Shown here: piece by piece, positions 1 to 64,000 of the stretch
Layout of the letters: every line of letters starts with the position of its first letter
Numbering within the stretch: the stretch's first letter is position 1
From: Archaeoglobus sp.
GTDB taxonomy: Archaea > Halobacteriota > Archaeoglobi > Archaeoglobales > Archaeoglobaceae
Length of the DNA stretch: 64,000 nt
NCBI GenBank assembly: GCA_017656505.1
Contig: JACDNU010000007.1
Coordinates: forward strand, 1-64,000
Direction: 5' to 3'
Program-made: the position numbers and the translations under genes
The notes under the pieces: generated by a model
Seen by the model: only the letters and a program-made list of their open reading frames with translations
What the model was told of the DNA's origin: nothing
Database searches by the model: none

Positions 1-182
1 CTCCAGCCCATCTTACGCCGTGCTCTAAAATGTGTTTTATAATAAGTTGGAAGTCATACATTTTTACCACCAAAAATTCGGTATAATTAATAATTTAAAT
101 ACTTTTCACTTTGATCACCTTGACTTAATGCAACGTAAATTAATTAATTCGAAGAAATCTCTGAAAAATTGGAGGTTTTATC

Positions 183-512
183 ATGTACGCTGTGTATTGG
201 CTATATCTGATTCTTGCTATACTCTCAGAGGTTGTAGGAACAACAAACATGAAGCTGTCGCAGGGATTCACAAAACTCGTGCCATCGATTCTAATTTTCG
301 TCTTCTATGGGATTAGCTTCACCTTTTTAACTCTCGCACTAAAAAAGATCGATGTCAGTATCGCTTACGCGATTTGGTCGGGTTTGGGAACGGCTTTAAT
401 CGTGGTGATCGGCTTACTTATCTTTAAAGAGCCAGTCACGATCGTAAAGTTGGTATCGATTGGGCTTATCGTGGTTGGAGTGGTTGGTTTGCATTTAAGT
501 GGTGTACATTAA
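183..512 (+). CDS. SMR-family small multidrug exporter (EmrE-like)
   Basis: A 109-residue protein with four hydrophobic helices, the standard length of the small multidrug resistance family. The first helix carries the conserved membrane glutamate in the context LSEVVGTTNMKLS, and helix 3 has the family block YAIWSGLGTALIV. Family members work as antiparallel dimers that exchange protons for cationic drugs. The helix-1 context resembles EmrE/Qac more than guanidinium (Gdx) exporters, but the substrate is inference. The start is set by a GGAGGT Shine-Dalgarno at about 171-176. A TATA-like run (TTTAAATA) near 93-100 suggests its own promoter with a leader of about 60 nt. Confidence 0.88.
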   Translation: MYAVYWLYLILAILSEVVGTTNMKLSQGFTKLVPSILIFVFYGISFTFLTLALKKIDVSIAYAIWSGLGTALIVVIGLLIFKEPVTIVKLVSIGLIVVGVVGLHLSGVH

Positions 513-576
513 AAATTTCGAATCACTTTCAACCCACTGATAAACGAGAAATCATTGTTCTGCAAGAAACTATCTC

Positions 577-1674
577 ATGTATCTTGGAGTGGCAGAGCTT
601 ATCAGGGCTGGGAGGTTTGATATATGCTATTCGCAATGCACCTTCGATCCGAGAAAGATGATTTATAGATCGAGCTACAATGGCAGGAGAATGAATCTGT
701 TCAAGGTTCTTCTTTCCTCAGACTGCAAATTCGACTGTTCTTACTGTCAGAATGCTTGGAGGAAAGGTGTAACGATTTCTCCGGAGGAGCTTGCCAATAT
801 TTTCAAATCGATGAAAGAAAAGGGAATCGTTTCAGGAGCTTTCATAAGTTCTGCAGTTAACGCTGATCCCGATAGGGTTATGGAGAGAATTCTCGAGACT
901 GGAAGGTTAATAAGGAGATTTCATGCAGGCTATCTACATCTCAAGATAATCCCCGGTTGTTCGAAAGATTACATAAAAGAGGCGGTTGAGATCGCTAACA
1001 GAGTCAGCATAAACCTTGAAACAACTTCCGAAAGCAGAATGAATGAGATAAGTGGGGTTAAATCATTCAAAGAAGATATTCTAAGAAAACAGAGGATGAT
1101 CGCCAAATGCGTTGATAGGAAAAGAAAGGAAGGTTACAGAAGATCCCATACGACTCAAATAATAGCTGGTTTGGGTGAAACTGACGAGGAAATCCTTGAT
1201 TTAATGAACAAGGAGTACGAAGAGTTTGGTATTGCAAGGTTTTACATCTCGCGCTTTCAACCACTCAAGTTCACACCTTTTGAAAATAGGAAAGCTGGGA
1301 ATCAGAAAAGGATTGTCAACCTATACAGGATGGATTCCTTGCTCAGAATGTACAATTATCCCATCTCCTTGCTTAAAGAGGTGATGGTTGACGGTTTTCT
1401 TCCATGCTTGCCATCTGCCGACCCTAAAGTACTGATTGCTGAAATGTTAATTGACGAAAATCGCAGTGTAAATTGTACGAACAGTTGTACAAAGCAATCT
1501 GCAGATTCCAACTTCAATTTTCAGCTCCCGCCAGAGATGATTCCTGGTTGCGGTAGAAAGATTTCTCAGCTGCTCAGGGAGGGAAAAAGTCTTGCCCAGA
1601 TTAAAAGGATGGGATACAGCGTAAAGAGAATCTCGGCCTACTTAAAGGGGCAAAAAAGGATTTACGAATTCTAG
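577..1674 (+). CDS. Radical SAM protein, putative DNA modification/repair type
   Basis: A 365-residue radical SAM enzyme. The cluster-binding motif CKFDCSYC (CxxxCxxC) lies near residues 50-57 and binds a [4Fe-4S] cluster that cleaves S-adenosylmethionine. An N-terminal segment with two further cysteines (CYSQC) and a C-terminal region resembling helix-hairpin-helix (PGCGRKISQLLREG, then IKRMGYSVKRISAYL) fit the family often annotated as putative DNA modification/repair radical SAM protein, which in other genomes neighbours a uracil-DNA-glycosylase-like gene. No such gene is next to it here. It follows the SMR gene by 64 nt without a clear Shine-Dalgarno. The substrate is unknown. Confidence 0.8.
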   Translation: MYLGVAELIRAGRFDICYSQCTFDPRKMIYRSSYNGRRMNLFKVLLSSDCKFDCSYCQNAWRKGVTISPEELANIFKSMKEKGIVSGAFISSAVNADPDRVMERILETGRLIRRFHAGYLHLKIIPGCSKDYIKEAVEIANRVSINLETTSESRMNEISGVKSFKEDILRKQRMIAKCVDRKRKEGYRRSHTTQIIAGLGETDEEILDLMNKEYEEFGIARFYISRFQPLKFTPFENRKAGNQKRIVNLYRMDSLLRMYNYPISLLKEVMVDGFLPCLPSADPKVLIAEMLIDENRSVNCTNSCTKQSADSNFNFQLPPEMIPGCGRKISQLLREGKSLAQIKRMGYSVKRISAYLKGQKRIYEF

Positions 1675-1722
1675 ATCTGAAGATGAACCCCTTTAGATTC
1701 CGTAGCCTCATCAGTTTCCATC

Positions 1723-3681
1723 TTACCATTCTGTTGTATAAACGACGGTTTCTCCACTTCTGTAAACTTCCTTAAAGCATTTCAGCCTGTAAACTCCGTA
1801 ATCCTTCCTTTCCTGATAACCCAAGAATATGTAGCTAACATTATATCTTTTAACGATCTCATAGGCAGCCTGGCAATCCTTTGTTTTGTATAAGGCACGA
1901 ACCTCGGCCATCCTCTTCGCGAGCTCATCTGGATTAGCTCTCCATTGCACCTCATGACAACTCCAGGCTACGAGTGTTGGATTTGCTGTGAAAGCAGAAA
2001 CCCTGCTGCCGTAAGTGTAGCATCCTTCAGCCGATTCAACGATTATACCTCGTCTGTTCTTGAGGAATTGGATGGCATTGTAGTCGTCGATACTTATATC
2101 CCTGATAAACTTCGAACTGTCGAGGCTGAATTCAGCTTTGTAATATCTAGCTGGTGTGGCTATTGTTGGATAAACCAGCGAGAGAATGAGAAGCAATGCA
2201 ACAAGATATTTAGCTTTCGGGGAGAAAACAAAGTCAGAATACCCCTCAAAACTCCTAGCTATGCAAATCGCCGCTGGAAGGGAGAGTAGAATCCATGCTG
2301 CAAGATAGAACTTGAAGAAAGTATTCAAACGGGACTCGATTGCTATGAATTCACATGAAAGGATTAAGAGTGATGCTGAGAATATGAGGATCGAAAGAAA
2401 GTCCCCTTTAGAGAACCTCTTTAGGCTCAGAACTGCCAGAGGAAAAACTAGGGGCATTACCGGTGAGATTATGTATCCAAGGATGCCAACAAGAATTGAG
2501 ATAATGCCCAGTCTTGAAGAGATTTCGTTCCAGAGATAAACGTAGTTGAGTAGGATGACTATTCCAAAGTAGAGGAAGAATTGCCATAGAGCTGTTCTCT
2601 CAGAGGTAAAGAAAGGCTTCGCTGCTGGCGTCTCCATCGTAGCATATAAAGCAGCTATGGAGAGTACGGAGAGAACAACTATTGCTGCTCCAGCAAAAAT
2701 TTCAGATCTCTTCTTTAGCTTGATGATCCTGTAAAGAACGACTAACGCTGTTATGAAAAGAAATATCGGTGCATCCCAAGAATTGGTTGCAAAGAGGATG
2801 AATATGGTTGGAATGAGGCAGAATCCGAAAGCTCGTTTATCTGCGTCTCCGTTATCTTTCATGTATCTGTAGAGGAAATAGATCGCTAGAAGCTTTATTG
2901 GAAGTGCAACGAAGTGCGCATGATAGTCCGCATGAATGAAACTGAAATACGGAAACTCGTTAATCGTTTTTCCATAGGTAGCGTCATCTATAATCCGCGT
3001 AGCGTTCCAGTAAAAAAGAAAACCAGGCAGTTTCCCAGAGATAGCATCTTTCACAAGTTCGTAGACCGCATAGAGGTTTCCAGAGAAAGCTATGAAAAGG
3101 GTTGCAAAAATTATACCTTTACCGTTTTTTCTATCCAAACCATCCCACAAATTTTTAACTAATCCATATCCGAGCATTACAAAATAGGCGGGAATGCTTG
3201 CGATAGCCACGTTAAATCCGATTTCAAGCGGTAGGAATGACATCAGCGTTATCCCAGCGCCGATGACGTATCCAAAGTAATAGTAGAAATTAAGCGTTCC
3301 ATGGGCAAAAAACGGGTCTGGTGGGTGAAAATGCTGAGCATTCAAAACTGTGTTAAGAAAAGCGTAATCCATCAGCTTTTCTGCTCCATATGCATCTGGG
3401 TCCAAAGAGCGAAGGAAAAGAAAGAACAGAAAAGTCATCAAAAAAGCGGTTTCCGAGCGATAATCGAAATTGAAGCCTTTTCTTTTAATTTGAATAGCTC
3501 CTATACAAAGAAACAGGATGAATGCAACGTAGAATACTATTTTGAACGGAAAAAGGAATGAAAAGATGAAAGCGATCAAACTTAAAATAAGGAATGAGAA
3601 GAATCTGGAAGCGAAATATTCCATTCGAAATACCTGAGCGAGCAAAACTCCTGAAAGTAGGTAAATAATAAGTCCATACAT
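1723..3681 (-). CDS. DUF2298 (Chlor_Arch_YYY) polytopic membrane protein
   Basis: A 652-residue integral membrane protein with many hydrophobic segments and the YYY signature GTLNFYYYFGYVIG near residue 130, preceded by HPPDPFFAHG. The short soluble C-terminus ends in a segment rich in Tyr and Cys. The family occurs in archaea and Chloroflexi and is predicted to be a glycosyltransferase-like membrane protein; its biochemical role is not established. It starts 9 nt downstream of the GT2/flippase fusion stop, so the two are almost certainly co-transcribed. A role in building or transferring lipid-linked sugars at the envelope is inferred from this context. Confidence 0.8.
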   Translation of the reverse strand: MYGLIIYLLSGVLLAQVFRMEYFASRFFSFLILSLIAFIFSFLFPFKIVFYVAFILFLCIGAIQIKRKGFNFDYRSETAFLMTFLFFLFLRSLDPDAYGAEKLMDYAFLNTVLNAQHFHPPDPFFAHGTLNFYYYFGYVIGAGITLMSFLPLEIGFNVAIASIPAYFVMLGYGLVKNLWDGLDRKNGKGIIFATLFIAFSGNLYAVYELVKDAISGKLPGFLFYWNATRIIDDATYGKTINEFPYFSFIHADYHAHFVALPIKLLAIYFLYRYMKDNGDADKRAFGFCLIPTIFILFATNSWDAPIFLFITALVVLYRIIKLKKRSEIFAGAAIVVLSVLSIAALYATMETPAAKPFFTSERTALWQFFLYFGIVILLNYVYLWNEISSRLGIISILVGILGYIISPVMPLVFPLAVLSLKRFSKGDFLSILIFSASLLILSCEFIAIESRLNTFFKFYLAAWILLSLPAAICIARSFEGYSDFVFSPKAKYLVALLLILSLVYPTIATPARYYKAEFSLDSSKFIRDISIDDYNAIQFLKNRRGIIVESAEGCYTYGSRVSAFTANPTLVAWSCHEVQWRANPDELAKRMAEVRALYKTKDCQAAYEIVKRYNVSYIFLGYQERKDYGVYRLKCFKEVYRSGETVVYTTEW

Positions 3682-3690
3682 TTTTTCACC

Positions 3691-5367
3691 TTAGCTCTCC
3701 TTGTGAATTTCTCTTGAATTTCCCCGTAAATTCCCTCGCGAAGTCCCTTTTTGTAAACTCTCTCCTGAAATCTCCTTAAGCCTTATGTTTAGGCTTGCCA
3801 AGGCAATTAATCCAAGGATGAGCGTTATCAGATTCTTTAAGGCGTGATCGACGAATGCAACGACGAATCCAACGTCAGCTCCCACAGTTGTGCCGAGAAT
3901 GCCCGTCAGCACAGCTTCGTACGTTCCTATACCACCGGGAGTTATCGGCAGAACTTTCGTTATGTTTCCCAAGGAAACGGCAATGACCGTGAGCAAAAAA
4001 AGATTCTGGTGGTTTCCGAAGGCGTTCAGGATGATAAAGCAGACGGTAATATCGAACAGCCAGAGGAGAATTGACGAAAGCAAAATCGCTGGAGAGCTTT
4101 TCGTCTTCATAACCCTATTAGCATCCCTCACTATCTCCCCGATAACGTTCTGCATCCTTGAAACGAAAACGAAAGCCAAAATCACGATCACGAGCAAAAC
4201 GGTTGCGTATATCGGGGTCTTCAGGTATTGGGTGCCACTAATCCACACGATGGACAAAAAGGAAAGGATTAAAACCGAAACCAGATCGAAGATCCGCTCA
4301 ACCGCCAAACCGCTGAATGAAGTCTGATACGGAACATCCTTTTTTCTGAATACGTAAGCCCTCCCGAGGTCTCCGATTCGAACGGGAGTTATCACGTTCA
4401 GCGTTTGGCTGATCGCTATGCTTTCGGCGGAGAATATGGTTGAAACTCTGTAACCGAGTTTGGATACTATGTACTTGTACCTCCATCCTCTCAGCAGGAA
4501 GGAGAGGGCATAGACCACGCAAGCCAAAGCAACCATTCCGAGATTCGCGGATAGAAGTATTCTAATAACGGATCCCAAACCAGCATAAAGAGCTAGAGCT
4601 ATCAAGATTCCGATGGCAATGAGAATGGAGATAAAAAAGAATCTTCTGCCCTTCTTTCTTGATCTAAAATTCTCCGCCCACATTCGGATGATCTGACTGA
4701 ACATGTATGCGACATCTTTCCCGAATTTCACCTTCGTCTCGCTCGCCTGCCTCCACTTCACAGGAATCTCCTTAACTCTATACCCCTCCCTCTGGGCCAA
4801 CACCAAGATCTCCGTATCCCAGAACCAGTGAGTATCCCTTGCTTTATCAACTATCTCAAACAAAGCTTCCCTCCTAAAAGCCTTAAACCCGCACTGATGA
4901 TCGTGAAGCCTCGAACCCAAAAATAACCTAACGAGAAAGTTGTAAGCCTTGGATGCAAAATCCCTCTTCAAAGGCCTATCGGTCTCGCTTTCCGCCATAA
5001 GCCTACTTCCCGTTGCAAAATCATATCCCTCCTCCACTGCCTGAATCAGCTCTTTTAAATGCTTCAAGTCGGTGGAGAGATCTACATCCATAAAAACAAG
5101 GATTTCTGCATTTGAATTCATGAAAGCCTGAGCTATCGCCCTTCCTTTGCCCAATCGCTCACCAGAGTGCAGATGCCTCACGTTTGCATACTTTTCAGCC
5201 AATTCCGCAGCAATTTTATCCGTTCCATCAGTGGAGCCATCCTCAGCTATTATTATCTCGAACTCATTTTCAGCATAGTAGCTGCTTAGCTCCTTCCTTA
5301 CCTCCTCAACAGCCCTCTCTATCCTCTCCGCCTCATTGTAAGCCGGTAGGACAACGCTAACCTTCAC
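3691..5367 (-). CDS. Family 2 glycosyltransferase fused to a flippase-like (UPF0104) membrane domain
   Basis: A 558-residue fusion. Residues about 1-235 form a GT2 domain like dolichyl-phosphate glucosyl/mannosyl transferases: VVLPAYNEAERI at the N-terminus, EDGSTDG, the metal-binding DVDLSTD, and DTHWFWDTE. Residues about 240-535 are a polytopic domain of the UPF0104/LPG-synthase-TM type. The likely reaction is transfer of a sugar from a nucleotide sugar to a polyprenyl phosphate. Nucleotides 4753-5346 are identical to 6590-7183 in the neighbouring GT2 gene. The C-terminus carries a repetitive tail (SRGN, LRGN, SREI). It sits upstream of the DUF2298 gene in one transcription unit. Confidence 0.87.
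   Translation of the reverse strand: MKVSVVLPAYNEAERIERAVEEVRKELSSYYAENEFEIIIAEDGSTDGTDKIAAELAEKYANVRHLHSGERLGKGRAIAQAFMNSNAEILVFMDVDLSTDLKHLKELIQAVEEGYDFATGSRLMAESETDRPLKRDFASKAYNFLVRLFLGSRLHDHQCGFKAFRREALFEIVDKARDTHWFWDTEILVLAQREGYRVKEIPVKWRQASETKVKFGKDVAYMFSQIIRMWAENFRSRKKGRRFFFISILIAIGILIALALYAGLGSVIRILLSANLGMVALACVVYALSFLLRGWRYKYIVSKLGYRVSTIFSAESIAISQTLNVITPVRIGDLGRAYVFRKKDVPYQTSFSGLAVERIFDLVSVLILSFLSIVWISGTQYLKTPIYATVLLVIVILAFVFVSRMQNVIGEIVRDANRVMKTKSSPAILLSSILLWLFDITVCFIILNAFGNHQNLFLLTVIAVSLGNITKVLPITPGGIGTYEAVLTGILGTTVGADVGFVVAFVDHALKNLITLILGLIALASLNIRLKEISGESLQKGTSRGNLRGNSREIHKES
4753..5346. repeat. 594-bp perfect direct repeat, copy A (in GT2/flippase fusion)
   Basis: Read base by base, this block equals 6590-7183 at a constant offset of 1837 with no mismatch or gap that I could find. 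It covers nearly the whole GT2 catalytic domain and stops abruptly within coding sequence on both sides. Silent third positions are identical too, so the copies were homogenised recently. Confidence 0.95.
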
Positions 5368-5529
5368 AGCATCTCAACCTCTCTGAGAACAAACCACCCT
5401 TTGATTTCTGGTCTTTTTATTTTTTCTGGTTTTCCTTGGTTTTCTCAGTTTTCCTATTCCTTACATTGGTTTTCCTATTCTTTACATCCCTCATTCTCTC
5501 TTTATTTCCACATTTTCATCTTTTTTCTG

Positions 5530-6504
5530 CTAGGTGAGTTTGAAGTTGATACTTGCTTTCGCAACCGTAATCAATCCCGGTAAATCAGCAAGCAAGGTGC
5601 TCAGTCTCACCAAAATCGAATATAGAAAGGCTGTTGAAGGATCCACTCCGAGTAAGAATAGGATAGCAACTGCACCACCTTCCATTATCCCCAGACCGGC
5701 TGGTGTAAGGGGTATGAACATAAGGAGGGTTATTAGTGGCTGGAGAAGGAGAAAGTGAAGGAAACTGAGTTGCAGGGAAAGGGTTAGCCCGATAAAATAC
5801 CACTGAAAAGCCGTCAGAAACCATCCGAAGAGAGTGAGGGAGAGAATAATGCCTAAACTCTCCCTTGTTTTTACAGATTGCTCGGTGTAAGCCTGCAGTC
5901 TTTTCCTGATGAATGATGGAAAAGGGATCTTGTCGCCATACCTGCTCCACGAGCCTAGAATTATTAATGCGGATACTCCAAAAAGCAGTGCCATTGCGAC
6001 AGCAGAGAAACCCAAGATCTCCCTAAATTTCTCGGTTACGCTTGCGAGAAGGATTAAACCCATAAAAGCTCCGAATATTTTCACGAGGAATTCAATTGCT
6101 TGTGGAACTAGTATCCCTGCCATACCTCTGTTCAGCTCGCATCCTGAAGCTCTTCTCAGGAAAAACGGAGTGGAGAGGTAACCACTTCTGCCTGGGGTTA
6201 GATCCGATAGGATCATCCCTCCGAGGTGCGCAATGACAGCATCCCTAAACCTGACAAAGCATCCTGTAGTTTCAACGACCTTTTTAAGCCTGAATGCAAG
6301 ACTGAGATTTAGCAGAAAGTAGAAAGCTGCTGAACAGAAAAAGAAAGGGATGTTCATTGAGTATACAGTTTCAGAAAGGTCGTAGTCTCTAACCTTGAGG
6401 TAGATGGCTAGCAGAATTATCAGACCGACGACTCCTTGGATTACGATCTTCAAAATCTTACCCGCTTTACTTCTTTCGTTCTCTTCCAGCTTTCTATCGC
6501 TCAA
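5530..6504 (-). CDS. Flippase-like membrane protein (UPF0104 / LPG synthase TM family)
   Basis: A 324-residue polytopic membrane protein of the UPF0104 type. The conserved stretch DLTPGRSGYLSTPFFL near residue 100 and the later LTPAGLGIMEGG are typical of the family. It is the stand-alone counterpart of the C-terminal half of the fusion at 3691-5367, which has PVRIGDLGRAYVF and TPGGIGTYEAVL at equivalent places. Its start overlaps the stop of the upstream GT2 gene by 11 nt, so translation is probably coupled. The role, perhaps lipid or lipid-linked sugar handling, is inferred. Confidence 0.82.
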   Translation of the reverse strand: MSDRKLEENERSKAGKILKIVIQGVVGLIILLAIYLKVRDYDLSETVYSMNIPFFFCSAAFYFLLNLSLAFRLKKVVETTGCFVRFRDAVIAHLGGMILSDLTPGRSGYLSTPFFLRRASGCELNRGMAGILVPQAIEFLVKIFGAFMGLILLASVTEKFREILGFSAVAMALLFGVSALIILGSWSRYGDKIPFPSFIRKRLQAYTEQSVKTRESLGIILSLTLFGWFLTAFQWYFIGLTLSLQLSFLHFLLLQPLITLLMFIPLTPAGLGIMEGGAVAILFLLGVDPSTAFLYSILVRLSTLLADLPGLITVAKASINFKLT

Positions 6505-7213
6505 CCTTTAGCCCCCACCAGAACTTTAAAATGCTTGAAAGCATGTAAAGGGAATCTCTCGCCCTGACTTTCGTCTCCCCTTTACCCTCCCACTTCACAG
6601 GAATCTCCTTAACTCTATACCCCTCCCTCTGGGCCAACACCAAGATCTCCGTATCCCAGAACCAGTGAGTATCCCTTGCTTTATCAACTATCTCAAACAA
6701 AGCTTCCCTCCTAAAAGCCTTAAACCCGCACTGATGATCGTGAAGCCTCGAACCCAAAAATAACCTAACGAGAAAGTTGTAAGCCTTGGATGCAAAATCC
6801 CTCTTCAAAGGCCTATCGGTCTCGCTTTCCGCCATAAGCCTACTTCCCGTTGCAAAATCATATCCCTCCTCCACTGCCTGAATCAGCTCTTTTAAATGCT
6901 TCAAGTCGGTGGAGAGATCTACATCCATAAAAACAAGGATTTCTGCATTTGAATTCATGAAAGCCTGAGCTATCGCCCTTCCTTTGCCCAATCGCTCACC
7001 AGAGTGCAGATGCCTCACGTTTGCATACTTTTCAGCCAATTCCGCAGCAATTTTATCCGTTCCATCAGTGGAGCCATCCTCAGCTATTATTATCTCGAAC
7101 TCATTTTCAGCATAGTAGCTGCTTAGCTCCTTCCTTACCTCCTCAACAGCCCTCTCTATCCTCTCCGCCTCATTGTAAGCCGGCAGAACGACGGCAATCT
7201 TTGGATAAGGCAT
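6494..7213 (-). CDS. Family 2 glycosyltransferase (polyprenyl-phosphate sugar transferase type)
   Basis: A 239-residue soluble GT2 enzyme that matches the N-terminal half of the fusion at 3691-5367 residue for residue over about 198 positions, because 594 bp are identical. Only the first few residues and the last 35 or so differ. It has the nucleotide-sugar fold motifs EDGSTDG and DVDLSTD. The flippase-like gene downstream overlaps its end, so this pair is the split version of the fused gene. The start ATG is at 7213; a TATA-like AAATTAAAGAAAACC run lies upstream on this strand. Confidence 0.87.
   Translation of the reverse strand: MPYPKIAVVLPAYNEAERIERAVEEVRKELSSYYAENEFEIIIAEDGSTDGTDKIAAELAEKYANVRHLHSGERLGKGRAIAQAFMNSNAEILVFMDVDLSTDLKHLKELIQAVEEGYDFATGSRLMAESETDRPLKRDFASKAYNFLVRLFLGSRLHDHQCGFKAFRREALFEIVDKARDTHWFWDTEILVLAQREGYRVKEIPVKWEGKGETKVRARDSLYMLSSILKFWWGLKVER
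6590..7183. repeat. 594-bp perfect direct repeat, copy B (in stand-alone GT2)
   Basis: The partner of 4753-5346, in the same orientation. Both boundaries lie inside the reading frames, leaving the first 10 codons and the C-terminal codons of each gene divergent. No transposase, terminal inverted repeats or target-site duplication is visible, which favours gene conversion over insertion. Confidence 0.95.
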
Positions 7214-7383
7214 CCAATCTTTCCTCTTGCAAAGTTTATAAATGGTTTTCTTTAATTTTTACTTTGATTTATGGTTGGCTCTCGTTAACTCTTACTCATT
7301 TTAGTTGAGAGTCTTCGAGAGTCTCCTCAAGAATCTCAAGAGTCTCAAGAGGAGTCCTTAAGTACAAAAAGGACAGAGAAGAG

Positions 7384-8982
7384 TTGGTGAGTGGAGGTTT
7401 TACAGAACGTAATCCCGCTACAGAACGTTATCCTGCGGCGAAAGGAAAATCAACAGAACACAACCCTTTCGCAAAGAAATGGAGGAAAGGACTTAGAGGA
7501 GTTGCTTTAGTTTATCCTAACAGATATGTGGGTGGGATAAGTAATCTCGGTTTGCAATACATCTATTCCAAAATAAATTCCCTGCCCGGATTCATATGCG
7601 AGAGATTTTATACCGACGTTTTCGGCGGATTGAGAAGTTTGGAAACGGCAACACCCCTTGAAAAATTTGAATTCGCTTTTTTCAGTCTTCAGTATGAGGA
7701 GGATGTCTTCAATATTTATGAAATCTTGAAGAAAAGTGATTTTCGGGGGTTAAAGGTTGCAGGTGGGCCTTGCATAATGGAAAACCCTCTTCCCTACGCT
7801 AAACTTTTCGATTTGATGTTCGTGGGTGAGGCTGAGAATTACATCGATAGGATACTGATGGAAAATCTGAGAGATCTAAAAGAATCAGAACTTGGAGAAT
7901 CAGAACTCGGCCCTTTCTTCATTCCGGAAGTAATGGCTGAAGAAGGAAGATGGATGATCAGAAGGGTAAAATCTGATCTTAGGGATTATCTTAAAACTGA
8001 GATAATCGCCGAAGGAGCATATGGTAGAGCTTTACTCCTCGAAATTGGCAGGGGTTGCAAGAGAAACTGTCGCTTTTGCTTAGTTAAGCGGGTTTACTCG
8101 CCGGTAAGGTGGAGGAGGAAGGAGCTTCTGCTGGAAATCGCCGAAAAGAATAAAGAAATCGTTGAAAAGGTGGCTTTGATAGCTCCATCTCCATCCGATC
8201 ATCCTGAGTTTAAGGAGATTCTTTTTGAGCTGAAGGAGATGGGGTATGCGATCTCTCCGTCCTCCCTTAGAGCGGACAAGCTAGATGAGGAAACGCTAGA
8301 TATTTTGGTGGAATCTGGGTTGAGAAGTCTTACGATAGCCCCCGAAGCCGGAAGCGAAAGGATGAGAAAAGTTGTGGATAAGGGAATAACCGAGGATGAT
8401 GTTTTGAACGCAGCAAAGCTTGCAGCTGAAAGGAGTATGGAGAAGATAAAGCTGTATTTCATGATCGGATTGCCCGGGGAAAAGTGGGAGGATCTGGAAG
8501 CCATTATCGACATCTCTAAAAAAGTTCAGGATTTTGTGAGGAGGGTTGAAGTCTCGGTCAATCCATTAGTTCCCAAACCACACACACCCTTCCAGTTTCT
8601 CTCTTTTGGTGGAAAGCTTGAATTCAAAAGAGAGGACATAAATGAGCTGAAGGAGAAGGTTAGATTTTTGAGGAGGAAAGTTAGAAGTGAATCCAAATAC
8701 TTTGAATTCAAACCTCCAGCTATAGAGGAGTTCGCGGTGCAAACGGTGATTTCAAGGGGGGGAGAAGAGGTTTTTGAGCTCATAAAGGCTGGCAGAAAAA
8801 ACGCTTTCAGAAACATATTCAGTTTAGGGCTGGAGAAATACTTGGATGCAATGGGAGCTAGAGCTGTTCTTTTGGATCGAAGTGAAAATTTACCCTGGCA
8901 AATCATCGACCACGGATACAACCCGAAAAGGCTGGAAAAGGAATTCAAGCGTGCGATTGAATTGGCTGAGCTGGAGATTTGA
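7384..8982 (+). CDS. B12-binding-like radical SAM protein
   Basis: A protein of up to 532 residues. An N-terminal region resembling a cobalamin-binding fold (LRGVALVYPNRYVGGISNLG, then AGGPCIMENPLPYAKLFD) precedes the radical SAM motif CKRNCRFC near residues 224-231. A GIAPEAG-like SLTIAPEAGSERM and MIGLPGEKWED follow, as in YgiQ/methylthiotransferase-type radical SAM proteins. The substrate is unknown. The start is uncertain: TTG 7384 or GTG 7387, with GGAGG just downstream. Residues 7-30 contain three copies of a TE(R/H)(N/Y)P(A/F) hexapeptide, and residues near 167-176 hold ESELG twice; both are in-frame tandem duplications. Confidence 0.82.
   Translation: MVSGGFTERNPATERYPAAKGKSTEHNPFAKKWRKGLRGVALVYPNRYVGGISNLGLQYIYSKINSLPGFICERFYTDVFGGLRSLETATPLEKFEFAFFSLQYEEDVFNIYEILKKSDFRGLKVAGGPCIMENPLPYAKLFDLMFVGEAENYIDRILMENLRDLKESELGESELGPFFIPEVMAEEGRWMIRRVKSDLRDYLKTEIIAEGAYGRALLLEIGRGCKRNCRFCLVKRVYSPVRWRRKELLLEIAEKNKEIVEKVALIAPSPSDHPEFKEILFELKEMGYAISPSSLRADKLDEETLDILVESGLRSLTIAPEAGSERMRKVVDKGITEDDVLNAAKLAAERSMEKIKLYFMIGLPGEKWEDLEAIIDISKKVQDFVRRVEVSVNPLVPKPHTPFQFLSFGGKLEFKREDINELKEKVRFLRRKVRSESKYFEFKPPAIEEFAVQTVISRGGEEVFELIKAGRKNAFRNIFSLGLEKYLDAMGARAVLLDRSENLPWQIIDHGYNPKRLEKEFKRAIELAELEI
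7402..7471 (+). repeat. In-frame 18-bp tandem repeat at a gene 5' end
   Basis: Unit ACAGAACGTAATCCCGCT at 7402-7419 is followed directly by a second copy (15 of 18 bases equal) at 7420-7437, with a third degenerate copy near 7454-7471. It encodes TERNPA, TERYPA and TEHNPF at the N-terminus of the radical SAM protein. Confidence 0.8.
7882..7911 (+). repeat. In-frame 15-bp tandem repeat (ESELG x2)
   Basis: Two adjacent 15-bp copies (7882-7896 and 7897-7911, 13 of 15 bases equal) encode ESELG twice in the same radical SAM protein. It is one of several short in-frame duplications in this window. Confidence 0.8.
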
Positions 8983-9153
8983 TATAGTGGCATCTTTGCT
9001 CTCTCAGCCTCATTTTGATTAGTAAGCTATTCTCCAGTTATTTTCGGTTTACATTGCATCTTCAACTAACCCAAATTGGGATTTTCAACTGAGTCCAGCA
9101 AAACATGTCATCAATTATCAGTTATCAATTACAATCAATTATCTGTCATCTGC

Positions 9154-9852
9154 CTAGCTGATATCCCCGCAAGCGCATAGAACCTCATTTACGGCGGAAA
9201 ATAAATCATCGAAACCATCTCCATTCTGAGCTGAGATCTCTATGGTTCTGTACCTGAGGGAGGTCAGGTTGTAAAAGGGAAGCAGATTTACCATAGCCTC
9301 CGAAAGAACACCCTCGCTCTTTTCAATTAGCCGTTCTATCTCGCTGTATGGGAGTGGTTTTTTGATATCCGTTTTGTTGAATACTGTTAGCGTTGGTATA
9401 GAGGTGCGAAGCGATACAACAGCGCTCTGAAATACTGCTGAAAGATAGTTTTCAGGTGTTTGGCAAAGGGAGGAGTCGATGAGGAATATGGCTACAGCAT
9501 TCCCCTTCAGCTTCTCGCTAAACCTCTCGCCGAAGTCGGTGTAAAGAAAGAGTTCGAGCTGTCCCGGGGTGTCGTAGAGGACGAAGTCATCTTCCAGGAT
9601 TAGATCGTGGATGTGTTTTCCGAGGATTTCTATTGATTTCAATAAAGCGCCATTTATCCCGAGCTTGAATTTCTCCATAACCTCCTCTGTCTTAACGAAC
9701 TCTCTGCAATCTGCATCGGCTTTGAAAATTGGTCTTGTTGCCGGATCGAGGTTAACCCTCCTTACGGAGTAGTTTGCCACCAAATATTCTCCGAAATTTT
9801 TAACGAGAGTGCTCTTCCCGCTGCCTGCGTGCCCCAGAATTAGGATGTTCAC
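9154..9852 (-). CDS. GPN-loop GTPase
   Basis: A 232-residue P-loop GTPase of the GPN family (archaeal homologue of human GPN1/XAB1, involved in eukaryotes in RNA polymerase II assembly). It has GHAGSGKST near residues 7-15, NLDPA after strand 2, DTPGQLELF as the G3 region, and NKTD as the G4 specificity motif. The signature Gly-Pro-Asn loop, which reaches across the dimer into the other active site, reads G-I-N-G here, so the proline is replaced by isoleucine. It stands alone on the minus strand. The cellular partner in archaea is not known. Confidence 0.9.
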   Translation of the reverse strand: MNILILGHAGSGKSTLVKNFGEYLVANYSVRRVNLDPATRPIFKADADCREFVKTEEVMEKFKLGINGALLKSIEILGKHIHDLILEDDFVLYDTPGQLELFLYTDFGERFSEKLKGNAVAIFLIDSSLCQTPENYLSAVFQSAVVSLRTSIPTLTVFNKTDIKKPLPYSEIERLIEKSEGVLSEAMVNLLPFYNLTSLRYRTIEISAQNGDGFDDLFSAVNEVLCACGDIS

Positions 9853-9930
9853 ACCTTTAGTAGGACTGTAGAATTAAAATATCTTCTGGGATTTTTCTGG
9901 GATTTTTTAAAAGCAGTCAACTTAGTTTCA

Positions 9931-9954
9931 TTTTAGGTCTCGTTTTAGGTCTCG
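9931..9954. repeat. 12-bp perfect tandem duplication across the hel308 stop codon
   Basis: TTTTAGGTCTCG occurs at 9931-9942 and again at 9943-9954. On the minus strand the second copy contains the last two codons and the TAA stop of hel308 (9945-9947), so the terminus Glu-Thr-stop is written twice. Confidence 0.93.
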
Positions 9955-12173
9955 ACTTTGTCAGCTTTTCCCGCTTTAAATTCAGTTTCCACCTCTCCAA
10001 TTATCTTTTCGGCGGTTTTTTTACCTATTATTGCCGGAAGCTTGTTTTTCTGAGTTAGGATATCCTTTCTGGTTTTAATTCCCGCAAGATAGAGCTTTCT
10101 TGCCCTGGCCCTACCGATACCTTTTACCTTTACGAGATCAATGAGGTCTTCTTTTATACCGTACTTTATTCTAGACTCCATTTTCATGAATAGGGATTGC
10201 TGCGGGTGGTTTATGAAGTTGGATATTCTTCTCAAGGAATGGATCAGCCATTCTCCTGTTTCAATTATCCTTCTCAAGTCTCCTGGCGAGATCCCGTATT
10301 TGTTGCAGATTGAATCTTCATCTTCCTCAGAAATCCAGTCGTAAATGCATAGAGCAGTTTTGAATTCTGCGAGAAATAATTCGTATTCTACTGAATAGGC
10401 CGATGGAAAGTACACAAGCTCATCTCTAAGCTCGTAAGCTTCATCCTCCACCCAGCCATCGGATTTTCTCAGGAAGAGGGTCTCCATGTCTGGAGAGTGG
10501 CAGACGAGATGCAAGGCTGCGATCTCGCTGAGACGATCGTAGCGGTAAAGGTTATCAACGAAGATAAAGCCGGTAAGCGGATCGATGTAGAGTTTGGAGA
10601 TTAGACTCCCGAGATGGGTTGCAACCAACCTTCCGTTCGTCAAACTCTCAAAAGTCCTAAAGCCGAATTCGTTCTTCTTTGCTTTATCCTCAAATCTTTC
10701 AAATCCCTCAATCATTTCAGCCTCTTCAATCCACTCGATGAAACCCCATTCCTCAAGCCTTCTTATAACTTTGTTCAGCTCTGAAATCGGAGATAGCTTG
10801 TTCTGGTGGAAGAAAAAGGTTTGAGAAAAGAACTCAATTATTTCGCTGAAGCTTTTGACAAATCCTTCGGCGATCAGCGATAAAGTGTGGAATCGGAGAT
10901 GGGTTTCAGCTCCTAATTTCGACTCAACGTTCTCAGGCTTACCGGCTATGAACCTCTCTAGGACTTTCTCCTTCTCCTTTTTGTTTTTTGCAATAAGGAT
11001 AGCCTCTCCCCTTGGATCGAGGCCCGGTCTTCCGGCTCTTCCGGCCATCTGCTTGTACTCCATAACTTTTATCGGCTGATTGCCAAATCCAGGCTCGAAA
11101 CGATGGTAGCTTTTAATTATAACTCTTCTTGCCGGAAGGTTCACTCCTGCTGCTAAAGTTGGGGTTGCAACCACAACCTTAATTTTACCCTCCTTGAAAG
11201 CTTTCTCAACAACCCTCCGCTGGGAATTAAGCAATCCAGCGTGGTGGAAAGCTGAGCCCAGCCTTATGCAGTCTGCCAATTTTTGACTCATTTCTCCTTC
11301 ATTCTCTTCGAGCACAAGTTTGGCAATCTCTTCGTTGGAGTCGATGAACTTCATTGTGAGCGATGAGATCTTTCTGGCGGTCGATTCTGCATTCCTTCTC
11401 GTGGAGTCGAAGATGAGAACTTGGCCCCCTTCTCTGAGGCAATCGAGGGTTAGAGCAGCGATATCTCCCTTACCAATCTTCTTTTGCTCAATCTCGCCAT
11501 CTGAAAATAGTTCGGTGATGCCATCGTGGTAAACCCCTTCGTAAAGCTTTGTTGGCCTCCACTCGGAAGTGTAAAGCTTGGCTTTTAACCATTCGGCTAT
11601 CTCTTCAGCGTTGGGTATCGTTGCAGATAAAGCGAGGATTCTTATATCCGGATTGAGCTTCCAGAACTTCCCGATCAGGATTTCGAGCACCGGACCTCTT
11701 TTTCCTGAGTCTAGCAGATGAATTTCATCGACGACTAAGCAGGTTATCTCTTTTATCCACCCTGCTCCGTTTCTGAGGATGGAATCCGCTTTTTCCGAGG
11801 TTGTGATTATGATATCGCTACCGCCAAGCCACTCATCTTTGGATTCGAAATCGCCTATCGAGTACGCAACCTTTACTCCTATTTTCTCCCACCTCTGGAA
11901 TTCTTCGTATTTCTCCACTGCCAAAGCTCTCAAAGGAACGATGTAGAGACATTTTCCAGCATTCATGATCTCCTTCAGCATTGCAAGCTCCGCAAGAAGG
12001 GTTTTCCCGCTGGCGGTTGGGATAGCAATAACGAAATTTTCGTCAGAGAATAATCCAGCCTCAACAGCCTCCTTTTGAGGGGGAAAGAGCTCTTCTATTC
12101 CGCTGTTTTTGAGGATTTTCACAGCATGAGGCGTTATGAATGACTCAAGTTCCTCAACTTTCACATCAAGCAT
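9945..12173 (-). CDS. hel308: ATP-dependent DNA helicase Hel308
   Basis: An SF2 helicase of about 742 residues that acts at stalled replication forks. Visible motifs: PTASGKT (I), PLRAL (Ia), TTSEK, DEIHLLD (II), LSAT (III), ATPTLAAGVNLPARRV, QMAGRAGRPG (VI), and a C-terminal helix-hairpin-helix (LVKVKGIGRARARKLYLAGI). I place the start at ATG 12173 (MLDVKVEEL), which lines up with the Archaeoglobus fulgidus Hel308 N-terminus (MKVEEL). The frame stays open to TTG 12338, but that extension would overlap the promoter side of the divergent HEPN gene. The stop codon lies in a perfect 12-bp tandem duplication. Confidence 0.93.
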   Translation of the reverse strand: MLDVKVEELESFITPHAVKILKNSGIEELFPPQKEAVEAGLFSDENFVIAIPTASGKTLLAELAMLKEIMNAGKCLYIVPLRALAVEKYEEFQRWEKIGVKVAYSIGDFESKDEWLGGSDIIITTSEKADSILRNGAGWIKEITCLVVDEIHLLDSGKRGPVLEILIGKFWKLNPDIRILALSATIPNAEEIAEWLKAKLYTSEWRPTKLYEGVYHDGITELFSDGEIEQKKIGKGDIAALTLDCLREGGQVLIFDSTRRNAESTARKISSLTMKFIDSNEEIAKLVLEENEGEMSQKLADCIRLGSAFHHAGLLNSQRRVVEKAFKEGKIKVVVATPTLAAGVNLPARRVIIKSYHRFEPGFGNQPIKVMEYKQMAGRAGRPGLDPRGEAILIAKNKKEKEKVLERFIAGKPENVESKLGAETHLRFHTLSLIAEGFVKSFSEIIEFFSQTFFFHQNKLSPISELNKVIRRLEEWGFIEWIEEAEMIEGFERFEDKAKKNEFGFRTFESLTNGRLVATHLGSLISKLYIDPLTGFIFVDNLYRYDRLSEIAALHLVCHSPDMETLFLRKSDGWVEDEAYELRDELVYFPSAYSVEYELFLAEFKTALCIYDWISEEDEDSICNKYGISPGDLRRIIETGEWLIHSLRRISNFINHPQQSLFMKMESRIKYGIKEDLIDLVKVKGIGRARARKLYLAGIKTRKDILTQKNKLPAIIGKKTAEKIIGEVETEFKAGKADKVET

Positions 12174-12337
12174 TCGGCTGGAATTAATAAAGCCTTTTGG
12201 GGTTTTGTGAAATTGGCTCATGTACTTAATGTTATTTGGTGAAAACCTTGCTAGAAACGTATTCAATTCATCAAAACTCAATTTACCGCATTCGACGATC
12301 AGATAGCTTTTTATTTTTAAATTCCAATTTTTCGACA

Positions 12338-12718
12338 ATGAAAGAGGAAGTTGAAATGCTCAGGGGGAGGGCAAGTAAGTTTGAGAGGGATGCTAAATTT
12401 GATTTCGATCATTCCGATTTTGATTTGGCTATGTTTCACATTGAGCAGGCCTTTCAGCTAAATCTAAAAGCTAAACTTTTGGACTTAGAGGGTTTTTTTG
12501 ATAGGACTCATAGCCTGAGAAAGCTGCTAGAACATTTAATAAAAATTGATTTTAAATCTGAAGAACTGAAATCGTTTATAGCGAGATACAGGTATGTTTT
12601 GAGAAACTTGGAAAGAGCTTACATAACATCGAGATATCTCTACGATGAATTTTTCGAGGAGGAGGTTGCTGAATCCTTCCGTGCCTTGGACGATCTTAAA
12701 AAGTTGTTGTGGGGTTAA
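12338..12718 (+). CDS. HEPN-domain protein (toxin partner of MNT)
   Basis: A 126-residue helical protein. The pattern AMFHIEQAFQLNLKAKL near residues 30-45, RTHSLRKLLEHL, then RNLERAYITSRYLYDE near the end fits HEPN domains, which in HEPN/MNT pairs act as ribonuclease-type toxins. The start at ATG 12338 follows the opening of the HEPN fold; the frame continues upstream to 12236, but those residues look non-homologous and overlap the Hel308 side. The nucleotidyltransferase partner follows 56 nt downstream. The 3' end holds an AAAAAGTTGG repeat. The toxin role is inferred from family and pairing. Confidence 0.75.
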   Translation: MKEEVEMLRGRASKFERDAKFDFDHSDFDLAMFHIEQAFQLNLKAKLLDLEGFFDRTHSLRKLLEHLIKIDFKSEELKSFIARYRYVLRNLERAYITSRYLYDEFFEEEVAESFRALDDLKKLLWG

Positions 12719-12774
12719 AAAGTTGGAAAAAAGTTGGAAAAGGCTTAGAATTGAGAGAAATGGGGAGAGGTGGA

Positions 12775-13089
12775 ATGGGATACACTGAGCGAATTGTGTA
12801 TTTTCAAAATTACTTAGAGTTTGGGAAGAAAATAAAAGAGATGGTAAATGAGATAGTAAAGGCAAGAGTTTTTATTTTTGGTTCGGTTGTTAGGGGTGAC
12901 TTTTCTCCGGGCTTAAGCGACATTGATGTTGCGATCGTTTCGGATGCATTTGAAAACCGAGATCTGAAGCTTGCTGTTCTCGATAGGCTTTTGGACGAAT
13001 TCTTCTTTTCGCCATTTGAATTCCACGTCCTGACGGAAAAACAGTGGAGGTTCTACAGCAGGTTTATAGATGAATTTACTGAAATCTGA
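12775..13089 (+). CDS. MNT-type minimal nucleotidyltransferase (antitoxin partner of HEPN)
   Basis: About 104 residues from ATG 12775, chosen because GGGAGAGG lies just upstream; the frame opens earlier at 12709. The nucleotidyltransferase signature is present: GSVVRG followed by SDIDVAI, giving the GSx(n)DxD catalytic pair, with FEFHVL as the third-strand region. In HEPN/MNT systems this protein modifies the HEPN toxin and neutralises it. The pair lies at the edge of an AT-rich island with other toxin-antitoxin genes. Confidence 0.82.
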   Translation: MGYTERIVYFQNYLEFGKKIKEMVNEIVKARVFIFGSVVRGDFSPGLSDIDVAIVSDAFENRDLKLAVLDRLLDEFFFSPFEFHVLTEKQWRFYSRFIDEFTEI

Positions 13090-13182
13090 GGGCAAATTTA
13101 TGGAAATAAGTGGTCCAAAGTTAGGTTCTTCCACAACCATGTAATTTCTTACATTCAAGCCTATCAGTCAACCTCCCGAAAA

Positions 13183-13190
13183 TATTTTAA
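13183..13190 (+). promoter_or_regulatory. TATA box of tRNA-Thr
   Basis: CGAAAATATTTTAAT ends about 35 nt before the mature tRNA, with a purine-rich BRE-like CGAAA. The same AAATATTTTAA core precedes the tRNA-Ala gene in this window. Confidence 0.65.
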
Positions 13191-13226
13191 TCCGTCTAAT
13201 TTGAGTGATTAAGGAACATCAAAGAT

Positions 13227-13299
13227 GCCACGGTAGCTCAGCCGGCAGAGCGCGTGCTTGGTAAGCACGAGGTCGCGGGTTCGATTCCCGCCCGTGGCT
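13227..13299 (+). tRNA. tRNA-Thr (anticodon GGT)
   Basis: A 73-nt cloverleaf. The acceptor arm GCCACGG pairs with CCGTGGC, the anticodon arm CGTGC-TTGGTAA-GCACG gives anticodon GGT, and the T arm GCGGG-TTCGATT-CCCGC is complete. There is no intron and no encoded CCA. A T-rich stretch follows. Note that thrS lies elsewhere in this window. Confidence 0.96.
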
Positions 13300-13365
13300 T
13301 TTCTTTATTGATAGTACCACATTATACTCTGCTTATATAAATGGGGAAAACTCTGGAAACTTTAT

Positions 13366-13776
13366 TTACGGAAAATAGTAATCATTAGCTTCTTTAACGC
13401 TATTAAATTGTCTGATTATGCCTTCCTTCCTTATCTCTAAAATTTTGAAATTTGGTGGGTTTTTTTCATAAAGGTAGTTCAGTATTTCTTCCCGTAGAAA
13501 CCATTCACCTTGAACCGCATTGCAGTAAGGACAAACGTTTGCGTAATATCCCTCTTTGACAATTAAGGTTTTACGGTAATGTATGTTGGCCCCCAATGAA
13601 CGAAGATGTTTGAGTAACCAATCTGGAAGTTTTTGTGTCCAAAGTTCTCCTTCTTCTCCAGGAACAAAACTCCAACCTTCAACATTGAGGGCAACTATAA
13701 CATCTTTTTTGCATTTCCAACATTTTCTCTGCCAGAGAGCATAGTAAAAAGTTAGTTTATTTAAATTATGGTTCAT
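13366..13776 (-). CDS. Hypothetical zinc-ribbon protein
   Basis: About 136 residues from ATG 13776 (the frame opens 12 nt earlier at a GTG). Two cysteine knuckles, CWKC near residue 20 and CPYC near residue 85, could form one zinc-binding site. The space between them holds an aromatic-rich segment (GWSFVPGEEGELW). I do not recognise the family. It lies in the AT-rich accessory island and may be acquired; an ATAAAATATA box sits directly upstream. Confidence 0.55.
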   Translation of the reverse strand: MNHNLNKLTFYYALWQRKCWKCKKDVIVALNVEGWSFVPGEEGELWTQKLPDWLLKHLRSLGANIHYRKTLIVKEGYYANVCPYCNAVQGEWFLREEILNYLYEKNPPNFKILEIRKEGIIRQFNSVKEANDYYFP

Positions 13777-14060
13777 AGCTAAACACACCCTATATTTTAT
13801 CTCTGTCTCTCCTAAGTTTTAAATTATGTTTTTGGATTATTGATTTTTTGATTCCTTTTAAAATAGGGATTCACTCAATATAACGATATTCATCGAACTG
13901 TTTACTTCAACTATTTTCTTGTTCGTCCAAACTGGAGATATCAATATGGGTGTTTTTTGCAAATCAAAATGACCGTTTTAAGCTGGTGGAAGTGGTTGTA
14001 GTCTTACAATTCCTCTATAGATGGGACTGTTTGCTGGGGCATCACTTTCTGCTTCGGCAA
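13777..14060. other. AT-rich intergenic region, no gene seen
   Basis: Many stop codons in all frames and no tRNA or clear RNA fold. A segment near 14000-14040 (GTTGTAGTCTTACAATTCC, then TCTATAGATGGGACT) looks a little like a degenerate CRISPR-type repeat but occurs once only. Confidence 0.5.
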
Positions 14061-14071
14061 AGTTTTAAATT
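14061..14071 (+). promoter_or_regulatory. TATA box of relBE-type pair
   Basis: AGTTTTAAATT is centred about 28 nt before the ATG at 14095, the spacing of an archaeal TATA box for a leaderless mRNA. No Shine-Dalgarno is visible before that ATG. Confidence 0.6.
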
Positions 14072-14094
14072 TTCTCAATACAGATAAAGACTCA

Positions 14095-14316
14095 ATGAGC
14101 ACAGATGTCGAGCTTTTGAAAGCCATTTATGAGGAACTTAAAGTAATAAAAGAAGAATTGAAAAGACTGAACAGTAAGATAGAGCTTATAGAGGCGGGAT
14201 TAATTCAAGAGGAAAAGATTAGCGAAGAAGAAGCAAAAGAGCTTGACAGGCTTGCTGAGGAAACGAGAAAAGATGGAATTCCATGGGAGAAACTTAAAGC
14301 TGAGCTTGATTTATGA
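14095..14316 (+). CDS. Antitoxin of a RelE/ParE-type pair
   Basis: A 73-residue acidic, mostly helical protein. The N-terminal half is a heptad-rich coiled coil (ELLKAIYEELKVIKEELKRL), and the C-terminus ends in GIPWEKLKAELDL, a short motif common at the end of antitoxins that dock onto RelE-like toxins. It overlaps the toxin gene by 4 nt (ATGA), typical of translational coupling. Its identity as antitoxin rests on size, charge and position. Confidence 0.75.
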   Translation: MSTDVELLKAIYEELKVIKEELKRLNSKIELIEAGLIQEEKISEEEAKELDRLAEETRKDGIPWEKLKAELDL

Positions 14317-14579
14317 GCTACGAAATTCTTATTCATCCGAGAGTTGCAAAAACGATTGGAGATTTGCCAAAAGCTCACAAGGTTAGACTGTCTGAATTTA
14401 TAGGTGTTCTTAAGGATAATCCTGTTCCTTTCAAAAAATTTGATATAAAGAAGCTTAAAGGGCAGAGAGATAGATTTAGGGTTCGCTTGGGCGATTTCAG
14501 GTTAACTTACGAGGTTGACAAAAAAGAGAGGCTCGTTATGCTTTTGAAGCTTGAAAGGCGAGGGGGTGCGTATAAGTGA
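14313..14579 (+). CDS. relE: RelE/ParE-family toxin
   Basis: An 88-residue basic protein with the RelE fold pattern: YEILIHPRVAKTIGDLP at the N-terminus, then DIKKLKG, FRVRLGDFRLTYEVD and a hydrophobic last strand LVMLLKLERR. RelE toxins cleave mRNA on the ribosome, while ParE members target gyrase. The GDFRLTYEV core matches archaeal RelE-like proteins, but the target is inferred. It forms an operon with the upstream antitoxin. Confidence 0.88.
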   Translation: MSYEILIHPRVAKTIGDLPKAHKVRLSEFIGVLKDNPVPFKKFDIKKLKGQRDRFRVRLGDFRLTYEVDKKERLVMLLKLERRGGAYK

Positions 14580-14623
14580 AAGGAAAAATAGTTAAGTGGG
14601 TTAGAACTAAATTATGAGGTGTA

Positions 14624-15271
14624 ATGGAAATGGATTTCCAAATTATAGGTTACGTTATTAGCGCTTCACCAGGACTCGCATCATTATACCTATACTGGAA
14701 AAAATTAAAAAAAGAAGAGCCAAAAGTTGATTTTAAAGTAGTGGAAGGTTGTTTTAAAATTGAAAAAAAGGACAAAGGTAAAGACGATTTGATTCTTACT
14801 ATGAAGATTTTATTTGAGAACAGAGGTAACGCGTCTGGCTCTATTACTGATTTAGTTGTATTTATTAGATATTCAGAGGAGGCTGTAAAGATGTATCCAT
14901 TTGTGCTTGGAATGATTAACAGTGAATTGGTAGTTTCAGAAAGACCCACCGATTATTTAGATGTCTTTCCCATCGAAATCGGACCATATGGCTCAAAACT
15001 TATTGAATTAAAACTAATTTTCGAGAATATATATCCAGATTTTTTAGATAGGTGTTATATGCCTCTGAACCTCAAAAACCCTAAAAAGTGGGAATGGAGT
15101 GACTTGCCTGTCCTATTCAAAATGGTTGCTAACACTACAGTCGGAAATATTAAAAAAGACGTTTGTTTGTTCAGGGAGGATTTACCAGAGAGCAAAAAAG
15201 TTAGGGGCACATTGGATGTTTTAGAGCACTCTAAGATCATTCAAGAATTTACTCCGAAAATAGAATTTTAG
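14624..15271 (+). CDS. Hypothetical membrane-anchored protein
   Basis: A 215-residue protein (ATG 14624 or 14630). One hydrophobic helix near residues 6-24 (IIGYVISASPGLASLYLYW) is followed by a lysine-rich stretch and a soluble, beta-rich domain, so the bulk probably faces the cytoplasm or is anchored at the membrane. I do not recognise the family. Base composition is AT-rich, like the rest of the 13-16 kb island. Confidence 0.55.
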   Translation: MEMDFQIIGYVISASPGLASLYLYWKKLKKEEPKVDFKVVEGCFKIEKKDKGKDDLILTMKILFENRGNASGSITDLVVFIRYSEEAVKMYPFVLGMINSELVVSERPTDYLDVFPIEIGPYGSKLIELKLIFENIYPDFLDRCYMPLNLKNPKKWEWSDLPVLFKMVANTTVGNIKKDVCLFREDLPESKKVRGTLDVLEHSKIIQEFTPKIEF

Positions 15272-15310
15272 TTAAAGAGGTGAAGAATTGGAGAGTGGGT
15301 TAGAATATAA

Positions 15311-15418
15311 AGAAACACAATCAGCAAAATTCCAGAAGAGTGGGAGGTTGTTAGACTTAGGAGTATTGCTGAGATTATAATGGGACAAGCACCTCCATCT
15401 TCTACCTATAATAAATAA
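15311..15418 (+). pseudogene. hsdS: Remnant of type I restriction specificity subunit (hsdS)
   Basis: A 36-codon fragment translating to IPEEWEVVRLRSIAEI and then MGQAPPSSTYNK followed by stop. This is the start of a target-recognition domain of HsdS proteins (consensus IPEEWEV.RLGDI, then G.SPPS.TYN). A stop lies directly upstream (15308-15310) and there is no start codon or remainder of the gene. It appears to be the debris of a lost type I restriction-modification system. Confidence 0.8.
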
Positions 15419-15430
15419 GATAAGGATTAA

Positions 15431-15819
15431 GAGAGGTTTGATGAACAATTTGCTGGCTTGGAGGAGGGTGAAAGTTTGAGGCTAAAGTAAGAGAACAAAT
15501 TAAAAAACTTGAGGAATTTGCTAATTTTGTTATTGAGCTTTTAAAAACTTCAGAAACGATTGATGAGCGTGCATTGTTAGGAATAGAAGCAGAATTCACA
15601 AAATTAAAAGTTTTCATATTTACGAGTTTTACACCTGCGGAGATTGACATGAATCCTGAAATCATGCAGGAGATTTCGCTGATAGAGGCAAAACTAAGGT
15701 CTGCTTTAGAGTTAGCCAGGGCTAAACACCGAACTCAAATTGAGCGTGAGAAAACATCTATCTTAAAGGAAATCATTGAGATGGTAAGTAAACTAATTGA
15801 AAAACTCAGATTAAGTTAG
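15431..15819 (+). pseudogene. Decayed or frameshifted coiled-coil ORF
   Basis: Reading from 15431 gives ERFDEQFAGLEEGESLRLK and a stop. One frame over, from about 15472, gives EAKVREQIKKLEEFANFVI and continues open to 15819. The junction looks like a frameshift in one original gene. The open part has no ATG, GTG or TTG until TTG 15574, leaving an 81-residue piece of mostly charged helix. It directly follows the hsdS fragment in the same frame. Function unknown; it may still be translated from 15574 or ATG 15649. Confidence 0.5.
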
Positions 15820-15925
15820 TTTAACACTTTAACGAGTAGAGATAGGAAAACATACTCAAAATCATTCTATACAATCTTTATACAACCTTAAATCTTTTTG
15901 CGATGTGCATAAGAAATTCAAAAAT

Positions 15926-15950
15926 TTTTAAATACGTATACGAATACATA
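15926..15950 (+). promoter_or_regulatory. Promoter/operator of vapBC
   Basis: TTTTTAAATA is placed about 27 nt before the ATG at 15956, fitting a leaderless mRNA. It is followed by ATACGTATACGAATACATA, with the palindrome ATACGTAT and repeated ATACG/ATACA words. Ribbon-helix-helix antitoxins usually bind such words to repress their own operon. Confidence 0.5.
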
Positions 15951-15955
15951 TAATT

Positions 15956-16204
15956 ATGAAGGTTGTTCCAGTGAGACTGGATGATCAAAAAATAAAAGCG
16001 TTGGATATACTTGTTAAAGCTGGGATATATAAAAACAGGAGCGATGCTTTGAGAAGAATAATAGAGAATGGAATGGAGAAAGTTGAAACCGAGATTGAGT
16101 ATCTTAAGAAAATTGATGAGATTGTTGACAGAATAATAGATTCTGAGATCGACTTTGGAGGGATGTTGAGAAAATCGGTAGATGAGGGGAGAGATAGATG
16201 GTAG
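15956..16204 (+). CDS. vapB: Ribbon-helix-helix antitoxin (VapB, CopG type)
   Basis: An 82-residue protein. The N-terminus VPVRLDDQKIKALDILVKAG, then YKNRSDALRRIIENG, is a textbook ribbon-helix-helix DNA-binding domain (first about 45 residues). The rest is an acidic helix that should wrap the toxin. It overlaps the PIN toxin gene by 7 nt. Autoregulation is likely given the repeat words at the promoter. Confidence 0.88.
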   Translation: MKVVPVRLDDQKIKALDILVKAGIYKNRSDALRRIIENGMEKVETEIEYLKKIDEIVDRIIDSEIDFGGMLRKSVDEGRDRW

Positions 16205-16689
16205 TATACATCGATACGAGCGTGATAGTATCGGCCGTCGATAAGGGGGATAAGAGAAATAAGGAAGCCGATAAGTTCCTCTTGAGAGAGAAAGATAAGG
16301 TAATCTCTCCTCTCGTACTTGTTGAAATCTTCTCAGTAGTTTCAAGGAATTATGATAAGTTAGTGTCTGCATTCGAGGTAGACATCAGTAAAGATGACTT
16401 GCCTGCGGTAATTGCAAGATTGAGTGTGAGAAAATACGGGTTAAATCTTTTCCATATTTCAGATAAAGATCTCACAATTTTTGGAGAGGTTCCAGCCGAG
16501 ATCAAGCTTGCTTTCATGCTTGCACCTAAATTAAAGCTTAGAACTTTGGATTTACTTCACTTAAGTTATGCTTGGAATTTCAAATTGAGTGGATATAATG
16601 TTGATGAATTTGCAACCTTTGATGACGAAATTTTGAGGAAAGGCGGTAGGATAGAAGAGTTAACTGGCATAAGAGTGATTGAACCCTAA
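16198..16689 (+). CDS. vapC: PIN-domain ribonuclease toxin (VapC)
   Basis: A 163-residue PIN-domain protein. The acidic metal-binding residues can be placed: Asp in YIDTSV near residue 6, Glu in LVLVEIFS near residue 45, Asp in LRTLDLLHL near residue 120, and Asp in FATFDDEIL. PIN toxins cleave RNA (tRNA or rRNA) with Mg2+. It forms a VapBC pair with the overlapping upstream antitoxin. Confidence 0.9.
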   Translation: MVVYIDTSVIVSAVDKGDKRNKEADKFLLREKDKVISPLVLVEIFSVVSRNYDKLVSAFEVDISKDDLPAVIARLSVRKYGLNLFHISDKDLTIFGEVPAEIKLAFMLAPKLKLRTLDLLHLSYAWNFKLSGYNVDEFATFDDEILRKGGRIEELTGIRVIEP

Positions 16690-16929
16690 TCTACTTCAGC
16701 GCTTTTTAGCTAAGTTGGCGTTACCATAATCTCCTCTCTTAATCCACTTGTAATGATTAAAAAAATGAAGAATTTATGCTGAGAAAAAAGTTTTAATCAG
16801 TTGCTGAAATTGAAAAAGGGCTTTAATAGAAATATGAACATTCAAGAGGCAGATGGATAATTTATTAGAATTAGAATTCACTACTATCGACCTAAAATCC
16901 GTTCCCTCTTATGGTTATACCCACTATAC

Positions 16930-17913
16930 TCATTTCCTAATAGCCACGTAAATATCCGCCTCTACCATCCTCCCGTCCTTGTAGTAGTGGTGAACAAAAT
17001 AGATGTTTCCTTCGTTATCCAAACTCGGCTCGCCTGCGAACTGCGAGATTACGAGTTCCGGCTCCTGCCATTCTCCGTTAATTCTCTTAGATCTAAAAAT
17101 CGCAGGGCTGCCATTATACTCTCTTGTGAACCACAGCTCTTTTCCGTCCTGAGTTACGAAAGGCTGTCCCTCATTCGCCCGAGTGTTAACAGCCTCAACG
17201 TTCTCAGGCTCCTGCCAAGCTCCATTGACTTTCCTTGTTACCCAAATGTCGGTTCCGCCCTTGCCACCAGCCCTGGCTGAGTGAAAATAGATCTCCTTTC
17301 CGTCTGCGGTGATGTGCATTTCTCCAACCTCATACTTAACGTTCAGCAACTTTCCTGCGTTTCTCCAGTTCGTCCACTTTCCATCCCTGAATTCTGCGAT
17401 ATACAGATCCACTTCCCTGTAATTCCCTTTGCGTACAGAACAGAACCACATTTCGTTACCAAGCACGAAGGAGCATCCATCCAATGAAACATCATCGTTC
17501 AGAATCACCCTCTCAGGTTTACTCCATCCACCATCCTGCTTTTTTGAAACCCATATTCCTGAAACCCCATCGATTAGCTGCTTTTCTGGAGGTTCGTTCA
17601 CATCTGGAACGAAAACAAAGTAAAGCGTGCCATCAGGTGTTATAAAAGGTGAATCTTCCAATCCTGCAGTATTCACAGGATATGGTAGAGGAACGGGCTT
17701 TTCGTATTCATCGGAATGCATTACAGGAGGATAAACATCCGTTTCCGGAGTCATCTTAACTGCATTTGGGGGAATTTTACTTTCTCTATCGGTGATTCTC
17801 TTTTCCGGTTCCTTCGAATTAGCATCTTCCACATTTTTATCAGAACACCCACAGATTAAAAGCACAGTAAGGATAATCCCCAACACGAACAAAAACTTCC
17901 GGCTTGGTTCCAT
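16930..17913 (-). CDS. Secreted lipoprotein with PD40/WD40-like beta-propeller repeats
   Basis: A 327-residue protein. The N-terminus has a hydrophobic segment ending in a lipobox-like LLICGC near residues 18-23, so it is probably exported and lipid-anchored. The rest is repeats of the TolB/PD40 type: ITADGKEIYFHSARAGGKGG, then VTQDGKELWFTREYNGSP, FITPDGTLYFVF, each followed by a W-x-EP-x-N/V turn. Such propellers bind ligands or proteins at the cell surface. No neighbouring gene points to a partner. Confidence 0.8.
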   Translation of the reverse strand: MEPSRKFLFVLGIILTVLLICGCSDKNVEDANSKEPEKRITDRESKIPPNAVKMTPETDVYPPVMHSDEYEKPVPLPYPVNTAGLEDSPFITPDGTLYFVFVPDVNEPPEKQLIDGVSGIWVSKKQDGGWSKPERVILNDDVSLDGCSFVLGNEMWFCSVRKGNYREVDLYIAEFRDGKWTNWRNAGKLLNVKYEVGEMHITADGKEIYFHSARAGGKGGTDIWVTRKVNGAWQEPENVEAVNTRANEGQPFVTQDGKELWFTREYNGSPAIFRSKRINGEWQEPELVISQFAGEPSLDNEGNIYFVHHYYKDGRMVEADIYVAIRK

Positions 17914-18392
17914 TACATTTCATTGCTGCCTATTATTCTTAAACATTTGGCCGTATTCGGTTGCAATTCAGTAATCCATCGTAATTCATAGTTCTGAATC
18001 GTAGATTATAGATATAGAATTGTAAATTTGGTATTTCACTTTTAAACCGAATTGAGAAACTAATACTTAACTTAAAAATATTAAAAACATTCCCAGATCT
18101 TGAAACAAAATTAAAAGTCAAACCTAAAAACGTTCAAAGGCTTGGAAAAGAGGCATTGTCAGTACGGTTCTGACAGCGGATGGTTTTCCACCCTCAATTA
18201 AGCTTCGAACAACCCGTTATTACTCAAAGCTCAATCTTCGCCTCTAGATTTAAGTGTAAGGCGCACTATATAACACTTCTGACAGTTTAATCTTACATAC
18301 TTGTCAATACTATCTGAGTAGAATGTAATGCATCGTTTGCATCGTTTGTATCGCTTTTGCCAACCAATTCAATCCACCGAAATCTTTATTAA
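17914..18392. other. Non-coding region between divergent genes
   Basis: About 480 bp without a convincing reading frame. It contains a hairpin-capable TGTCAG/CTGACA pair around 18158-18176, later CTGACAG and TTGTCAA words, and a threefold TGCATCGTTT-like tandem repeat at about 18332-18356. Promoters for both flanking genes should lie here. Confidence 0.5.
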
Positions 18393-18418
18393 CATGTGTA
18401 AGTAAATTATTACACATG
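18393..18418. promoter_or_regulatory. 9-8-9 palindromic operator for the 18.4-20.0 kb operon
   Basis: CATGTGTAA (18393-18401) and TTACACATG (18410-18418) are perfect inverted repeats separated by 8 bp. A CTTTATTAA TATA-like box (18384-18392) sits directly upstream, so the palindrome would cover the transcription start. Size and symmetry fit ArsR/SmtB-family operators, and an ArsR-type repressor is the third gene of the operon. Confidence 0.7.
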
Positions 18419-18433
18419 AAGGAGATGATAAAC

Positions 18434-19066
18434 ATGAGGAAAGTATTGAAGTTTGGTATTGGCATGCTGATTGCAATTGCAACAATTGCAATGGCTACAG
18501 CGGCAACAGCAGTAGTTGAGAATGAAAACGGGAAGGCTTACGGAATGAAAGCATACGAAATGCTTGAAAAAGCCGAGCTGGAAAGCTATGGTGACCATTA
18601 CATCATAGTCGTCGATGGAGAAAGAGTTGGAGTGCTATGGAAAGATGTAAAGCTTGAAGATGTAACGGTTGGTGAGCCTTTTGAAGCCGAATGGGGTGTT
18701 AAAGCACCACTGCTTGTTGGAAAGGAAGTTGTAGGCCAAATATTTGTTGAAGGTAAGCCCTTTGGCTGGATGCATAGCACAGCAAATTCAGAGATGAACA
18801 GATATGGATGGCAAGGTTGTAGCTGTGACTGTAGCCGAGAGACACAATATGGCCAAAATGAATATGGGCACATGTATGGACACGGAAAGCACGGAAACTA
18901 TGGAGAATGGCAGGACATCGGCTATGGCCGACATGGTCAATATGGTCAACATAATCAACATGGCCAACATGGCCAAGACGGTCACAACCACGTGTACAGA
19001 GTTGGAGAAGGGCTGGGATGGCAAAATTCTGTAGATTGTGAACATGGTTTGGGCCGAGGAAGGTAA
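18434..19066 (+). CDS. Secreted His/Gly/Gln-rich protein, putative metal binding
   Basis: A 210-residue protein from ATG 18434, chosen because GGAGATGAT lies 6 nt upstream; ATG 18416 sits inside the operator. A signal peptide (KVLKFGIGMLIAIATIAMATAATA) covers the first 25-30 residues. A small beta-rich domain follows (HYIIVVDGERVGVLW, LLVGKEVVGQIFVEGKPFGW), then a Cys cluster GCSCDC and a low-complexity tail rich in His, Gly, Gln and Tyr (GRHGQYGQHNQHGQHGQDGH). The tail arose from tandem 9-bp CAYGGYCAA units. Extracytoplasmic metal binding is inferred from composition. Family not recognised. Confidence 0.75.
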   Translation: MRKVLKFGIGMLIAIATIAMATAATAVVENENGKAYGMKAYEMLEKAELESYGDHYIIVVDGERVGVLWKDVKLEDVTVGEPFEAEWGVKAPLLVGKEVVGQIFVEGKPFGWMHSTANSEMNRYGWQGCSCDCSRETQYGQNEYGHMYGHGKHGNYGEWQDIGYGRHGQYGQHNQHGQHGQDGHNHVYRVGEGLGWQNSVDCEHGLGRGR

Positions 19067-19104
19067 AGAATCTCCAACTTTTAATTTTTTGGGAGGTGGG
19101 AAAG

Positions 19105-19413
19105 ATGCTAAGTAGGTTAAAGACAAGATTTCTGATCTTCTGGATTATGGTTGCTAGCGGGCTTGTAACGCTAATAAGCGGATTGATACTATGGTTTGCA
19201 CCTAGGGGCGCACATTCCAGAGAAGCAATACTATACGGACTTCAAAAGAGCACATGGCTTGACATACATCCTTACTTTGCTTTGCTTGCCGTTGGAATGG
19301 TAGCGATCCATCTGGTAGATAAGTGGAGATGTCTGAAAGTATATCTCAGGTCTCCTCTCAGGAAAGAATCCTTATCTCAGGTGAAGGAGATAAAATGTGA
19401 AATTCAGATGTGA
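19105..19413 (+). CDS. DUF4405-like membrane protein, possible b-type heme binder
   Basis: A 102-residue protein from ATG 19105 with GGGAGGTGG 6 nt upstream. Two transmembrane helices are visible: WIMVASGLVTLISGLILWF and YFALLAVGMVAIHLV. The second is bracketed by two histidines (LDIHPYF and VAIHLVD) 14 residues apart, the spacing used by helices that ligate two hemes in cytochromes b. It is translated directly after the secreted His-rich protein, suggesting the two work at the same membrane face. Heme binding is inference. Confidence 0.7.
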   Translation: MLSRLKTRFLIFWIMVASGLVTLISGLILWFAPRGAHSREAILYGLQKSTWLDIHPYFALLAVGMVAIHLVDKWRCLKVYLRSPLRKESLSQVKEIKCEIQM

Positions 19414-19466
19414 AATCTAACTTTCGAATAAACTTTTTTTATTTAACTTTAAAATGATAGAATGCA

Positions 19467-19805
19467 GTGGAATTAACAGAAAAATATATGAGCTCGAAAA
19501 ATAATGTCCAAAAGGTGCCTGAATTAACCCTTCAAAGACTCGTAGCTCTCGGAGATGCGCTTTCAAACCCTCTTCGAATCAAAATACTCAAACTGCTCAT
19601 GGAAAAGGAGTGGTACGTTTATGAGATGGCCAAGGAACTATCCATTTCGAGACAACTCCTTTATCTGCATTTGAAGAAACTTGAGAAAGCAGGATTGGTT
19701 GAAAGCGATATAAGATTGGAAGAAAACAAGGCTAAGAAGTATTACTGGGCATCAGATTTCAATTTCGTCATCAGTAATGAGACTCTAAAAAAATTGGAGG
19801 TGTAG
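19467..19805 (+). CDS. ArsR-type winged-helix transcriptional regulator
   Basis: Up to 112 residues from GTG 19467; ATG 19488 is an alternative start. The winged helix is clear: LVALGDALSNPLRIKILKLL, recognition helix SISRQLLYLHLKKLEKAGLV, then a wing with KKYYWA. It lacks the CxC metal-sensing motif of classical ArsR proteins, so the signal is unknown. It is the third gene of the 18.4-20.0 kb unit and the obvious candidate to bind the palindrome at 18393-18418. A second TATA-like CTTTAAAATG at 19447-19456 could drive it separately. Confidence 0.85.
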   Translation: MELTEKYMSSKNNVQKVPELTLQRLVALGDALSNPLRIKILKLLMEKEWYVYEMAKELSISRQLLYLHLKKLEKAGLVESDIRLEENKAKKYYWASDFNFVISNETLKKLEV

Positions 19806-19808
19806 AAA

Positions 19809-20021
19809 ATGGCTGGAATGGTGGGAATGGCTGGATTGACAGATGTACTACTTGGAATGGTCGTTGGATTTGGAATTACCGCTGCAATTATGGTAATAGG
19901 CTTCTATTTGATTATGAAAACAATTAATGACCTTAGAAATTCGGTAACAAAGATTGAAAGTAGAATAGAGAATGTTGAAGGTAAGGTAAGCGACATCGCA
20001 AAGCAGCTTGAGGAAGTTTGA
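19809..20021 (+). CDS. Small membrane protein with C-terminal coiled coil
   Basis: A 70-residue protein starting 3 nt after the ArsR gene stop, with GGAGGTGTAG as Shine-Dalgarno overlapping that stop. Residues about 8-36 form one transmembrane helix (VLLGMVVGFGITAAIMVIGFY). Residues 40-70 are a heptad coiled coil (SVTKIESRIENVEGKVSDIAKQL). The architecture resembles small membrane scaffolds. No family recognised; co-regulated with the secreted and heme-like membrane proteins upstream. Confidence 0.7.
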   Translation: MAGMVGMAGLTDVLLGMVVGFGITAAIMVIGFYLIMKTINDLRNSVTKIESRIENVEGKVSDIAKQLEEV

Positions 20022-20045
20022 GGTTTGTTGTGGAATTTAAGAAAC

Positions 20046-22865
20046 TCAATGATTCAGATAATTCCTAACCTCTTCCGTTTCAATCCAGCCTTTGTCAAGG
20101 TTTCTAATTATCTCATCGATTCTTTCTACCTGCTCAAGGATGAGCTTTGAATTCTCGCTGTCATCTATCTCAGCCAATCCGGCTATAACCATGAGCGGGT
20201 TTCTTATAGCGTCGAGGAGGTAAGCGAAGTACTCTATGTTCTTGTTTATCTGTCTGTATGCTTTTCTTTTCTGTTCTGCCAGTTCTAAAGATCTTAAGGC
20301 GAACGCAATATCGTTTGCCATCGTTTTCAGCATCTCCAGTTCATTCTCAAATGGTTTCTCTTTCTTGAAAAGGATAAGGGTGCCGTAAGAAACGGTGTCA
20401 AAGAGAGGAAGGATAATTATGTGAGAGTTTTCCTTAACGGGACAAGCCTTCTCGCAATCCATGCAGAGTTTCTCTTCACCCTCAACTCTAAAGCCGTTCA
20501 TGAATAGCTCTGTAGTAATTTCAACCGGATAGGAAATGCTCAGCCTCAATTTATCACAGTTTACATCTCCGAGAACCTTTACTCTCCCACCCTTTCTCCA
20601 AATTATTTGGCACTGGTAATTGGAAAGCTTTTTTCGAATCCTCCTTAGTATGGTTTCGCAATCGGTTTCGTGGACTATTATGTTGCTGATCTCGTTTATC
20701 GTTTTTAGAAGCATGTTCAGATTCATCAGATCGGTTACATCCTCCACCATCGCTAAGCAAAACTTTCCTTCAGGCAGCTCTAAAGGAATAAAGGTTGTGT
20801 AAAAGTATCCATCGTTGTTGTCGATAAATGAAACGTTTCTGTTCGATTCGAGTGCCTGTCTTAAATGCTTTAATCTTCTTTCTGCAACTTCCTTGGGGAA
20901 GAGATCAAAAAAGCTTTTTCCGATCGGATTTCTGCCTACGCTTCTTTCCATCGCTGGATTGCAGTCAACAACAATTCCGAACTCGTTTACAATGGCTATG
21001 AGGACTGATGAATTGCTGAAAATTTTTCTGTACTTCTCTTCAGACTTTCTGAGCTCTGTCACATCAATAAGAGTGCCAATAATTGCTGGTTTTCCTCCAA
21101 TCACAGCTCTAGAGCCATATGCCTCCACATCTCTGACCCCACCATCTTTGGTCATTATCTTTAGCGTATAGTTTATGGCCACGCTTTCACCTGAGAGCCT
21201 CTTTCTTATGTTGTTCTCCACTAATTCCCTGTAATCTGGATGAATAACGTGTGTAACCTTTTTGTTTATCAACTCCTCTGCTTCAAATCCGCAAATTTCG
21301 GCGAGCTTTGGATTCACGTACTTTAAGACCCCATCCTGAATTAGGTAGACCCCAGCAACCGATCTCTCCACCAGACTCCTGAACTTGTTCTCACTCTCTT
21401 TCAAAACCTCTTCCATCCTTTTTCTTTCGGTAATGTCCCTCCCAATTACATGCAGGAGGGGTTCGCCATCATAAATGATGTTTGCTGTCGCCTCAATCCA
21501 CAGCTTTTTACCATCAATTGAAGCAAGTACCTCCACCCTTTCTGGCCCTTTTTCACCTTTAATTAGCTCTTTTATCCTTTCAATCCACTCTCCGCTAACG
21601 AAATCGGAAATTCTTTTCCCAATCAATTCTTCCCTTTTCAGCCCTGAAACTTCAAGAGCTTTCCTGTTGCACTCCCTAATTCTTCCTTCAGCATCTATTA
21701 CGACGACTATATCTTCAACACTGTTCCATAGGTTCCTGAATTTCTCTTCAGACTTTTTAATTTGCATTTCCAGCCTTTTCCTTTCTGTTATGTCAATGAT
21801 ATTGCTTAAAACCGCCTTTTTCCCGTTGTAATTGATTTTTACTGCATTGACTAGAGCCCATCCTTCATCTCCACCTTTTGTGATGTACTTCAATTCAACG
21901 TTCGTAACCTTTTTTCCATTCATTGCATCTGTGTATGCTTTGTTTGCCACCTTTCTGAACTTCTTTGGTATTAACTCAACCAGTCTCTTGCCTATCAGCT
22001 CATCCCTTTTGTACCCTGTTACTTCCATAACCTTATTAGAGTAGACGATTTTACCATCCTGGATCACGAGTATACCTTGCAGTGACTCCTCTGAGAATTC
22101 TCTGAACCTCTCTTCAGACTCCTTTAGTCTTTTTTCGAGCAATTTATTTTCTGTTATGTCGTTAACAATGCAGAATCCAGCTGGTCTTCCTTTGTAGACC
22201 GTGCTTGAGAAAGAAAAAATCCCCCACCTTAATTCCCCTTGTTTCGTTAGGTAAGGGATCTCATACACTGAAGGTTCGACTCTCTCCCCTTTCTGCCTCT
22301 TTCTTCCCCTCTCTTTTACTGTCTCCTTCATTTCTGGATGAACGAGATCCCAGAAATTCATTTTAAGGAACTCTTCTCTCTTGTATCCCGTTAACCTCTC
22401 GACTATTGGATTGACGTAAACGAACTTATCATCCTGAAAAATGAAGATCCCGGATATGGCGTTCTCTGCAAGAACTCTGAAGACTTTTTCACTCTCCTCC
22501 AATCTCTTTTTTACCTCTTTCATTTCTGTTATGTCAAAAACGGTCCCAAGAATGAGTCGATTCTCGAGAACAACTGGTCTGAAAGCAATCCATCTCATGC
22601 TGCCATCTTTCCTTATAATTCTCAGTTCGAGTTCATCGGGTGGATTTTCCCCCCTAAAGGCCATCTCACTGTATTCAGAGATTCTCTCCCTGTCTCTAGG
22701 GTGGAGCAGGAGGAAAGGATCAAGATCCGAAAACTCATGCTTTGAATAACCGGAAATCTCCTCAATGGTTTTGTTTACATAAATGAACTTTCCATCCTTG
22801 AAGATGTAGATTCCAGCCCTGACATTGTCGAGTATTCTCTCGAAATCGAGGTGGGGGATCGCCAT
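20046..22865 (-). CDS. Multi-PAS/GAF sensor protein lacking a kinase ATPase domain
   Basis: A 939-residue protein with six PAS domains in a row, each starting with a (K/R)FR or similar helix and a core like GIYIFKDGKFIYVNKT, starting near residues 10, 130, 250, 370, 495 and 615. A GAF-like domain (about 735-870) contains CMDCEKAC. The last 60 residues resemble a HisKA helix, YLLDAIRNPLMVIAGLAE, but where kinases have His-Asp this reads Asp-Ala, and no HATPase domain follows. It has no transmembrane segment, so it should be cytoplasmic. It lies 92 nt downstream of a complete PAS kinase gene on the same strand. Confidence 0.85.
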   Translation of the reverse strand: MAIPHLDFERILDNVRAGIYIFKDGKFIYVNKTIEEISGYSKHEFSDLDPFLLLHPRDRERISEYSEMAFRGENPPDELELRIIRKDGSMRWIAFRPVVLENRLILGTVFDITEMKEVKKRLEESEKVFRVLAENAISGIFIFQDDKFVYVNPIVERLTGYKREEFLKMNFWDLVHPEMKETVKERGRKRQKGERVEPSVYEIPYLTKQGELRWGIFSFSSTVYKGRPAGFCIVNDITENKLLEKRLKESEERFREFSEESLQGILVIQDGKIVYSNKVMEVTGYKRDELIGKRLVELIPKKFRKVANKAYTDAMNGKKVTNVELKYITKGGDEGWALVNAVKINYNGKKAVLSNIIDITERKRLEMQIKKSEEKFRNLWNSVEDIVVVIDAEGRIRECNRKALEVSGLKREELIGKRISDFVSGEWIERIKELIKGEKGPERVEVLASIDGKKLWIEATANIIYDGEPLLHVIGRDITERKRMEEVLKESENKFRSLVERSVAGVYLIQDGVLKYVNPKLAEICGFEAEELINKKVTHVIHPDYRELVENNIRKRLSGESVAINYTLKIMTKDGGVRDVEAYGSRAVIGGKPAIIGTLIDVTELRKSEEKYRKIFSNSSVLIAIVNEFGIVVDCNPAMERSVGRNPIGKSFFDLFPKEVAERRLKHLRQALESNRNVSFIDNNDGYFYTTFIPLELPEGKFCLAMVEDVTDLMNLNMLLKTINEISNIIVHETDCETILRRIRKKLSNYQCQIIWRKGGRVKVLGDVNCDKLRLSISYPVEITTELFMNGFRVEGEEKLCMDCEKACPVKENSHIIILPLFDTVSYGTLILFKKEKPFENELEMLKTMANDIAFALRSLELAEQKRKAYRQINKNIEYFAYLLDAIRNPLMVIAGLAEIDDSENSKLILEQVERIDEIIRNLDKGWIETEEVRNYLNH

Positions 22866-22947
22866 TGGGCTTGTAAAGACTTTGAATTATATTAATGTTA
22901 GAGAAATTCTATGATGAGGATAACCGAAAATCGAACTTTCCAAAAAA

Positions 22948-22967
22948 CTATTCAGAACTATTCAGAA
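22948..22967. repeat. 10-bp tandem duplication across the kinase stop codon
   Basis: CTATTCAGAA stands at 22948-22957 and 22958-22967, with a degenerate third copy after it. On the minus strand each copy reads TTCTGAATAG, and the TAG at 22958-22960 is the stop of the PAS histidine kinase. Confidence 0.9.
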
Positions 22968-24670
22968 CATTTCAGCTTTACAACAAAAATGCTGCCGCTT
23001 GGTTCGTTGTTCTCCACCCAGACCTCGCCGCCATACTTTTCAACAACGCTCTTGACTATGTACAATCCCAGCCCCGTATGGCCTGTTTTTCCGTACTTGA
23101 AGCCCTCCTTGAAAATATGCTCCTTAATTTCTTCGGGAATACCTTTTCCGTAATCAACAACCCTCATCTCACAGAATCCGTTGAGCTTTTTCAACTTAAT
23201 GTCTATTCTATCGCTTCCCGAGTGGATTACGGCATTTTTTATTAAATTATTCAGGACCGAAGTGATTGCATCATCTGCCAGAACTTTGCATCCCCCCTCT
23301 ATTCCTATTTCAATATCGTAGCTTTTCCTTATCTCCTCTATGACATCCCTCAAATTGATTGATCTAAGTTTTCCGGTAGTTATAACCGATTCGAGCTCTC
23401 TCATATCATTTATAAGCTGGATACTCCTTTCTCCAGCCTTTATTGCATCTTCGAGGAAGCTTTCATCCTTTGTAGCTTTGAAGACCTCTATTGCTCCTAG
23501 GATGGCTGAGATGTCGTTTGAGAGGTCATGCCTAAGTATTTTATTAAGAAGTCTGAGCTTCTCGTTCAGGTCAACCAGCCTTTCCTCCATCTTCTTCCTT
23601 TCCGTTATGTCCATGATCATTCCGGAAATGTACTCTCCATCGAGCACAGCACTTATGAGCACTTCTATAACATTTCCAGAATTGGTAATAAGTTCAGTTT
23701 CGAATCCTACAACTCTGCCATCCTTTTTCAGAATCTCAATTAGCCTATCCCTATCCTCTTTTTTTACGTAGAGATCTCTTGGATCGAGCCTAAAAGTCTC
23801 TTCTTTGGAGTGTCCCAGCATTTCTATGAGGGCCTGATTCGCGAAAATTATTCTGCCGTCGATGGTAGTTTTGTAAACCCCTATTAAAGCGTTCTCAACT
23901 AAATTTCTGTACTCTTCCTCCGACTTTCTGAGCTTCTCCTCCAGCTCTTTTAGCTTGGTGATGTCGTACCAATTTCCTAAAACAGCGGGTCTGGAGTCGT
24001 AAATTATTCTTGTTACACTCATTAGTACCCATCTTTTTCTTCCGTCCTTCGTTCTGTATTTTACCTCCAAATTGACCTTTTTCCCGTTTAAAGCCTTCTC
24101 ATAGGCCTCCATAGCCTTATCTCTGAATTCATCCGTAACCAGAGAGAATGGCTCTATTTGCATAAGCTCTTCGAGGGAATACCCGGTAGCGATTTGGACT
24201 ATTTTGTTGATGTACTTGAACTTTCCATCCTGTATCACAAAAATTCCAGGAAGAGATTCTTCGGCAATGGTTCTAAACTTCTCTTCAGATTCTTTAAGTC
24301 TTCTTTCTAGCTCTTTTCTCTGGGTTATGTCTCTAAAAATTCCGAGACAGCCCTTAAACTTACCATCTTCTTTTTTCCCAATCACATGGCCTTCTACTTC
24401 TATTTTCCTGCCGTTCTTGGTAATAAAGACGTTTTCGATTCTTATCTCCTTTCCTTGGGTTACTTGTCGGAAAACCTCCTCGCATGTTGTGTCATCGGGA
24501 GGGAGGATGTCATAGATCGTGAGTTTTTCGATTTCATCATCTCTAAACCCGAAAACTTCCTTCCACTTTCTGTTAACGTAAACGAATTTCTTTTCTTGGT
24601 TGAGGGAGAATACTATATCTTCGGTATTTTCAGCCAGATCCTTTAGCATCTCTAGTGGAAGTTCTTTCAT
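22958..24670 (-). CDS. PAS-domain histidine kinase
   Basis: A 570-residue cytoplasmic kinase. Three PAS domains (starting near residues 8, 130 and 250) precede the phosphoacceptor helix ILRHDLSNDISAILGAIEVF near residue 375. The HATPase domain has the N box NNLIKNAVIHS, the G1 box DYGKGIPEE and the G2 box TGHTGLGLYIVKSVVEKYGG. No response regulator is adjacent, as is usual for archaeal PAS kinases. The signal is not evident. The stop codon is inside a perfect 10-bp tandem duplication at 22948-22967. Confidence 0.92.
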   Translation of the reverse strand: MKELPLEMLKDLAENTEDIVFSLNQEKKFVYVNRKWKEVFGFRDDEIEKLTIYDILPPDDTTCEEVFRQVTQGKEIRIENVFITKNGRKIEVEGHVIGKKEDGKFKGCLGIFRDITQRKELERRLKESEEKFRTIAEESLPGIFVIQDGKFKYINKIVQIATGYSLEELMQIEPFSLVTDEFRDKAMEAYEKALNGKKVNLEVKYRTKDGRKRWVLMSVTRIIYDSRPAVLGNWYDITKLKELEEKLRKSEEEYRNLVENALIGVYKTTIDGRIIFANQALIEMLGHSKEETFRLDPRDLYVKKEDRDRLIEILKKDGRVVGFETELITNSGNVIEVLISAVLDGEYISGMIMDITERKKMEERLVDLNEKLRLLNKILRHDLSNDISAILGAIEVFKATKDESFLEDAIKAGERSIQLINDMRELESVITTGKLRSINLRDVIEEIRKSYDIEIGIEGGCKVLADDAITSVLNNLIKNAVIHSGSDRIDIKLKKLNGFCEMRVVDYGKGIPEEIKEHIFKEGFKYGKTGHTGLGLYIVKSVVEKYGGEVWVENNEPSGSIFVVKLKCSE

Positions 24671-24764
24671 CCCAGTTTCACCCTTAACTCGTTAAAGGTT
24701 TATCAAGTTTTATCAACTAATGAATAAAATTTTTAGAAAATCTCATGATGATGAGTGTAAACTC

Positions 24765-25904
24765 TCACGAACCTTTGAGGTAATTCAGAAGATCTTCTTT
24801 TCCAAATTCTGATATTCCAAGATCTTCTAACGTTCTGCCTTCCTTGAAAAAGTCCCTTCCGCATACGGCTGAACCAAGCCTGATTAGAGACTCGATTGTT
24901 GGGACGACGATTCCAAACTTCCTTGCTATCCTCCAGGCAGTTACGCATCCGATAGGAATGTCTTCGGTGAAATAGCGATCTTTAACGCTCAGAGGGCCTT
25001 TTATTCCCATTATTGGAGAAGCTTCGTAGAATGGTGCAAGAAATGACTCGTGCATTATTGTATGTTTGTGATAGAACTGCTCCTTGGAATACTGTAAAAG
25101 CTTAATTCCTATGGTATCGGCAATGCTGCAGAGTTCGTTGTAGAAGGCCTCTATCACTCTAACGACAGATTCGCTCATCCCATGCTTGTAAAGGGACCAT
25201 TCACCCTTTCTAACTCCCAGAACATCTTCCCTCTGTGAAACTTCCATCGCTCCAACGTTAAGAATCGCACCAGGAACGTGCACTATTGGATTGGGGTTTT
25301 CGAGGCCAACTGCTAGGACTGTATCTGCATGCTCTAGCTTTGTTGGTATTAGAAAAGGCAAATCCTTGTTTGCTTTTAAAAATTCCGGCCAATCCTTAGA
25401 TGGTAAAGAATCTCCCCTCAGTCTATAGGCCCTCACCATACAATCTACTTTGCCCGGCGAAATAATTCTCGTGCCATAGGGGGCAGATGTCCATCCGCCC
25501 ACGATAACTTTTACTCCACTATCTTTCAGCATCTTTCTAAGTACCAAGCTACCATAGTTGTCTGGGAAGAGGCTTATAATCTGTCCATCCTCAAGATGAG
25601 GAATCATCCTTTCGAAAAAGGTTTTGTGCCCCATCGCTGGTATTGAGATTAGAACCAGTTTCACACCTTCCAGAGCCTCTTTCATGTTCGTTGTAACAGC
25701 GTCAATCTCAGCCACACCCTCGTTCTTGAACCATTTGAAGTTAAGCTGATCTCCGCGAAGTTCGATTTTTTGACTCTCAAGAACCTCTCCTAAGTTTTTA
25801 GCAAATTCAGGAAGCTCGAAGAGTCTTACTTTGTAGCCTTTAAGGCTGAGATCAGCTGCCATTGTCTGGCCAACATTTCCAGCTCCTAGAACGGCAACCT
25901 CCAT
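24765..25904 (-). CDS. NAD/NADP octopine/nopaline (opine) dehydrogenase family
   Basis: A 379-residue dehydrogenase from ATG 25904, where the Rossmann motif begins directly (MEVAVLGAGNVGQTMAADL); the frame runs 36 codons further up but without homology. The C-terminal half is the helical domain of the family, with NPNPIVHVPGAILNVG and YKHGMSESVVRVIEAF. These enzymes reductively join amino acids with keto acids, or act on related substrates; the actual substrate is not deducible. A CTTTTAAACTG box 25 nt upstream suggests a nearly leaderless mRNA. It diverges from the DIP synthase gene. Confidence 0.86.
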   Translation of the reverse strand: MEVAVLGAGNVGQTMAADLSLKGYKVRLFELPEFAKNLGEVLESQKIELRGDQLNFKWFKNEGVAEIDAVTTNMKEALEGVKLVLISIPAMGHKTFFERMIPHLEDGQIISLFPDNYGSLVLRKMLKDSGVKVIVGGWTSAPYGTRIISPGKVDCMVRAYRLRGDSLPSKDWPEFLKANKDLPFLIPTKLEHADTVLAVGLENPNPIVHVPGAILNVGAMEVSQREDVLGVRKGEWSLYKHGMSESVVRVIEAFYNELCSIADTIGIKLLQYSKEQFYHKHTIMHESFLAPFYEASPIMGIKGPLSVKDRYFTEDIPIGCVTAWRIARKFGIVVPTIESLIRLGSAVCGRDFFKEGRTLEDLGISEFGKEDLLNYLKGS

Positions 25905-25925
25905 GGGTTGAGATTTGCACCACAG

Positions 25926-26003
25926 TTTAAAAGCTTTTGAGATTGAGCAAGTTATATGGGCAAAATCATAAAGCTGTAAAGTGTAAGCAGTCAAATTTAA
26001 AAA
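25926..26003. promoter_or_regulatory. Divergent promoter region, opine dehydrogenase / DIP synthase
   Basis: On the minus strand AGCTTTTAAACTG (25926-25938) lies about 25-30 nt before the dehydrogenase ATG. On the plus strand CAAATTTAAAAATC (25990-26003) could serve the inositol-phosphate gene, leaving a leader of about 40 nt. Both are TATA-like by composition only. Confidence 0.45.
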
Positions 26004-26071
26004 TCTTAGCATCGAAATGCTTGCAGATTCTCAAAGACTTGGTTCTTTAGGGATTGCTTAGGGTGGTAGCG

Positions 26072-27349
26072 ATGAAAGCAGTTATCTTAGCCGCCGGACT
26101 TGGTACAAGGATGGGAACCAGTATCCCTAAACCTCTAGTGAAGGTTGCGGGAAGGGAGATAATCTTCAGGACAATGAAGATGCTTTCAGAGTATGTAGAT
26201 GAGTTCATCGTTGTTGCAGGAAAGAATAAAGACAAGTTGGACAGTTTTTTGAGGGGGAAGTTCAATTACAGGATGATAGAGAATCCAGCTCCGGAGAGGG
26301 GAAACGGGTATTCATTCTACCTAACAAAGGGGATAGCTGGAGAAAAGTTCATTCTCGTGATGGGAGATCACGTTTATGAGGTGGATTTCATAAAAAAGGC
26401 CGTTAAGGGAGAAGGATTGATTGGTGATGCGAAACCAGCATATGTGGATGTTGACGAGGCCACAAAAGTGAAATGCAGGGATGGAAGAGTTTTTGAGATA
26501 GGAAAAAATCTTGAAAGCTTTGATTTTGTTGATACGGGGTTTTTTGTTCTAACCAGTGAGATTTACGAGCATGCAGAGGCAATTGTTAATGAAAAAGAAG
26601 TTGTTGAGCTCAGTGAAATTGTGAGGAGAGCTAAACTCCCGGTTACGGAGGTTTCGGGCTATTTCTGGATGGACATTGACACGCCTCAGGAATTGAAAAG
26701 GGCGAGAAAGGCTCTTGTTAGGAGTGCTGTAAAGGGAAGTGGTGACGGATACGTTGCCAAATACCTAAACAGAAAGATCTCTCTCCGTCTGAGCGAGTTC
26801 TTTGTTGATCATTTGACTCCAAACCAGATGACTGCTGTATCGTTTTTGTCAGGAATCATAGCTTCGCTTTCCCTATTCATCAGCATTCCTTTGGCTGGGG
26901 TGCTGTATCAGATAAGCTCGATCATCGATGGCTGCGATGGCGAGATAGCTAGAGCGAGCATGAGAAGGAGCAGGATTGGAGAATATGTGGATTCAATGCT
27001 CGATAGGTTTGCCGATTATCTTTTCCTTTTCTTACTGGCTTACGTTTCCAATCTCGGCATTTACTTATGGATGTTTCTAGCCTTTGCCATATTCGGTTCG
27101 GTTATGATAAGCTATTCGACTGAGAAATACAAGGCGGCATTTTATGAGAGTGCTTACGCAGCGATCCCCTCGCTGAGGTTTTTGGTTGGTAAAAGGGATG
27201 AAAGGATATTTGTAATAATGATATTTTGTTTGTTTAGCTTAGTTGAACCGCTAATAATCCTTCTGGCCATCTGGACGAATGTAAGGGTTTTACTCACGTT
27301 TTTGGTCATCTATAAGACCAAGAGAGTTGAGAGCAGAGAAATAGGATAA
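26072..27349 (+). CDS. Bifunctional inositol-1-phosphate cytidylyltransferase / CDP-inositol:inositol-phosphate transferase (DIP-phosphate synthase)
   Basis: A 425-residue fusion from ATG 26072. Residues 1-225 are a nucleotidyltransferase (AVILAAGLGTRMGTSIPKPL). From about 255 on is a membrane CDP-alcohol phosphotransferase with the signature DGCDGEIARASMRRSRIGEY followed by VDSMLDRFAD, holding the DGxxAR...G...D...D residues, and several membrane helices. In Archaeoglobus this enzyme activates inositol-1-phosphate with CTP and condenses it with a second one to give di-myo-inositol phosphate phosphate, precursor of the heat-stress solute DIP. The inositol-phosphate synthase is not in this window. 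Confidence 0.93.
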   Translation: MKAVILAAGLGTRMGTSIPKPLVKVAGREIIFRTMKMLSEYVDEFIVVAGKNKDKLDSFLRGKFNYRMIENPAPERGNGYSFYLTKGIAGEKFILVMGDHVYEVDFIKKAVKGEGLIGDAKPAYVDVDEATKVKCRDGRVFEIGKNLESFDFVDTGFFVLTSEIYEHAEAIVNEKEVVELSEIVRRAKLPVTEVSGYFWMDIDTPQELKRARKALVRSAVKGSGDGYVAKYLNRKISLRLSEFFVDHLTPNQMTAVSFLSGIIASLSLFISIPLAGVLYQISSIIDGCDGEIARASMRRSRIGEYVDSMLDRFADYLFLFLLAYVSNLGIYLWMFLAFAIFGSVMISYSTEKYKAAFYESAYAAIPSLRFLVGKRDERIFVIMIFCLFSLVEPLIILLAIWTNVRVLLTFLVIYKTKRVESREIG

Positions 27350-27396
27350 ATAGAACCTACAAGTTCTCTCTTTTACCTCTCAAACCTTAGGTGCGA

Positions 27397-27407
27397 AAGG
27401 GATATAT
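27397..27407 (+). promoter_or_regulatory. Strong TATA/BRE upstream of a small ORF
   Basis: GCGAAAGGGATATATCTC combines a purine-rich BRE with a TATATA core centred about 26 nt before the ATG at 27431. This is the arrangement of a leaderless archaeal mRNA and is the best support for that ORF. Confidence 0.6.
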
Positions 27408-27430
27408 CTCTTCGAGTTTTTGGTCTGTTT

Positions 27431-27679
27431 ATGTACGTCCATGGCGAGTTGCTGTTTCCTGACTATGTTGCAATCACGCTGCTCGCAGTGGTATTTACTT
27501 TTCTCTCGTCAATAACTGCATACGGCCTAGTGCTTACACTGAATTTCAATTTAACAGTCAAAATTCGGGATTTAGAGAGATTTAGGAACTTTGGGAACTT
27601 TCGGAACATTTGGAACTTTTGGGACTTTAGGAACTTAATTCATGGAGTTTTGAAATTTACGAAATCGAGCTTTTTCTGA
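27431..27679 (+). CDS. Possible small membrane protein with repeat-derived tail
   Basis: An 82-codon frame. Residues 12-38 are a clear hydrophobic helix (YVAITLLAVVFTFLSSITAY). Residues 49-68 are encoded by a degenerate GGAACTTT tandem repeat, giving RFRNFGNFRNIWNFWDFRNL. The 3' end overlaps the dinB coding region on the other strand by 40 bp. A well-formed promoter supports it, but no family is recognised and codon evidence is weak; the real protein could be shorter or absent. Confidence 0.4.
   Translation: MYVHGELLFPDYVAITLLAVVFTFLSSITAYGLVLTLNFNLTVKIRDLERFRNFGNFRNIWNFWDFRNLIHGVLKFTKSSFF
27583..27641 (+). repeat. Degenerate GGAACTTT tandem repeat
   Basis: About six imperfect copies of a TTNGGAACTT word (GGAACTTTGGGAACTTTCGG and so on) run just beyond the dinB stop codon. 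It is simple sequence of slippage type; no dyad symmetry is evident. Confidence 0.75.
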
Positions 27680-28713
27680 CCTTTCAAAGGCACCAGATTT
27701 GAGACTCTAACTCCCACAAGTCTGATTTTTTTGTTCTCAGCATTTAATAAAAGCAATTCCCTTGCTATGTTCCTAAGCAGTCTTAACTCACCTAAATGGG
27801 GCAGAGTTTTTGAAAAAACGTGGGTTTCGAAGTCTTCGTATCTAATTTTTAAAGTCACCGTTCGGAAACTGAAATCCCTTTTAAGGAGCTCTTTATAAAC
27901 GCACTCAGAAAGCACGTCAACGATTCCAGCAACGAATTCCAGATCGCCTGTGTCTTCATCGAGAGTTATCTCCCTGCTGATAGATTTTCTTTCATCCCTG
28001 TCCCTCACCTCGCTTTCGTCTATCCCTTGAGCCATCAGGTAAAGTCTTAAACCAAATTTTCCAAATTCGTCGGCCAACTTCGAAGGATCGAAAGCAGCAA
28101 GCTCTCCGATTGTGCTTATGCCCATTTCTTTCAGTTTTCTTTCCGTTTTCCTTCCCACGCCTATCAGCCTGCTCACCGGCAAAGGAGCCAAGAAATCCTT
28201 TGCCTCGCTTTCCCTCACAACAGTCAATCCATCAGGTTTGTTGAAATCACTTGCAATCTTTGCAACAAGCTTGTTAGGGCCAATGCCTATGGAACAGGTT
28301 AACTTCTCCTTCTCTAAGATTTCTTTCTTTATCTTTCTTGCGAGAGCCTCAGCCTCCTCGTAGTCCTTAACTTTCGAGCTGACATCAAGAAAGGCCTCAT
28401 CCAGTCCCCAACGTTCCAGTCTGTCAGCATATTTCCTGAGAGTAGCCATGATCTCATCGGAAACCCTTTTGTAAAGCTCGTAATTGACTGGCAGAAATAC
28501 AGCATCGGGGCATAGTTTATAAGCTCTTGAAATCGCCATCCCTGATTTTATTCCAAACTTTCTCGCCTCATAGTTGCATGTGCTAACAACACCCCTACCT
28601 TTCTTCGGATCCGCTCCCACGACAACAGGTTTTCCCCTCAATTCGGGATTCTCCCTTTCCTCAATCGCGGTGAAGAAGTGATCCATGTCAACATGAAGGA
28701 TGATTCTTTTCAT
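27640..28713 (-). CDS. dinB: Y-family DNA polymerase IV (Dpo4/Dbh type)
   Basis: A 357-residue translesion polymerase from ATG 28713. Catalytic residues are in place: HVDMDHFFTAIE with Asp near residues 7 and 9, and DEAFLDVS with the Asp-Glu pair near residue 105. The usual serine before that pair (SxDE) is glycine here (GLDE). A helix-hairpin-helix thumb (SRLIGVGRKTERKLKEMGI) and the little-finger domain follow. The C-terminal GQKKLDFVNF resembles a PCNA-interacting peptide. It bypasses lesions during replication. Confidence 0.94.
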   Translation of the reverse strand: MKRIILHVDMDHFFTAIEERENPELRGKPVVVGADPKKGRGVVSTCNYEARKFGIKSGMAISRAYKLCPDAVFLPVNYELYKRVSDEIMATLRKYADRLERWGLDEAFLDVSSKVKDYEEAEALARKIKKEILEKEKLTCSIGIGPNKLVAKIASDFNKPDGLTVVRESEAKDFLAPLPVSRLIGVGRKTERKLKEMGISTIGELAAFDPSKLADEFGKFGLRLYLMAQGIDESEVRDRDERKSISREITLDEDTGDLEFVAGIVDVLSECVYKELLKRDFSFRTVTLKIRYEDFETHVFSKTLPHLGELRLLRNIARELLLLNAENKKIRLVGVRVSNLVPLKGQKKLDFVNFKTP

Positions 28714-28863
28714 TGCTATCAATATTATTCAACCATAATTTAAGGGTTTGGTAGAAAAGTTTTGGTAAATGGAATTTTCCGAACTCGCGATTATGAGATT
28801 GTGCAGCATGGTTTGATAACTCGGATAGACCAATGGAATCCCTTGTTATTTTTAAAATAAGGC

Positions 28864-29793
28864 CTAAGATATATCTGTTCCCTGTTCGCTTTTTTCAGAT
28901 AGTATTTTGGATTTGGGTACAATTTTTATTAAACTAATCGCATCCCACGGTACTATGAATTTTTCACCCGTCTTGTTCTCTAATTTGATAGCTTCTTCAT
29001 CAAATAAGTCTGTAATTTCTCCGGTTATTTTTTCAGACCTAGATTTTAAAAAGATAGTTATCTCGGGACATTCTTGCCTGCATTTATGGTAGAGAACTCC
29101 TCTAAGAACTTCTATATACTTCTTTTCCAGCGTGTGACTTTTAACTATTGACAAAATTGAAAATGAAAATAAAAGCAGTAAATAAAGCATCATTTCCCAA
29201 TATCTAATAAAAAAATCTGTGACATCAATCATATATCGAGTGTTAAAAACATACAGCAGAGCAGTAGAGTAAGTTATACCTAATATTAAAATCCCGTAAA
29301 TAAGATATCTTAAGTAGAGATTATGATCAATTTTCTTTTCCAACTCCTTAAAAAAGTCTTGAAAATTGGAAAGTAGGTCTTCTAATTTTGAATCCTCTAA
29401 ACTTGAGTGTTTTAATAATTTATTAAAATGTAAGTAAACAAATAAAGTGGCACCAAAGCCTATAGCTAAAGCTGAAAAAATTCCAAAGACATTTATCAGG
29501 CTTATTAAAAGTAATATGCCGTAACTACCCCATAAAATTATGTAAGAGGATAAAAATAAGCTCTTTTTCCGCTCAAATGGGCGCTCAATTTTTTCCCAAA
29601 ATGAGACAATCTTTTCGATTTTATCGTTAATCACAAGTTTGTTGATCCATACCGTTCTATGTGACTTTCGGATTCCTTTTTTGAACCAAATATCGATTAG
29701 TTTTCCAATAACAGATGCAATAACGGACGCAACAACCACAGAAATTGCATTCCGTACCAAATCTTCAACCGAAATTAGATTCTCAAACATCAT
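28864..29793 (-). CDS. Hypothetical polytopic membrane protein
   Basis: A 309-residue protein with about five hydrophobic segments: near residues 17-32, 80-100, 105-125, 165-185 and 200-220. A soluble C-terminal domain of about 80 residues has the pattern ITGEITDLFDEEAIKLENKT then PWDAISLIKIVPK, reminiscent of a small beta-barrel (Sm-like or SH3-like) module. A cysteine pair (CRQEC) lies near residue 240. The gene is AT-rich compared with its neighbours and I do not recognise the family. It stands alone next to tRNA-Ala, a site where acquired genes often sit. Confidence 0.65.
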   Translation of the reverse strand: MMFENLISVEDLVRNAISVVVASVIASVIGKLIDIWFKKGIRKSHRTVWINKLVINDKIEKIVSFWEKIERPFERKKSLFLSSYIILWGSYGILLLISLINVFGIFSALAIGFGATLFVYLHFNKLLKHSSLEDSKLEDLLSNFQDFFKELEKKIDHNLYLRYLIYGILILGITYSTALLYVFNTRYMIDVTDFFIRYWEMMLYLLLLFSFSILSIVKSHTLEKKYIEVLRGVLYHKCRQECPEITIFLKSRSEKITGEITDLFDEEAIKLENKTGEKFIVPWDAISLIKIVPKSKILSEKSEQGTDIS

Positions 29794-29941
29794 TATGGTT
29801 AAAATATTTAAACTTCAAAAAATTTTCTATTATAGAAGATTTTTAATCCCGTGGAATTACGCGATCCTAAAGCTTTCCTTGAATTGAAGCTCAGAGAATA
29901 CCTCAGTGTAATAAAAGATGGTATAATAGGTTATTCACAAG

Positions 29942-30014
29942 TGGACTCGCCGGGATTTGAACCCGGGGCCTCCGCCTCGCGAAGGCGGCGCTCTTCCAGC
30001 TGAGCTACGAGCCC
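29942..30014 (-). tRNA. tRNA-Ala (anticodon CGC)
   Basis: A 73-nt cloverleaf on the minus strand. The acceptor GGGCTCG pairs with CGAGTCC, including the G3-U70 wobble that is the identity element for alanine. The anticodon arm CCGCC-TTCGCGA-GGCGG gives CGC, and the T arm CCGGG-TTCAAAT-CCCGG is intact. CCA is not encoded and there is no intron. Confidence 0.97.
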
Positions 30015-30044
30015 TTGCCATGTTTGGTTAGCATTTTAGTTGGC

Positions 30045-30060
30045 AAAGAGGTTAAAATAT
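30045..30060 (-). promoter_or_regulatory. TATA/BRE of tRNA-Ala
   Basis: On the minus strand CGGAAAAATATTTTAACC lies about 35-40 nt upstream of the mature tRNA. It shares the AAATATTTTAA core with the tRNA-Thr promoter. Confidence 0.65.
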
Positions 30061-30122
30061 TTTTCCGCTTTATCAGCTTCATAAGCAATAAAGCTTCATG
30101 AGCTTCATAAACTTCATAACCA

Positions 30123-30533
30123 CTAACTCATTTCCAGAATCTCGACCTCAAATCCCTCATATACCCCTTTGATCTTCTCGAAATCCCTGTCAAGAGTTAT
30201 GAGTTTCTCTTTTGCCCCAATACATATGGAAGAGATCATTATATCTGCATCATTGATCGACACACCTTTTTCTTTCAGCATTGCCCAGATATACGATGCT
30301 ATTCTATTTTCTTCACTCCCGAATGGCAGAACTGAGATCTCGGAAAGCAGACTCATGATTACATTCATCTCCCTATCGCTGTGTCTTGTCAGCCTGACAA
30401 AAATCGCTCCCTTCAGCAATTCATAGGCAGTGATGGACGTAATTTTTACATCCTCATCCACGATTTCCCTCAGATCTCTGTAAAAATCCCTATTCTTAAG
30501 AATTTGGAGAACGATCGACGTATCAAATATCAA
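30123..30533 (-). CDS. vapC: PIN-domain ribonuclease toxin (VapC)
   Basis: A 136-residue PIN protein. Conserved acidic residues: Asp in MIFDTSI, Glu in TAYELLKG, Asp in INDADIMISSI and Asp in LITLDRDFEKI. It overlaps the 3' end of the DUF217-type antitoxin gene by 11 nt. After its stop the DNA carries four AGCTTCAT/ACTTCAT words (about 30077-30117). Confidence 0.9.
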   Translation of the reverse strand: MIFDTSIVLQILKNRDFYRDLREIVDEDVKITSITAYELLKGAIFVRLTRHSDREMNVIMSLLSEISVLPFGSEENRIASYIWAMLKEKGVSINDADIMISSICIGAKEKLITLDRDFEKIKGVYEGFEVEILEMS

Positions 30534-30744
30534 AATCTCTCACCTCGAAGGATTTTCTTCCTCTCACCACGACTTCAAAGAGGTCGCTCTCTTCCAGCGA
30601 TCCCGCATACCTCTCAAAAACTTCCAGAGATCTCTCCTTTTTTTCTTCGATCAATCTAAGGATCACGTCTGAAAAGGATTCTCCTTCTCTCTTCATCTGA
30701 GAAAGCTTGTTGTAAACCTCGTCCCTTAAAACTATATTCTTCAT
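30523..30744 (-). CDS. vapB: VapB-type antitoxin (DUF217-like)
   Basis: A 73-residue protein: KNIVLRDEVYNKLSQMKREG, then ESFSDVILRLIEEKK, matching archaeal DUF217 antitoxins that pair with PIN toxins. The N-terminal third binds DNA and the acidic C-terminus should bind the toxin. The mRNA is probably leaderless: TTTAAATA lies about 27 nt before the ATG, and a palindrome covers the space between. Confidence 0.87.
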   Translation of the reverse strand: MKNIVLRDEVYNKLSQMKREGESFSDVILRLIEEKKERSLEVFERYAGSLEESDLFEVVVRGRKSFEVRDFDI

Positions 30745-30747
30745 ACA

Positions 30748-30763
30748 TTCATATATACATGAA
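30748..30763. promoter_or_regulatory. Palindromic operator of vapBC
   Basis: TTCATATATACATGAA is an inverted repeat (TTCAT/ATGAA arms, 6-bp centre) lying between the TATA box (AATTTAAATAC on the minus strand, about 30767-30777) and the vapB start at 30744. Binding there would block transcription initiation, as expected for antitoxin autorepression. Confidence 0.55.
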
Positions 30764-30885
30764 CAGTATTTAAATTCTTCCGTCCAATAAGACGATTCAG
30801 GTTAAGAAGATTGAAGAAAGATCGAAGAATCTGCAAAAAAGGAAAGATTGGAAATTGTATGAATTTGGATGAAATTTTTAGATTT

Positions 30886-32124
30886 TTAAACCCTCTCGAT
30901 TATCGTAGCTCCGCCCTGCCCTCCTCCACCACAGAGGGTTGCACATCCGTATCTTGCGCCTTCTATCTCGAGAATCCTCGCAAGGGTTCCAGTTAGTCTT
31001 ATACCGCTCGCTGCCAGCGGATGACCTATCGCAATCGCCCCTCCTTTAACGTTTACTCTCTCTGGATCTAAACCGAGCTTTTTGATTGCAAAAAGCGTCA
31101 CGACAGCAAAAGCCTCGTTTATCTCCCAGAAGTCGATGTCCTTAACTTCCAGCCCAGCCATCTTCAATGCTTTCCTACTTGCTGGCACAGGCCCTTCGCC
31201 CATCACACTCGGCTCAACTCCAGCCCATCCAAGCGATACTATTCTCGCCATAGGCTCCAAGCCCAGCTCCTTCACCTTTTCTTTGGACATCAGCATAATG
31301 GCAGTTGCTCCAGCGTTAAGCGGAGATGAATTGCCAGCTGTGATAACTCCATCGGGCTTAAAGGCCGGTGGCAGGCTCTCGCAAACCTCAAGGGTGGTGT
31401 CAAACCTGATGGACTGATCGACATCTATAACCTTCTTGCTTCCATCCGCCTGTTCAACCTCGATTGGCAGAATTTCTCCCTCACGCTTATCTGGATATCC
31501 ATCTCCATTCCTGAAGTATCCCTCTTTTACCGCTTTAGCTGCTCTCTCATGGCTCCTAACGCTCCACTCATCAAGCTCCCTCTTCGTCCAGCCGAGCTCA
31601 TCCTTGTACTTTGCAAAAAGCTTCTCCGCCGTCAGCCCCATGCTTATCGCCGTAAAGAGATCATATTTCTCTACAAGATCACCTCTTCCCATCAGAGTGG
31701 GTGAGACGCCAAGATGGGGATTCAAGTCCATTTGAAGCGGTAGATGGGTCATGTGCTCGATCCCGCAGGCTAGGGTTATGTCCGAATAGCCGAGCATGAT
31801 CTCCATAGCGCACTGATGCAGAGCTGACATTCCCGAGATGCAAACTCTCTCACTTCCCTGGGCTGGGACTTCCACTGGAAGCTCTGCGAGAAGAGTTACC
31901 ACTCTCCCCCCATAGAGCCAGTTCTCCTTCATCTGCATCGTGCAGCCCGTTATGACATCCCCTATGTCCTTTGGATCTATTCCCGTTCGATTGATCATCG
32001 TTTTAACGAGCTCCGCTGCCACGGCAGGCATGTCGATCTTGTTGAAAACATCCCTCTCCGGCTGTTTCGGTCTACTTCGCGAAAAGGCAGATCTCAGATA
32101 ATCGACCACATACACTTCTCTCAT
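30886..32124 (-). CDS. Acetyl-CoA acetyltransferase (thiolase)
   Basis: A 412-residue thiolase. The nucleophilic cysteine is in SERVCISGMSALHQ near residue 94. The other active-site blocks are NEAFAVVTLFA, GGAIAIGHPLAASGIRLTGT and CATLCGGGGQGGA with the second catalytic cysteine near the C-terminus. It cleaves 3-ketoacyl-CoA or condenses acetyl-CoA. The DUF35 partner often needed by archaeal thiolases is not adjacent. With the SCP2 and acyl-CoA dehydrogenase genes upstream on the same strand, fatty-acid or related beta-oxidation is the likely pathway. Confidence 0.93.
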   Translation of the reverse strand: MREVYVVDYLRSAFSRSRPKQPERDVFNKIDMPAVAAELVKTMINRTGIDPKDIGDVITGCTMQMKENWLYGGRVVTLLAELPVEVPAQGSERVCISGMSALHQCAMEIMLGYSDITLACGIEHMTHLPLQMDLNPHLGVSPTLMGRGDLVEKYDLFTAISMGLTAEKLFAKYKDELGWTKRELDEWSVRSHERAAKAVKEGYFRNGDGYPDKREGEILPIEVEQADGSKKVIDVDQSIRFDTTLEVCESLPPAFKPDGVITAGNSSPLNAGATAIMLMSKEKVKELGLEPMARIVSLGWAGVEPSVMGEGPVPASRKALKMAGLEVKDIDFWEINEAFAVVTLFAIKKLGLDPERVNVKGGAIAIGHPLAASGIRLTGTLARILEIEGARYGCATLCGGGGQGGATIIERV

Positions 32125-32265
32125 GCTCCTGAATTGGGCTCGGAATATTTAAAATTTTAGGAAACCTCTCTTAGAACGTCTTTTTGAAAAAATAGAGACG
32201 TAATTAACCCTTAATACCAAAGAAAATTCCTGAAAGATAATAAAAAAAGAAATGGTCGCTGAGTT

Positions 32266-32604
32266 TTAGAGTTTCACCTTCTTGAGCACACCGGCAAGCT
32301 TCTGCGATTCCATTATGTTGCCCTGAATCTTGTACTTGCCGGTCATGAATCCCATAACGGGATCCTCTTCGCCCTTCATTACTTTAGTCCAGTATTCATC
32401 GCTGGCAATGATCGTGAAGTTAGCTCCTCCAGCCTCTCCTTCCACAAATTCGGCCGTTCCATCGTCATTGTATTTGACATAGAACTTCTCGCCGTCGATG
32501 TCGAACTGGACTGTTCCTCCCCAGCCTTTCATTTCATTAACAACTTCATCCGTCTGATTTCCAACCTCAACCAATTTTTTAACCAATTCCTTTGCCTCAC
32601 CCAT
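32266..32604 (-). CDS. SCP2 sterol-carrier-domain protein
   Basis: A 112-residue SCP2-like lipid-binding domain, with FYVKYNDDGTAEFVEGE and a C-terminal EEDPVMGFMTGKYKIQGN, a family hallmark. The start is ATG 32604, which has an AGGAGGTG Shine-Dalgarno about 6 nt upstream; the frame opens 9 nt earlier at a GTG inside that region. It follows the acyl-CoA dehydrogenase by 44 nt. It probably binds acyl-CoA or fatty acids and delivers them to the neighbouring enzymes. Confidence 0.88.
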   Translation of the reverse strand: MGEAKELVKKLVEVGNQTDEVVNEMKGWGGTVQFDIDGEKFYVKYNDDGTAEFVEGEAGGANFTIIASDEYWTKVMKGEEDPVMGFMTGKYKIQGNIMESQKLAGVLKKVKL

Positions 32605-32648
32605 CAAAAACACCTCCTTTTAACTTACCTTTACTTACTTTTACCTAA

Positions 32649-33836
32649 CTAATACGGTGGTTTCCTCAGGACCGTTATCTGGGATGGTAATTTTCCGTAT
32701 AAGGATCTTGATATAATTTCCTTTTCAACCTCCTTTGTCCCCTCATAAAGCTCTGTTATCTTCGCATGCCTGTAGAATCTCGAGATCGGATATTCGCCAA
32801 TGTACCCATAACCTCCGAAGATCTGCAAAGCCTCGTCACAAACCCACACTGCAGTCTTTGCCGTATAATATTTGGCCATCGCCGTCAGGCCGGGATCTGG
32901 CATTCCTGTATCTGCCTGCATCGCAGCTTGGACAGCAAGCAACCTCGAAGCCTCAATTTCCGTTCGCATCTTCGCAAATTTGTCCTGCGTGAGCTGGAAA
33001 TCCTTTAGCTTCCTGCCAAATATTTCCCTGTTCTTCGAATACTCGAAGGCAAGTTCAAAAGCTCCCTGAGCAATGCCCACAGCCTGGAATGCGACGGGAA
33101 TTCGCGTTGTGTTGAAGAACACCATTGCTTGCATAAATCCGTTGCCTTCCTGGCCAACAAGGTTTTCTGCTGGGACTCTTACGTTCTTGAAGTTCAGTTC
33201 CGCTGTATCGCTCGCTCTTATGCCGAGTTTGTTCTTTATTTTCGTCCTAGTCAAACCCTCGCTGTTTGCATCAACAATGAAAACGCTCATGCCCTGATGC
33301 CTCTTCTCTGCCTTCGGATCGGTTCTTGCAAGCACGACAAACCAGTCAGCGATTGTCCCGTTTGTTATGAAGGTCTTCGTTCCATTCAAAACGTATTCGT
33401 CGCCATCCTTCTCAGCTTTCATCTTTATTCCTGCAACATCGCTTCCAGCAGCTGGTTCTGTAAAGGCAGCTCCACAGATCGTCTTTCCTTCACAAAGCGG
33501 TGGCAGGTACTTCTCCTTCTGTTCTTCAGTTCCAAAGTACATCAGCATCTCAGAGCCAAAGGTTGAGGCGAGGATCATTCCTACACCTGCATCGACTCTG
33601 AAGAACTCCTCGACAACCAAGCATGCATCCAGCATCTTAAGTCCCTGTCCGCCGTACTTTTCTGGAATTCCCATTCCAATGAATCCGAGCTTTACCGCCT
33701 TCTTAAAAACGTCCCAAGGATACTCTTCTTTTAAATCGTATTCCTCAGCGATAGGCGCGATCTCTTTTTCGGCAAATTCCCTAGCAGCCTCTTTAATAGC
33801 TTTCTGTTCATCATTCAATAGAACATCCAGTAACAT
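32649..33836 (-). CDS. Acyl-CoA dehydrogenase
   Basis: A 395-residue FAD flavoprotein. Family motifs: AFTEPAAGSDVAGIKMKAE for FAD/substrate binding, RDAxx-like helices in the middle, and FGGYGYIGEYPISRFYRHAK near the end. The catalytic base should be the Glu in ITELYEGTKEVE. The start is placed at ATG 33836, preceded by GGTGATAA, because the TATA-like TTTTTAAATA (about 33867-33876) puts the transcript start downstream of the alternative ATG 33854. It introduces the 2,3-double bond in acyl-CoA. Confidence 0.93.
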   Translation of the reverse strand: MLLDVLLNDEQKAIKEAAREFAEKEIAPIAEEYDLKEEYPWDVFKKAVKLGFIGMGIPEKYGGQGLKMLDACLVVEEFFRVDAGVGMILASTFGSEMLMYFGTEEQKEKYLPPLCEGKTICGAAFTEPAAGSDVAGIKMKAEKDGDEYVLNGTKTFITNGTIADWFVVLARTDPKAEKRHQGMSVFIVDANSEGLTRTKIKNKLGIRASDTAELNFKNVRVPAENLVGQEGNGFMQAMVFFNTTRIPVAFQAVGIAQGAFELAFEYSKNREIFGRKLKDFQLTQDKFAKMRTEIEASRLLAVQAAMQADTGMPDPGLTAMAKYYTAKTAVWVCDEALQIFGGYGYIGEYPISRFYRHAKITELYEGTKEVEKEIISRSLYGKLPSQITVLRKPPY

Positions 33837-33876
33837 GTTATCACCAACTCTCATTATACCACAAAGTATTTAAAAA

Positions 33877-34085
33877 TTTTCAAAAAATAAAGATTTTAAT
33901 TTAAATTAGAAAAATTTTTAAAACATGCATGAACCTAACAATTATTAATTATAAAATTAAAAAGAAATTTTACAGCGCATTTAAGCGATTAATTTTTATT
34001 TTGCCCTTTGGCATATAATCCAGCCTTTCAGTCCTGAGCATATTCAAATTGAATTTCTTTTATTGTTTCCAAGCAAAGACATAAT
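33877..34085. other. AT-rich intergenic DNA
   Basis: Mostly A/T with no credible reading frame. A small palindrome ATTCAAATTGAAT lies near 34043-34055. Together with the dyads further right it makes up the long upstream region of the histone gene. Confidence 0.5.
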
Positions 34086-34176
34086 AACTCCACAACTCTA
34101 AATAAACTTTGGAGATTGGTTGCAAATCCTTAAAAACATTGTAAATTGATGAAAACTCCATATCAAATTTGGAGTT
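34086..34176. promoter_or_regulatory. Two CTCCA/TGGAG dyads upstream of the histone promoter
   Basis: AACTCCA at 34086-34092 faces TTTGGAG at 34108-34114. Then AACTCCA at 34154-34160 faces TGGAGTT at 34170-34176, a perfect 7-9-7 inverted repeat. The two dyads are 68 bp apart and end about 20 bp before the histone TATA box, suggesting a regulator binding site. The regulator is unknown. Confidence 0.45.
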
Positions 34177-34196
34177 GAAAAAACATAGTTCGGTAG

Positions 34197-34211
34197 AAAA
34201 ATATATATACA
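34197..34211 (+). promoter_or_regulatory. TATA box of the histone gene
   Basis: GAAAAATATATATAC, with a purine-rich BRE side and a long TATATATA core, predicts a transcription start near 34230 and a leader of about 20 nt carrying the GAAGGAGGTGA Shine-Dalgarno. Confidence 0.75.
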
Positions 34212-34250
34212 TGAAATAAGACACTATGTTACCGAAGGAGGTGAATGTGA

Positions 34251-34454
34251 ATGGCTGAATTACCCGCTGCACCAGTTGAGAGATTGATCAGAAATGCTGG
34301 TGCCAACAGAGTTAGTGCTGACGCCGTTGCGAAAATGGTAGAGATCCTCGAGGATAAGGCAACCGAAATCTCCAAGAAGGCTGTTGAGGTTGCCAAGCAC
34401 GCTGGAAGAAAGACTGTTAAGGCAGAGGACATCAAGCTTGCCCTCAGGACATAA
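34251..34454 (+). CDS. Archaeal histone
   Basis: A 67-residue HMf-type histone: [20 protein letters not shown], the central long helix [20 protein letters not shown], and the third helix with [13 protein letters not shown]. It lacks tails, like most euryarchaeal histones, and packs DNA as dimers that stack into hypernucleosomes. GGAGGTGA stands 6-7 nt before the start. The promoter is strong, as befits an abundant protein. Confidence 0.97.
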
Positions 34455-34462
34455 TCTGAACC

Positions 34463-34484
34463 AAATTTTTTCTTAATTTTTTAT
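34463..34484 (+). terminator. Oligo-T terminator of the histone gene
   Basis: ATTTTTTCTTAATTTTTTAT follows the histone stop within 10-30 nt. Runs of five to six T on the coding strand terminate archaeal RNA polymerase without a hairpin. Confidence 0.65.
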
Positions 34485-35299
34485 TAGGCTTCTTTAGATT
34501 TTTCAGATTCGATTTTGGGTTTTAGCAGATCTTGGTAGGCAGCAAGATTCCTGTCGAAGAGGCTGTAGTTAACTTTCCTATGCCTCCTCAAGTTGGATAT
34601 ATCGATTGTTGCGTATACGAGCTCTTCCGCTTTCTCATCTGTGTAAATAGCTTCAATGCCATTTGGTGTGGAAATTAGACTTCTACCGGCTGTTTTCCGG
34701 CCGAGCATGCTTACTCCAGGTCCACCAGCCTTTACTATAGCGTAAGCGTTATCGAAAGATCGCGTAAAGTAAAGGCAGTGTCGAAGTTCTTGAGCTGGCA
34801 ACTCGGACTTCTCAACAGACACAACTGGGTTGAAAACAATGTCAGCTCCTTTTAAGGCGAGAACCCTACAGTATTCGGGGTAGAGGATATCCGCACAAAT
34901 CAGAGCTCCAAAATTTACCTTACCTATCCTGAAGATTTTTGCATTTTTGCCCTGGAAAACTCCGAGCTTTCTTTCGCTCTCTGGCGGATGCACTTTCTCT
35001 TGGATTCCTATGAGCTCACCTCCTTCGAATACATGAAGGGAGTTGTAATAGCCTTTCTCGCCCTTAACGATCGCATTTCCCGCTATGACACAGCCATAAC
35101 TTGAACTTGACTTTTTAAGAAATTCCAAAGTTTCTTCCGTTCTCCTTAAGTCAACTCCGCCGGGGAGGTAGGAAAAGTACTCGGGAAGGAGGAAGACTTC
35201 CACGCCCTGATCGATTCCAGCCTTGATCAACTTTTCTGCACTCTCAAAGGAGTCTTTGAAACCAACCTTGCACTGAACGGCTGCAACCCTCAGTTTCAT
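34484..35299 (-). CDS. Carbon-nitrogen hydrolase (nitrilase superfamily)
   Basis: A 271-residue enzyme with the Glu-Lys-Cys triad of the superfamily: Glu in VFLLPEYFSYLPGG near residue 41, Lys in IQEKVHPPESE near residue 107, and Cys in FGALICADILYPEYCR near residue 137. These enzymes hydrolyse amides or nitriles; the substrate cannot be told. It converges with the histone gene; their ends are 29 nt apart. Confidence 0.88.
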   Translation of the reverse strand: MKLRVAAVQCKVGFKDSFESAEKLIKAGIDQGVEVFLLPEYFSYLPGGVDLRRTEETLEFLKKSSSSYGCVIAGNAIVKGEKGYYNSLHVFEGGELIGIQEKVHPPESERKLGVFQGKNAKIFRIGKVNFGALICADILYPEYCRVLALKGADIVFNPVVSVEKSELPAQELRHCLYFTRSFDNAYAIVKAGGPGVSMLGRKTAGRSLISTPNGIEAIYTDEKAEELVYATIDISNLRRHRKVNYSLFDRNLAAYQDLLKPKIESEKSKEA

Positions 35300-35422
35300 G
35301 ACTCTGGGTTGAGAATAGACTATAAATTTCTTTTTGGTTTTTTAGTTTTGCAAGTTTTTGCAAGTTTAGTTCTAAATTTATCTTCTCAGAACTGTAACAG
35401 ACTGTAAATTCCTAACAATAAG

Positions 35423-38083
35423 CTAGGACCCGCCTTTCGAAACGGTTGAGTTTATTTTCTCCAAAACTTGGCCGAGTTTTTCGAGCATCTCTCCAAATCC
35501 ACTCCAGTTGCCCTTTCTTATCTCTTCGAGTGCCTTCTGGTAGAGTTCAACTCCCAATCTTGCCAAAGAATTTAGATCTTCTGCCACAGGTTTTTCTGCA
35601 GGCTTAACCTCCCCGAAAATGTATCTTATGGAGCTCTGGAGATCTGGTTTCATAACCAGTCTGTTCTCATAAGAGACAACCACTCCTCTGAGTTCTGGAA
35701 TCTGAGCATTCTCCGCCCTTAAGTAAACTGGTTCAACGTATATTATCGAGTTATCTATCGGTATCACCAGAAGATTTCCTCTGATGATTCTTGATCCTGC
35801 TTGACTCCAGAGGGTGAAGATCTTCGATATCTCGGGATCTTGGTCAATTCTTGCCTCAATCTGCATGGGACCGTAAACAAGGGTTCCTTTGGGGAATTCA
35901 TAGAGCAGTAACTCACCATAGTTCTCATCACATCGAGCTGCCATCCATGAGATGATGTTGTCTCTGCCTTTCGGTGAGAAGGGGAGCATTAGTAAGAACT
36001 CCGGTTTGTCCTCTTCAAGGGTTATTATGACATAATAGGGCTCCATTTCAACTATCTTTTCCTCGAACAACTCTGTTGGGATTTCCCAGACGTCCTCTTT
36101 GTTGTAGAACGTTCTTGGATCATCCATGTGGTAGATCGAATATATTTCCGCTTGGATCTTGAACAGATCAACCGGATAGCGAATATGAATTCTTTCCTCC
36201 TCACTCATTTCTGCCGAGGACACAAAGAGTTCTGGAAAGGCCTTTGCCAAAGTTCTTATCACGGGCTCATCGCTCATAACGTAGAATTTCATACTCCCAT
36301 TGTAAGCATCGACAAAGATCTTCACCGAATTTCTGATGTAATTGAGAGGCATTCCGTAAAGCACAGCGGCAGAGTAGGGGAAGTTGTCGAGTATTGTGTA
36401 GGCATCTATTATCCAGTAAAGCTTGCCATCGATTATGGCTATATATGGATCGCTGTCGTATCTCAAGTAGGGAGCCAAGGTGTAAGCTCGTTCCATTATC
36501 TGCCGGTGGAGCATTATTTTGCTTTCTGAAGTCGTGTAGCTGGTGAGCAAAAGATTAATATCCCCAAATCGCATGCTGAAAATGAGCTTTTTGATAAAGT
36601 CATCCATCACAACTCCACCAGTGCCATTGTAGGTGGAGAAAACGTTTCTCTCGCCCGAGGGATAGTCGAATTCTTTCTGAAGGGTTTTGACTATCACATA
36701 ATCCCTTGTTAGCTCTCCATAGTATATCTCCGGTCTCTCTACCCTTATAACGCCTTGAGGTGGGATGTCATAGACGAAGAGCTCCGGTCTACCCTCCTCT
36801 GACACAGCATTTACGGGAGATGCAATAACTCCATAGCCGTGAGTGTAGATGAGATGCCTGTTAACCCATGTTTGGGCTGTAGATGGAAGCAGATCTGGTG
36901 AAAGCTCTCGGGCAGAGATCATCAGCTGGGTGTAGTTTCCGTCGATATAGTATCTGTCAACGTCCACGTCATTTATGTAGTAGTAGGTTCTTATCTGCTG
37001 GATCTGTCTATAAACGCTTAAGAGAGGACGATGGTCCCAGAGTCTGATGTTCTCAATTATACCGGAGTTTTTCTCAACGTTCTCAATGGTTAAGGTTCCT
37101 TTAACTGGATAAACCTTTTTCTCAACGTCTAAACCGTAAGCTAGCCTCGTGTAGTTTATGCTGTAGCCTATGAACTTCTCCTCTAGGGAAAGCTCGTTAG
37201 GGTCAACCCTGATCTTCTGGAAGGCGAATGGGATGAGTATCAGCCCTATGAAAACCAATGCAATGAGGGCAAAGAAAACCAGCGCATACATCTCCGCCTG
37301 TCTTTTCAAGCCGTAGTAAATCGCCGCTCCAGCTAGACCAAATGATGCTATGGAAAGTATGAGCATTGCGGGCATTCTTATGAAAACGTCCGTATAGCTT
37401 GCGCCTTTGACCACTCCAATTTGGGAGCTTAAAAGATCGAATCTGGCAATGTATAGGTAAACTCCCGCAAGAACAAGTATTGAAGCCACGAGGGCTGAGA
37501 TGTGAATGAATCCAGCCCTAGGGAAAAGATCCTTGAACTCCTCAAAGCTCTTAACCCACCTGAAAATCAGGAAGTAGTAGATTATCGAGATGAGTAAGCA
37601 GAGAACTATCAGGACGAAAAGGACATTGATCACATCTTTTATGAAGGGCAGCTTGAAAGCGTAAAATGAGGCATCTATTCCGAAAATTGGATCTTTAATG
37701 CCAAATTCTTCTGCGTTCAGAAAGAAAACGAGGTCAATCCAGTTTCTGGTGAGTACATAGGGTATGAACAAGGAAATGAGTAGAAAAACCCAGATCGGGA
37801 CTTTTAGAGGTTCTCCTAAGAATTCCTCGCTTGCAATGTGCATTGCAAATCTGTTTAAGGAGAGGATGACGAATGACAATGCAAAAAATATCCCAAAGAG
37901 CTCGAGTCGATAGTAGATGATCTTTACAAAGTAGTTTCCGAGCTTCAAGGAATCAAACCAAAGGTATTCGGTATAAACAAAAACGAGGGTTGAAAAAGAA
38001 ATTATCAACACCAAGAGGATGACTAGAAAGGCTATAATCCTTTTATCGAGGGGTGCAGAGATCTCAAACCGTTCTTGGGCCAC
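35423..38083 (-). CDS. UPF0182 family large membrane protein
   Basis: An 886-residue protein. The N-terminal third has seven or so transmembrane helices, beginning with a segment ending in VYTEYLWFDSLKL, the hallmark of UPF0182. The C-terminal two thirds are a large, presumably extracytoplasmic domain with YINDVDVDRYYIDG, SPVNAVSEEGRPELFVYDIP and ESKIMLHRQIMERA, all typical family blocks. Function is unknown. It is monocistronic here. Confidence 0.92.
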   Translation of the reverse strand: MAQERFEISAPLDKRIIAFLVILLVLIISFSTLVFVYTEYLWFDSLKLGNYFVKIIYYRLELFGIFFALSFVILSLNRFAMHIASEEFLGEPLKVPIWVFLLISLFIPYVLTRNWIDLVFFLNAEEFGIKDPIFGIDASFYAFKLPFIKDVINVLFVLIVLCLLISIIYYFLIFRWVKSFEEFKDLFPRAGFIHISALVASILVLAGVYLYIARFDLLSSQIGVVKGASYTDVFIRMPAMLILSIASFGLAGAAIYYGLKRQAEMYALVFFALIALVFIGLILIPFAFQKIRVDPNELSLEEKFIGYSINYTRLAYGLDVEKKVYPVKGTLTIENVEKNSGIIENIRLWDHRPLLSVYRQIQQIRTYYYINDVDVDRYYIDGNYTQLMISARELSPDLLPSTAQTWVNRHLIYTHGYGVIASPVNAVSEEGRPELFVYDIPPQGVIRVERPEIYYGELTRDYVIVKTLQKEFDYPSGERNVFSTYNGTGGVVMDDFIKKLIFSMRFGDINLLLTSYTTSESKIMLHRQIMERAYTLAPYLRYDSDPYIAIIDGKLYWIIDAYTILDNFPYSAAVLYGMPLNYIRNSVKIFVDAYNGSMKFYVMSDEPVIRTLAKAFPELFVSSAEMSEEERIHIRYPVDLFKIQAEIYSIYHMDDPRTFYNKEDVWEIPTELFEEKIVEMEPYYVIITLEEDKPEFLLMLPFSPKGRDNIISWMAARCDENYGELLLYEFPKGTLVYGPMQIEARIDQDPEISKIFTLWSQAGSRIIRGNLLVIPIDNSIIYVEPVYLRAENAQIPELRGVVVSYENRLVMKPDLQSSIRYIFGEVKPAEKPVAEDLNSLARLGVELYQKALEEIRKGNWSGFGEMLEKLGQVLEKINSTVSKGGS

Positions 38084-38155
38084 GGTAATAATTATTTCGG
38101 AGACTATTTAATACTTTGGATACTTTGGTAGATTTGTTTGTTTTTGTAAATTCGC

Positions 38156-39286
38156 TCACTGGAGCCTTTTTTCTAAGTTCCCGTACTTTGCCCAGATGTT
38201 GCAAGTCCCCTCAAAACTCACCATGCATGGCCCGATGGGTTCTTTAGGATTGCATGCCTTGTTGAAGAGCGGGCATTCAGCTGGCGTAATCAAGCCTCTC
38301 AAGACTTCCCCACACCTGCATGCTTGTTTTCTCTTATCTTCTTTGTACTCAAAACTTTCAAAAACATCCTCATAAACCTTGAAGGCATCGAAGTCTGAGA
38401 ACTTATCCTTTAAAGGCGCCCCTGAATTTGGAACAACTCCTAAACCCCTCCACTCCCAATTTTCTCTTCCAAATACCTCATCCATGGCCTGCTGCGCTTT
38501 TAGATTACCCTCGTAGGTTACTGCTCTTTCATACTCGTTCTCAACTTTACCTTCTCCCATCTTAACGAGCCTAATAAGTTTCAGTACGGAAAGCAAAACG
38601 TCTTCTGGCTCAAATCCGGAAATAACTTGGGGGACGCGATACTTTTCTGCTACGCCTTCGTATGCCTTCACGCCCGTAATCGTTGAAACGTGGCCGGGGT
38701 TTATCAAACCGTCTATTTTCATTTCACCCAAAGAAAGCAGATATTCCATGGCCGGAATGAAGAATCGATGAGAGCTGAACACCCTGAAGTTCTCTGGCGC
38801 ATCCAAGACTGCTAGGGCTGTGGAAGGCATTGTTGTTTCGAAACCTATGCCGAAATGGACCACATCTTTATCTGAATTTTTCGCAATCTTAAGCGCGTCG
38901 AATATGCTGTAAACGATTCTTATGTCGTATCCTTTAGAACGATAGAAGAAGAGGGATTTTCCGTCGTAAGGGACTCTCGCCATGTCTCCAAAAGTCGTGA
39001 AAATTAGGTCTTCTTTCTCGAGGAGATGGAAGACCATCTGAAGATCCTTGTCGGGAATTATACAAACCGGACAGCCTGGACCGCTTAATAGTCTGACGCT
39101 ATTAGGCAGCAGGGAGCGGAGGTTGAAGCGGGTAACGGTATCTTCATGAGTTCCGCAAAGATGCATAAAAGTCAAATCTAATCCCTTTGTCTCTTCCCAA
39201 ATCTTCTTAGAAAGCTTGGAGATAAGCTCCTTTTTGAGTTTTTTCACGCTTATGTTTGCCATTTTGCCATCTTCCATTTCTTCCAT
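38156..39286 (-). CDS. hypD: [NiFe] hydrogenase maturation protein HypD
   Basis: A protein of up to 376 residues (ATG 39286, or ATG 39262 with GGAAGATGG in front). Conserved cysteines: HLCGTHED, SGPGCPVCI, then CRCGEVLRG, CPLFNKAC and GPCMVSFEGTC, which bind the [4Fe-4S] cluster and handle the Fe(CN)2CO unit together with HypC. It is the last gene of the minus-strand hypA-B-C-D unit, 10 nt after hypC. Confidence 0.96.
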   Translation of the reverse strand: MEEMEDGKMANISVKKLKKELISKLSKKIWEETKGLDLTFMHLCGTHEDTVTRFNLRSLLPNSVRLLSGPGCPVCIIPDKDLQMVFHLLEKEDLIFTTFGDMARVPYDGKSLFFYRSKGYDIRIVYSIFDALKIAKNSDKDVVHFGIGFETTMPSTALAVLDAPENFRVFSSHRFFIPAMEYLLSLGEMKIDGLINPGHVSTITGVKAYEGVAEKYRVPQVISGFEPEDVLLSVLKLIRLVKMGEGKVENEYERAVTYEGNLKAQQAMDEVFGRENWEWRGLGVVPNSGAPLKDKFSDFDAFKVYEDVFESFEYKEDKRKQACRCGEVLRGLITPAECPLFNKACNPKEPIGPCMVSFEGTCNIWAKYGNLEKRLQ

Positions 39287-39296
39287 TTTATCATTT

Positions 39297-39521
39297 TCAG
39301 ATATTCCAAGCTTCTTCCACTTGCTTGTGTAGCCTTCTTATTTCCTCTGCTTCTGACCTTTCAACCTTCTGGATGGCGAAGCCTACATGTACAAGAACGT
39401 AGTCTCCAACCTGAACGTCTGGCAGCAAATCTATTCTTATCTCCTTCTTTGTCCCACCAAAATCGACCCTTGCAATTGGAAATTCGATCTCCTCAATCCT
39501 TGCTGGGATAGCCAAGCACAT
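39297..39521 (-). CDS. hypC: Hydrogenase maturation chaperone HypC
   Basis: A 74-residue chaperone starting MCLAIPARI, where Cys2 is the essential iron ligand, so ATG 39521 is certain. GDYVLVHVGFAIQKV is the second family block. An AGGTGAT Shine-Dalgarno precedes it. It binds HypD and then delivers the Fe(CN)2CO group to the hydrogenase large subunit. Confidence 0.97.
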   Translation of the reverse strand: MCLAIPARIEEIEFPIARVDFGGTKKEIRIDLLPDVQVGDYVLVHVGFAIQKVERSEAEEIRRLHKQVEEAWNI

Positions 39522-39617
39522 TCGATCACCTTTTTGATTTTTGATCTCTCATTCCAATTATTCACTTCTAAATTCACTTCTAATTGTTCCATTATCCAAT
39601 TCCCATTTATCCAATTC

Positions 39618-40265
39618 TCACTCCACCAAATTTCTGACGAAATTTATCCAATCTTCAAAGCCTTCTCCGGTTTTTAAGTCCATTTTCATCACTATGGCCC
39701 TTCCGTTTATCTTCTTCGCATCCTGAATCATTTTTTCGATGTTTGCCTCCACAGCTTCAGCGAGAGAAATCTTGTTTATTATTATGACGTCTGAGAGCCT
39801 GAATATCTCAGGATGTTTCCCAACAACGTCATCTCCTTCTGTAACGCTTACCATCGTAACCCTGTAGTTCTCGCCCAGATCGAAATCAACTGGGCAGACA
39901 AGATTGCCCACGTTCTCGATTAAAATGAGATCAACATCATCAAAAACATCGATAACATGGTTCACGAGGTGGGCATCGAGATGGCATTCCTTTCCGGTGT
40001 TTATCGGTTCAACTTTAACATCGTATTTCTTAATCCTCTCATGATCGGCCTTGCAAACGACATCGCCCAGAATAACCCCAAACTTTATTTCTTTGCCCAA
40101 AGCATCGAGGGTTTTCTCAATAAGGAGAGTTTTGCCTGAACCAATCGCTCCCATGATGTTTATGGCTTTAATTCCTTTCTCTTTCAAAAATTTTCTGTTC
40201 TCCTCGGCGAGCCTCTTGTTTTCAGCTATAAGGTCGATTTCTGCTTCGATCTCGATTTTGTGCAA
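39618..40265 (-). CDS. hypB: Hydrogenase nickel-insertion GTPase HypB
   Basis: A 215-residue SIMIBI-class GTPase: P-loop GAIGSGKTLLIEKT, the metal site GDVVCKADHERI, ENVGNLVCPVDFDLG and the base-recognition NKISL. It lacks the His-rich N-terminal nickel store and the CxxCGC motif seen in some bacteria. The start is TTG 40265 with GGAGGTG about 6 nt upstream. It dimerises with GTP to load nickel together with HypA. Confidence 0.96.
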   Translation of the reverse strand: MHKIEIEAEIDLIAENKRLAEENRKFLKEKGIKAINIMGAIGSGKTLLIEKTLDALGKEIKFGVILGDVVCKADHERIKKYDVKVEPINTGKECHLDAHLVNHVIDVFDDVDLILIENVGNLVCPVDFDLGENYRVTMVSVTEGDDVVGKHPEIFRLSDVIIINKISLAEAVEANIEKMIQDAKKINGRAIVMKMDLKTGEGFEDWINFVRNLVE

Positions 40266-40295
40266 TCAAACACCTCCTTTAATATTATATCCATA

Positions 40296-40637
40296 TCATA
40301 TACCATTTCTAGCCTCAATCTTCTTTAGAACGAAATTTTTACCCCCCTGGACTGAAACGAAGCCCCCACAAGAATCACAAAGGTAGATGGGGGTTTTGAA
40401 TTTTTTGCCGCAGCTAACACATGATATTTCAGCCCTCTCAAATTCAATTTTGAGCTCCGTACCTTCAAGCATCGTTCCACTTGAAGCTGCCTGATAACAG
40501 AACTTGAGCTGCTCTGGGTTTATTAGTAGTAGCTCCCCGATTTTTACCGTAATTGACTCAATTCTTTTTAGATTCTTCTCTTCTGCCATCTTTAATGCAT
40601 TTTCGACAATGGCCATAGCAAAGCTCATTTCGTGCAC
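40296..40637 (-). CDS. hypA: Hydrogenase nickel-insertion protein HypA
   Basis: A 113-residue protein starting MHEMS. His2 is the nickel ligand, so the GTG at 40637 must be the start. The zinc site is formed by CVSC and CDSC (near residues 73-76 and 89-92). It pairs with HypB. It is first in the minus-strand unit, separated by about 160 bp from hypF, and TTTTTAATAAG at about 40664-40674 may be its TATA box. Confidence 0.96.
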   Translation of the reverse strand: MHEMSFAMAIVENALKMAEEKNLKRIESITVKIGELLLINPEQLKFCYQAASSGTMLEGTELKIEFERAEISCVSCGKKFKTPIYLCDSCGGFVSVQGGKNFVLKKIEARNGI

Positions 40638-40795
40638 AGCTGTAATTAATTTGGAAGCTTATTAAAAACTTTATTAAAACTTTATTAGAAACTTTTAACT
40701 TCGAGTAACCTGGGATACTTTTACCCACCAACCTTGACAGAGCGAAAACTCAAAAATCTTTTAAACGATGAATTCAGAGATTTTGAACTAAAACT
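40638..40795. promoter_or_regulatory. Divergent promoter region hypA / hypF
   Basis: It contains three ACTTTATTA words in tandem (about 40667-40700) next to the hypA side, and an AATCTTTTAAACG TATA-like box at 40755-40767 about 30 nt before the hypF start. A shared regulator for both halves of the hyp set is plausible but no clear dyad is visible. Confidence 0.45.
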
Positions 40796-43141
40796 ATGCG
40801 GGGGAAAATGTTCAGACTTATCGTCAGGGGAGTCGTTCAGGGAGTGGGATTCAGGCCTTTCGTTTACAGACTTGCCACCTCCATGGGGCTTAAAGGCTAC
40901 GTCAAGAATACAGGGGATGGCACGGTTGAGATTTTAATCGATCGTGATGTTGAGGAGTTTGTTGAGAGGTTAAAGAGGGAAAAACCCCCAATTGCCCAAG
41001 TTTCTGACGTGAGAGTTGAAAAAGTTGAAAGAAAACTCTTCAATACATTTTTCATTGAAAAAAGTGGAGGAAAAAGGGATGAACTCTCTCTTCCACCCCC
41101 AGATGTTGCCGTTTGTGAGAAATGCCTTAAGGAGCTTTTCGATCCAGATGATAGGAGGTATCGCTATCCTTTCATTTCATGCACGGACTGTGGGCCGAGA
41201 TTTTGCATTGCCGTCTCTTTGCCTTACGACAGGGAAAACACAACCCTTGGAGAGTTTCCTCTGTGTGAGGAATGCAGAAAGGAATACGATAACGTTGAGG
41301 ACAGAAGGTATTTCGCCCAATCAATCGCTTGTGGAAAGTGTGGGCCAGACTACCGCTTAATGGACAGGCAAAAGATAATCTCGAGGGGTTACGAGGCGAT
41401 TAAGGAGACGGCAAAACTTCTAGACTCGGGATACGTAATTGCTATCAAGGGGTTGGGCGGTTTTCATATGGCATCAGTAACAGATGATGAACTCGTTTTT
41501 AAGCTTCGCAAGCTGTTGGGAAGAGAGCAGCAACCCTTTGCCCTCATGGCAAGGGATATCGAGTCGATAAAGAGAGTTGCGAAAGTATCAGATCTCGAAG
41601 AAAAAGAGCTTAAAAGCTTTGTTCGACCAATAACGATTTTAAAGAAGAGGGAAAAGGATAGCTTTTACGCAGTAGCTCCAAAGCTCGACACAATAGGCGT
41701 GATGCTTCCCTATGCCCCTATCCATCATCTTCTGTTCCAAAATCTCAAGGCCGATTTTTTGGTTATGACTTCCGCAAATCTTCCGGGAGAGCCTATGTTC
41801 ATCGATGATTCGGTATTCGAGCTCCCCATCGATTTTGCACTGACACATAACCTCAGAATAAGCAATCGGGTTGACGATTCTGTCGTAAAAGTGATAAATG
41901 GAAGGAGAATGATCATCCGAAGATCGAGGGGTTTCGTTCCGAATGCATTTTTCCTAGATTCCAAGCTTACTTGCATAGCTCTGGGAGCAGAGCTTTACAA
42001 CTCAATCTCCATGCTTAAGGATGGGCAGGTTATTCAAAGCCAGTACATAGGCAATACCGCCAACTTTAAAACCTTTAACGAGTTTTTCAAGCAAGCTTTC
42101 TCTTTCTTTAAATCGTTTTTGAAAATGGAGAAAATCGATGCAATCTTCTGCGATCTGCATCCCCTCTACAACACATCCTCATTCGCGGAAAAGATCTCGA
42201 AAGAGCTCTCTTCTAGGCTTATAAGAATTCAGCATCATTTTGCCCATGGGATGTCCGTTATGGCTGAGAGAAATCTGGAAAAGGCTGTCTCGATCTCTGT
42301 TGACGGTGTGGGCTATGGCTTTGATGGCTCGGTCTGGGGCGGGGAGGTTTTGCTGATTGATTTCGAGAAAATGAGATTCGATCGAATTGGAAGGCTGGAG
42401 GAATTCAAGCTTCTGGGCGGAGATTTAGCGGCAAGATATCCCCTAAGAATTCTTTTCTCACTAATATTCGAACAACTGGGAGACTATGGAATCTTGGAGA
42501 GATACGAGAAATACTTGAGAGACAACGAATCCTTTGAAATCTTCGCAAGGCAGTTTGAGAGGGAGATAAATGTTTTTAAAGCAACATCTATGGGAAGAAT
42601 GCTTGATGCAATGGCCTCGATGCTCGAAATTTGCATGGAGAGGACATATGAAGGTGAACCAGCAATGAAGCTTGAAGCATTGGCAAGGGATTTGAATCCA
42701 GAATCGAATCCGGACGTGAAATCAGATATGAAACCGGACATTGAAAATGTGAAACCGAGGATAGAGCTTGTAAGGGAGGAGAGTTCGTTTCCACCTTTTG
42801 TAGAGAACGATGAAGTTAAAATTGGAAAGAGAGAGGTTGCTGTACTCAAAACCAAAGCATTCTTTGCAGATTGTTTGGAAAGATACTTGGAAGGGGAAAG
42901 CCGAAAGAAAATCGCTTCAGAATTCGTTCAGTATCTGGCAAAGGGCTTGGCGGAGATCGCTGCTAGAGAAAAACTGCCGATTGTTCTGAGTGGCGGGGTT
43001 GCGTATAATGAGCTGTTCACCAGTGAAGTTGAGAAGAGCGTAAAAGAAAAGGGTCTGGAATTCTATACTAACGAGACTACAGCTGCTGGCGATAATGGGA
43101 TAAGCTTTGGTCAGATTTATCTCGCTAAATTCTTGGAGTAA
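40796..43141 (+). CDS. hypF: Carbamoyltransferase HypF
   Basis: A 781-residue protein (ATG 40796 or ATG 40808). Order: acylphosphatase domain (VRGVVQGVGFRPFVYRLA), two zinc fingers (CEKC...CTDCGPRFC and CEEC...CGKCGPDY, about residues 105-190), a YrdC-like domain, and a Kae1-like domain with QHHFAHGMSVMAE and SVDGVGYGFDG. It makes the thiocarbamate on HypE that becomes the CN ligand. The linker before the last segment is unusual: DLNPESNPDVKSDMKPDIEN is a run of repeated xP(D/E) units made by short duplications (about 42690-42760). Confidence 0.96.
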   Translation: MRGKMFRLIVRGVVQGVGFRPFVYRLATSMGLKGYVKNTGDGTVEILIDRDVEEFVERLKREKPPIAQVSDVRVEKVERKLFNTFFIEKSGGKRDELSLPPPDVAVCEKCLKELFDPDDRRYRYPFISCTDCGPRFCIAVSLPYDRENTTLGEFPLCEECRKEYDNVEDRRYFAQSIACGKCGPDYRLMDRQKIISRGYEAIKETAKLLDSGYVIAIKGLGGFHMASVTDDELVFKLRKLLGREQQPFALMARDIESIKRVAKVSDLEEKELKSFVRPITILKKREKDSFYAVAPKLDTIGVMLPYAPIHHLLFQNLKADFLVMTSANLPGEPMFIDDSVFELPIDFALTHNLRISNRVDDSVVKVINGRRMIIRRSRGFVPNAFFLDSKLTCIALGAELYNSISMLKDGQVIQSQYIGNTANFKTFNEFFKQAFSFFKSFLKMEKIDAIFCDLHPLYNTSSFAEKISKELSSRLIRIQHHFAHGMSVMAERNLEKAVSISVDGVGYGFDGSVWGGEVLLIDFEKMRFDRIGRLEEFKLLGGDLAARYPLRILFSLIFEQLGDYGILERYEKYLRDNESFEIFARQFEREINVFKATSMGRMLDAMASMLEICMERTYEGEPAMKLEALARDLNPESNPDVKSDMKPDIENVKPRIELVREESSFPPFVENDEVKIGKREVAVLKTKAFFADCLERYLEGESRKKIASEFVQYLAKGLAEIAAREKLPIVLSGGVAYNELFTSEVEKSVKEKGLEFYTNETTAAGDNGISFGQIYLAKFLE

Positions 43142-43225
43142 ATTGGAATAATCGAATAATCGGATATTAACACCAAAAACCAAAACGTTAAATTCGGGAA
43201 TGCTGTTGAAAGTTAGGAGATTCAA

Positions 43226-44263
43226 ATGAGGGTCAGGAAGGAAGATGGCGCTGGCGGAAAGTATATGATGGATTTCATTAAGAAATACGTTCTCTCCAGA
43301 TTTAACAGCAAAATAAATGAAATCTCGCTTGGAGATTTGGAAGATTCAACTGACTTCGATGAGAATTTCATTTTCACAACCGATTCTTACGTTGTCTATC
43401 CACCCATCTTCCCCGGAGGGACGATTGGAGGGCTTGCTGTATGTGGAACCGCAAACGACCTCGCCGTAAAAGGCGGCGAGCCTGCATATCTTTCCATGTC
43501 CATGATCTTGCAAGACGGATTTGAGTTGGATGAGCTTGAAAGCATACTCTCCGACATGGAGGTATGGACGAGAAGAATTGGCTCGCAGATAATAACTGGA
43601 GATACGAAAGTTGTTGATTCGAGCATCGGGATATTAATAAACACATCGGGTATCGGGGTGAGGAATGAGTATCTGGAGAGAAATCTGGAAATTCTTAGAG
43701 AGTATCGGAGCTATGAGTACAACTGGATAAGGGATTGCGGCGCTCGTGACGGAGATGCTATAATAATCAATGGCGGAATCGCAGAACATGGAGCGGCAAT
43801 CATGATGAGCCGAGAAGGCCTTGAGTTTCAGGCAGAAATCGAATCCGACGTCTATCCGGTTTGGCTTTTCTTGAGGGATGCCCTTAAAAAGGGGGGAATA
43901 GCTGCGATGAAAGATCCAACCCGGGGTGGAATTGCTGCATGCCTAAACGAGATCTCTGAGAAAAGTAGAGTTGGAATTTTCGTTGAAGAAGAGATGATAC
44001 CTATTAGGGAAGATGTAAAAAGCTTCTGTGATGTTCTTGGTTTGGATCCTTATTCAATGGCCAATGAGGGGAAGGTGGTGATGGCAGTTCATCCTGAAAC
44101 TGCTGATGATGTCCTGAAATCTCTTAGGAAATCAGGACAAAAGGATGCTGAAATAATAGGATATGCGACCTCCGAGTTCGAAGAGGTTGTGATTGAAACT
44201 TCCATTGGAACGAGAAGAATTCTTCCTCAGCCAACAGCAGACCCGATACCGAGAGTTTGCTAA
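43226..44263 (+). CDS. hypE: Hydrogenase maturation protein HypE
   Basis: A 345-residue ATP-dependent dehydratase of the PurM fold: EDGAGGKYMMDFI at the start, FTTDSYVVYPPIFPGG, IITGDTKVVDS and KDPTRGGIAACLNEI. The C-terminus ends PIPRVC; the final cysteine is carbamoylated by HypF and dehydrated to thiocyanate. It lies 84 nt downstream of hypF on the same strand. Confidence 0.97.
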   Translation: MRVRKEDGAGGKYMMDFIKKYVLSRFNSKINEISLGDLEDSTDFDENFIFTTDSYVVYPPIFPGGTIGGLAVCGTANDLAVKGGEPAYLSMSMILQDGFELDELESILSDMEVWTRRIGSQIITGDTKVVDSSIGILINTSGIGVRNEYLERNLEILREYRSYEYNWIRDCGARDGDAIIINGGIAEHGAAIMMSREGLEFQAEIESDVYPVWLFLRDALKKGGIAAMKDPTRGGIAACLNEISEKSRVGIFVEEEMIPIREDVKSFCDVLGLDPYSMANEGKVVMAVHPETADDVLKSLRKSGQKDAEIIGYATSEFEEVVIETSIGTRRILPQPTADPIPRVC

Positions 44264-44321
44264 CTCTTTTGCCTTAATATGGGTAATGAAAGTTTTTCAA
44301 CCTTGAAAATTTTAATGGAAA

Positions 44322-44345
44322 AATTTTTAAAGAGGATATAATTAA
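44322..44345 (+). promoter_or_regulatory. Probable promoter of the vht hydrogenase operon
   Basis: AAAAATTTTTAAAGAGGATATAATTAAG contains two overlapping TATA candidates 75-95 nt before the small-subunit ATG. A GTAGGTTTGTAGGTTTG direct repeat follows at about 44356-44371 in the probable leader. Confidence 0.45.
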
Positions 44346-44418
44346 GTTAATTCTGTAGGTTTGTAGGTTTGAATTTTTAGATGGGTGCAAAAAATTAGAA
44401 AGGAAAGGGGGTTGATTG

Positions 44419-45477
44419 ATGGAAATTAAACCCAAATTGACTAGAAGGAATTTTATGAAGTTAGCAGCAGCAATGGGTGCAAGCGCTTTTCTCGCAACTT
44501 ACAAGAGCGAAATCGTTGAGGCTGTCGAGCAGAACAAGGATTACGTCCACATCTGCTGGCTGAACGGATCAGACTGCATGGGTTGCTCGATCTCATTCGT
44601 TCAGTCGGTAAGCCCAGACCTGATTACAATTCTGACCGAGATAACCGTGGGCACATCAGGATTGCCGATTGCATTGCCGGATTATATGGAGGTTGCCCAT
44701 CCGGCTGCAGGGAGTTTAGCAGAGAAGTTGAAGGAAGAGAGATGGATGAAAGCTCCGTTAAAGATCTTGATCTGTGAGGGCGGCGTACAAGAGGAAGGTT
44801 ACTGCATTGTTGGCCAGAGGGATTATACGGAGGTATTTAGGGAGGCTGCAGAAGTTGCTGATGTGATTATAGCGATTGGACAATGTGCAACATTTGGAGG
44901 CATCCCAGCAGCTAAGCCTAACCCGAGTGGGGCAATGGGGGTTCAAGATTACTTGAAAAAAGTTGGTATAAACAAACAAGTGATAAACCTTCCACTCTGT
45001 CCGATGAACCCAGATCATCTTGTGTTGACCTTGGCGGCCGCATTAATTGGCGCTATGCCGGAACTCGATCAATATGGCAGACCAAAAGCCTTTTTCGGAA
45101 AGAACATGCATATGGAACTATGCCCGTACCGGCCTTACTACGACAGGGGAATATTCAAGGAAACACCTAACGGCGAAGGCTGCAGGTTCAAAATGGGTTG
45201 TAAAGGTCCGGGGGTTTGGACGGACTGTGCTTTGAGGAAGTTTAACAACCATGTGAGCTTCTGTAATGAAACTAACATCTGTTATGGCTGTTCCGAGCCA
45301 GGATGGCCGGACAAGTTCTCTCCGTTCTACAAGGAAGTTACATCCTTGCCAACCGTGCTCGGATGGGATGCTGGAACGATAGGCACGGCTTTACTTGGGG
45401 CAACCGCTGCTGGTATAGTCGTCCATGGAATTAAGAGAGCCGCATCAGGCGGCAAAAAGGAAAAGAAGGAGGAGTGA
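44419..45477 (+). CDS. vhtG: Membrane [NiFe] hydrogenase small subunit (Vht type), Tat-exported
   Basis: A 352-residue protein from ATG 44419. The twin-arginine signal TRRNFMKLAAAMGASAF directs the folded heterodimer outside. Iron-sulfur ligands: CWLNGSDCMGC, GQCATFGG and PLCPMNP for the proximal cluster; HMELCPY, CRFKMGCKGP, TDC, FCNETNICYGC for the distal and medial clusters. A C-terminal helix (TIGTALLGATAAGIVVHGI) with a lysine tail anchors it in the membrane. It passes electrons from the NiFe site to cytochrome b. Confidence 0.96.
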   Translation: MEIKPKLTRRNFMKLAAAMGASAFLATYKSEIVEAVEQNKDYVHICWLNGSDCMGCSISFVQSVSPDLITILTEITVGTSGLPIALPDYMEVAHPAAGSLAEKLKEERWMKAPLKILICEGGVQEEGYCIVGQRDYTEVFREAAEVADVIIAIGQCATFGGIPAAKPNPSGAMGVQDYLKKVGINKQVINLPLCPMNPDHLVLTLAAALIGAMPELDQYGRPKAFFGKNMHMELCPYRPYYDRGIFKETPNGEGCRFKMGCKGPGVWTDCALRKFNNHVSFCNETNICYGCSEPGWPDKFSPFYKEVTSLPTVLGWDAGTIGTALLGATAAGIVVHGIKRAASGGKKEKKEE

Positions 45478-45492
45478 AGGGAGGCGTGAAGT

Positions 45493-47217
45493 ATGGCAAA
45501 GGTAGTAGTTGATCCCGTTACAAGAATTGAGGGACATCTCGGAATTACGATGGAAACGAAGGATGTTACAACCTCTACAGGTACTTGGACTTTGGTTGAT
45601 AAAGCTTACAGTCATTCAAACATGTTTAGAGGATTTGAAATAATCCTGAAAGGGAGAGATCCAAGGGATGCTTACTTCCTGACCCAAAGGATCTGTGGAG
45701 TATGCCATGCTGTCCACGGAGCAGCCTCAATGCAGGCTTTGGATCATGCCTATGGGGTTACTCCTCCTCCGGCGGCGGTTCTGATTAGAAATGTTCTGCA
45801 TGCATGTTTCTACTGCTATGACCACATAATTCATACCTACTTGTTGGTCGGACCTGAACTTGGGATTCTTGCCAAGTATCCGCCAATGGTTCCTCCAGCT
45901 CTTGGAAAGGAGGGCATAGCGAAGCTTGGACTCGGTTCGAGCTACGCAAAATGCGTCGAGATGCAGAGGATAGCCAACGAGGCAACAGCTCTCTGGGGTG
46001 GAAGGGCTCCATTTCCAGTTGCAGAATATCCGGGTGGTGTGACCGTTAAGCTCACTTTAGATAGAATTGCTGGCACAGTAGGCAGGATGAATCAGGTGTG
46101 GAATTTCGCAGTGCATACTATGTACAATGATCTCATGGCTCTGGTTGAGAAGAACGAGCATATCGGTGAGGCGGTTAGCACACTCTTGGATGTGGACTTC
46201 AGAGGCTTGCAGGATGTTGGACCTTCTTATCCAACTCAGCTCTCATACGGCCTCTTCCCAGATCCAGACAACTACGATGACTGGGTTAAAGCACAAGATG
46301 GAGAGCCGAGCAGAAGAAAGAGCGCAGTAATCCATGCCGGTGCATGGAATGGTGACTTCAAGGCGTTTGAGCTTGGAAAAATAAAGGAGTACGTTAAGTA
46401 TTCAAAGTATTCGGATGAGTGCACAGGTTTGCATCCGAAAGAGGGTAAGACAATTCCACAGAAGGACAAGCCCGGAGCATATGCGTGGGCAAAAGCACCG
46501 CGGTACGAGGACAAGCCGTATGAAGTGGGGCCGTTTGCAAGGATGGTCAACACCTTCGGTCTGAGATGGAAGTTCGATGTGACTAACCCGATTAGCGGAG
46601 AAACCTTCACCTTCGACTGGAAAGTGTTAAATCCAAACTCATCGGTGATAGATAGAGTAGCTGGAAGAGTTGCGCAGACGATTTTATTCGCTACAAAAGC
46701 GATGGAGTGGGCGATTGAGCTGAAGCAGTGGGTGCATGATGCGACAGCAACAATAAATCCGAAAACGAACAACTTCAGCTACGTGCCTGACGCGGCAGAA
46801 GGCATCGGATTGTGGGACGCTCCTAGAGGTGCGTTGCTGCACTATACGAAGATTAGGGGAGGAAAGATCGAGAACTATCAGTGTGTGGTACCAAGCACAT
46901 GGAATCTCGGCCCAAGAGATGACATGGGCCAGCCAGGACCCGTGGAGAAGGCTTTGGAGAACACATGGCTGCCGCAGATAGATGTACCAACGATCGCAAA
47001 CACCCTATATCCGGAAGCTGACATAGATGCATCAGCCTTCGGACTTGGGAAAGTGAAATGGGGAGATGCCTTGGCAGTGGCATTAAAGCCACTGGGCCTC
47101 GCTCCAATCAACATGGAGAATGGGTATAACACCTCGCTAGCCCTTGCAATCGTGAGGAGCTTCGATCCCTGCCTCGCTTGTGCTGTCCACGAGATCGATC
47201 TCACTATTAGAAGGTGA
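45493..47217 (+). CDS. vhtA: Membrane [NiFe] hydrogenase large subunit (Vht type)
   Basis: A 574-residue catalytic subunit. The NiFe site is held by RICGVCHAVH near residue 60 and DPCLACAVH near the C-terminus. Only eight residues (EIDLTIRR) follow the His where the maturation protease should cut, a short tail. The N-terminus DPVTRIEGHLGI is standard. It oxidises H2 at the outer face after Tat export together with VhtG, which starts the operon 16 nt upstream. Confidence 0.97.
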   Translation: MAKVVVDPVTRIEGHLGITMETKDVTTSTGTWTLVDKAYSHSNMFRGFEIILKGRDPRDAYFLTQRICGVCHAVHGAASMQALDHAYGVTPPPAAVLIRNVLHACFYCYDHIIHTYLLVGPELGILAKYPPMVPPALGKEGIAKLGLGSSYAKCVEMQRIANEATALWGGRAPFPVAEYPGGVTVKLTLDRIAGTVGRMNQVWNFAVHTMYNDLMALVEKNEHIGEAVSTLLDVDFRGLQDVGPSYPTQLSYGLFPDPDNYDDWVKAQDGEPSRRKSAVIHAGAWNGDFKAFELGKIKEYVKYSKYSDECTGLHPKEGKTIPQKDKPGAYAWAKAPRYEDKPYEVGPFARMVNTFGLRWKFDVTNPISGETFTFDWKVLNPNSSVIDRVAGRVAQTILFATKAMEWAIELKQWVHDATATINPKTNNFSYVPDAAEGIGLWDAPRGALLHYTKIRGGKIENYQCVVPSTWNLGPRDDMGQPGPVEKALENTWLPQIDVPTIANTLYPEADIDASAFGLGKVKWGDALAVALKPLGLAPINMENGYNTSLALAIVRSFDPCLACAVHEIDLTIRR

Positions 47218-47222
47218 GGCCA

Positions 47223-47870
47223 ATGCAAAAGGTGGAAGTCAAGCGACACTCGATCTTCATGCGAGTTTGCCACTGGAGCATAGCGATAACTGGGATTCTG
47301 CTCGGTTTAACGGGCTTGCAAATTGGAGGACTTTACGGTTTCAAATTTTTGCCAGAACAGCTTCTGGCTACGCACGTTTACATAGGCTTCGCTTTCGGAG
47401 CTCTTTGGGGTTTATTCTCCTATTACATTTTGACAAAGGAATGGAAGTGGATCTCCCTTGGCAGAATTCCCTACAGTTTGCAGTTCATGTGGGCAGAGAC
47501 CAAAGCTTGGTTCGGGAAAGGGCATGTTGAAGATCCAAGAGCCTATGATCCTGAAAAGGGAGACTATGTTGAGAAGATAATTCCGACGCAAGTGATGGTC
47601 TGGTGGGGCTACGCTTTGGTTGCGCTGCTCACTGGCTTGACGGGATTGGCAATGGTATTCCCTGAAACCTTTGGGCCAGTTATTGGAATATGCCAGGCTT
47701 TAGCACCAATCTTTGGAACAGAGAATGGCTTTGCACTAGTTAGAGCACTTCATCTCTTCGGCATGTACCTCTTTGCGGTTATACTGATAATGCACATCTA
47801 TGCAGTTATACTGTTCGGTGTACTACCTTCAATGATCACAGGAAAGAGGGAGGAAAAGGTTGCAGAGTGA
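47223..47870 (+). CDS. vhtC: Cytochrome b subunit of the membrane hydrogenase
   Basis: A 215-residue protein from ATG 47223; AAGGTGAGG overlapping the vhtA stop is the Shine-Dalgarno. Four transmembrane helices. Heme-ligand histidines lie in RVCHWSIAITG, LLATHVYIGFAFG, ALHLFGMYLF and LIMHIYAVILFG, as in HyaC/VhtC proteins. It takes electrons from the small subunit to the membrane quinone, in Archaeoglobales probably menaquinone. Confidence 0.94.
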   Translation: MQKVEVKRHSIFMRVCHWSIAITGILLGLTGLQIGGLYGFKFLPEQLLATHVYIGFAFGALWGLFSYYILTKEWKWISLGRIPYSLQFMWAETKAWFGKGHVEDPRAYDPEKGDYVEKIIPTQVMVWWGYALVALLTGLTGLAMVFPETFGPVIGICQALAPIFGTENGFALVRALHLFGMYLFAVILIMHIYAVILFGVLPSMITGKREEKVAE

Positions 47871-48375
47871 ATTAAACGGGGAGAAAGAAAACAGAGAAAG
47901 CGGAGAAAACAAAAGAGTTCTCGTCTTGGGAATCGGAAACATACTGCTGAGAGATGAAGGAGTAGGAGTAAGAGTAGCAGAAGAACTGAAAAACCTTGAT
48001 CTCCCCGAAGATGTCGAAGTTATCGACGGGGGGACTCTAGGTTTATCTCTTTTAAATTTTTTTGAAAGTTACGAAAAAGTTGTAATTATCGATGCTGTTA
48101 AGGGTGGAAAAAAGCCCGGTACGATTTACAAATTCGATTTAACCGAGTATCTCGATAATATAAGCTATCCATTTTCGCTGTCTTCAATGCACGACATAGA
48201 CTTCGTTTACACAATGAAACAGATAGGAAGGGAATTCTACAAGCTTCCAGAAAAGATGATTGTAATTGGCATAGAACCTGAAGAAGTCGAGGCTGGACTT
48301 GAGCTCTCTGACAGGTTGAAAAAGAAAATTCCAGAAGTTGTAAAGTTGGTCCTCGAGGAAATAAACGAATGCTAA
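47860..48375 (+). CDS. vhtD: Hydrogenase maturation endopeptidase (HycI/HyaD family)
   Basis: A 171-residue nickel-dependent protease: VLVLGIGNILLRDEGVGVRV, with the nickel-binding Glu/Asp, IIDAVKGGKKPGTIY and SSMHDIDFV with the third ligand. It removes the C-terminal tail of VhtA once nickel is in place. The start is probably TTG 47860, overlapping the cytochrome b stop by 11 nt; no ATG or GTG is available before the catalytic core. Confidence 0.93.
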   Translation: MQSELNGEKENRESGENKRVLVLGIGNILLRDEGVGVRVAEELKNLDLPEDVEVIDGGTLGLSLLNFFESYEKVVIIDAVKGGKKPGTIYKFDLTEYLDNISYPFSLSSMHDIDFVYTMKQIGREFYKLPEKMIVIGIEPEEVEAGLELSDRLKKKIPEVVKLVLEEINEC

Positions 48376-48447
48376 AAACGAATTCGAAATCCTGAAAAAT
48401 TCTGGACCTTCAGTAAAATTTTTATTTGTTGAGCCTGAAGATTTTTT

Positions 48448-48516
48448 ATGGACGCGCTCGTATTTCTTGCGATGGTACTTTTCGCTCTGGCATGGATCTC
48501 ACTCATGCTGAGCTGA
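48448..48516 (+). CDS. Possible 22-residue transmembrane peptide
   Basis: ATG 48448 opens a 22-codon frame, MDALVFLAMVLFALAWISLM plus two residues, which is entirely one hydrophobic helix. A TAAAATTTTTATTT box at about 48414-48427 is correctly placed for a leaderless mRNA. It lies 72 nt after the hydrogenase protease gene. Chance hydrophobic frames of this size are common, so this is tentative. Confidence 0.35.
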   Translation: MDALVFLAMVLFALAWISLMLS

Positions 48517-48651
48517 ATCCTTGGGAGTTGAACCTGAACATAATTATTTTAACAGCTTACAGTTTTATTCCAAAGGTATTTTGCCAAATTTTTAAGAACC
48601 GTAGTTTTGAGTCTCTAAACTCAAAAACTTCTAAAAACCTATAAAACCTCC

Positions 48652-48658
48652 AAAAAAA
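48652..48658 (-). terminator. Oligo-T terminator of the H/ACA RNA
   Basis: On the minus strand seven T residues follow immediately after the last ACA box, as expected for the 3' end of an archaeal small RNA. Confidence 0.7.
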
Positions 48659-48872
48659 TGTTCCCCGGGAACTAACGCTGCCTTTCACAGCGTTGCTGTG
48701 CAGCCTCCGGCAGCTGACCCTTTCTCGGGGTGTGCCATGCATGGGTTGTCCCGGAATCATCGTAAGCCTTGCTCACTCGTCCGGGGACCTAAATGCATGG
48801 CAATGTACCCCCAAACTTGCAGAAAGCCTCATCGCTTGCATCGCACACTCCGCTTCCTCCCCGTTTGGGGTA
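48659..48872 (-). ncRNA. Three-hairpin H/ACA pseudouridylation guide sRNA
   Basis: A GC-rich island in AT-rich DNA that folds into three stem-loops on the minus strand, each ending in ACA. Hairpin 1: stem CCCCAAAC/GTTTGGGG, ACA at 48804-48806. Hairpin 2: stem TGCCATGCAT/ATGCATGGCA, upper stem GTCCC(C)GG/CCGGGAC, ACA at 48731-48733. Hairpin 3: stem CCCCGAGAA/TTCCCGGGG, upper stem GCTGCC/GGCAGC, ACA at 48659-48661. From the base of the upper stem to ACA there are 14, 14 and 15 nt, the rule for archaeal guides. Kink-turn elements (CGA facing CGATGA) cap hairpins 1 and 2. Hairpin 3 guides AGGGUCA and GUUAG would address UAAC-U-A-UGACCCU, which resembles helix 69 of 23S rRNA. Confidence 0.85.
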
Positions 48873-48888
48873 ATAAATTGTAGTTAAA

Positions 48889-48902
48889 AGGATTAAAAAT
48901 AC
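48889..48902 (-). promoter_or_regulatory. TATA-like box of the H/ACA RNA
   Basis: On the minus strand GTATTTTTAATCC lies about 25 nt before the first stem of the RNA. Confidence 0.5.
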
Positions 48903-48980
48903 TTTTTGTAGATCTTGTAGATGAAATGATTTAGGCAGATTAACGATACATTTAAGGTTGGAGTTGTTTTGGAATAGTTC

Positions 48981-49799
48981 ATGGAAAGTATGGATATTGA
49001 GGTGAAAAGAATTGGTGAACAGCTAGAGTTGATCAGAATTGGACTCATAAACTATTTTGTCAGCAATTCTCTGCTTTTCGATTGTGGCACAACTTGTACG
49101 GCTGAAAGGCTGGTTGAAAGAGTTAACTCTAAGGTTGACCCTAGACTTGCCTCTATATCCCACATCGTCGTATCCCATGCTCACTTCGACCACATCGCCG
49201 GATTGGCTGTTCTCAAAGCTAGATTTCCTGCTGCAAGAGTTCTGGCCCATCCACGTATAGGACAGCTTGTTAAGAAGGAGAAGGTTATTGAAGCTTGGAA
49301 CAATGAAAATAAGGAATTCTGCGAGAAATTCGGTGAGGAAACCTTGAAATTCGATCTCAATTTTGAGATTGAGGAAGTTGGGGAAGGAACTCTTGTTTCC
49401 GATATGAAAGTCATTGAAACTCCCGGTCACTCAGCTGATGCAATCTCTCTTTTGAACGAAGAGGGTATTATGCTCGTTGCCGATGCTTTGGGCTATCCAC
49501 TCTCATCGAAAAACGTTCCGATGTTCTTTCATAGTTTCTCAAAATATGTTGAGAGCATAGAAAAAATCAGAGGGTTGGCTGAAAAGGTATGCCTTGGACA
49601 CAATGGGGCAATATTCAGTGTAGATTACTGTGATGTTGCTTTAGATGAAGCCTATAAGCTGAGGGAAGAGATAAAAGAAGGGTTAACTGAAGATGAGCTG
49701 TTCAAGAGGATATACAAGGAGGAGCTATCACTCTATCCGGTAAGCACAATAAAAGGGGTTGCAAAACTTCTTGTAAAAAGATCTCTTGAGGGGGATTAG
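48981..49799 (+). CDS. MBL-fold metallo-hydrolase
   Basis: A 272-residue metallo-beta-lactamase-fold protein with the binuclear metal site HAHFDHIAG near residues 70-76, ETPGHSADAISL with the third His, VADALGYP with the bridging Asp, and GHNGAIF with the last His. It belongs to the general hydrolase group; the substrate is unknown. It stands alone between the H/ACA RNA (opposite strand) and the convergent ATPase gene. ATG 48990 is an alternative start. Confidence 0.87.
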   Translation: MESMDIEVKRIGEQLELIRIGLINYFVSNSLLFDCGTTCTAERLVERVNSKVDPRLASISHIVVSHAHFDHIAGLAVLKARFPAARVLAHPRIGQLVKKEKVIEAWNNENKEFCEKFGEETLKFDLNFEIEEVGEGTLVSDMKVIETPGHSADAISLLNEEGIMLVADALGYPLSSKNVPMFFHSFSKYVESIEKIRGLAEKVCLGHNGAIFSVDYCDVALDEAYKLREEIKEGLTEDELFKRIYKEELSLYPVSTIKGVAKLLVKRSLEGD

Positions 49800-49857
49800 A
49801 TTTAAGAGAAATAAAAGAGAGGTAAATTCAAGAGAATTAATTTTTTAGCTACATATA

Positions 49858-49887
49858 TTACATGTACTCTAGCTACATGTACTCTAG
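49858..49887. repeat. 15-bp tandem duplication across a stop codon
   Basis: TTACATGTACTCTAG (49858-49872) is followed by CTACATGTACTCTAG (49873-49887), 14 of 15 bases equal. On the minus strand both copies read Leu-Glu-Tyr-Met-stop, and the stop of the ATPase gene (49873-49875) is at the junction. Confidence 0.92.
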
Positions 49888-51513
49888 CCCTGCACCACCG
49901 TATTCCTCGAGGAGCTTGAAAGCTTCTTCCGGTTCAGCCTGATATGCATAGATCACCGAAGAAACTTTTTTGAACTCGGTTATGTCGTTCTCGACCATAT
50001 ATTCAAGGATGTACTGTCTCCTCCTTAGTTCATCTTCGAGCTCCCTAGCACTCCAGCCACGCATCTTCTTTATTTCATCCAAAGCTTTAGAGGTTCCGAC
50101 CATCTGGTGAACATCCCTTATGTTGTCGTATATAAAAACAGTCGAAGTTCTGAGCATCTTCGTGTTTGGATCTAAACCAACGATCTCGGCTATCTCGACA
50201 TTTCTTCTTACTCTCTTCTCGTTAACGTACGTCTGTGTTTGGATGCTTATTATGTCGAGAGCTTCGATCATAGCTCTCGGGACGCTTATGGGTGGATTTT
50301 CAAGCCTGTGGATAGCTGAGTTAACACTGTCTGCATGCAGAGTTGAATAAGTTGTGTGACCGGTCGACATAGCCTGGAAAAGTGTGGCAGCCTCCTTACC
50401 TCTAACCTCACCGACTATTATATACTCAGGTCTCTGCCTTAAAGCAGCTCTGAGCAAGTCATACATTTCTATCGGCTTTGCATTCTCTTGAAAAGCATCT
50501 CTCGTAACTCCGGGAATCCAGTTTTTGTGTGGTAGAGTAAGCTCTCTTGTATCTTCAATCGTGACTATCTTTGCTTTCCTTGGGATGAATAGGGCAACAG
50601 CATTTGTTGAAGTTGTTTTACCGCTCGCCGTTCCGCCCGCGAAAATGAGGCTTTTTCTGTTCTCGATGCATAGCCAGAGATACGCCATCTGTTCGGCAGA
50701 AAAAGTCCCCCACTTTATTAGCGATACCGGAGTTATCGGCTCCTTCCTAAATTTTCTTACTGTGAAGGTTGAGCCATGGTCTGTAACTTCTCTCCCTAAA
50801 GTCATCTGGATTCTGCTGCCATCAGGCATGGTTGCATCAACCATCGGCTCGGCAACGGATATGTGCTTTCCACAACGCTGGGCGAGCTTTATAACGAATG
50901 CATCGAGCACGTCTGAACTTTCGAAGACAAGATTCGTTTTGAGATTCGTGTATTTGCGATGGAAGATGTAGATTGGTTTTTCATGCCCGTTGCATGAGAT
51001 ATCCTCGATGCTCGGATCGAGCATTAATGGTGTTATTCTGTCATAGAGGACTGTTTTCTTCAAAACGTGATAGAAAACCCTGAAAAAGTCAGATCCTTCG
51101 AGTTCGATCCTGTAATCGCTAAGAATCTTGTCAACCTCTTCTCTCAAAAGCTCCTCACTCGATCTCCCCGTAATTCTTTCTGGCTTTAAAACAACGTATC
51201 CGAGCTTGTCGATTATTTCCTCGGCCAATCTGTATTCCTCTTCGTTGAGCTTTGGCTCGTTAACATAGTAAAGGTACTCGTCCTCTTCAGGCTTGTAGAG
51301 GATGTGGACACTCGCAAAAGCGTATTTTCCGGAAAGGGGATAGCTTTCGATCTGAGTCCATCCTTCGGGAACCTCAAAACTTCTTTCGAGTTTCTTTGCA
51401 AGGACGTTAAAAGTTTCTTCTTCCAACCAGTCTTCCCTTGAGGTCTTCTTAAGCTCTTCTATGAGTTTTCTCTTTCCCTTATCTTTTTTTCTGAGAGTTA
51501 GTGAGAATCCCAT
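49873..51513 (-). CDS. Type II/IV secretion system ATPase (archaellum/pilus FlaI-like)
   Basis: A 546-residue secretion ATPase from ATG 51513: Walker A GGTASGKTTSTNAV near residue 255, the Asp box TIEDTRELTLPH, Walker B IIVGEVRGKEAATLFQAM and the His box STGHTTYSTLHAD. Such motors drive archaella, pili or adhesion filaments. The polytopic partner (FlaJ/TadC type), usually the next gene, is absent: the downstream neighbour is convergent. The N-terminal 110 residues have no recognised motif. Confidence 0.92.
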   Translation of the reverse strand: MGFSLTLRKKDKGKRKLIEELKKTSREDWLEEETFNVLAKKLERSFEVPEGWTQIESYPLSGKYAFASVHILYKPEEDEYLYYVNEPKLNEEEYRLAEEIIDKLGYVVLKPERITGRSSEELLREEVDKILSDYRIELEGSDFFRVFYHVLKKTVLYDRITPLMLDPSIEDISCNGHEKPIYIFHRKYTNLKTNLVFESSDVLDAFVIKLAQRCGKHISVAEPMVDATMPDGSRIQMTLGREVTDHGSTFTVRKFRKEPITPVSLIKWGTFSAEQMAYLWLCIENRKSLIFAGGTASGKTTSTNAVALFIPRKAKIVTIEDTRELTLPHKNWIPGVTRDAFQENAKPIEMYDLLRAALRQRPEYIIVGEVRGKEAATLFQAMSTGHTTYSTLHADSVNSAIHRLENPPISVPRAMIEALDIISIQTQTYVNEKRVRRNVEIAEIVGLDPNTKMLRTSTVFIYDNIRDVHQMVGTSKALDEIKKMRGWSARELEDELRRRQYILEYMVENDITEFKKVSSVIYAYQAEPEEAFKLLEEYGGAGLEYM

Positions 51514-51600
51514 CAACGAACAACTTTCATTGATAAGTAAAAGTTTTTCCGTATCTCATGATGAGGTAAGACTCGTTTCTGAATTAGTTTTGAGCTAGGA

Positions 51601-52374
51601 CTATTCCTTCTGGAAGCTTACTATCTCGAATGCGAGATTTTCATCGACCAAGCTTACGAGCAAGCTATCGAGCATGCTTTCGGTGCAGGCAACAATAACC
51701 CCACAACCATGATGGGCAGCCTCGATGCAAACCTCCTTCGAGCCGAAGAAAATCGGTTCAACCATTATCTTTCTGCATGAAACCAAAGCTTCGACTCCCA
51801 AAGCTACGACGATTTTTTTGGGGTTTTCTTTGATCAACCGGGAGAACGCCTCGTAATCAACCTTCCTACTTCCCCCCTCCCCAACATCCGGAATCTTTAC
51901 TATGATTATCTCACCCTTGCCCGGAGGTTCGAATCCCTCCAGGGGCTTAACAAGGACATCCTCCCCATCTTTAGCGGGCATTAAAGCTACACCATTACCA
52001 TCTTCCGCCTCCTTAGCGAAAATGAATCCGTCGCTATACCAGTATCTGACTTTAGAATTCTCTTTAAGCTCCCCAGAAGCTATGGCAACGATGGATCTGG
52101 AGTATAATTTTTTTACCAGTTCTTCCGAAAAAACGTGGAGGTCGAAAAGGTTTTTCGTCAGCCACTCTATTCCGCTCTCGGTGACTTCATAGAATCCTTT
52201 ATGGATTACTCTCACATATCCCATGCTCACGAGCTCCTTGAAATGCTCCGAGATCGCCTGTGGTGTGAGATGAAGTTTTCTGGCAATATCCCTTTGATTT
52301 GCCTCCTTTCTGGACACGAGCTCCGAAAGAATGAGAAGCCTAACCGTATCCTTCCTGCTAAGAAGAACGTTCAT
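51601..52374 (-). CDS. Winged-helix transcriptional regulator with C-terminal sensor-like domain
   Basis: A 257-residue protein. The first 75 residues form a MarR/ArsR-like winged helix (RDIARKLHLTPQAISEHFKELVSMGYV). The remaining 180 residues are an alpha/beta domain with IVAIASGELKENSKV, EIIIVKIPDVGEGG and ACRKIMVEPIFFG-like stretches, typical of a euryarchaeal regulator family of unknown signal. It lies upstream of the secretion ATPase on the same strand, 84 nt apart, with a possible CTCATGATGAG dyad between. Confidence 0.82.
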   Translation of the reverse strand: MNVLLSRKDTVRLLILSELVSRKEANQRDIARKLHLTPQAISEHFKELVSMGYVRVIHKGFYEVTESGIEWLTKNLFDLHVFSEELVKKLYSRSIVAIASGELKENSKVRYWYSDGFIFAKEAEDGNGVALMPAKDGEDVLVKPLEGFEPPGKGEIIIVKIPDVGEGGSRKVDYEAFSRLIKENPKKIVVALGVEALVSCRKIMVEPIFFGSKEVCIEAAHHGCGVIVACTESMLDSLLVSLVDENLAFEIVSFQKE

Positions 52375-52488
52375 TGAATAATGTATTCTGTTGAGCTTTT
52401 ATAATTTATCTTCTCTTAGTTTATCTTCCCTTATGTTTGGCTTCTTTGCTTATGGATTTCTTGGCAAAATTTTCTGGCAAATAATCTT

Positions 52489-53520
52489 TTAAATGATTCT
52501 CTCCAAAATGTCTTCGACATCTTTTTCCTCGTAAAGGACATCGTAGATACCTTGAAGGAGCGGAAACTCTTTTTCTATCTTTCCTTGGTTTTTTAAGGTT
52601 TCCAGCAGCTTATGAGCCCTCTTAGCGTTAACATAACCTTCAACAACTCCCACTCCCCTTTTCTGTAACTCTTCGAATGCATCCTTTGCAGAATAGCCTT
52701 TTCCTAGGAGTTCTCCAAGCATACCATTTCTCCCACCCCTGAAGGTTGCTATAAGGTCTCCGAAGCCTGATAGGCCGTACGCAGTCTCCTTCTTCCCCCC
52801 GACAGCTTCGACGAAGTTTGCAATCTCTGTAATTGCCATCGTTGCAATGACCCCCTTTAAGTTACTCATTTCCACGTTCTGTTTAAGCTCGCTCCTTTTC
52901 CTCTCTTCGTAACCCCTTGTCCAAGCAATCCCTATGGAATAGATGTTTTTTAGGGCTGAAGTGAGCTCTGTTCCTATTAAGTCGGTGCTAGTAGTGATTC
53001 TGTAATAGTCAGTTTCGAAGAGATCTGCAATGCTTCTGGCAAGTTCTTCATCCTTAGCGCTGAAAACAACCCGGGTTGGAGCTTTGCTTGCCACTTCTCT
53101 CGCTATGGAAGGGCCGGTAATGGCAACAACTTTTTTGTCCATCTCGGGAGCTTCCTTTGCAATAAATTCGGGAATTGTGAGGATCTCATTCCCCACCTCT
53201 AGCAAGCCCTTGGCTATTGTAATCATGGGTTTTCCGTCGATGTCATCTTCGATCTTCTTAAACATCGGTATGACTCCTTCCGTGCTAACCGCGAACAGAA
53301 TCAGATCTGCTTGTTTTAGAGCTTGATGAAGCTGGTCCGGATAGAAAATTTTCGCATCTAAGCTAACACCGATTCTAGGGTGTTTTTCTCCCTTTTCGAT
53401 TAATTTAAGGAGTTCGACGTCATATTCGGTGCCGTAAATGGAAACCTCTACTCCGTTGTCTTTCAGCGGAACTGTTAACGCCGAACCCATAGCTCCGGCT
53501 CCTATCACAAGAACTCTCAT
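52489..53520 (-). CDS. gpsA: Glycerol-3-phosphate dehydrogenase [NAD(P)+]
   Basis: A 343-residue enzyme with Rossmann motif VIGAGAMGSALTVPL, AITGPSIAREVASK, the catalytic lysine in TSALKNIYSIGIAW and GLSGFGDLIATFRGGRN. It is close to Archaeoglobus fulgidus GpsA in every block, with a short insertion (RSELKQ) before NVEMSNLKG. It interconverts dihydroxyacetone phosphate and sn-glycerol-3-phosphate. Archaeal lipids use the sn-1 isomer, so here it more probably serves glycerol-phosphate metabolism than membrane synthesis. Confidence 0.94.
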   Translation of the reverse strand: MRVLVIGAGAMGSALTVPLKDNGVEVSIYGTEYDVELLKLIEKGEKHPRIGVSLDAKIFYPDQLHQALKQADLILFAVSTEGVIPMFKKIEDDIDGKPMITIAKGLLEVGNEILTIPEFIAKEAPEMDKKVVAITGPSIAREVASKAPTRVVFSAKDEELARSIADLFETDYYRITTSTDLIGTELTSALKNIYSIGIAWTRGYEERKRSELKQNVEMSNLKGVIATMAITEIANFVEAVGGKKETAYGLSGFGDLIATFRGGRNGMLGELLGKGYSAKDAFEELQKRGVGVVEGYVNAKRAHKLLETLKNQGKIEKEFPLLQGIYDVLYEEKDVEDILERII

Positions 53521-53641
53521 AATTAATACTAATTCTTAATTATTAAAAATGTTTAGGTTTCATTTTAAAATTAAAGCCTTGTTCGACCAAAAAATTTTTT
53601 AGCACCCTATGCACTCTAGTATCTCAGGGTGGGGGATTCTC

Positions 53642-53917
53642 ATGCACAAAGAAGAGCTAGTATTTTTACATTTGACCCTGTTTCACATGAAGAGATTTTT
53701 TGAGGAAGCAGGAATTGCCAACGGCCATTTTTTGTCCTATGAAAAACTTGGCATCCAGCCGGTGCACATCCACAGAAGTAAAGCCGACCACAAGAAGGCA
53801 ATAATTACTCTTTGTAGGGGAATAACAGATATCTTCAAAGATAGTCAGCCTGAGGATGTGTTGAGGAACCCGAGGGTAAGGGAGTTACTAGATGGCCTCG
53901 AGGTTGAGCACCATTAG
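53642..53917 (+). CDS. UPF0058 family protein
   Basis: A 91-residue protein from ATG 53642: HKEELVFLHLTLFHMKRFFE, then YEKLGIQPVHIHRSKADHKK. The family is euryarchaeal, helical and uncharacterised. The frame opens at 53609 but the conserved part starts at 53642. Its 3' end overlaps rimI on the other strand by 30 bp. Confidence 0.85.
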   Translation: MHKEELVFLHLTLFHMKRFFEEAGIANGHFLSYEKLGIQPVHIHRSKADHKKAIITLCRGITDIFKDSQPEDVLRNPRVRELLDGLEVEHH

Positions 53918-54322
53918 ATATGCGTCCTCTCCGTCTCGGTAATAACCGGGAAGAACGTCAATAACCTTAAATCCTTTTTTTTTGTATAACTTCTGTGCCC
54001 TCTCGTTTGAAACCCGCACTTCTAGCATTATAGATTTCTTTCCTCTCTCTATACATCTCTTGATCGCCTCATCCATGAGCATACTTCCAACGCCATGTCC
54101 TTGGAATTCCTTTTTCACAGCGAATGAGATTATCTTCGATGAGTCGTTCATGTCCATAACGGAGATGTATCCAATCACATTCCCGCCTATATCTGCTACA
54201 AGCAAATCTGTGCTGTGGGAGAGATAGATGAAGAGATCATAAGCTGGATTTTGGGGACTGAAAGCCTCTTTTTCAATTTTAAGAATGTCTCTGAAGTCTC
54301 GGGGGGTGTAGCCCCTTACCAT
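53888..54322 (-). CDS. rimI: Ribosomal-protein-alanine/N-terminal acetyltransferase (RimI, GNAT)
   Basis: A 144-residue GNAT enzyme (ATG 54322; GTG 54334 possible). The acetyl-CoA binding loop VKKEFQGHGVGSMLMDEAI near residues 75-92 and the C-terminal VRVSNERAQKLYKKKGF are diagnostic. It acetylates protein N-termini. It is divergent from the UPF0146 gene; their TATA boxes overlap. Confidence 0.9.
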   Translation of the reverse strand: MVRGYTPRDFRDILKIEKEAFSPQNPAYDLFIYLSHSTDLLVADIGGNVIGYISVMDMNDSSKIISFAVKKEFQGHGVGSMLMDEAIKRCIERGKKSIMLEVRVSNERAQKLYKKKGFKVIDVLPGYYRDGEDAYLMVLNLEAI

Positions 54323-54334
54323 CACGGAGAGCAC

Positions 54335-54364
54335 ATATTTTATACTCCTCAGCGATTTAAAAAT
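54335..54364. promoter_or_regulatory. Overlapping divergent promoters, rimI / UPF0146
   Basis: ATATTTTATA (54335-54344) lies 25-28 nt before the UPF0146 ATG (54365) on the plus strand. TTTTTAAAT on the minus strand (about 54356-54364) lies about 26 nt before the GTG at 54334 of rimI. Both mRNAs are likely leaderless or nearly so. Confidence 0.55.
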
Positions 54365-54769
54365 ATGGTGTTTGACGGGCTTGTAGAGTTCATAACCTCT
54401 AACTACAGCGGTAAGGTTGTGGAGGTTGGGACAGGCTGCCTTTTTAAAATCGCCTTAGAACTTCAAAATCGAGGCCTTGATGTTTTATGCACCGATATGC
54501 GGGAAATTAAACCTCCTGAGGGGATTAAATTCGTTAAAGATGACGTAAACGATCCTAATCTAAAAATTTATCAAGGATCGTCGCTCATATACTCGATTAG
54601 ACCTCCTCAAGAAATATTTCAGTCGATTCTCTCGATTTCTGAGAGGGTGAAGGCGGATTGCATTATAAAGCCTCTCCCCGACGAATCACCTGCAATACCT
54701 GCAGAGTTTACACTTATCAACTACAAAGGCGATTTCTTTTATCTTGCCACTTTCAAGAAAAAAGATTAA
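54365..54769 (+). CDS. UPF0146 family protein
   Basis: A 134-residue protein from ATG 54365, which matches the TATA spacing; the frame runs 50 codons further upstream, inside rimI. It has a methyltransferase-like core, GKVVEVGTGCLFKIALELQN and VLCTDMREI, then VKDDVNDPNLKIYQGSSLIYSIR. The archaeal UPF0146 family looks like a small Rossmann-fold methyltransferase, but no activity is known. Confidence 0.87.
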   Translation: MVFDGLVEFITSNYSGKVVEVGTGCLFKIALELQNRGLDVLCTDMREIKPPEGIKFVKDDVNDPNLKIYQGSSLIYSIRPPQEIFQSILSISERVKADCIIKPLPDESPAIPAEFTLINYKGDFFYLATFKKKD

Positions 54770-54792
54770 TTAGGAAGTGACAATTTTAATTC

Positions 54793-55200
54793 ATGGCTAA
54801 AATTCTTACGATAAAAGACATCGAGAAGTGCGTTGGATGCGGTTTGTGCATGTATGCATGCGCAAGAAGGCTGCCAAAGAGGCCTTACATCGGCTATGAT
54901 CACTCTGGAATTTTGGCGATAAGCCTCAGCGGTTTTGAGAGGGGTGCGACGATTATTGTTTGTAGAGCATGTAGCGAGCCTCCTTGCAGTCAGGTCTGTC
55001 CAACTGACGCTCTGGTTCCAAGAAAGGGAGGAGGGGTCGTTTACAGGGAGAAATACTGCATTGGCTGTGATAACTGCATAGAAGCATGCACGATAAGTGC
55101 GATCTTCAAGAGAGCTGATGGAAAGGTTGCCTTATGCGTTCACTGCGGTTATTGCGCTGACTTCTGTCCCCATGACGTTCTAGAATATAAGGAGGTGTGA
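54793..55200 (+). CDS. 4Fe-4S ferredoxin-type electron-transfer subunit of AOR
   Basis: A 135-residue polyferredoxin with several cysteine clusters: CVGCGLCMYAC, CRACSEPPCSQVC, CIGCDNCIEAC and CVHCGYCADFC, enough for four [4Fe-4S] clusters, like DMSO-reductase beta-type subunits. It ends 2 nt before the aldehyde ferredoxin oxidoreductase start and should be its electron acceptor. Confidence 0.92.
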   Translation: MAKILTIKDIEKCVGCGLCMYACARRLPKRPYIGYDHSGILAISLSGFERGATIIVCRACSEPPCSQVCPTDALVPRKGGGVVYREKYCIGCDNCIEACTISAIFKRADGKVALCVHCGYCADFCPHDVLEYKEV

Positions 55201-55202
55201 GG

Positions 55203-56942
55203 ATGGACGATTTTACAGTTAAAAGAATCCTTCACATCGATCTTAACGAGTATTCATACCATGTCGAAGAAAGAGAGATGGAGTTTGGTGGGGTTGCCTT
55301 GGCTACGAAACTTCTTTCAGAGAACATTAAAGGCGATGCAGATCCCCTAAGCGAGGATAATGTAATCGTGTTTGCTGTAGGGCCCTTCACGCCAGCGTAT
55401 CCTTTCGCCTCCAAAACTGTTGCCCTTTTCAAAAGTCCGCTCACTGGAAATTTAGGGGAAAGCCATGCTGGGGGAAGATCGGCGACGGCCATAGCGAATG
55501 CCGGCTACGATGCGATAGTGATAAAGGGGAAAAGCACAAAACCGGTTTATCTCGTTATTGAGAACGAAAAAGTGCATTTCAGGGATGCTAGGGTGATATG
55601 GGGGATCGAAGACTCGTTGATAACGGGCAGGATAATAGCCGAAAAGGAGAAAGGGAGAGGTATAAGAACGATAATGCGTATTGGCGGGGCTGGAGAGAGG
55701 CTGGTGAGATATGCAGGAGTTATGACCGAAACCTATCGCCATTTCGGGAGAACTGGATTGGGGGCGGTTTTTGGAAGCAAGCTACTCAAGGCTTTAGTTG
55801 TCATTGGAAGAGGCACCAAAACTCCGAAAGATGCAAAGGCTTACAGGGAGGTATACAAGAAAATCTTCGATCTCGCAACCACTTCGGATGCGATGAAAAA
55901 GTACTATCTGATAGGCACTCCCGTAAACATCTCCCCACTTAACGAGTTTAAAGCTTTGCCGACGAGAAATCTCGAGGCTGCGTATTTTGAAAAAGCTGAT
56001 GAAATAAGTGGTGAGAAGTTTGCGGAGTTCAATCTTGGAAGGAGGATAGCATGTAATCATTGCCCAACCGCATGCATTCATATTGCTGCGCTGAGAATTC
56101 CCTATGAAGATGAGCCCTATTTCCGCAAAACGATAATGATATCCTATGATTACGAGCTCATCTACGCTTTGGGCTCGATGCTCGGCATAGCTGACAGGGA
56201 AGCTCTGCTTAAGCTAATTTACAGGGTTGAGCTCTATGGTTTGGATGCGATGAGCACCGGTGTTTGCCTTGCTTGGGCTACAGAAGCTTTGAAGAGAGGA
56301 CTGATATCGGAGAAAGAAAGTTTGATTAAGCTTGAATTTGGAGATGCGGAAAACTACATTAAAGCGATCGATAACCTTTATTTGCAGCCTAACGAGTTTT
56401 ATCAGAACCTTGCGAAAGGGGTTGAGGTTGCTGCAAGCATCTATGGCGGCAGAGAGTTTGCTTTAGCTTTCGGTGGGAACGAGATGCCTGGCTACCATAC
56501 CGGAGCGGGTGGGTACATTGGATATTTAATCGGCCTAAGGCATAGTCATCTTGACAATGCTGGCTATTCCTTAGATCAGAAGCTCAAAGAAGACTTGGAG
56601 CCGGAGAAACTTGTTGACAAGCTTGTGGAAGAAGAGAGCTGGAGGCAGATACTCTCAAGTTTGGTTGTATGCTTTTTTGCTAGGGGCGTTTACACGCCTG
56701 AAGTAGTTGTTGAGGCTTTCAAGCCCTTGGGCATTGAAATAAGCGAGGATGAGCTTAAGGAGGAGGGTAAAAGGATTTACATGGAGAAGTTAAAACTGAA
56801 GAAGAAGCTCGGCTTTGATTTCTCACAATTAAGGATTCCGGAGCGGATTTTTGAGGTCGAGACTTTCAAAGGAAAGATAGACAGAGAATATATAGAAAAA
56901 GCTTTAAACTACTACAAGGAGAAGTATTACGGTGCAGCGTAG
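55203..56942 (+). CDS. aor: Aldehyde:ferredoxin oxidoreductase (tungsten enzyme)
   Basis: A 579-residue enzyme from ATG 55203, after GGAGGTGTGAGG. AOR-family blocks: LATKLLSENI, KSPLTGNLGESHAGGRSATA, GRTGLGAVFGSK and the cluster ligands CNHCPTAC near residue 285 with a fourth Cys in VVCFFARGV near residue 490. Members hold a tungstobispterin and a [4Fe-4S] cluster and oxidise aldehydes to acids. The substrate within the family is not evident. It is paired with the upstream ferredoxin subunit. Confidence 0.93.
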   Translation: MDDFTVKRILHIDLNEYSYHVEEREMEFGGVALATKLLSENIKGDADPLSEDNVIVFAVGPFTPAYPFASKTVALFKSPLTGNLGESHAGGRSATAIANAGYDAIVIKGKSTKPVYLVIENEKVHFRDARVIWGIEDSLITGRIIAEKEKGRGIRTIMRIGGAGERLVRYAGVMTETYRHFGRTGLGAVFGSKLLKALVVIGRGTKTPKDAKAYREVYKKIFDLATTSDAMKKYYLIGTPVNISPLNEFKALPTRNLEAAYFEKADEISGEKFAEFNLGRRIACNHCPTACIHIAALRIPYEDEPYFRKTIMISYDYELIYALGSMLGIADREALLKLIYRVELYGLDAMSTGVCLAWATEALKRGLISEKESLIKLEFGDAENYIKAIDNLYLQPNEFYQNLAKGVEVAASIYGGREFALAFGGNEMPGYHTGAGGYIGYLIGLRHSHLDNAGYSLDQKLKEDLEPEKLVDKLVEEESWRQILSSLVVCFFARGVYTPEVVVEAFKPLGIEISEDELKEEGKRIYMEKLKLKKKLGFDFSQLRIPERIFEVETFKGKIDREYIEKALNYYKEKYYGAA

Positions 56943-58239
56943 CAGTCCTCCAGTATCTTTAAAATTTTTTCCCGACTTTTTCTCGGTATTCCTGATTTTT
57001 TTGACGTTTTTAGCGTCCTTAATGTTCCTGATGTTCTTGATCTCCCCTGCAACAGCAGATAGGGGAATGATTTCTCTTACTCCGGCAATTCTAGAGGAAT
57101 CGGAGCAGAATGCCATCATCGCTTGGAACGGGAGCGAGGAGATCCTTATCCTCTCAACAACTGTTAGGGCATCGAACAATACGACCGTTCTCGAAATTCT
57201 CCCGCTCCCGTCGAAACCGGAGATAAAGAAGGCTGACATTCAGCAGTTCCACCAACTGATCAGGATTTTGAACATGGATGGGGAGAAAATGGGTGGTTTC
57301 GGGTTTGCAGCCCAAAGGGGGGCTGGATTCGAGATCATCTTTCAGGAAAGAATCGGCTTTCATTACCTTACGGTCATCCTTGTAAGAGATCCCGTCGAGT
57401 TTTCGGAATGGTTTGAGGATTTCGTGGCGGAAAGGGGTTTTTCAACCACCCTACCCGAAGGCTTTGCTGCGATCATTTCCGACTACACATCAAGGGGCTA
57501 TAACTACTTCGTGATCGATCTGATTAATGTTTCAAGGGAGCAGAGGAGTGTGGAACCGATTCAGTACAGATTTAAGAGCGAAAAGCTGTACTACCCTCTC
57601 AAGATAACGTCCACGATAAAGTCGTATACTCGCGTTAACTTGTTCATCCTTGGAGAGGGAGAGGTCAGAAACGAGGACCTTGAAAAGGCAGGGATGTGGA
57701 AGGGCTACAAATCGAGCGTTTACACTTTTATCAGCAAATCCAAGCTAATGGAGATCAATCCAGAGATTGCGGAAATTTTAGACGGGGCTTACTTCACGAA
57801 CGCACGTTTTGGCGGGGAAACGAATCAGCTGGAAAATGACCTTGAAGTATCCGAGCTCTGGGTTCCTGGTTTGTACGAACACCTCGTAAAGGCAGTGGAG
57901 GGAACAACGATTTACTTCTGCTTGTCAGCTTTAGGCACCTTTCAACATGTCGGCGGCATTGACGTTTTGTTTTTCTCAATAATCGTTTTCTCACCAATTC
58001 TTGGATTTCCAACCCTCTTCTTAATCGTTTACCGGGGTGTAAGAACTGAACTGAATGTAAGCCCGGAATCGAGAAGAATTCTTTCTTACATAATTCCACC
58101 AGTCTTGACGATTTTTGTCGCTTTACTTCCCGGAATTTTCGCTGCCATAGCGATGTTCATGCTATTTTTCTTAGGCTTGGGCTTCGCTCTATATATCGCT
58201 TTCAAGGCTGTCGGAATCATCTTTAGAACCGAGAGCTGA
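56932..58239 (+). CDS. DUF2330-like membrane-anchored protein
   Basis: A 435-residue protein starting at GTG 56932, overlapping the AOR stop by 11 nt. The signal/anchor segment (FFSVFLIFLTFLASLMFLMF) ends in SPATADRGMISLTPA, then EESEQNAIIAWNGSEEILIL, a DUF2330 hallmark; the large middle part should face outside. Three transmembrane helices follow near residues 345-430 (DVLFFSIIVFSPILGFPTLF and others). Function unknown. The overlap with AOR suggests co-expression. Confidence 0.8.
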   Translation: MQRSSPPVSLKFFPDFFSVFLIFLTFLASLMFLMFLISPATADRGMISLTPAILEESEQNAIIAWNGSEEILILSTTVRASNNTTVLEILPLPSKPEIKKADIQQFHQLIRILNMDGEKMGGFGFAAQRGAGFEIIFQERIGFHYLTVILVRDPVEFSEWFEDFVAERGFSTTLPEGFAAIISDYTSRGYNYFVIDLINVSREQRSVEPIQYRFKSEKLYYPLKITSTIKSYTRVNLFILGEGEVRNEDLEKAGMWKGYKSSVYTFISKSKLMEINPEIAEILDGAYFTNARFGGETNQLENDLEVSELWVPGLYEHLVKAVEGTTIYFCLSALGTFQHVGGIDVLFFSIIVFSPILGFPTLFLIVYRGVRTELNVSPESRRILSYIIPPVLTIFVALLPGIFAAIAMFMLFFLGLGFALYIAFKAVGIIFRTES

Positions 58240-58242
58240 AAG

Positions 58243-60003
58243 CTAATTGAAGTAGTAATAGTACTCTCCCTTACTCTTTTGCTCCCTGTCGAGCCTTGAG
58301 TTAAGCTTGTTAACCCTCGGCCTCTTCGTCTCCTCATCCCTTCGGAAGGTTATGCCGAGGTTTGCCAAAAAGCGGTTCATCCCGTCTTTCATGTTAAGCG
58401 GTTTGGTCGATTTTCCCTTTTTCCCCGGCTCACCCTCGAAGACGATGAGCCTGTCAGAAATCATGTCGATGAGATAGATGTCATGATCCACCACAAAAAC
58501 GCTCTTCTTCGCGTTTAAAGCAAATCTTCTAATCATCCTTGCAACCTCGGTTCTCTGCTCTACATCGAGATGGGCGGAAGGCTCATCGAGCAGATAAAGA
58601 TCCGCCTCCCTAAGCAAGCAAGCGATTATCGCAACTCTCTGCAATTCTCCTCCGCTGAGCTCATCAAGCTTTCGATCCATCAGTTCCTCGACATTAAGTG
58701 GCTTTAGAAATTCCGTTCGATAGTAGGAAGTGTTAATCATTGGATTGATTGAGGTTAGGAAGGCTCCCACCGGTTTATCTACTTCAGCCTTTATGTACTG
58801 GGGCTTGTATGAAGTTTTAAGCTCTAAATCAACCTTCTTCTCATCGTCTTCCAGTACTCCGGCTAGAACCTTAACGAAGGTAGATTTTCCGGTTGCGTTG
58901 GGGCCTACGATTCCTAAAACTTCCGATTCCTTGATCTCTCCCGCTTCAACGCTAAGCTTAAAGCCATCCAGGGTTTTCGAGAAAGCCGGATATTCCACGA
59001 GAACCTTCTCAAGCTCGCTCTCTCTCGGCTGGAAGACATCGAATTCGATCGGCTTCTCTCTAATCCTTATATTTTCCTCAGGAAGATAACCCCGCAGATA
59101 TTGGTTTATTCCCGTCCTTACTCCTTTCGGATGGGTTATGACTCCGTAAACTCCTGGCTTTCCATAGGAAATGTGCACGTAGTCGGCGAGCATGTCTAGG
59201 ATGGCGATATCGTGCTCAACTATGAGAACCGGCTTCTCTTCGGCCTTCTTCTTTATAACTTTCGCCACCGAAGTTCGCTGGTAAATGTCGAGGTAGGAGG
59301 TGATCTCGTCGAGGAAGTAGAAGTCCGCATCCTTCAGCAGGCAGGCAGCGATGGCAAGCCTTTGCAACTCTCCACCACTCAGATTTTTCACATCGTTATT
59401 CAGAGCATTCTTCAACCCCAGTTTCTCAACGATCTCATCCATTTTCCCGATTTCATCGGCTTTTTCCAGCAAATCCTTCGCCTTCCCGCTGTAAACCTTT
59501 GGTATCGCTTCGATGTATTGTGGCTTGAGACTGGTTTTTATTCCCTCTCTGAGGGATTTCAGGTAGTCGAGCAATTCCGTCCCGGCGAACCTCTCATAGA
59601 TTTCCTCCCATTCCGCATCTTCCTTCCCCAAATTCGGCTTGAGCTGCCCTGAAAGAATTCTCACTGCCGTTGTTTTCCCCGTGCCATTTTGACCGAGCAA
59701 GCCGACAACGCTCCCCTTTCTCGGGATGGGGAGGTTATAAAGGACAAACCCGTTAATGCCATAGCGATGAACCTCTTTTCCTTCCAGCTCGTGCGGTAAG
59801 CCGACAATGGATATCGCTTTGAAGGGACATTTCTTAACGCATATACCGCATCCAACGCACAGCTCCTCGGAAATTATTGCTTTGTCCTCTATAATGACAG
59901 CCTCCCCTCCAGTTCTGACAACCGGGCAGTATTTCAGGCATTCTTGGCTGCACTTCTGCGGCTTACAGCTATCCCTGTCAACAACTGCGATCCTGAACTC
60001 CAT
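58243..60003 (-). CDS. ABCE1/Rli1 ribosome recycling factor
   Basis: A 586-residue twin ABC ATPase. N-terminal ferredoxin domain with CKPQKCSQECLKYC and CVGCGICVKKC; nucleotide domain 1 with GQNGTGKTTAVRIL and LSGGELQRLAIA; domain 2 with GPNATGKSTFVKVL and LSGGELQRVAII; both Walker B sequences ending in LDE(I/P)(T/S)S. It splits post-termination 70S ribosomes together with aRF1/Pelota. It is the last gene of the thrS unit. Confidence 0.97.
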   Translation of the reverse strand: MEFRIAVVDRDSCKPQKCSQECLKYCPVVRTGGEAVIIEDKAIISEELCVGCGICVKKCPFKAISIVGLPHELEGKEVHRYGINGFVLYNLPIPRKGSVVGLLGQNGTGKTTAVRILSGQLKPNLGKEDAEWEEIYERFAGTELLDYLKSLREGIKTSLKPQYIEAIPKVYSGKAKDLLEKADEIGKMDEIVEKLGLKNALNNDVKNLSGGELQRLAIAACLLKDADFYFLDEITSYLDIYQRTSVAKVIKKKAEEKPVLIVEHDIAILDMLADYVHISYGKPGVYGVITHPKGVRTGINQYLRGYLPEENIRIREKPIEFDVFQPRESELEKVLVEYPAFSKTLDGFKLSVEAGEIKESEVLGIVGPNATGKSTFVKVLAGVLEDDEKKVDLELKTSYKPQYIKAEVDKPVGAFLTSINPMINTSYYRTEFLKPLNVEELMDRKLDELSGGELQRVAIIACLLREADLYLLDEPSAHLDVEQRTEVARMIRRFALNAKKSVFVVDHDIYLIDMISDRLIVFEGEPGKKGKSTKPLNMKDGMNRFLANLGITFRRDEETKRPRVNKLNSRLDREQKSKGEYYYYFN

Positions 60004-60011
60004 GTTCCCAC

Positions 60012-60431
60012 CTAGAGGTTTTGGAGGTTAAGCAAAAGAGTCCACACTATATACCATGTTGTAAAGGTCATGAAACCTATTCCAGCCCAATCCTTGCCCT
60101 GCAACTCAATTCCGAATTTTGGCATGAGGAATTTATTGATATAAATGAAAAGGACAAGGACTATAATACCCATAGGATCGCGAGATCGCATACTTCCGGA
60201 GATTAGAAAAGAAATCAAACCTGCAATTATTCCGAAAAGGAGGGGGAGAGAAGTTTTAATAATATCCTTCTTGAAATCAACCTCTTCTACGAATTCTTCC
60301 AGTTTCTCTTTCTCTTCTCCCTCTACAGGTTTGACTTTCTCTTTCTTGACCTCTTTCTTTGCCTCCTTTGCCTCTTTTATCTTCTTCTCATATTTTGCCT
60401 TCTTCTTAGCCTTCTTTTTCTTCTTTGCCAT
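60012..60431 (-). CDS. Small membrane protein with Lys-rich N-terminus (possibly EMC6-like)
   Basis: A 139-residue protein. The first 50 residues are a highly charged Lys/Glu coil (AKKKKKAKKKAKYEKKIKEA), then three transmembrane helices: SLPLLFGIIAGLISFLIS, MGIIVLVLFIYINKFLM and FMTFTTWYIVWTLLL. The helix layout and GKDWAGIGFMTFTTWYIVWT resemble archaeal relatives of the membrane insertase subunit EMC6; this is tentative. It sits 4 nt after thrS and 8 nt before ABCE1, so it belongs to a translation operon, and the basic tail could contact ribosomes. Confidence 0.75.
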   Translation of the reverse strand: MAKKKKKAKKKAKYEKKIKEAKEAKKEVKKEKVKPVEGEEKEKLEEFVEEVDFKKDIIKTSLPLLFGIIAGLISFLISGSMRSRDPMGIIVLVLFIYINKFLMPKFGIELQGKDWAGIGFMTFTTWYIVWTLLLNLQNL

Positions 60432-60435
60432 TGTA

Positions 60436-62334
60436 TCACCTGAATGATGGCCTTGCAGATAGCAGCATCGGAAGCGGGAGTTGTTTGAAAGGCTTGCCCT
60501 TGCACTCCTCTTTTATCTTACTCGCGAGCTCATCAACGCTCATAAGCTCCTTTTTCTGCTTTTTAAGGGTTGATTCACTTCTTATGGTTACTGTGAGCTT
60601 TCCCTCAGCCAGTTCTTTCTCCCCTATGACGGCTATGAAAGGTATCCACTCCGTTGAAGCATCCCTAACCTTCTTGCCCAGTGTTTCATCCCTGTCATCG
60701 ACATCAACTCTTATTCCTGCTTTCTTTAGCTCTTCTGCAACTTCTATAGATTTCTGGAGGTACTTTTCCGAAACCGGAATCACCCTAACCTGAGTTGGGG
60801 AGAGCCATAAAGGCAAGGAAGGCAGGATTCCCTTCTCCTTCTGGATGTAGGCCTTCTCGAGCAAAGCGTAAATGCATCTCTCAACAGCACCGCTGAGGGA
60901 GCAGTGGAGGATGTAGGGCCTTCTCTTCTCTCCATTGCTGTCCACGAAGCTTATGTCATAACGCTCAGCATTTTCCACATCTATCTGCACGGTGCTTAAG
61001 GCTGAGGCTTTATCCATGGAATCCACGAAATTGAACTCGAATTTCAGCACGAAGTAGAAAAATCGACTATCCCACATCTCGATGAGAATTGGCCTATTGA
61101 GAACGTCAACAAGTCCATGAATGAATTCCCGATTCTCTTCGTAGAAATCTCTGGTAACTCTAACTGCAGTCTCATAATCTTCAGGTTCGAGGCCAATATC
61201 CTTCAAAACCTCAACAGCAAGTTTGTATTGATTTAAAAACTCTCTCTTTGCCTCCTCCATGTCTTTCGCAAGCGTATGCATATCGGGCATTGTGAATGCT
61301 CTAAGCCTTCGCAAGCCAACGAGCTCGCCACGTTGCTCCTTCCGGAAAGAATAGCGTGTAAGCTCGTACATTTTCAACGGCAAATCCTTGTAGGTTATCA
61401 CTGCATCATGCTTCATCAGGAACTGTCCAAAGCAAGCGGCAAACCTCAAGAAGAACTCTCGCTTGTCACCGCTTATTATGTACTGCCTGGCTGGAAATCT
61501 CTCCAAGTACTTTCTGAGCGTCGGATGATTGCGGTCGTACATTAAAGGAGTCTCAACCTCCATCGCTCCGTATTCAACACACTTGTCAGTTATATAGCTC
61601 TCAAGCAAACTCTTAATCAGCCTTCCCTTCGGATAGTATCTCATATGGCCGGAATCGCTTGCCGGTTCGTAGTCAGCTAGCTGCAAACGCTGCATGTATT
61701 CGACGTGCGGTGGAACCCTGTCAACTGCTCGCTTCTTCGCAATTTCGTAGTTCACGAATTTACGGAGGTTTTCATAACCCTCAAAATCGAATTCCTCCAC
61801 TTCTACAAGCTCCTTTTCAGGGGTCAGAATATACCAGTAGCTCTTGGCCTTCTCTTCCGCCTTCAAAGCTTCAGTAAACTCTTTCTCCTCCAGCTTTTCC
61901 TCCGCTTTCTTCAGTTCTTCCACCGCAATCTCACGCGATAGCTCGCTTAATGGATGTCCCTTGCACGAGATGTTGAAGGACTTATACCACCCGAAAGGTG
62001 CGCGATGTACTTCCAACGAATCTTTCAGTTTTGCTTCGATCTCTCTTAAAATCCTTACTCCTGTTTCAGCATCTGCTAAGTTCGAGGATAGGTGAGCGTA
62101 AGGATAAACGAGAATCCTCTCAGCCCCAACTTTTCCGGCAACTTCTTTTATATCAGTAACTGCCTTCTCCACAGCCCTGTCGTCATCTCCCTTCTCAACT
62201 GAAGTGAAAACGACTAGAACCTCTTCCAGTCTTTTTCTCTTGTCTCCCCCAATACCCTCAACATCCTCTGCTACGGGGGTCTTTTTCTTTAGCTCGTACT
62301 CCATGAAATCAGCGTGAATGAGGAGAAGCTTCAT
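60436..62334 (-). CDS. thrS: Threonyl-tRNA synthetase (archaeal type)
   Basis: A 632-residue class II synthetase. The N-terminal domain ([18 protein letters not shown], then [20 protein letters not shown]) is the archaeal DTD-like editing domain that removes serine. Class II motifs: [40 protein letters not shown] and [16 protein letters not shown]. The C-terminal anticodon domain has [20 protein letters not shown]. It starts the thrS-membrane protein-ABCE1 unit. Confidence 0.97.
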
Positions 62335-62401
62335 GAACCTCGAATTTATAAAGGGGGTATTAAAGTTTTCTATCCCAAGTTTTTTGTTTTGATTTACTAG
62401 G

Positions 62402-63145
62402 TTAGCCTTTCTTGGTCTCCCTCAGTTCCTCTCCCATCGTTACTATGTCTCCCACCACGATTATCGCGGGTCCGTTAACATTATTTTTTTTCAGCAGATC
62501 AGAGACATCTGAAAGATTGCTGAAAATCGTTCTCTCACTCTCAAGCGTTCCGTTTTCAATCACGGCAACGGGAGTTTCAGGGTCTCTCCCCAACTTAATG
62601 AGCTCTTCTGAGATATCTCCTATTTTGTCTCTTCCCATAAGAATAACGATCGTCCCCTCAAGCAAAACCTCTGACCACTTCTTTACCTCTTCTCTCCCGG
62701 AAACCACGAGCAATGCCGTGGAGAAGTCCGGGTGAGTTAGAGGGACGCATGCATGTGTTGGAACACCACTCACAGAAGAAACCCCCGGAATAACCTCAAA
62801 TTCTATGCCTTCGTCTTTGAGAAATCTCGCCTCAATACTTCCCCTCCCAAACACGAATGGGTCTCCACCTTTGAGCCTTACAACTTTCTTCCCTTGGAGG
62901 GCGAACTTTTTCATAAGCCTGTTAATTTCCTTTTGCTTCTTCCCACCACTCTCGCGGCTGTCTTTTCCAACATAAATTATATTTTTTCCCATTTCTTTTA
63001 AGAATGAGATTATTCTGTCTCCAACAAGTTTATCGTAAAGGATGACATCTGCTTGCTCTATTGCCCTTAGGGCTTTCAGAGTCAGGAGTTCAGGATCTCC
63101 CGGGCCTGCACCGACCAAATACACTTTACCTTTTTTCAAACTCAT
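62402..63145 (-). CDS. cobA: Uroporphyrinogen-III C-methyltransferase (SUMT)
   Basis: A 247-residue enzyme: [20 protein letters not shown] at the N-terminus, [19 protein letters not shown] and [15 protein letters not shown] in the middle, VILMGRDKI further on. It methylates uroporphyrinogen III twice with SAM, giving precorrin-2 for siroheme and cobamides. It faces dsrA across a 182-bp gap; siroheme is the prosthetic group of dissimilatory sulfite reductase, so the pairing is functional. Confidence 0.95.
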
Positions 63146-63270
63146 TTAATGCGGGATTGGAATTAATCAAATAAACCTTTTGGTAATCTAAAATAAAATT
63201 TTGATCGAAATTCAAAATAATTAAAAATTCCAAATTGCTGGTTTGATAAATTAAGTCAAAATAACTCTTC

Positions 63271-63290
63271 GAAAGACTTATATATTCTTA
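63271..63290 (+). promoter_or_regulatory. TATA/BRE of the dsr operon
   Basis: CGAAAGACTTATATATTC combines a purine-rich BRE with TATATA, about 43 nt before the TTG start. The predicted start near 63308 leaves a short leader containing AGGGGGGTGA. Confidence 0.7.
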
Positions 63291-63327
63291 AAAAATAGCA
63301 GACTCCGTAAAAGGGGGGTGAATTGAT

Positions 63328-64000
63328 TTGAGCGATGAAGAATTCCCATTGCTTAGCGAGCTAAAGAAGGGCCCATGGCCCAGTTTCGTCAAAGAGATCG
63401 AAAAGACAGCAGAGCACAAACCGGAGATAAAAGATCTGCTGAAGCAGCTGGAGAGGAGCTATGAAGACAAGATTACCTATTGGAAGCATGGAGGTATTGT
63501 TTCTGTAAGAGGTTATGGTGGTGGAGTTATTGGTAGATACTCCTTCCTAGCAAAAGAATGCCCGGGAATTGCAGAATTCCATACAATGCGTGTTAATCAG
63601 CCAGCAGGCTACTTCTACACCACTGAAGCCCTGAGGAAGATCTGTGACATATGGGAAGAGTATGGCAGCGGACTCACGAACATGCATGGCTCAACTGGAG
63701 ACATAATCTTGCTTGGAACTATTACGAAGAACCTCCAGCCATGCTTCAATGCCCTTGCTAAGGCTGGATTCGATCTTGGTGGTTCAGGATCAGCTTTGAG
63801 AACTCCAAATGCCTGTGTTGGGCCAGCTAGATGCGAATTCGCATGCTATGACACCTTAGAGCTGTGCTACGACCTTACAATGACGTATCAGGATGAGCTG
63901 CATCGACCCATGTGGCCATACAAGTTCAAGTTCAAGATGTCTGGATGCCCGAATGATTGCGTTGCTGCGAGGGCAAGGTCTGACTTCGGGATAATCGGAA
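63328..64000 (+). CDS. dsrA: Dissimilatory sulfite reductase alpha subunit (partial, cut by window end)
   Basis: The first 224 codons of Dsr[75 protein letters not shown] and [17 protein letters not shown] match Archaeoglobus DsrA closely, with the start of the siroheme/[4Fe-4S] cysteine set visible. Compared with A. fulgidus it lacks a stretch near residue 35 before the LLKQLE block. The start is TTG 63328, preceded by GGGGGGTGA at 7 nt. DsrAB reduces sulfite in sulfate respiration. Confidence 0.96.

Follow-up and report, generated by a model that had tools for sequence, protein, structure and literature searches.

A putative ArsR-type repressor, its putative operator and a one-span membrane partner in Archaeoglobus: a conserved archaeal module over a predicted extracytoplasmic metal or redox regulon

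What controls a tightly packed set of genes for a secreted protein, a half-sized cytochrome b, an ArsR-type regulator and a small membrane protein, and in answer to which signal, was the question raised by this locus in a 64,000-nucleotide stretch of Archaeoglobus DNA (the window, meaning that whole stretch). We assign a probability of roughly 0.7 to the reading that this locus represents, in Archaeoglobus, a conserved archaeal module in which a ligand-free ArsR repressor, probably signaled from the membrane, governs an extracytoplasmic metal or redox regulon.

Architecture of the locus

A BRE/TATA core promoter (CCGAAATCTTTATTAA, positions 18377 to 18392, forward strand) was recognized from its sequence, and equivalent elements stand directly 5′ of the operator in relatives. 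Directly behind the TATA box lies the putative operator CATGTGTAA-N8-TTACACATG (18393 to 18418); by inspection its arms (18393-18401 and 18410-18418) form an exact dyad with a spacer of 8 that covers the expected transcription start, as the sequence-only reading of this DNA had claimed. The first gene (18434 to 19066, forward strand; preferred start ATG at 18434, Shine-Dalgarno AGGAG at 18420-18424) encodes a secreted protein with a signal peptide, an α+β domain of ∼80 residues, a CSCDCS cluster and a His/Gly/Gln-rich tail. On the same strand follow a DUF4405 half-cytochrome b (19105 to 19413; PF14358) of two helices, the second with two His 14 residues apart, an ArsR-type winged-helix regulator (19488 to 19805; PF01022, supported by orthologs) and a 70-residue protein recognized as the ArsR partner by its adjacency to arsR (TM-CC; 19809 to 20021), with one transmembrane helix, predicted to be N-out, and a coiled coil predicted to be cytoplasmic. 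Every element described earlier was present: the secreted protein with its Cys cluster and repeat tail, DUF4405, ArsR, the 70-residue coiled-coil protein and the dyad. The regulator probably starts at ATG 19488 and not at the first possible GTG (19467); the protein of a relative (G032) begins MSSK.

The four genes had also been read as one operon. Their types and order stand, whereas their transcription as a single unit is uncertain, because a TATA-like stretch without a dyad precedes the window arsR, most Thermococcal arsR genes have such a stretch of their own (40 of 47 loci across Archaeoglobales and Thermococcales, scored with a loose motif), and the arsR-TM-CC pair of one genome (G013) lies 120 kb away from the secreted gene.

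Two other gene groups were noted in the window. A ribbon-helix-helix-like and PIN-domain-like pair (15956-16689, forward strand) looks like a VapBC toxin-antitoxin system, judged by appearance only. Two long adjoining multi-PAS sensor proteins of 939 and 570 residues, the second with a kinase-like end, are encoded at 20046-24670 on the reverse strand; genes similar to this pair adjoin the same locus elsewhere (L041).

Conservation of the palindrome and the genes behind it

The window contained seven perfect 9-bp dyads with spacers of ≤20, compared with 5 to 12 in 10 Markov shuffles, and significance of the dyad by itself was rejected on this count; the significance of the putative operator comes from its phylogenetic conservation. 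Promoter alignment gave the consensus CATRYGTAA-N8-TTACRYATG behind a TATA box in relatives, and a scan of the 2.52-Mb genome returned the window dyad as the only site at ≤2 mismatches. Nine of 57 Archaeoglobales genomes, that of the window included, encode an ArsR ortholog (56-80% identity to the window protein); sites with ≤1 mismatch were found in eight of these and in none of the 48 genomes without an ortholog, and the ninth ArsR-bearing genome (G011) has a site with two mismatches (site × ArsR 8/0/1/48, Fisher p 5e-9). The 94 Thermococcales genomes yielded ArsR orthologs in 61, ≤1-mismatch sites in 62 and no match at all to a reversed-pattern control; the site coincided with ArsR (59/3/2/30, p 8e-19) and with DUF2202 (59/3/1/31). 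Both p values ignore shared ancestry and are inflated by it, and several genomes are incomplete assemblies. Screening 394 genomes across the phylum revealed further sites.

The TATA hexamer starts about 8 bp 5′ of the site in most Archaeoglobales, the window included, and mostly 16-17 bp 5′ of it in Thermococcales. A site over the transcription start, behind the TATA box, is the established place of an archaeal repressor, so the position of the operator implies repression; this remains an inference, and activation has not been ruled out by binding, expression or deletion data, of which there are none.

We sorted 61 distinct sites accompanied by a TATA-like element from Archaeoglobales and Thermococcales by their first gene, and 60 preceded one of four families: DUF2202 (34), the secreted domain (15), DUF4405 (8) and a small conserved family (3; two were classified and one of two unclassified sites was assigned on inspection, the other being a palindrome that had been assigned to the wrong strand). 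Genes for the first three families, together with the adjoining TM-CC, also recur around ArsR in loci of both orders. In a complete chromosome (G026) the two sites found are 440 kb apart, one before secreted-arsR-TM-CC and one, with 2 mismatches, before DUF4405-DUF2202; G013 has just one site, in front of a secreted gene that stands alone, 120 kb away from arsR. Comparative evidence of this kind shows several putative targets far from arsR, i.e., a regulon in trans. No site is visible in front of the DUF2202 genes of three genomes (G011, G013 and G016), though each encodes the ArsR, and the window genome lacks DUF2202.

The small target family (three Thermococcal loci, unlinked; about 100 residues, MTVGVxRV...VPVRGFLL...) has no Pfam match. 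In three Thermococcal loci arsR has its own TATA followed by one half-site (TTATGTAA/TCATGTAA), and a second dyad is present at the arsR promoter of G002 and G032; these half-sites and second dyads suggest weak autoregulation of arsR. The ArsR and secreted protein of G026 (locus L048) are closer to the Thermococcal versions than to those of other Archaeoglobales, which suggests horizontal transfer.

The window secreted protein has no Pfam match. Its domain family is common to Archaeoglobales and Thermococcales, and Thermococci also have a version without a signal peptide. An AF2 model of the domain (core pLDDT about 91-93) had no PDB or viral fold match at E≤0.001, and no structural relative of known function was found. 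The genomes of family f5 (including G477), which we take to be Methanosarcinaceae, show the order operator, secreted PepSY-like Gly/Tyr-rich protein, one or two TM-CC, ArsR; the PepSY match, obtained with a relative of this protein, was only below the cut-off. Profile comparison gave no support for homology of the window domain with the Methanosarcinaceae protein, and a second structure model (pLDDT 49) was too poor for a fold search. One Methanosarcina genome has a nicotianamine-synthase-family gene (PF03059, E 1e-30) directly 3′ of arsR.

DUF2202, a Pfam family with solved structures (MJ0754), is presumably ferritin-like by the nature of the family. A ferritin-like protein reported in a Thermococcal neighborhood (PMC5898192) also served for this assignment. 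Neither DUF2202 nor MJ0754 was mentioned in the open-access literature searched, subscription papers and preprints lying outside the search. The window DUF4405 protein met its family cut-off (PF14358, E 3e-11; 44.1 bits versus 26.7), and heme binding is inferred for it by analogy with a bacterial DUF4405 protein for which heme b binding has been demonstrated (PMC11334425). A role in extracytoplasmic metal or redox handling is indicated, through families and composition only, by the ferritin-like targets and the His/Cys-rich tails.

Conservation had been proposed as the measure of the sequence-only reading, which withstood all three of the checks set for it. The palindrome is kept in relatives according to both the promoter alignment and the genome scans, all four window gene types occur together in three of them (G020, G021 and G002), and the two DUF4405 histidines, 14 residues apart, are invariant in 28 of 28 distinct sequences collected. 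The target families agree with the ligand-induced extracytoplasmic metal or redox system of that reading, but an inducing ligand has not been shown, and we found no expression data on the module.

The regulator, its membrane partner and its putative recognition of the operator

The window ArsR met the curated cut-off of PF01022 (E 3e-12; 46.6 bits versus 22) and fell short of that for ArsR/SmtB metalloregulators (NF033788; 46.3 bits versus 55). With no Cys and a single His it fails the Cys/His metal-site criterion, in agreement with the earlier remark that the usual metal motif is missing. The TM-CC, a one-span coiled-coil protein of 65-80 residues, adjoins arsR in nearly all loci of Archaeoglobales, Thermococcales and Methanosarcinaceae. 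It lies downstream of arsR in the first two groups, and upstream in Methanosarcinaceae and in a divergent Archaeoglobales clade (g11/g12). Its N-terminal side lacks Lys and Arg in 12 of 12 representatives, so the positive-inside rule predicts an N-out/C-in topology with a cytoplasmic coiled coil. The pairing of the putative regulator with TM-CC is shown by comparative evidence, and membrane signaling by TM-CC is inferred. We favor capture of the repressor by this partner because the window ArsR lacks Cys, TM-CC is its constant neighbor, and SdpI/SdpR provide a precedent.

Five loci of the divergent g11/g12 clade (ArsR helix SKPL..SH), with TM-CC upstream of arsR, have no palindrome, and DUF2202 is often encoded elsewhere in these genomes. 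In family f7, perfect operators, sometimes two per contig, lie near clusters of secreted proteins that resemble one another (L206, L207, L208 and L211), and the genomes encode an SRPLLYLHL ArsR; no TM-CC was recognized in them, including at three loci with both operator and ArsR (L206, L207 and L211).

Direct sensing of a metal, thiol or small molecule is the rule for most ArsR proteins, and ArsR might do so here, with TM-CC as a further effector such as an assembly factor or membrane anchor. TM-CC appears from gene order to be co-transcribed with the targets in Methanosarcinaceae, and some Thermococci encode a TM-CC-like paralog directly after DUF4405, as such an effector might be. This explanation must also accommodate a window ArsR without Cys, a family without a conserved Cys/His site, whose only invariant His sits in the recognition helix, and a TM-CC that stays with arsR even where the secreted target gene is separate (G013); we consider it unlikely, though it keeps some standing. 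Since the Thermococcal ArsR proteins carry one Cys each, direct redox sensing there is not excluded.

The strongest evidence that ArsR may read the operator is co-variation of its recognition helix with the half-site. The window helix is SRQLLYLHL. Methanosarcinaceae genera whose helix is SRQVLYLHL almost always retain GTAA in one or both half-sites, and those with SRQV(V/I)(N/Q/D)LHL have half-sites CATATGTAG/CTACATATG; helix and half-site thus change together within this family, Tyr going with GTAA and Asn, Gln or Asp with GTAG. Half-site position 9 was A 73/G 12/C 1 with xYLHL helices versus G 42/A 0/T 2 with N/Q/D-LHL helices (p 5e-23, ancestry ignored). This count covered 65 sites, one of which (L045) was mispicked by the script, and the N/Q/D-LHL class is confined to some related Methanosarcinaceae genera.

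Co-occurrence alone cannot separate a regulator from a target, and the site could belong to another transcription factor that ArsR accompanies only through a common gene set. We judge this improbable, given that helix residue and half-site base vary jointly, no regulator gene besides arsR adjoins the targets consistently, and no site at ≤1 mismatch occurs in genomes whose only ArsR has the divergent SKPL helix. An RNA hairpin or leader element, conceivable since the palindrome lies in the 5′ leader and could fold in the window into a 9-bp stem capped by an 8-nt loop, can be set aside almost entirely: the half-sites co-vary with the ArsR helix, the expected start inside the site leaves the left arm untranscribed, and an A·C mismatch at sense-RNA position 4 in 27 of 64 instances means that the stem is not conserved. 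Initially called an inference, the regulator-operator link now has strong support from co-occurrence, from targets in trans and from the joint variation of helix and half-site. The putative operator, its pairing with the regulator and the regulon are accordingly shown at the level of comparative genomics, no binding, expression or deletion data being at hand.

Under the preferred reading, membrane-signaled repression by a ligand-free ArsR, a minimal winged-helix dimer would bind CATRYGTAA-N8-TTACRYATG where it overlaps the transcription start, immediately downstream of the TATA box, and repress genes for exported redox or metal proteins. In the window these would be the secreted His/Cys-rich protein and the DUF4405 cytochrome b with its two helices; in other genomes they would also include ferritin-like proteins of the DUF2202 family or PepSY-like secreted proteins. 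ArsR would itself have no recognizable ligand site, and TM-CC would probably take up an envelope signal and pull the repressor off the DNA to the membrane, as SdpI captures SdpR. That the signal is a metal or an oxidant is inferred. The fuller proposal, in which one-span TM-CC serves a ligand-free ArsR as its envelope sensor, the two making up a kinase-free transmembrane pair that extends from Thermococcales to Methanosarcina over an extracytoplasmic iron, heme or metal system, with a change of helix specificity readable from genomes, is one that we could see falling either way.

Relation to known systems

The ways in which archaea detect conditions beyond their membrane without the help of two-component systems are poorly understood, and the module bears on this question. 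Its small size, defined operator and regulon, and occurrence in genera with established genetics (Thermococcus and Methanosarcina) make it directly testable, and it places DUF2202, archaeal DUF4405 and the secreted domain, which lacks a Pfam family and a PDB fold match, in a functional context for the first time.

The closest solved winged-helix relatives by sequence are the Phr and PH1932-type archaeal ArsR proteins (2p4w, 1uly), which are longer than the window ArsR (Phr score 37.6 bits versus a cut-off of 320) and for which we know of no membrane partner. The DUF4405 protein shares PF14358 and conserved heme-ligand His with the DUF4405/FezC heme b cytochromes (PMC11334425); unlike the FezC type it is an archaeal two-helix half-protein, and no ApbE gene was noticed in the loci examined. 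In Bacillus subtilis the ArsR-family autorepressor SdpR is sequestered by the membrane protein SdpI (PMC1626106). The window locus likewise pairs an ArsR-family regulator with a membrane protein, and sequestration is only inferred; SdpI is a polytopic immunity protein, whereas TM-CC is predicted to cross the membrane once and has a coiled coil, the targets differ, and the window ArsR reached only 31 of the 100 bits required by the SdpR model (NF033789).

The sequence-only reading had called the system undescribed. This does not hold for the Thermococcal gene neighborhood, noted in 2015, reportedly by Makarova and colleagues. That account covers CL1_0239-CL1_0246 (arCOG04002, arCOG03957, arCOG01679, arCOG08354 and arCOG07800), proposes iron-dependent electron transfer and, like the present loci, brings together DUF4405, ferritin-like, ArsR, coiled-coil and secreted proteins (PMC5898192); in its available part it deals with Thermococci only and gives no operator, regulon or ArsR/coiled-coil pairing. 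The gene types of the arCOG04002 neighborhood occur in Thermococcal and several Archaeoglobales loci, matched by type and not by arCOG identity, and the window genome has no DUF2202 to complete the set. The module arCOGs appeared only in that paper among the open-access literature searched, and no report of the operator, regulon, ArsR/TM-CC pairing or wider range was found there, subscription papers and preprints not being covered. Within those limits, the putative operator and trans regulon, the ArsR/TM-CC pairing, the extension to Archaeoglobales and Methanosarcinaceae and the co-variation of specificity are new relative to the Thermococcal neighborhood already known.
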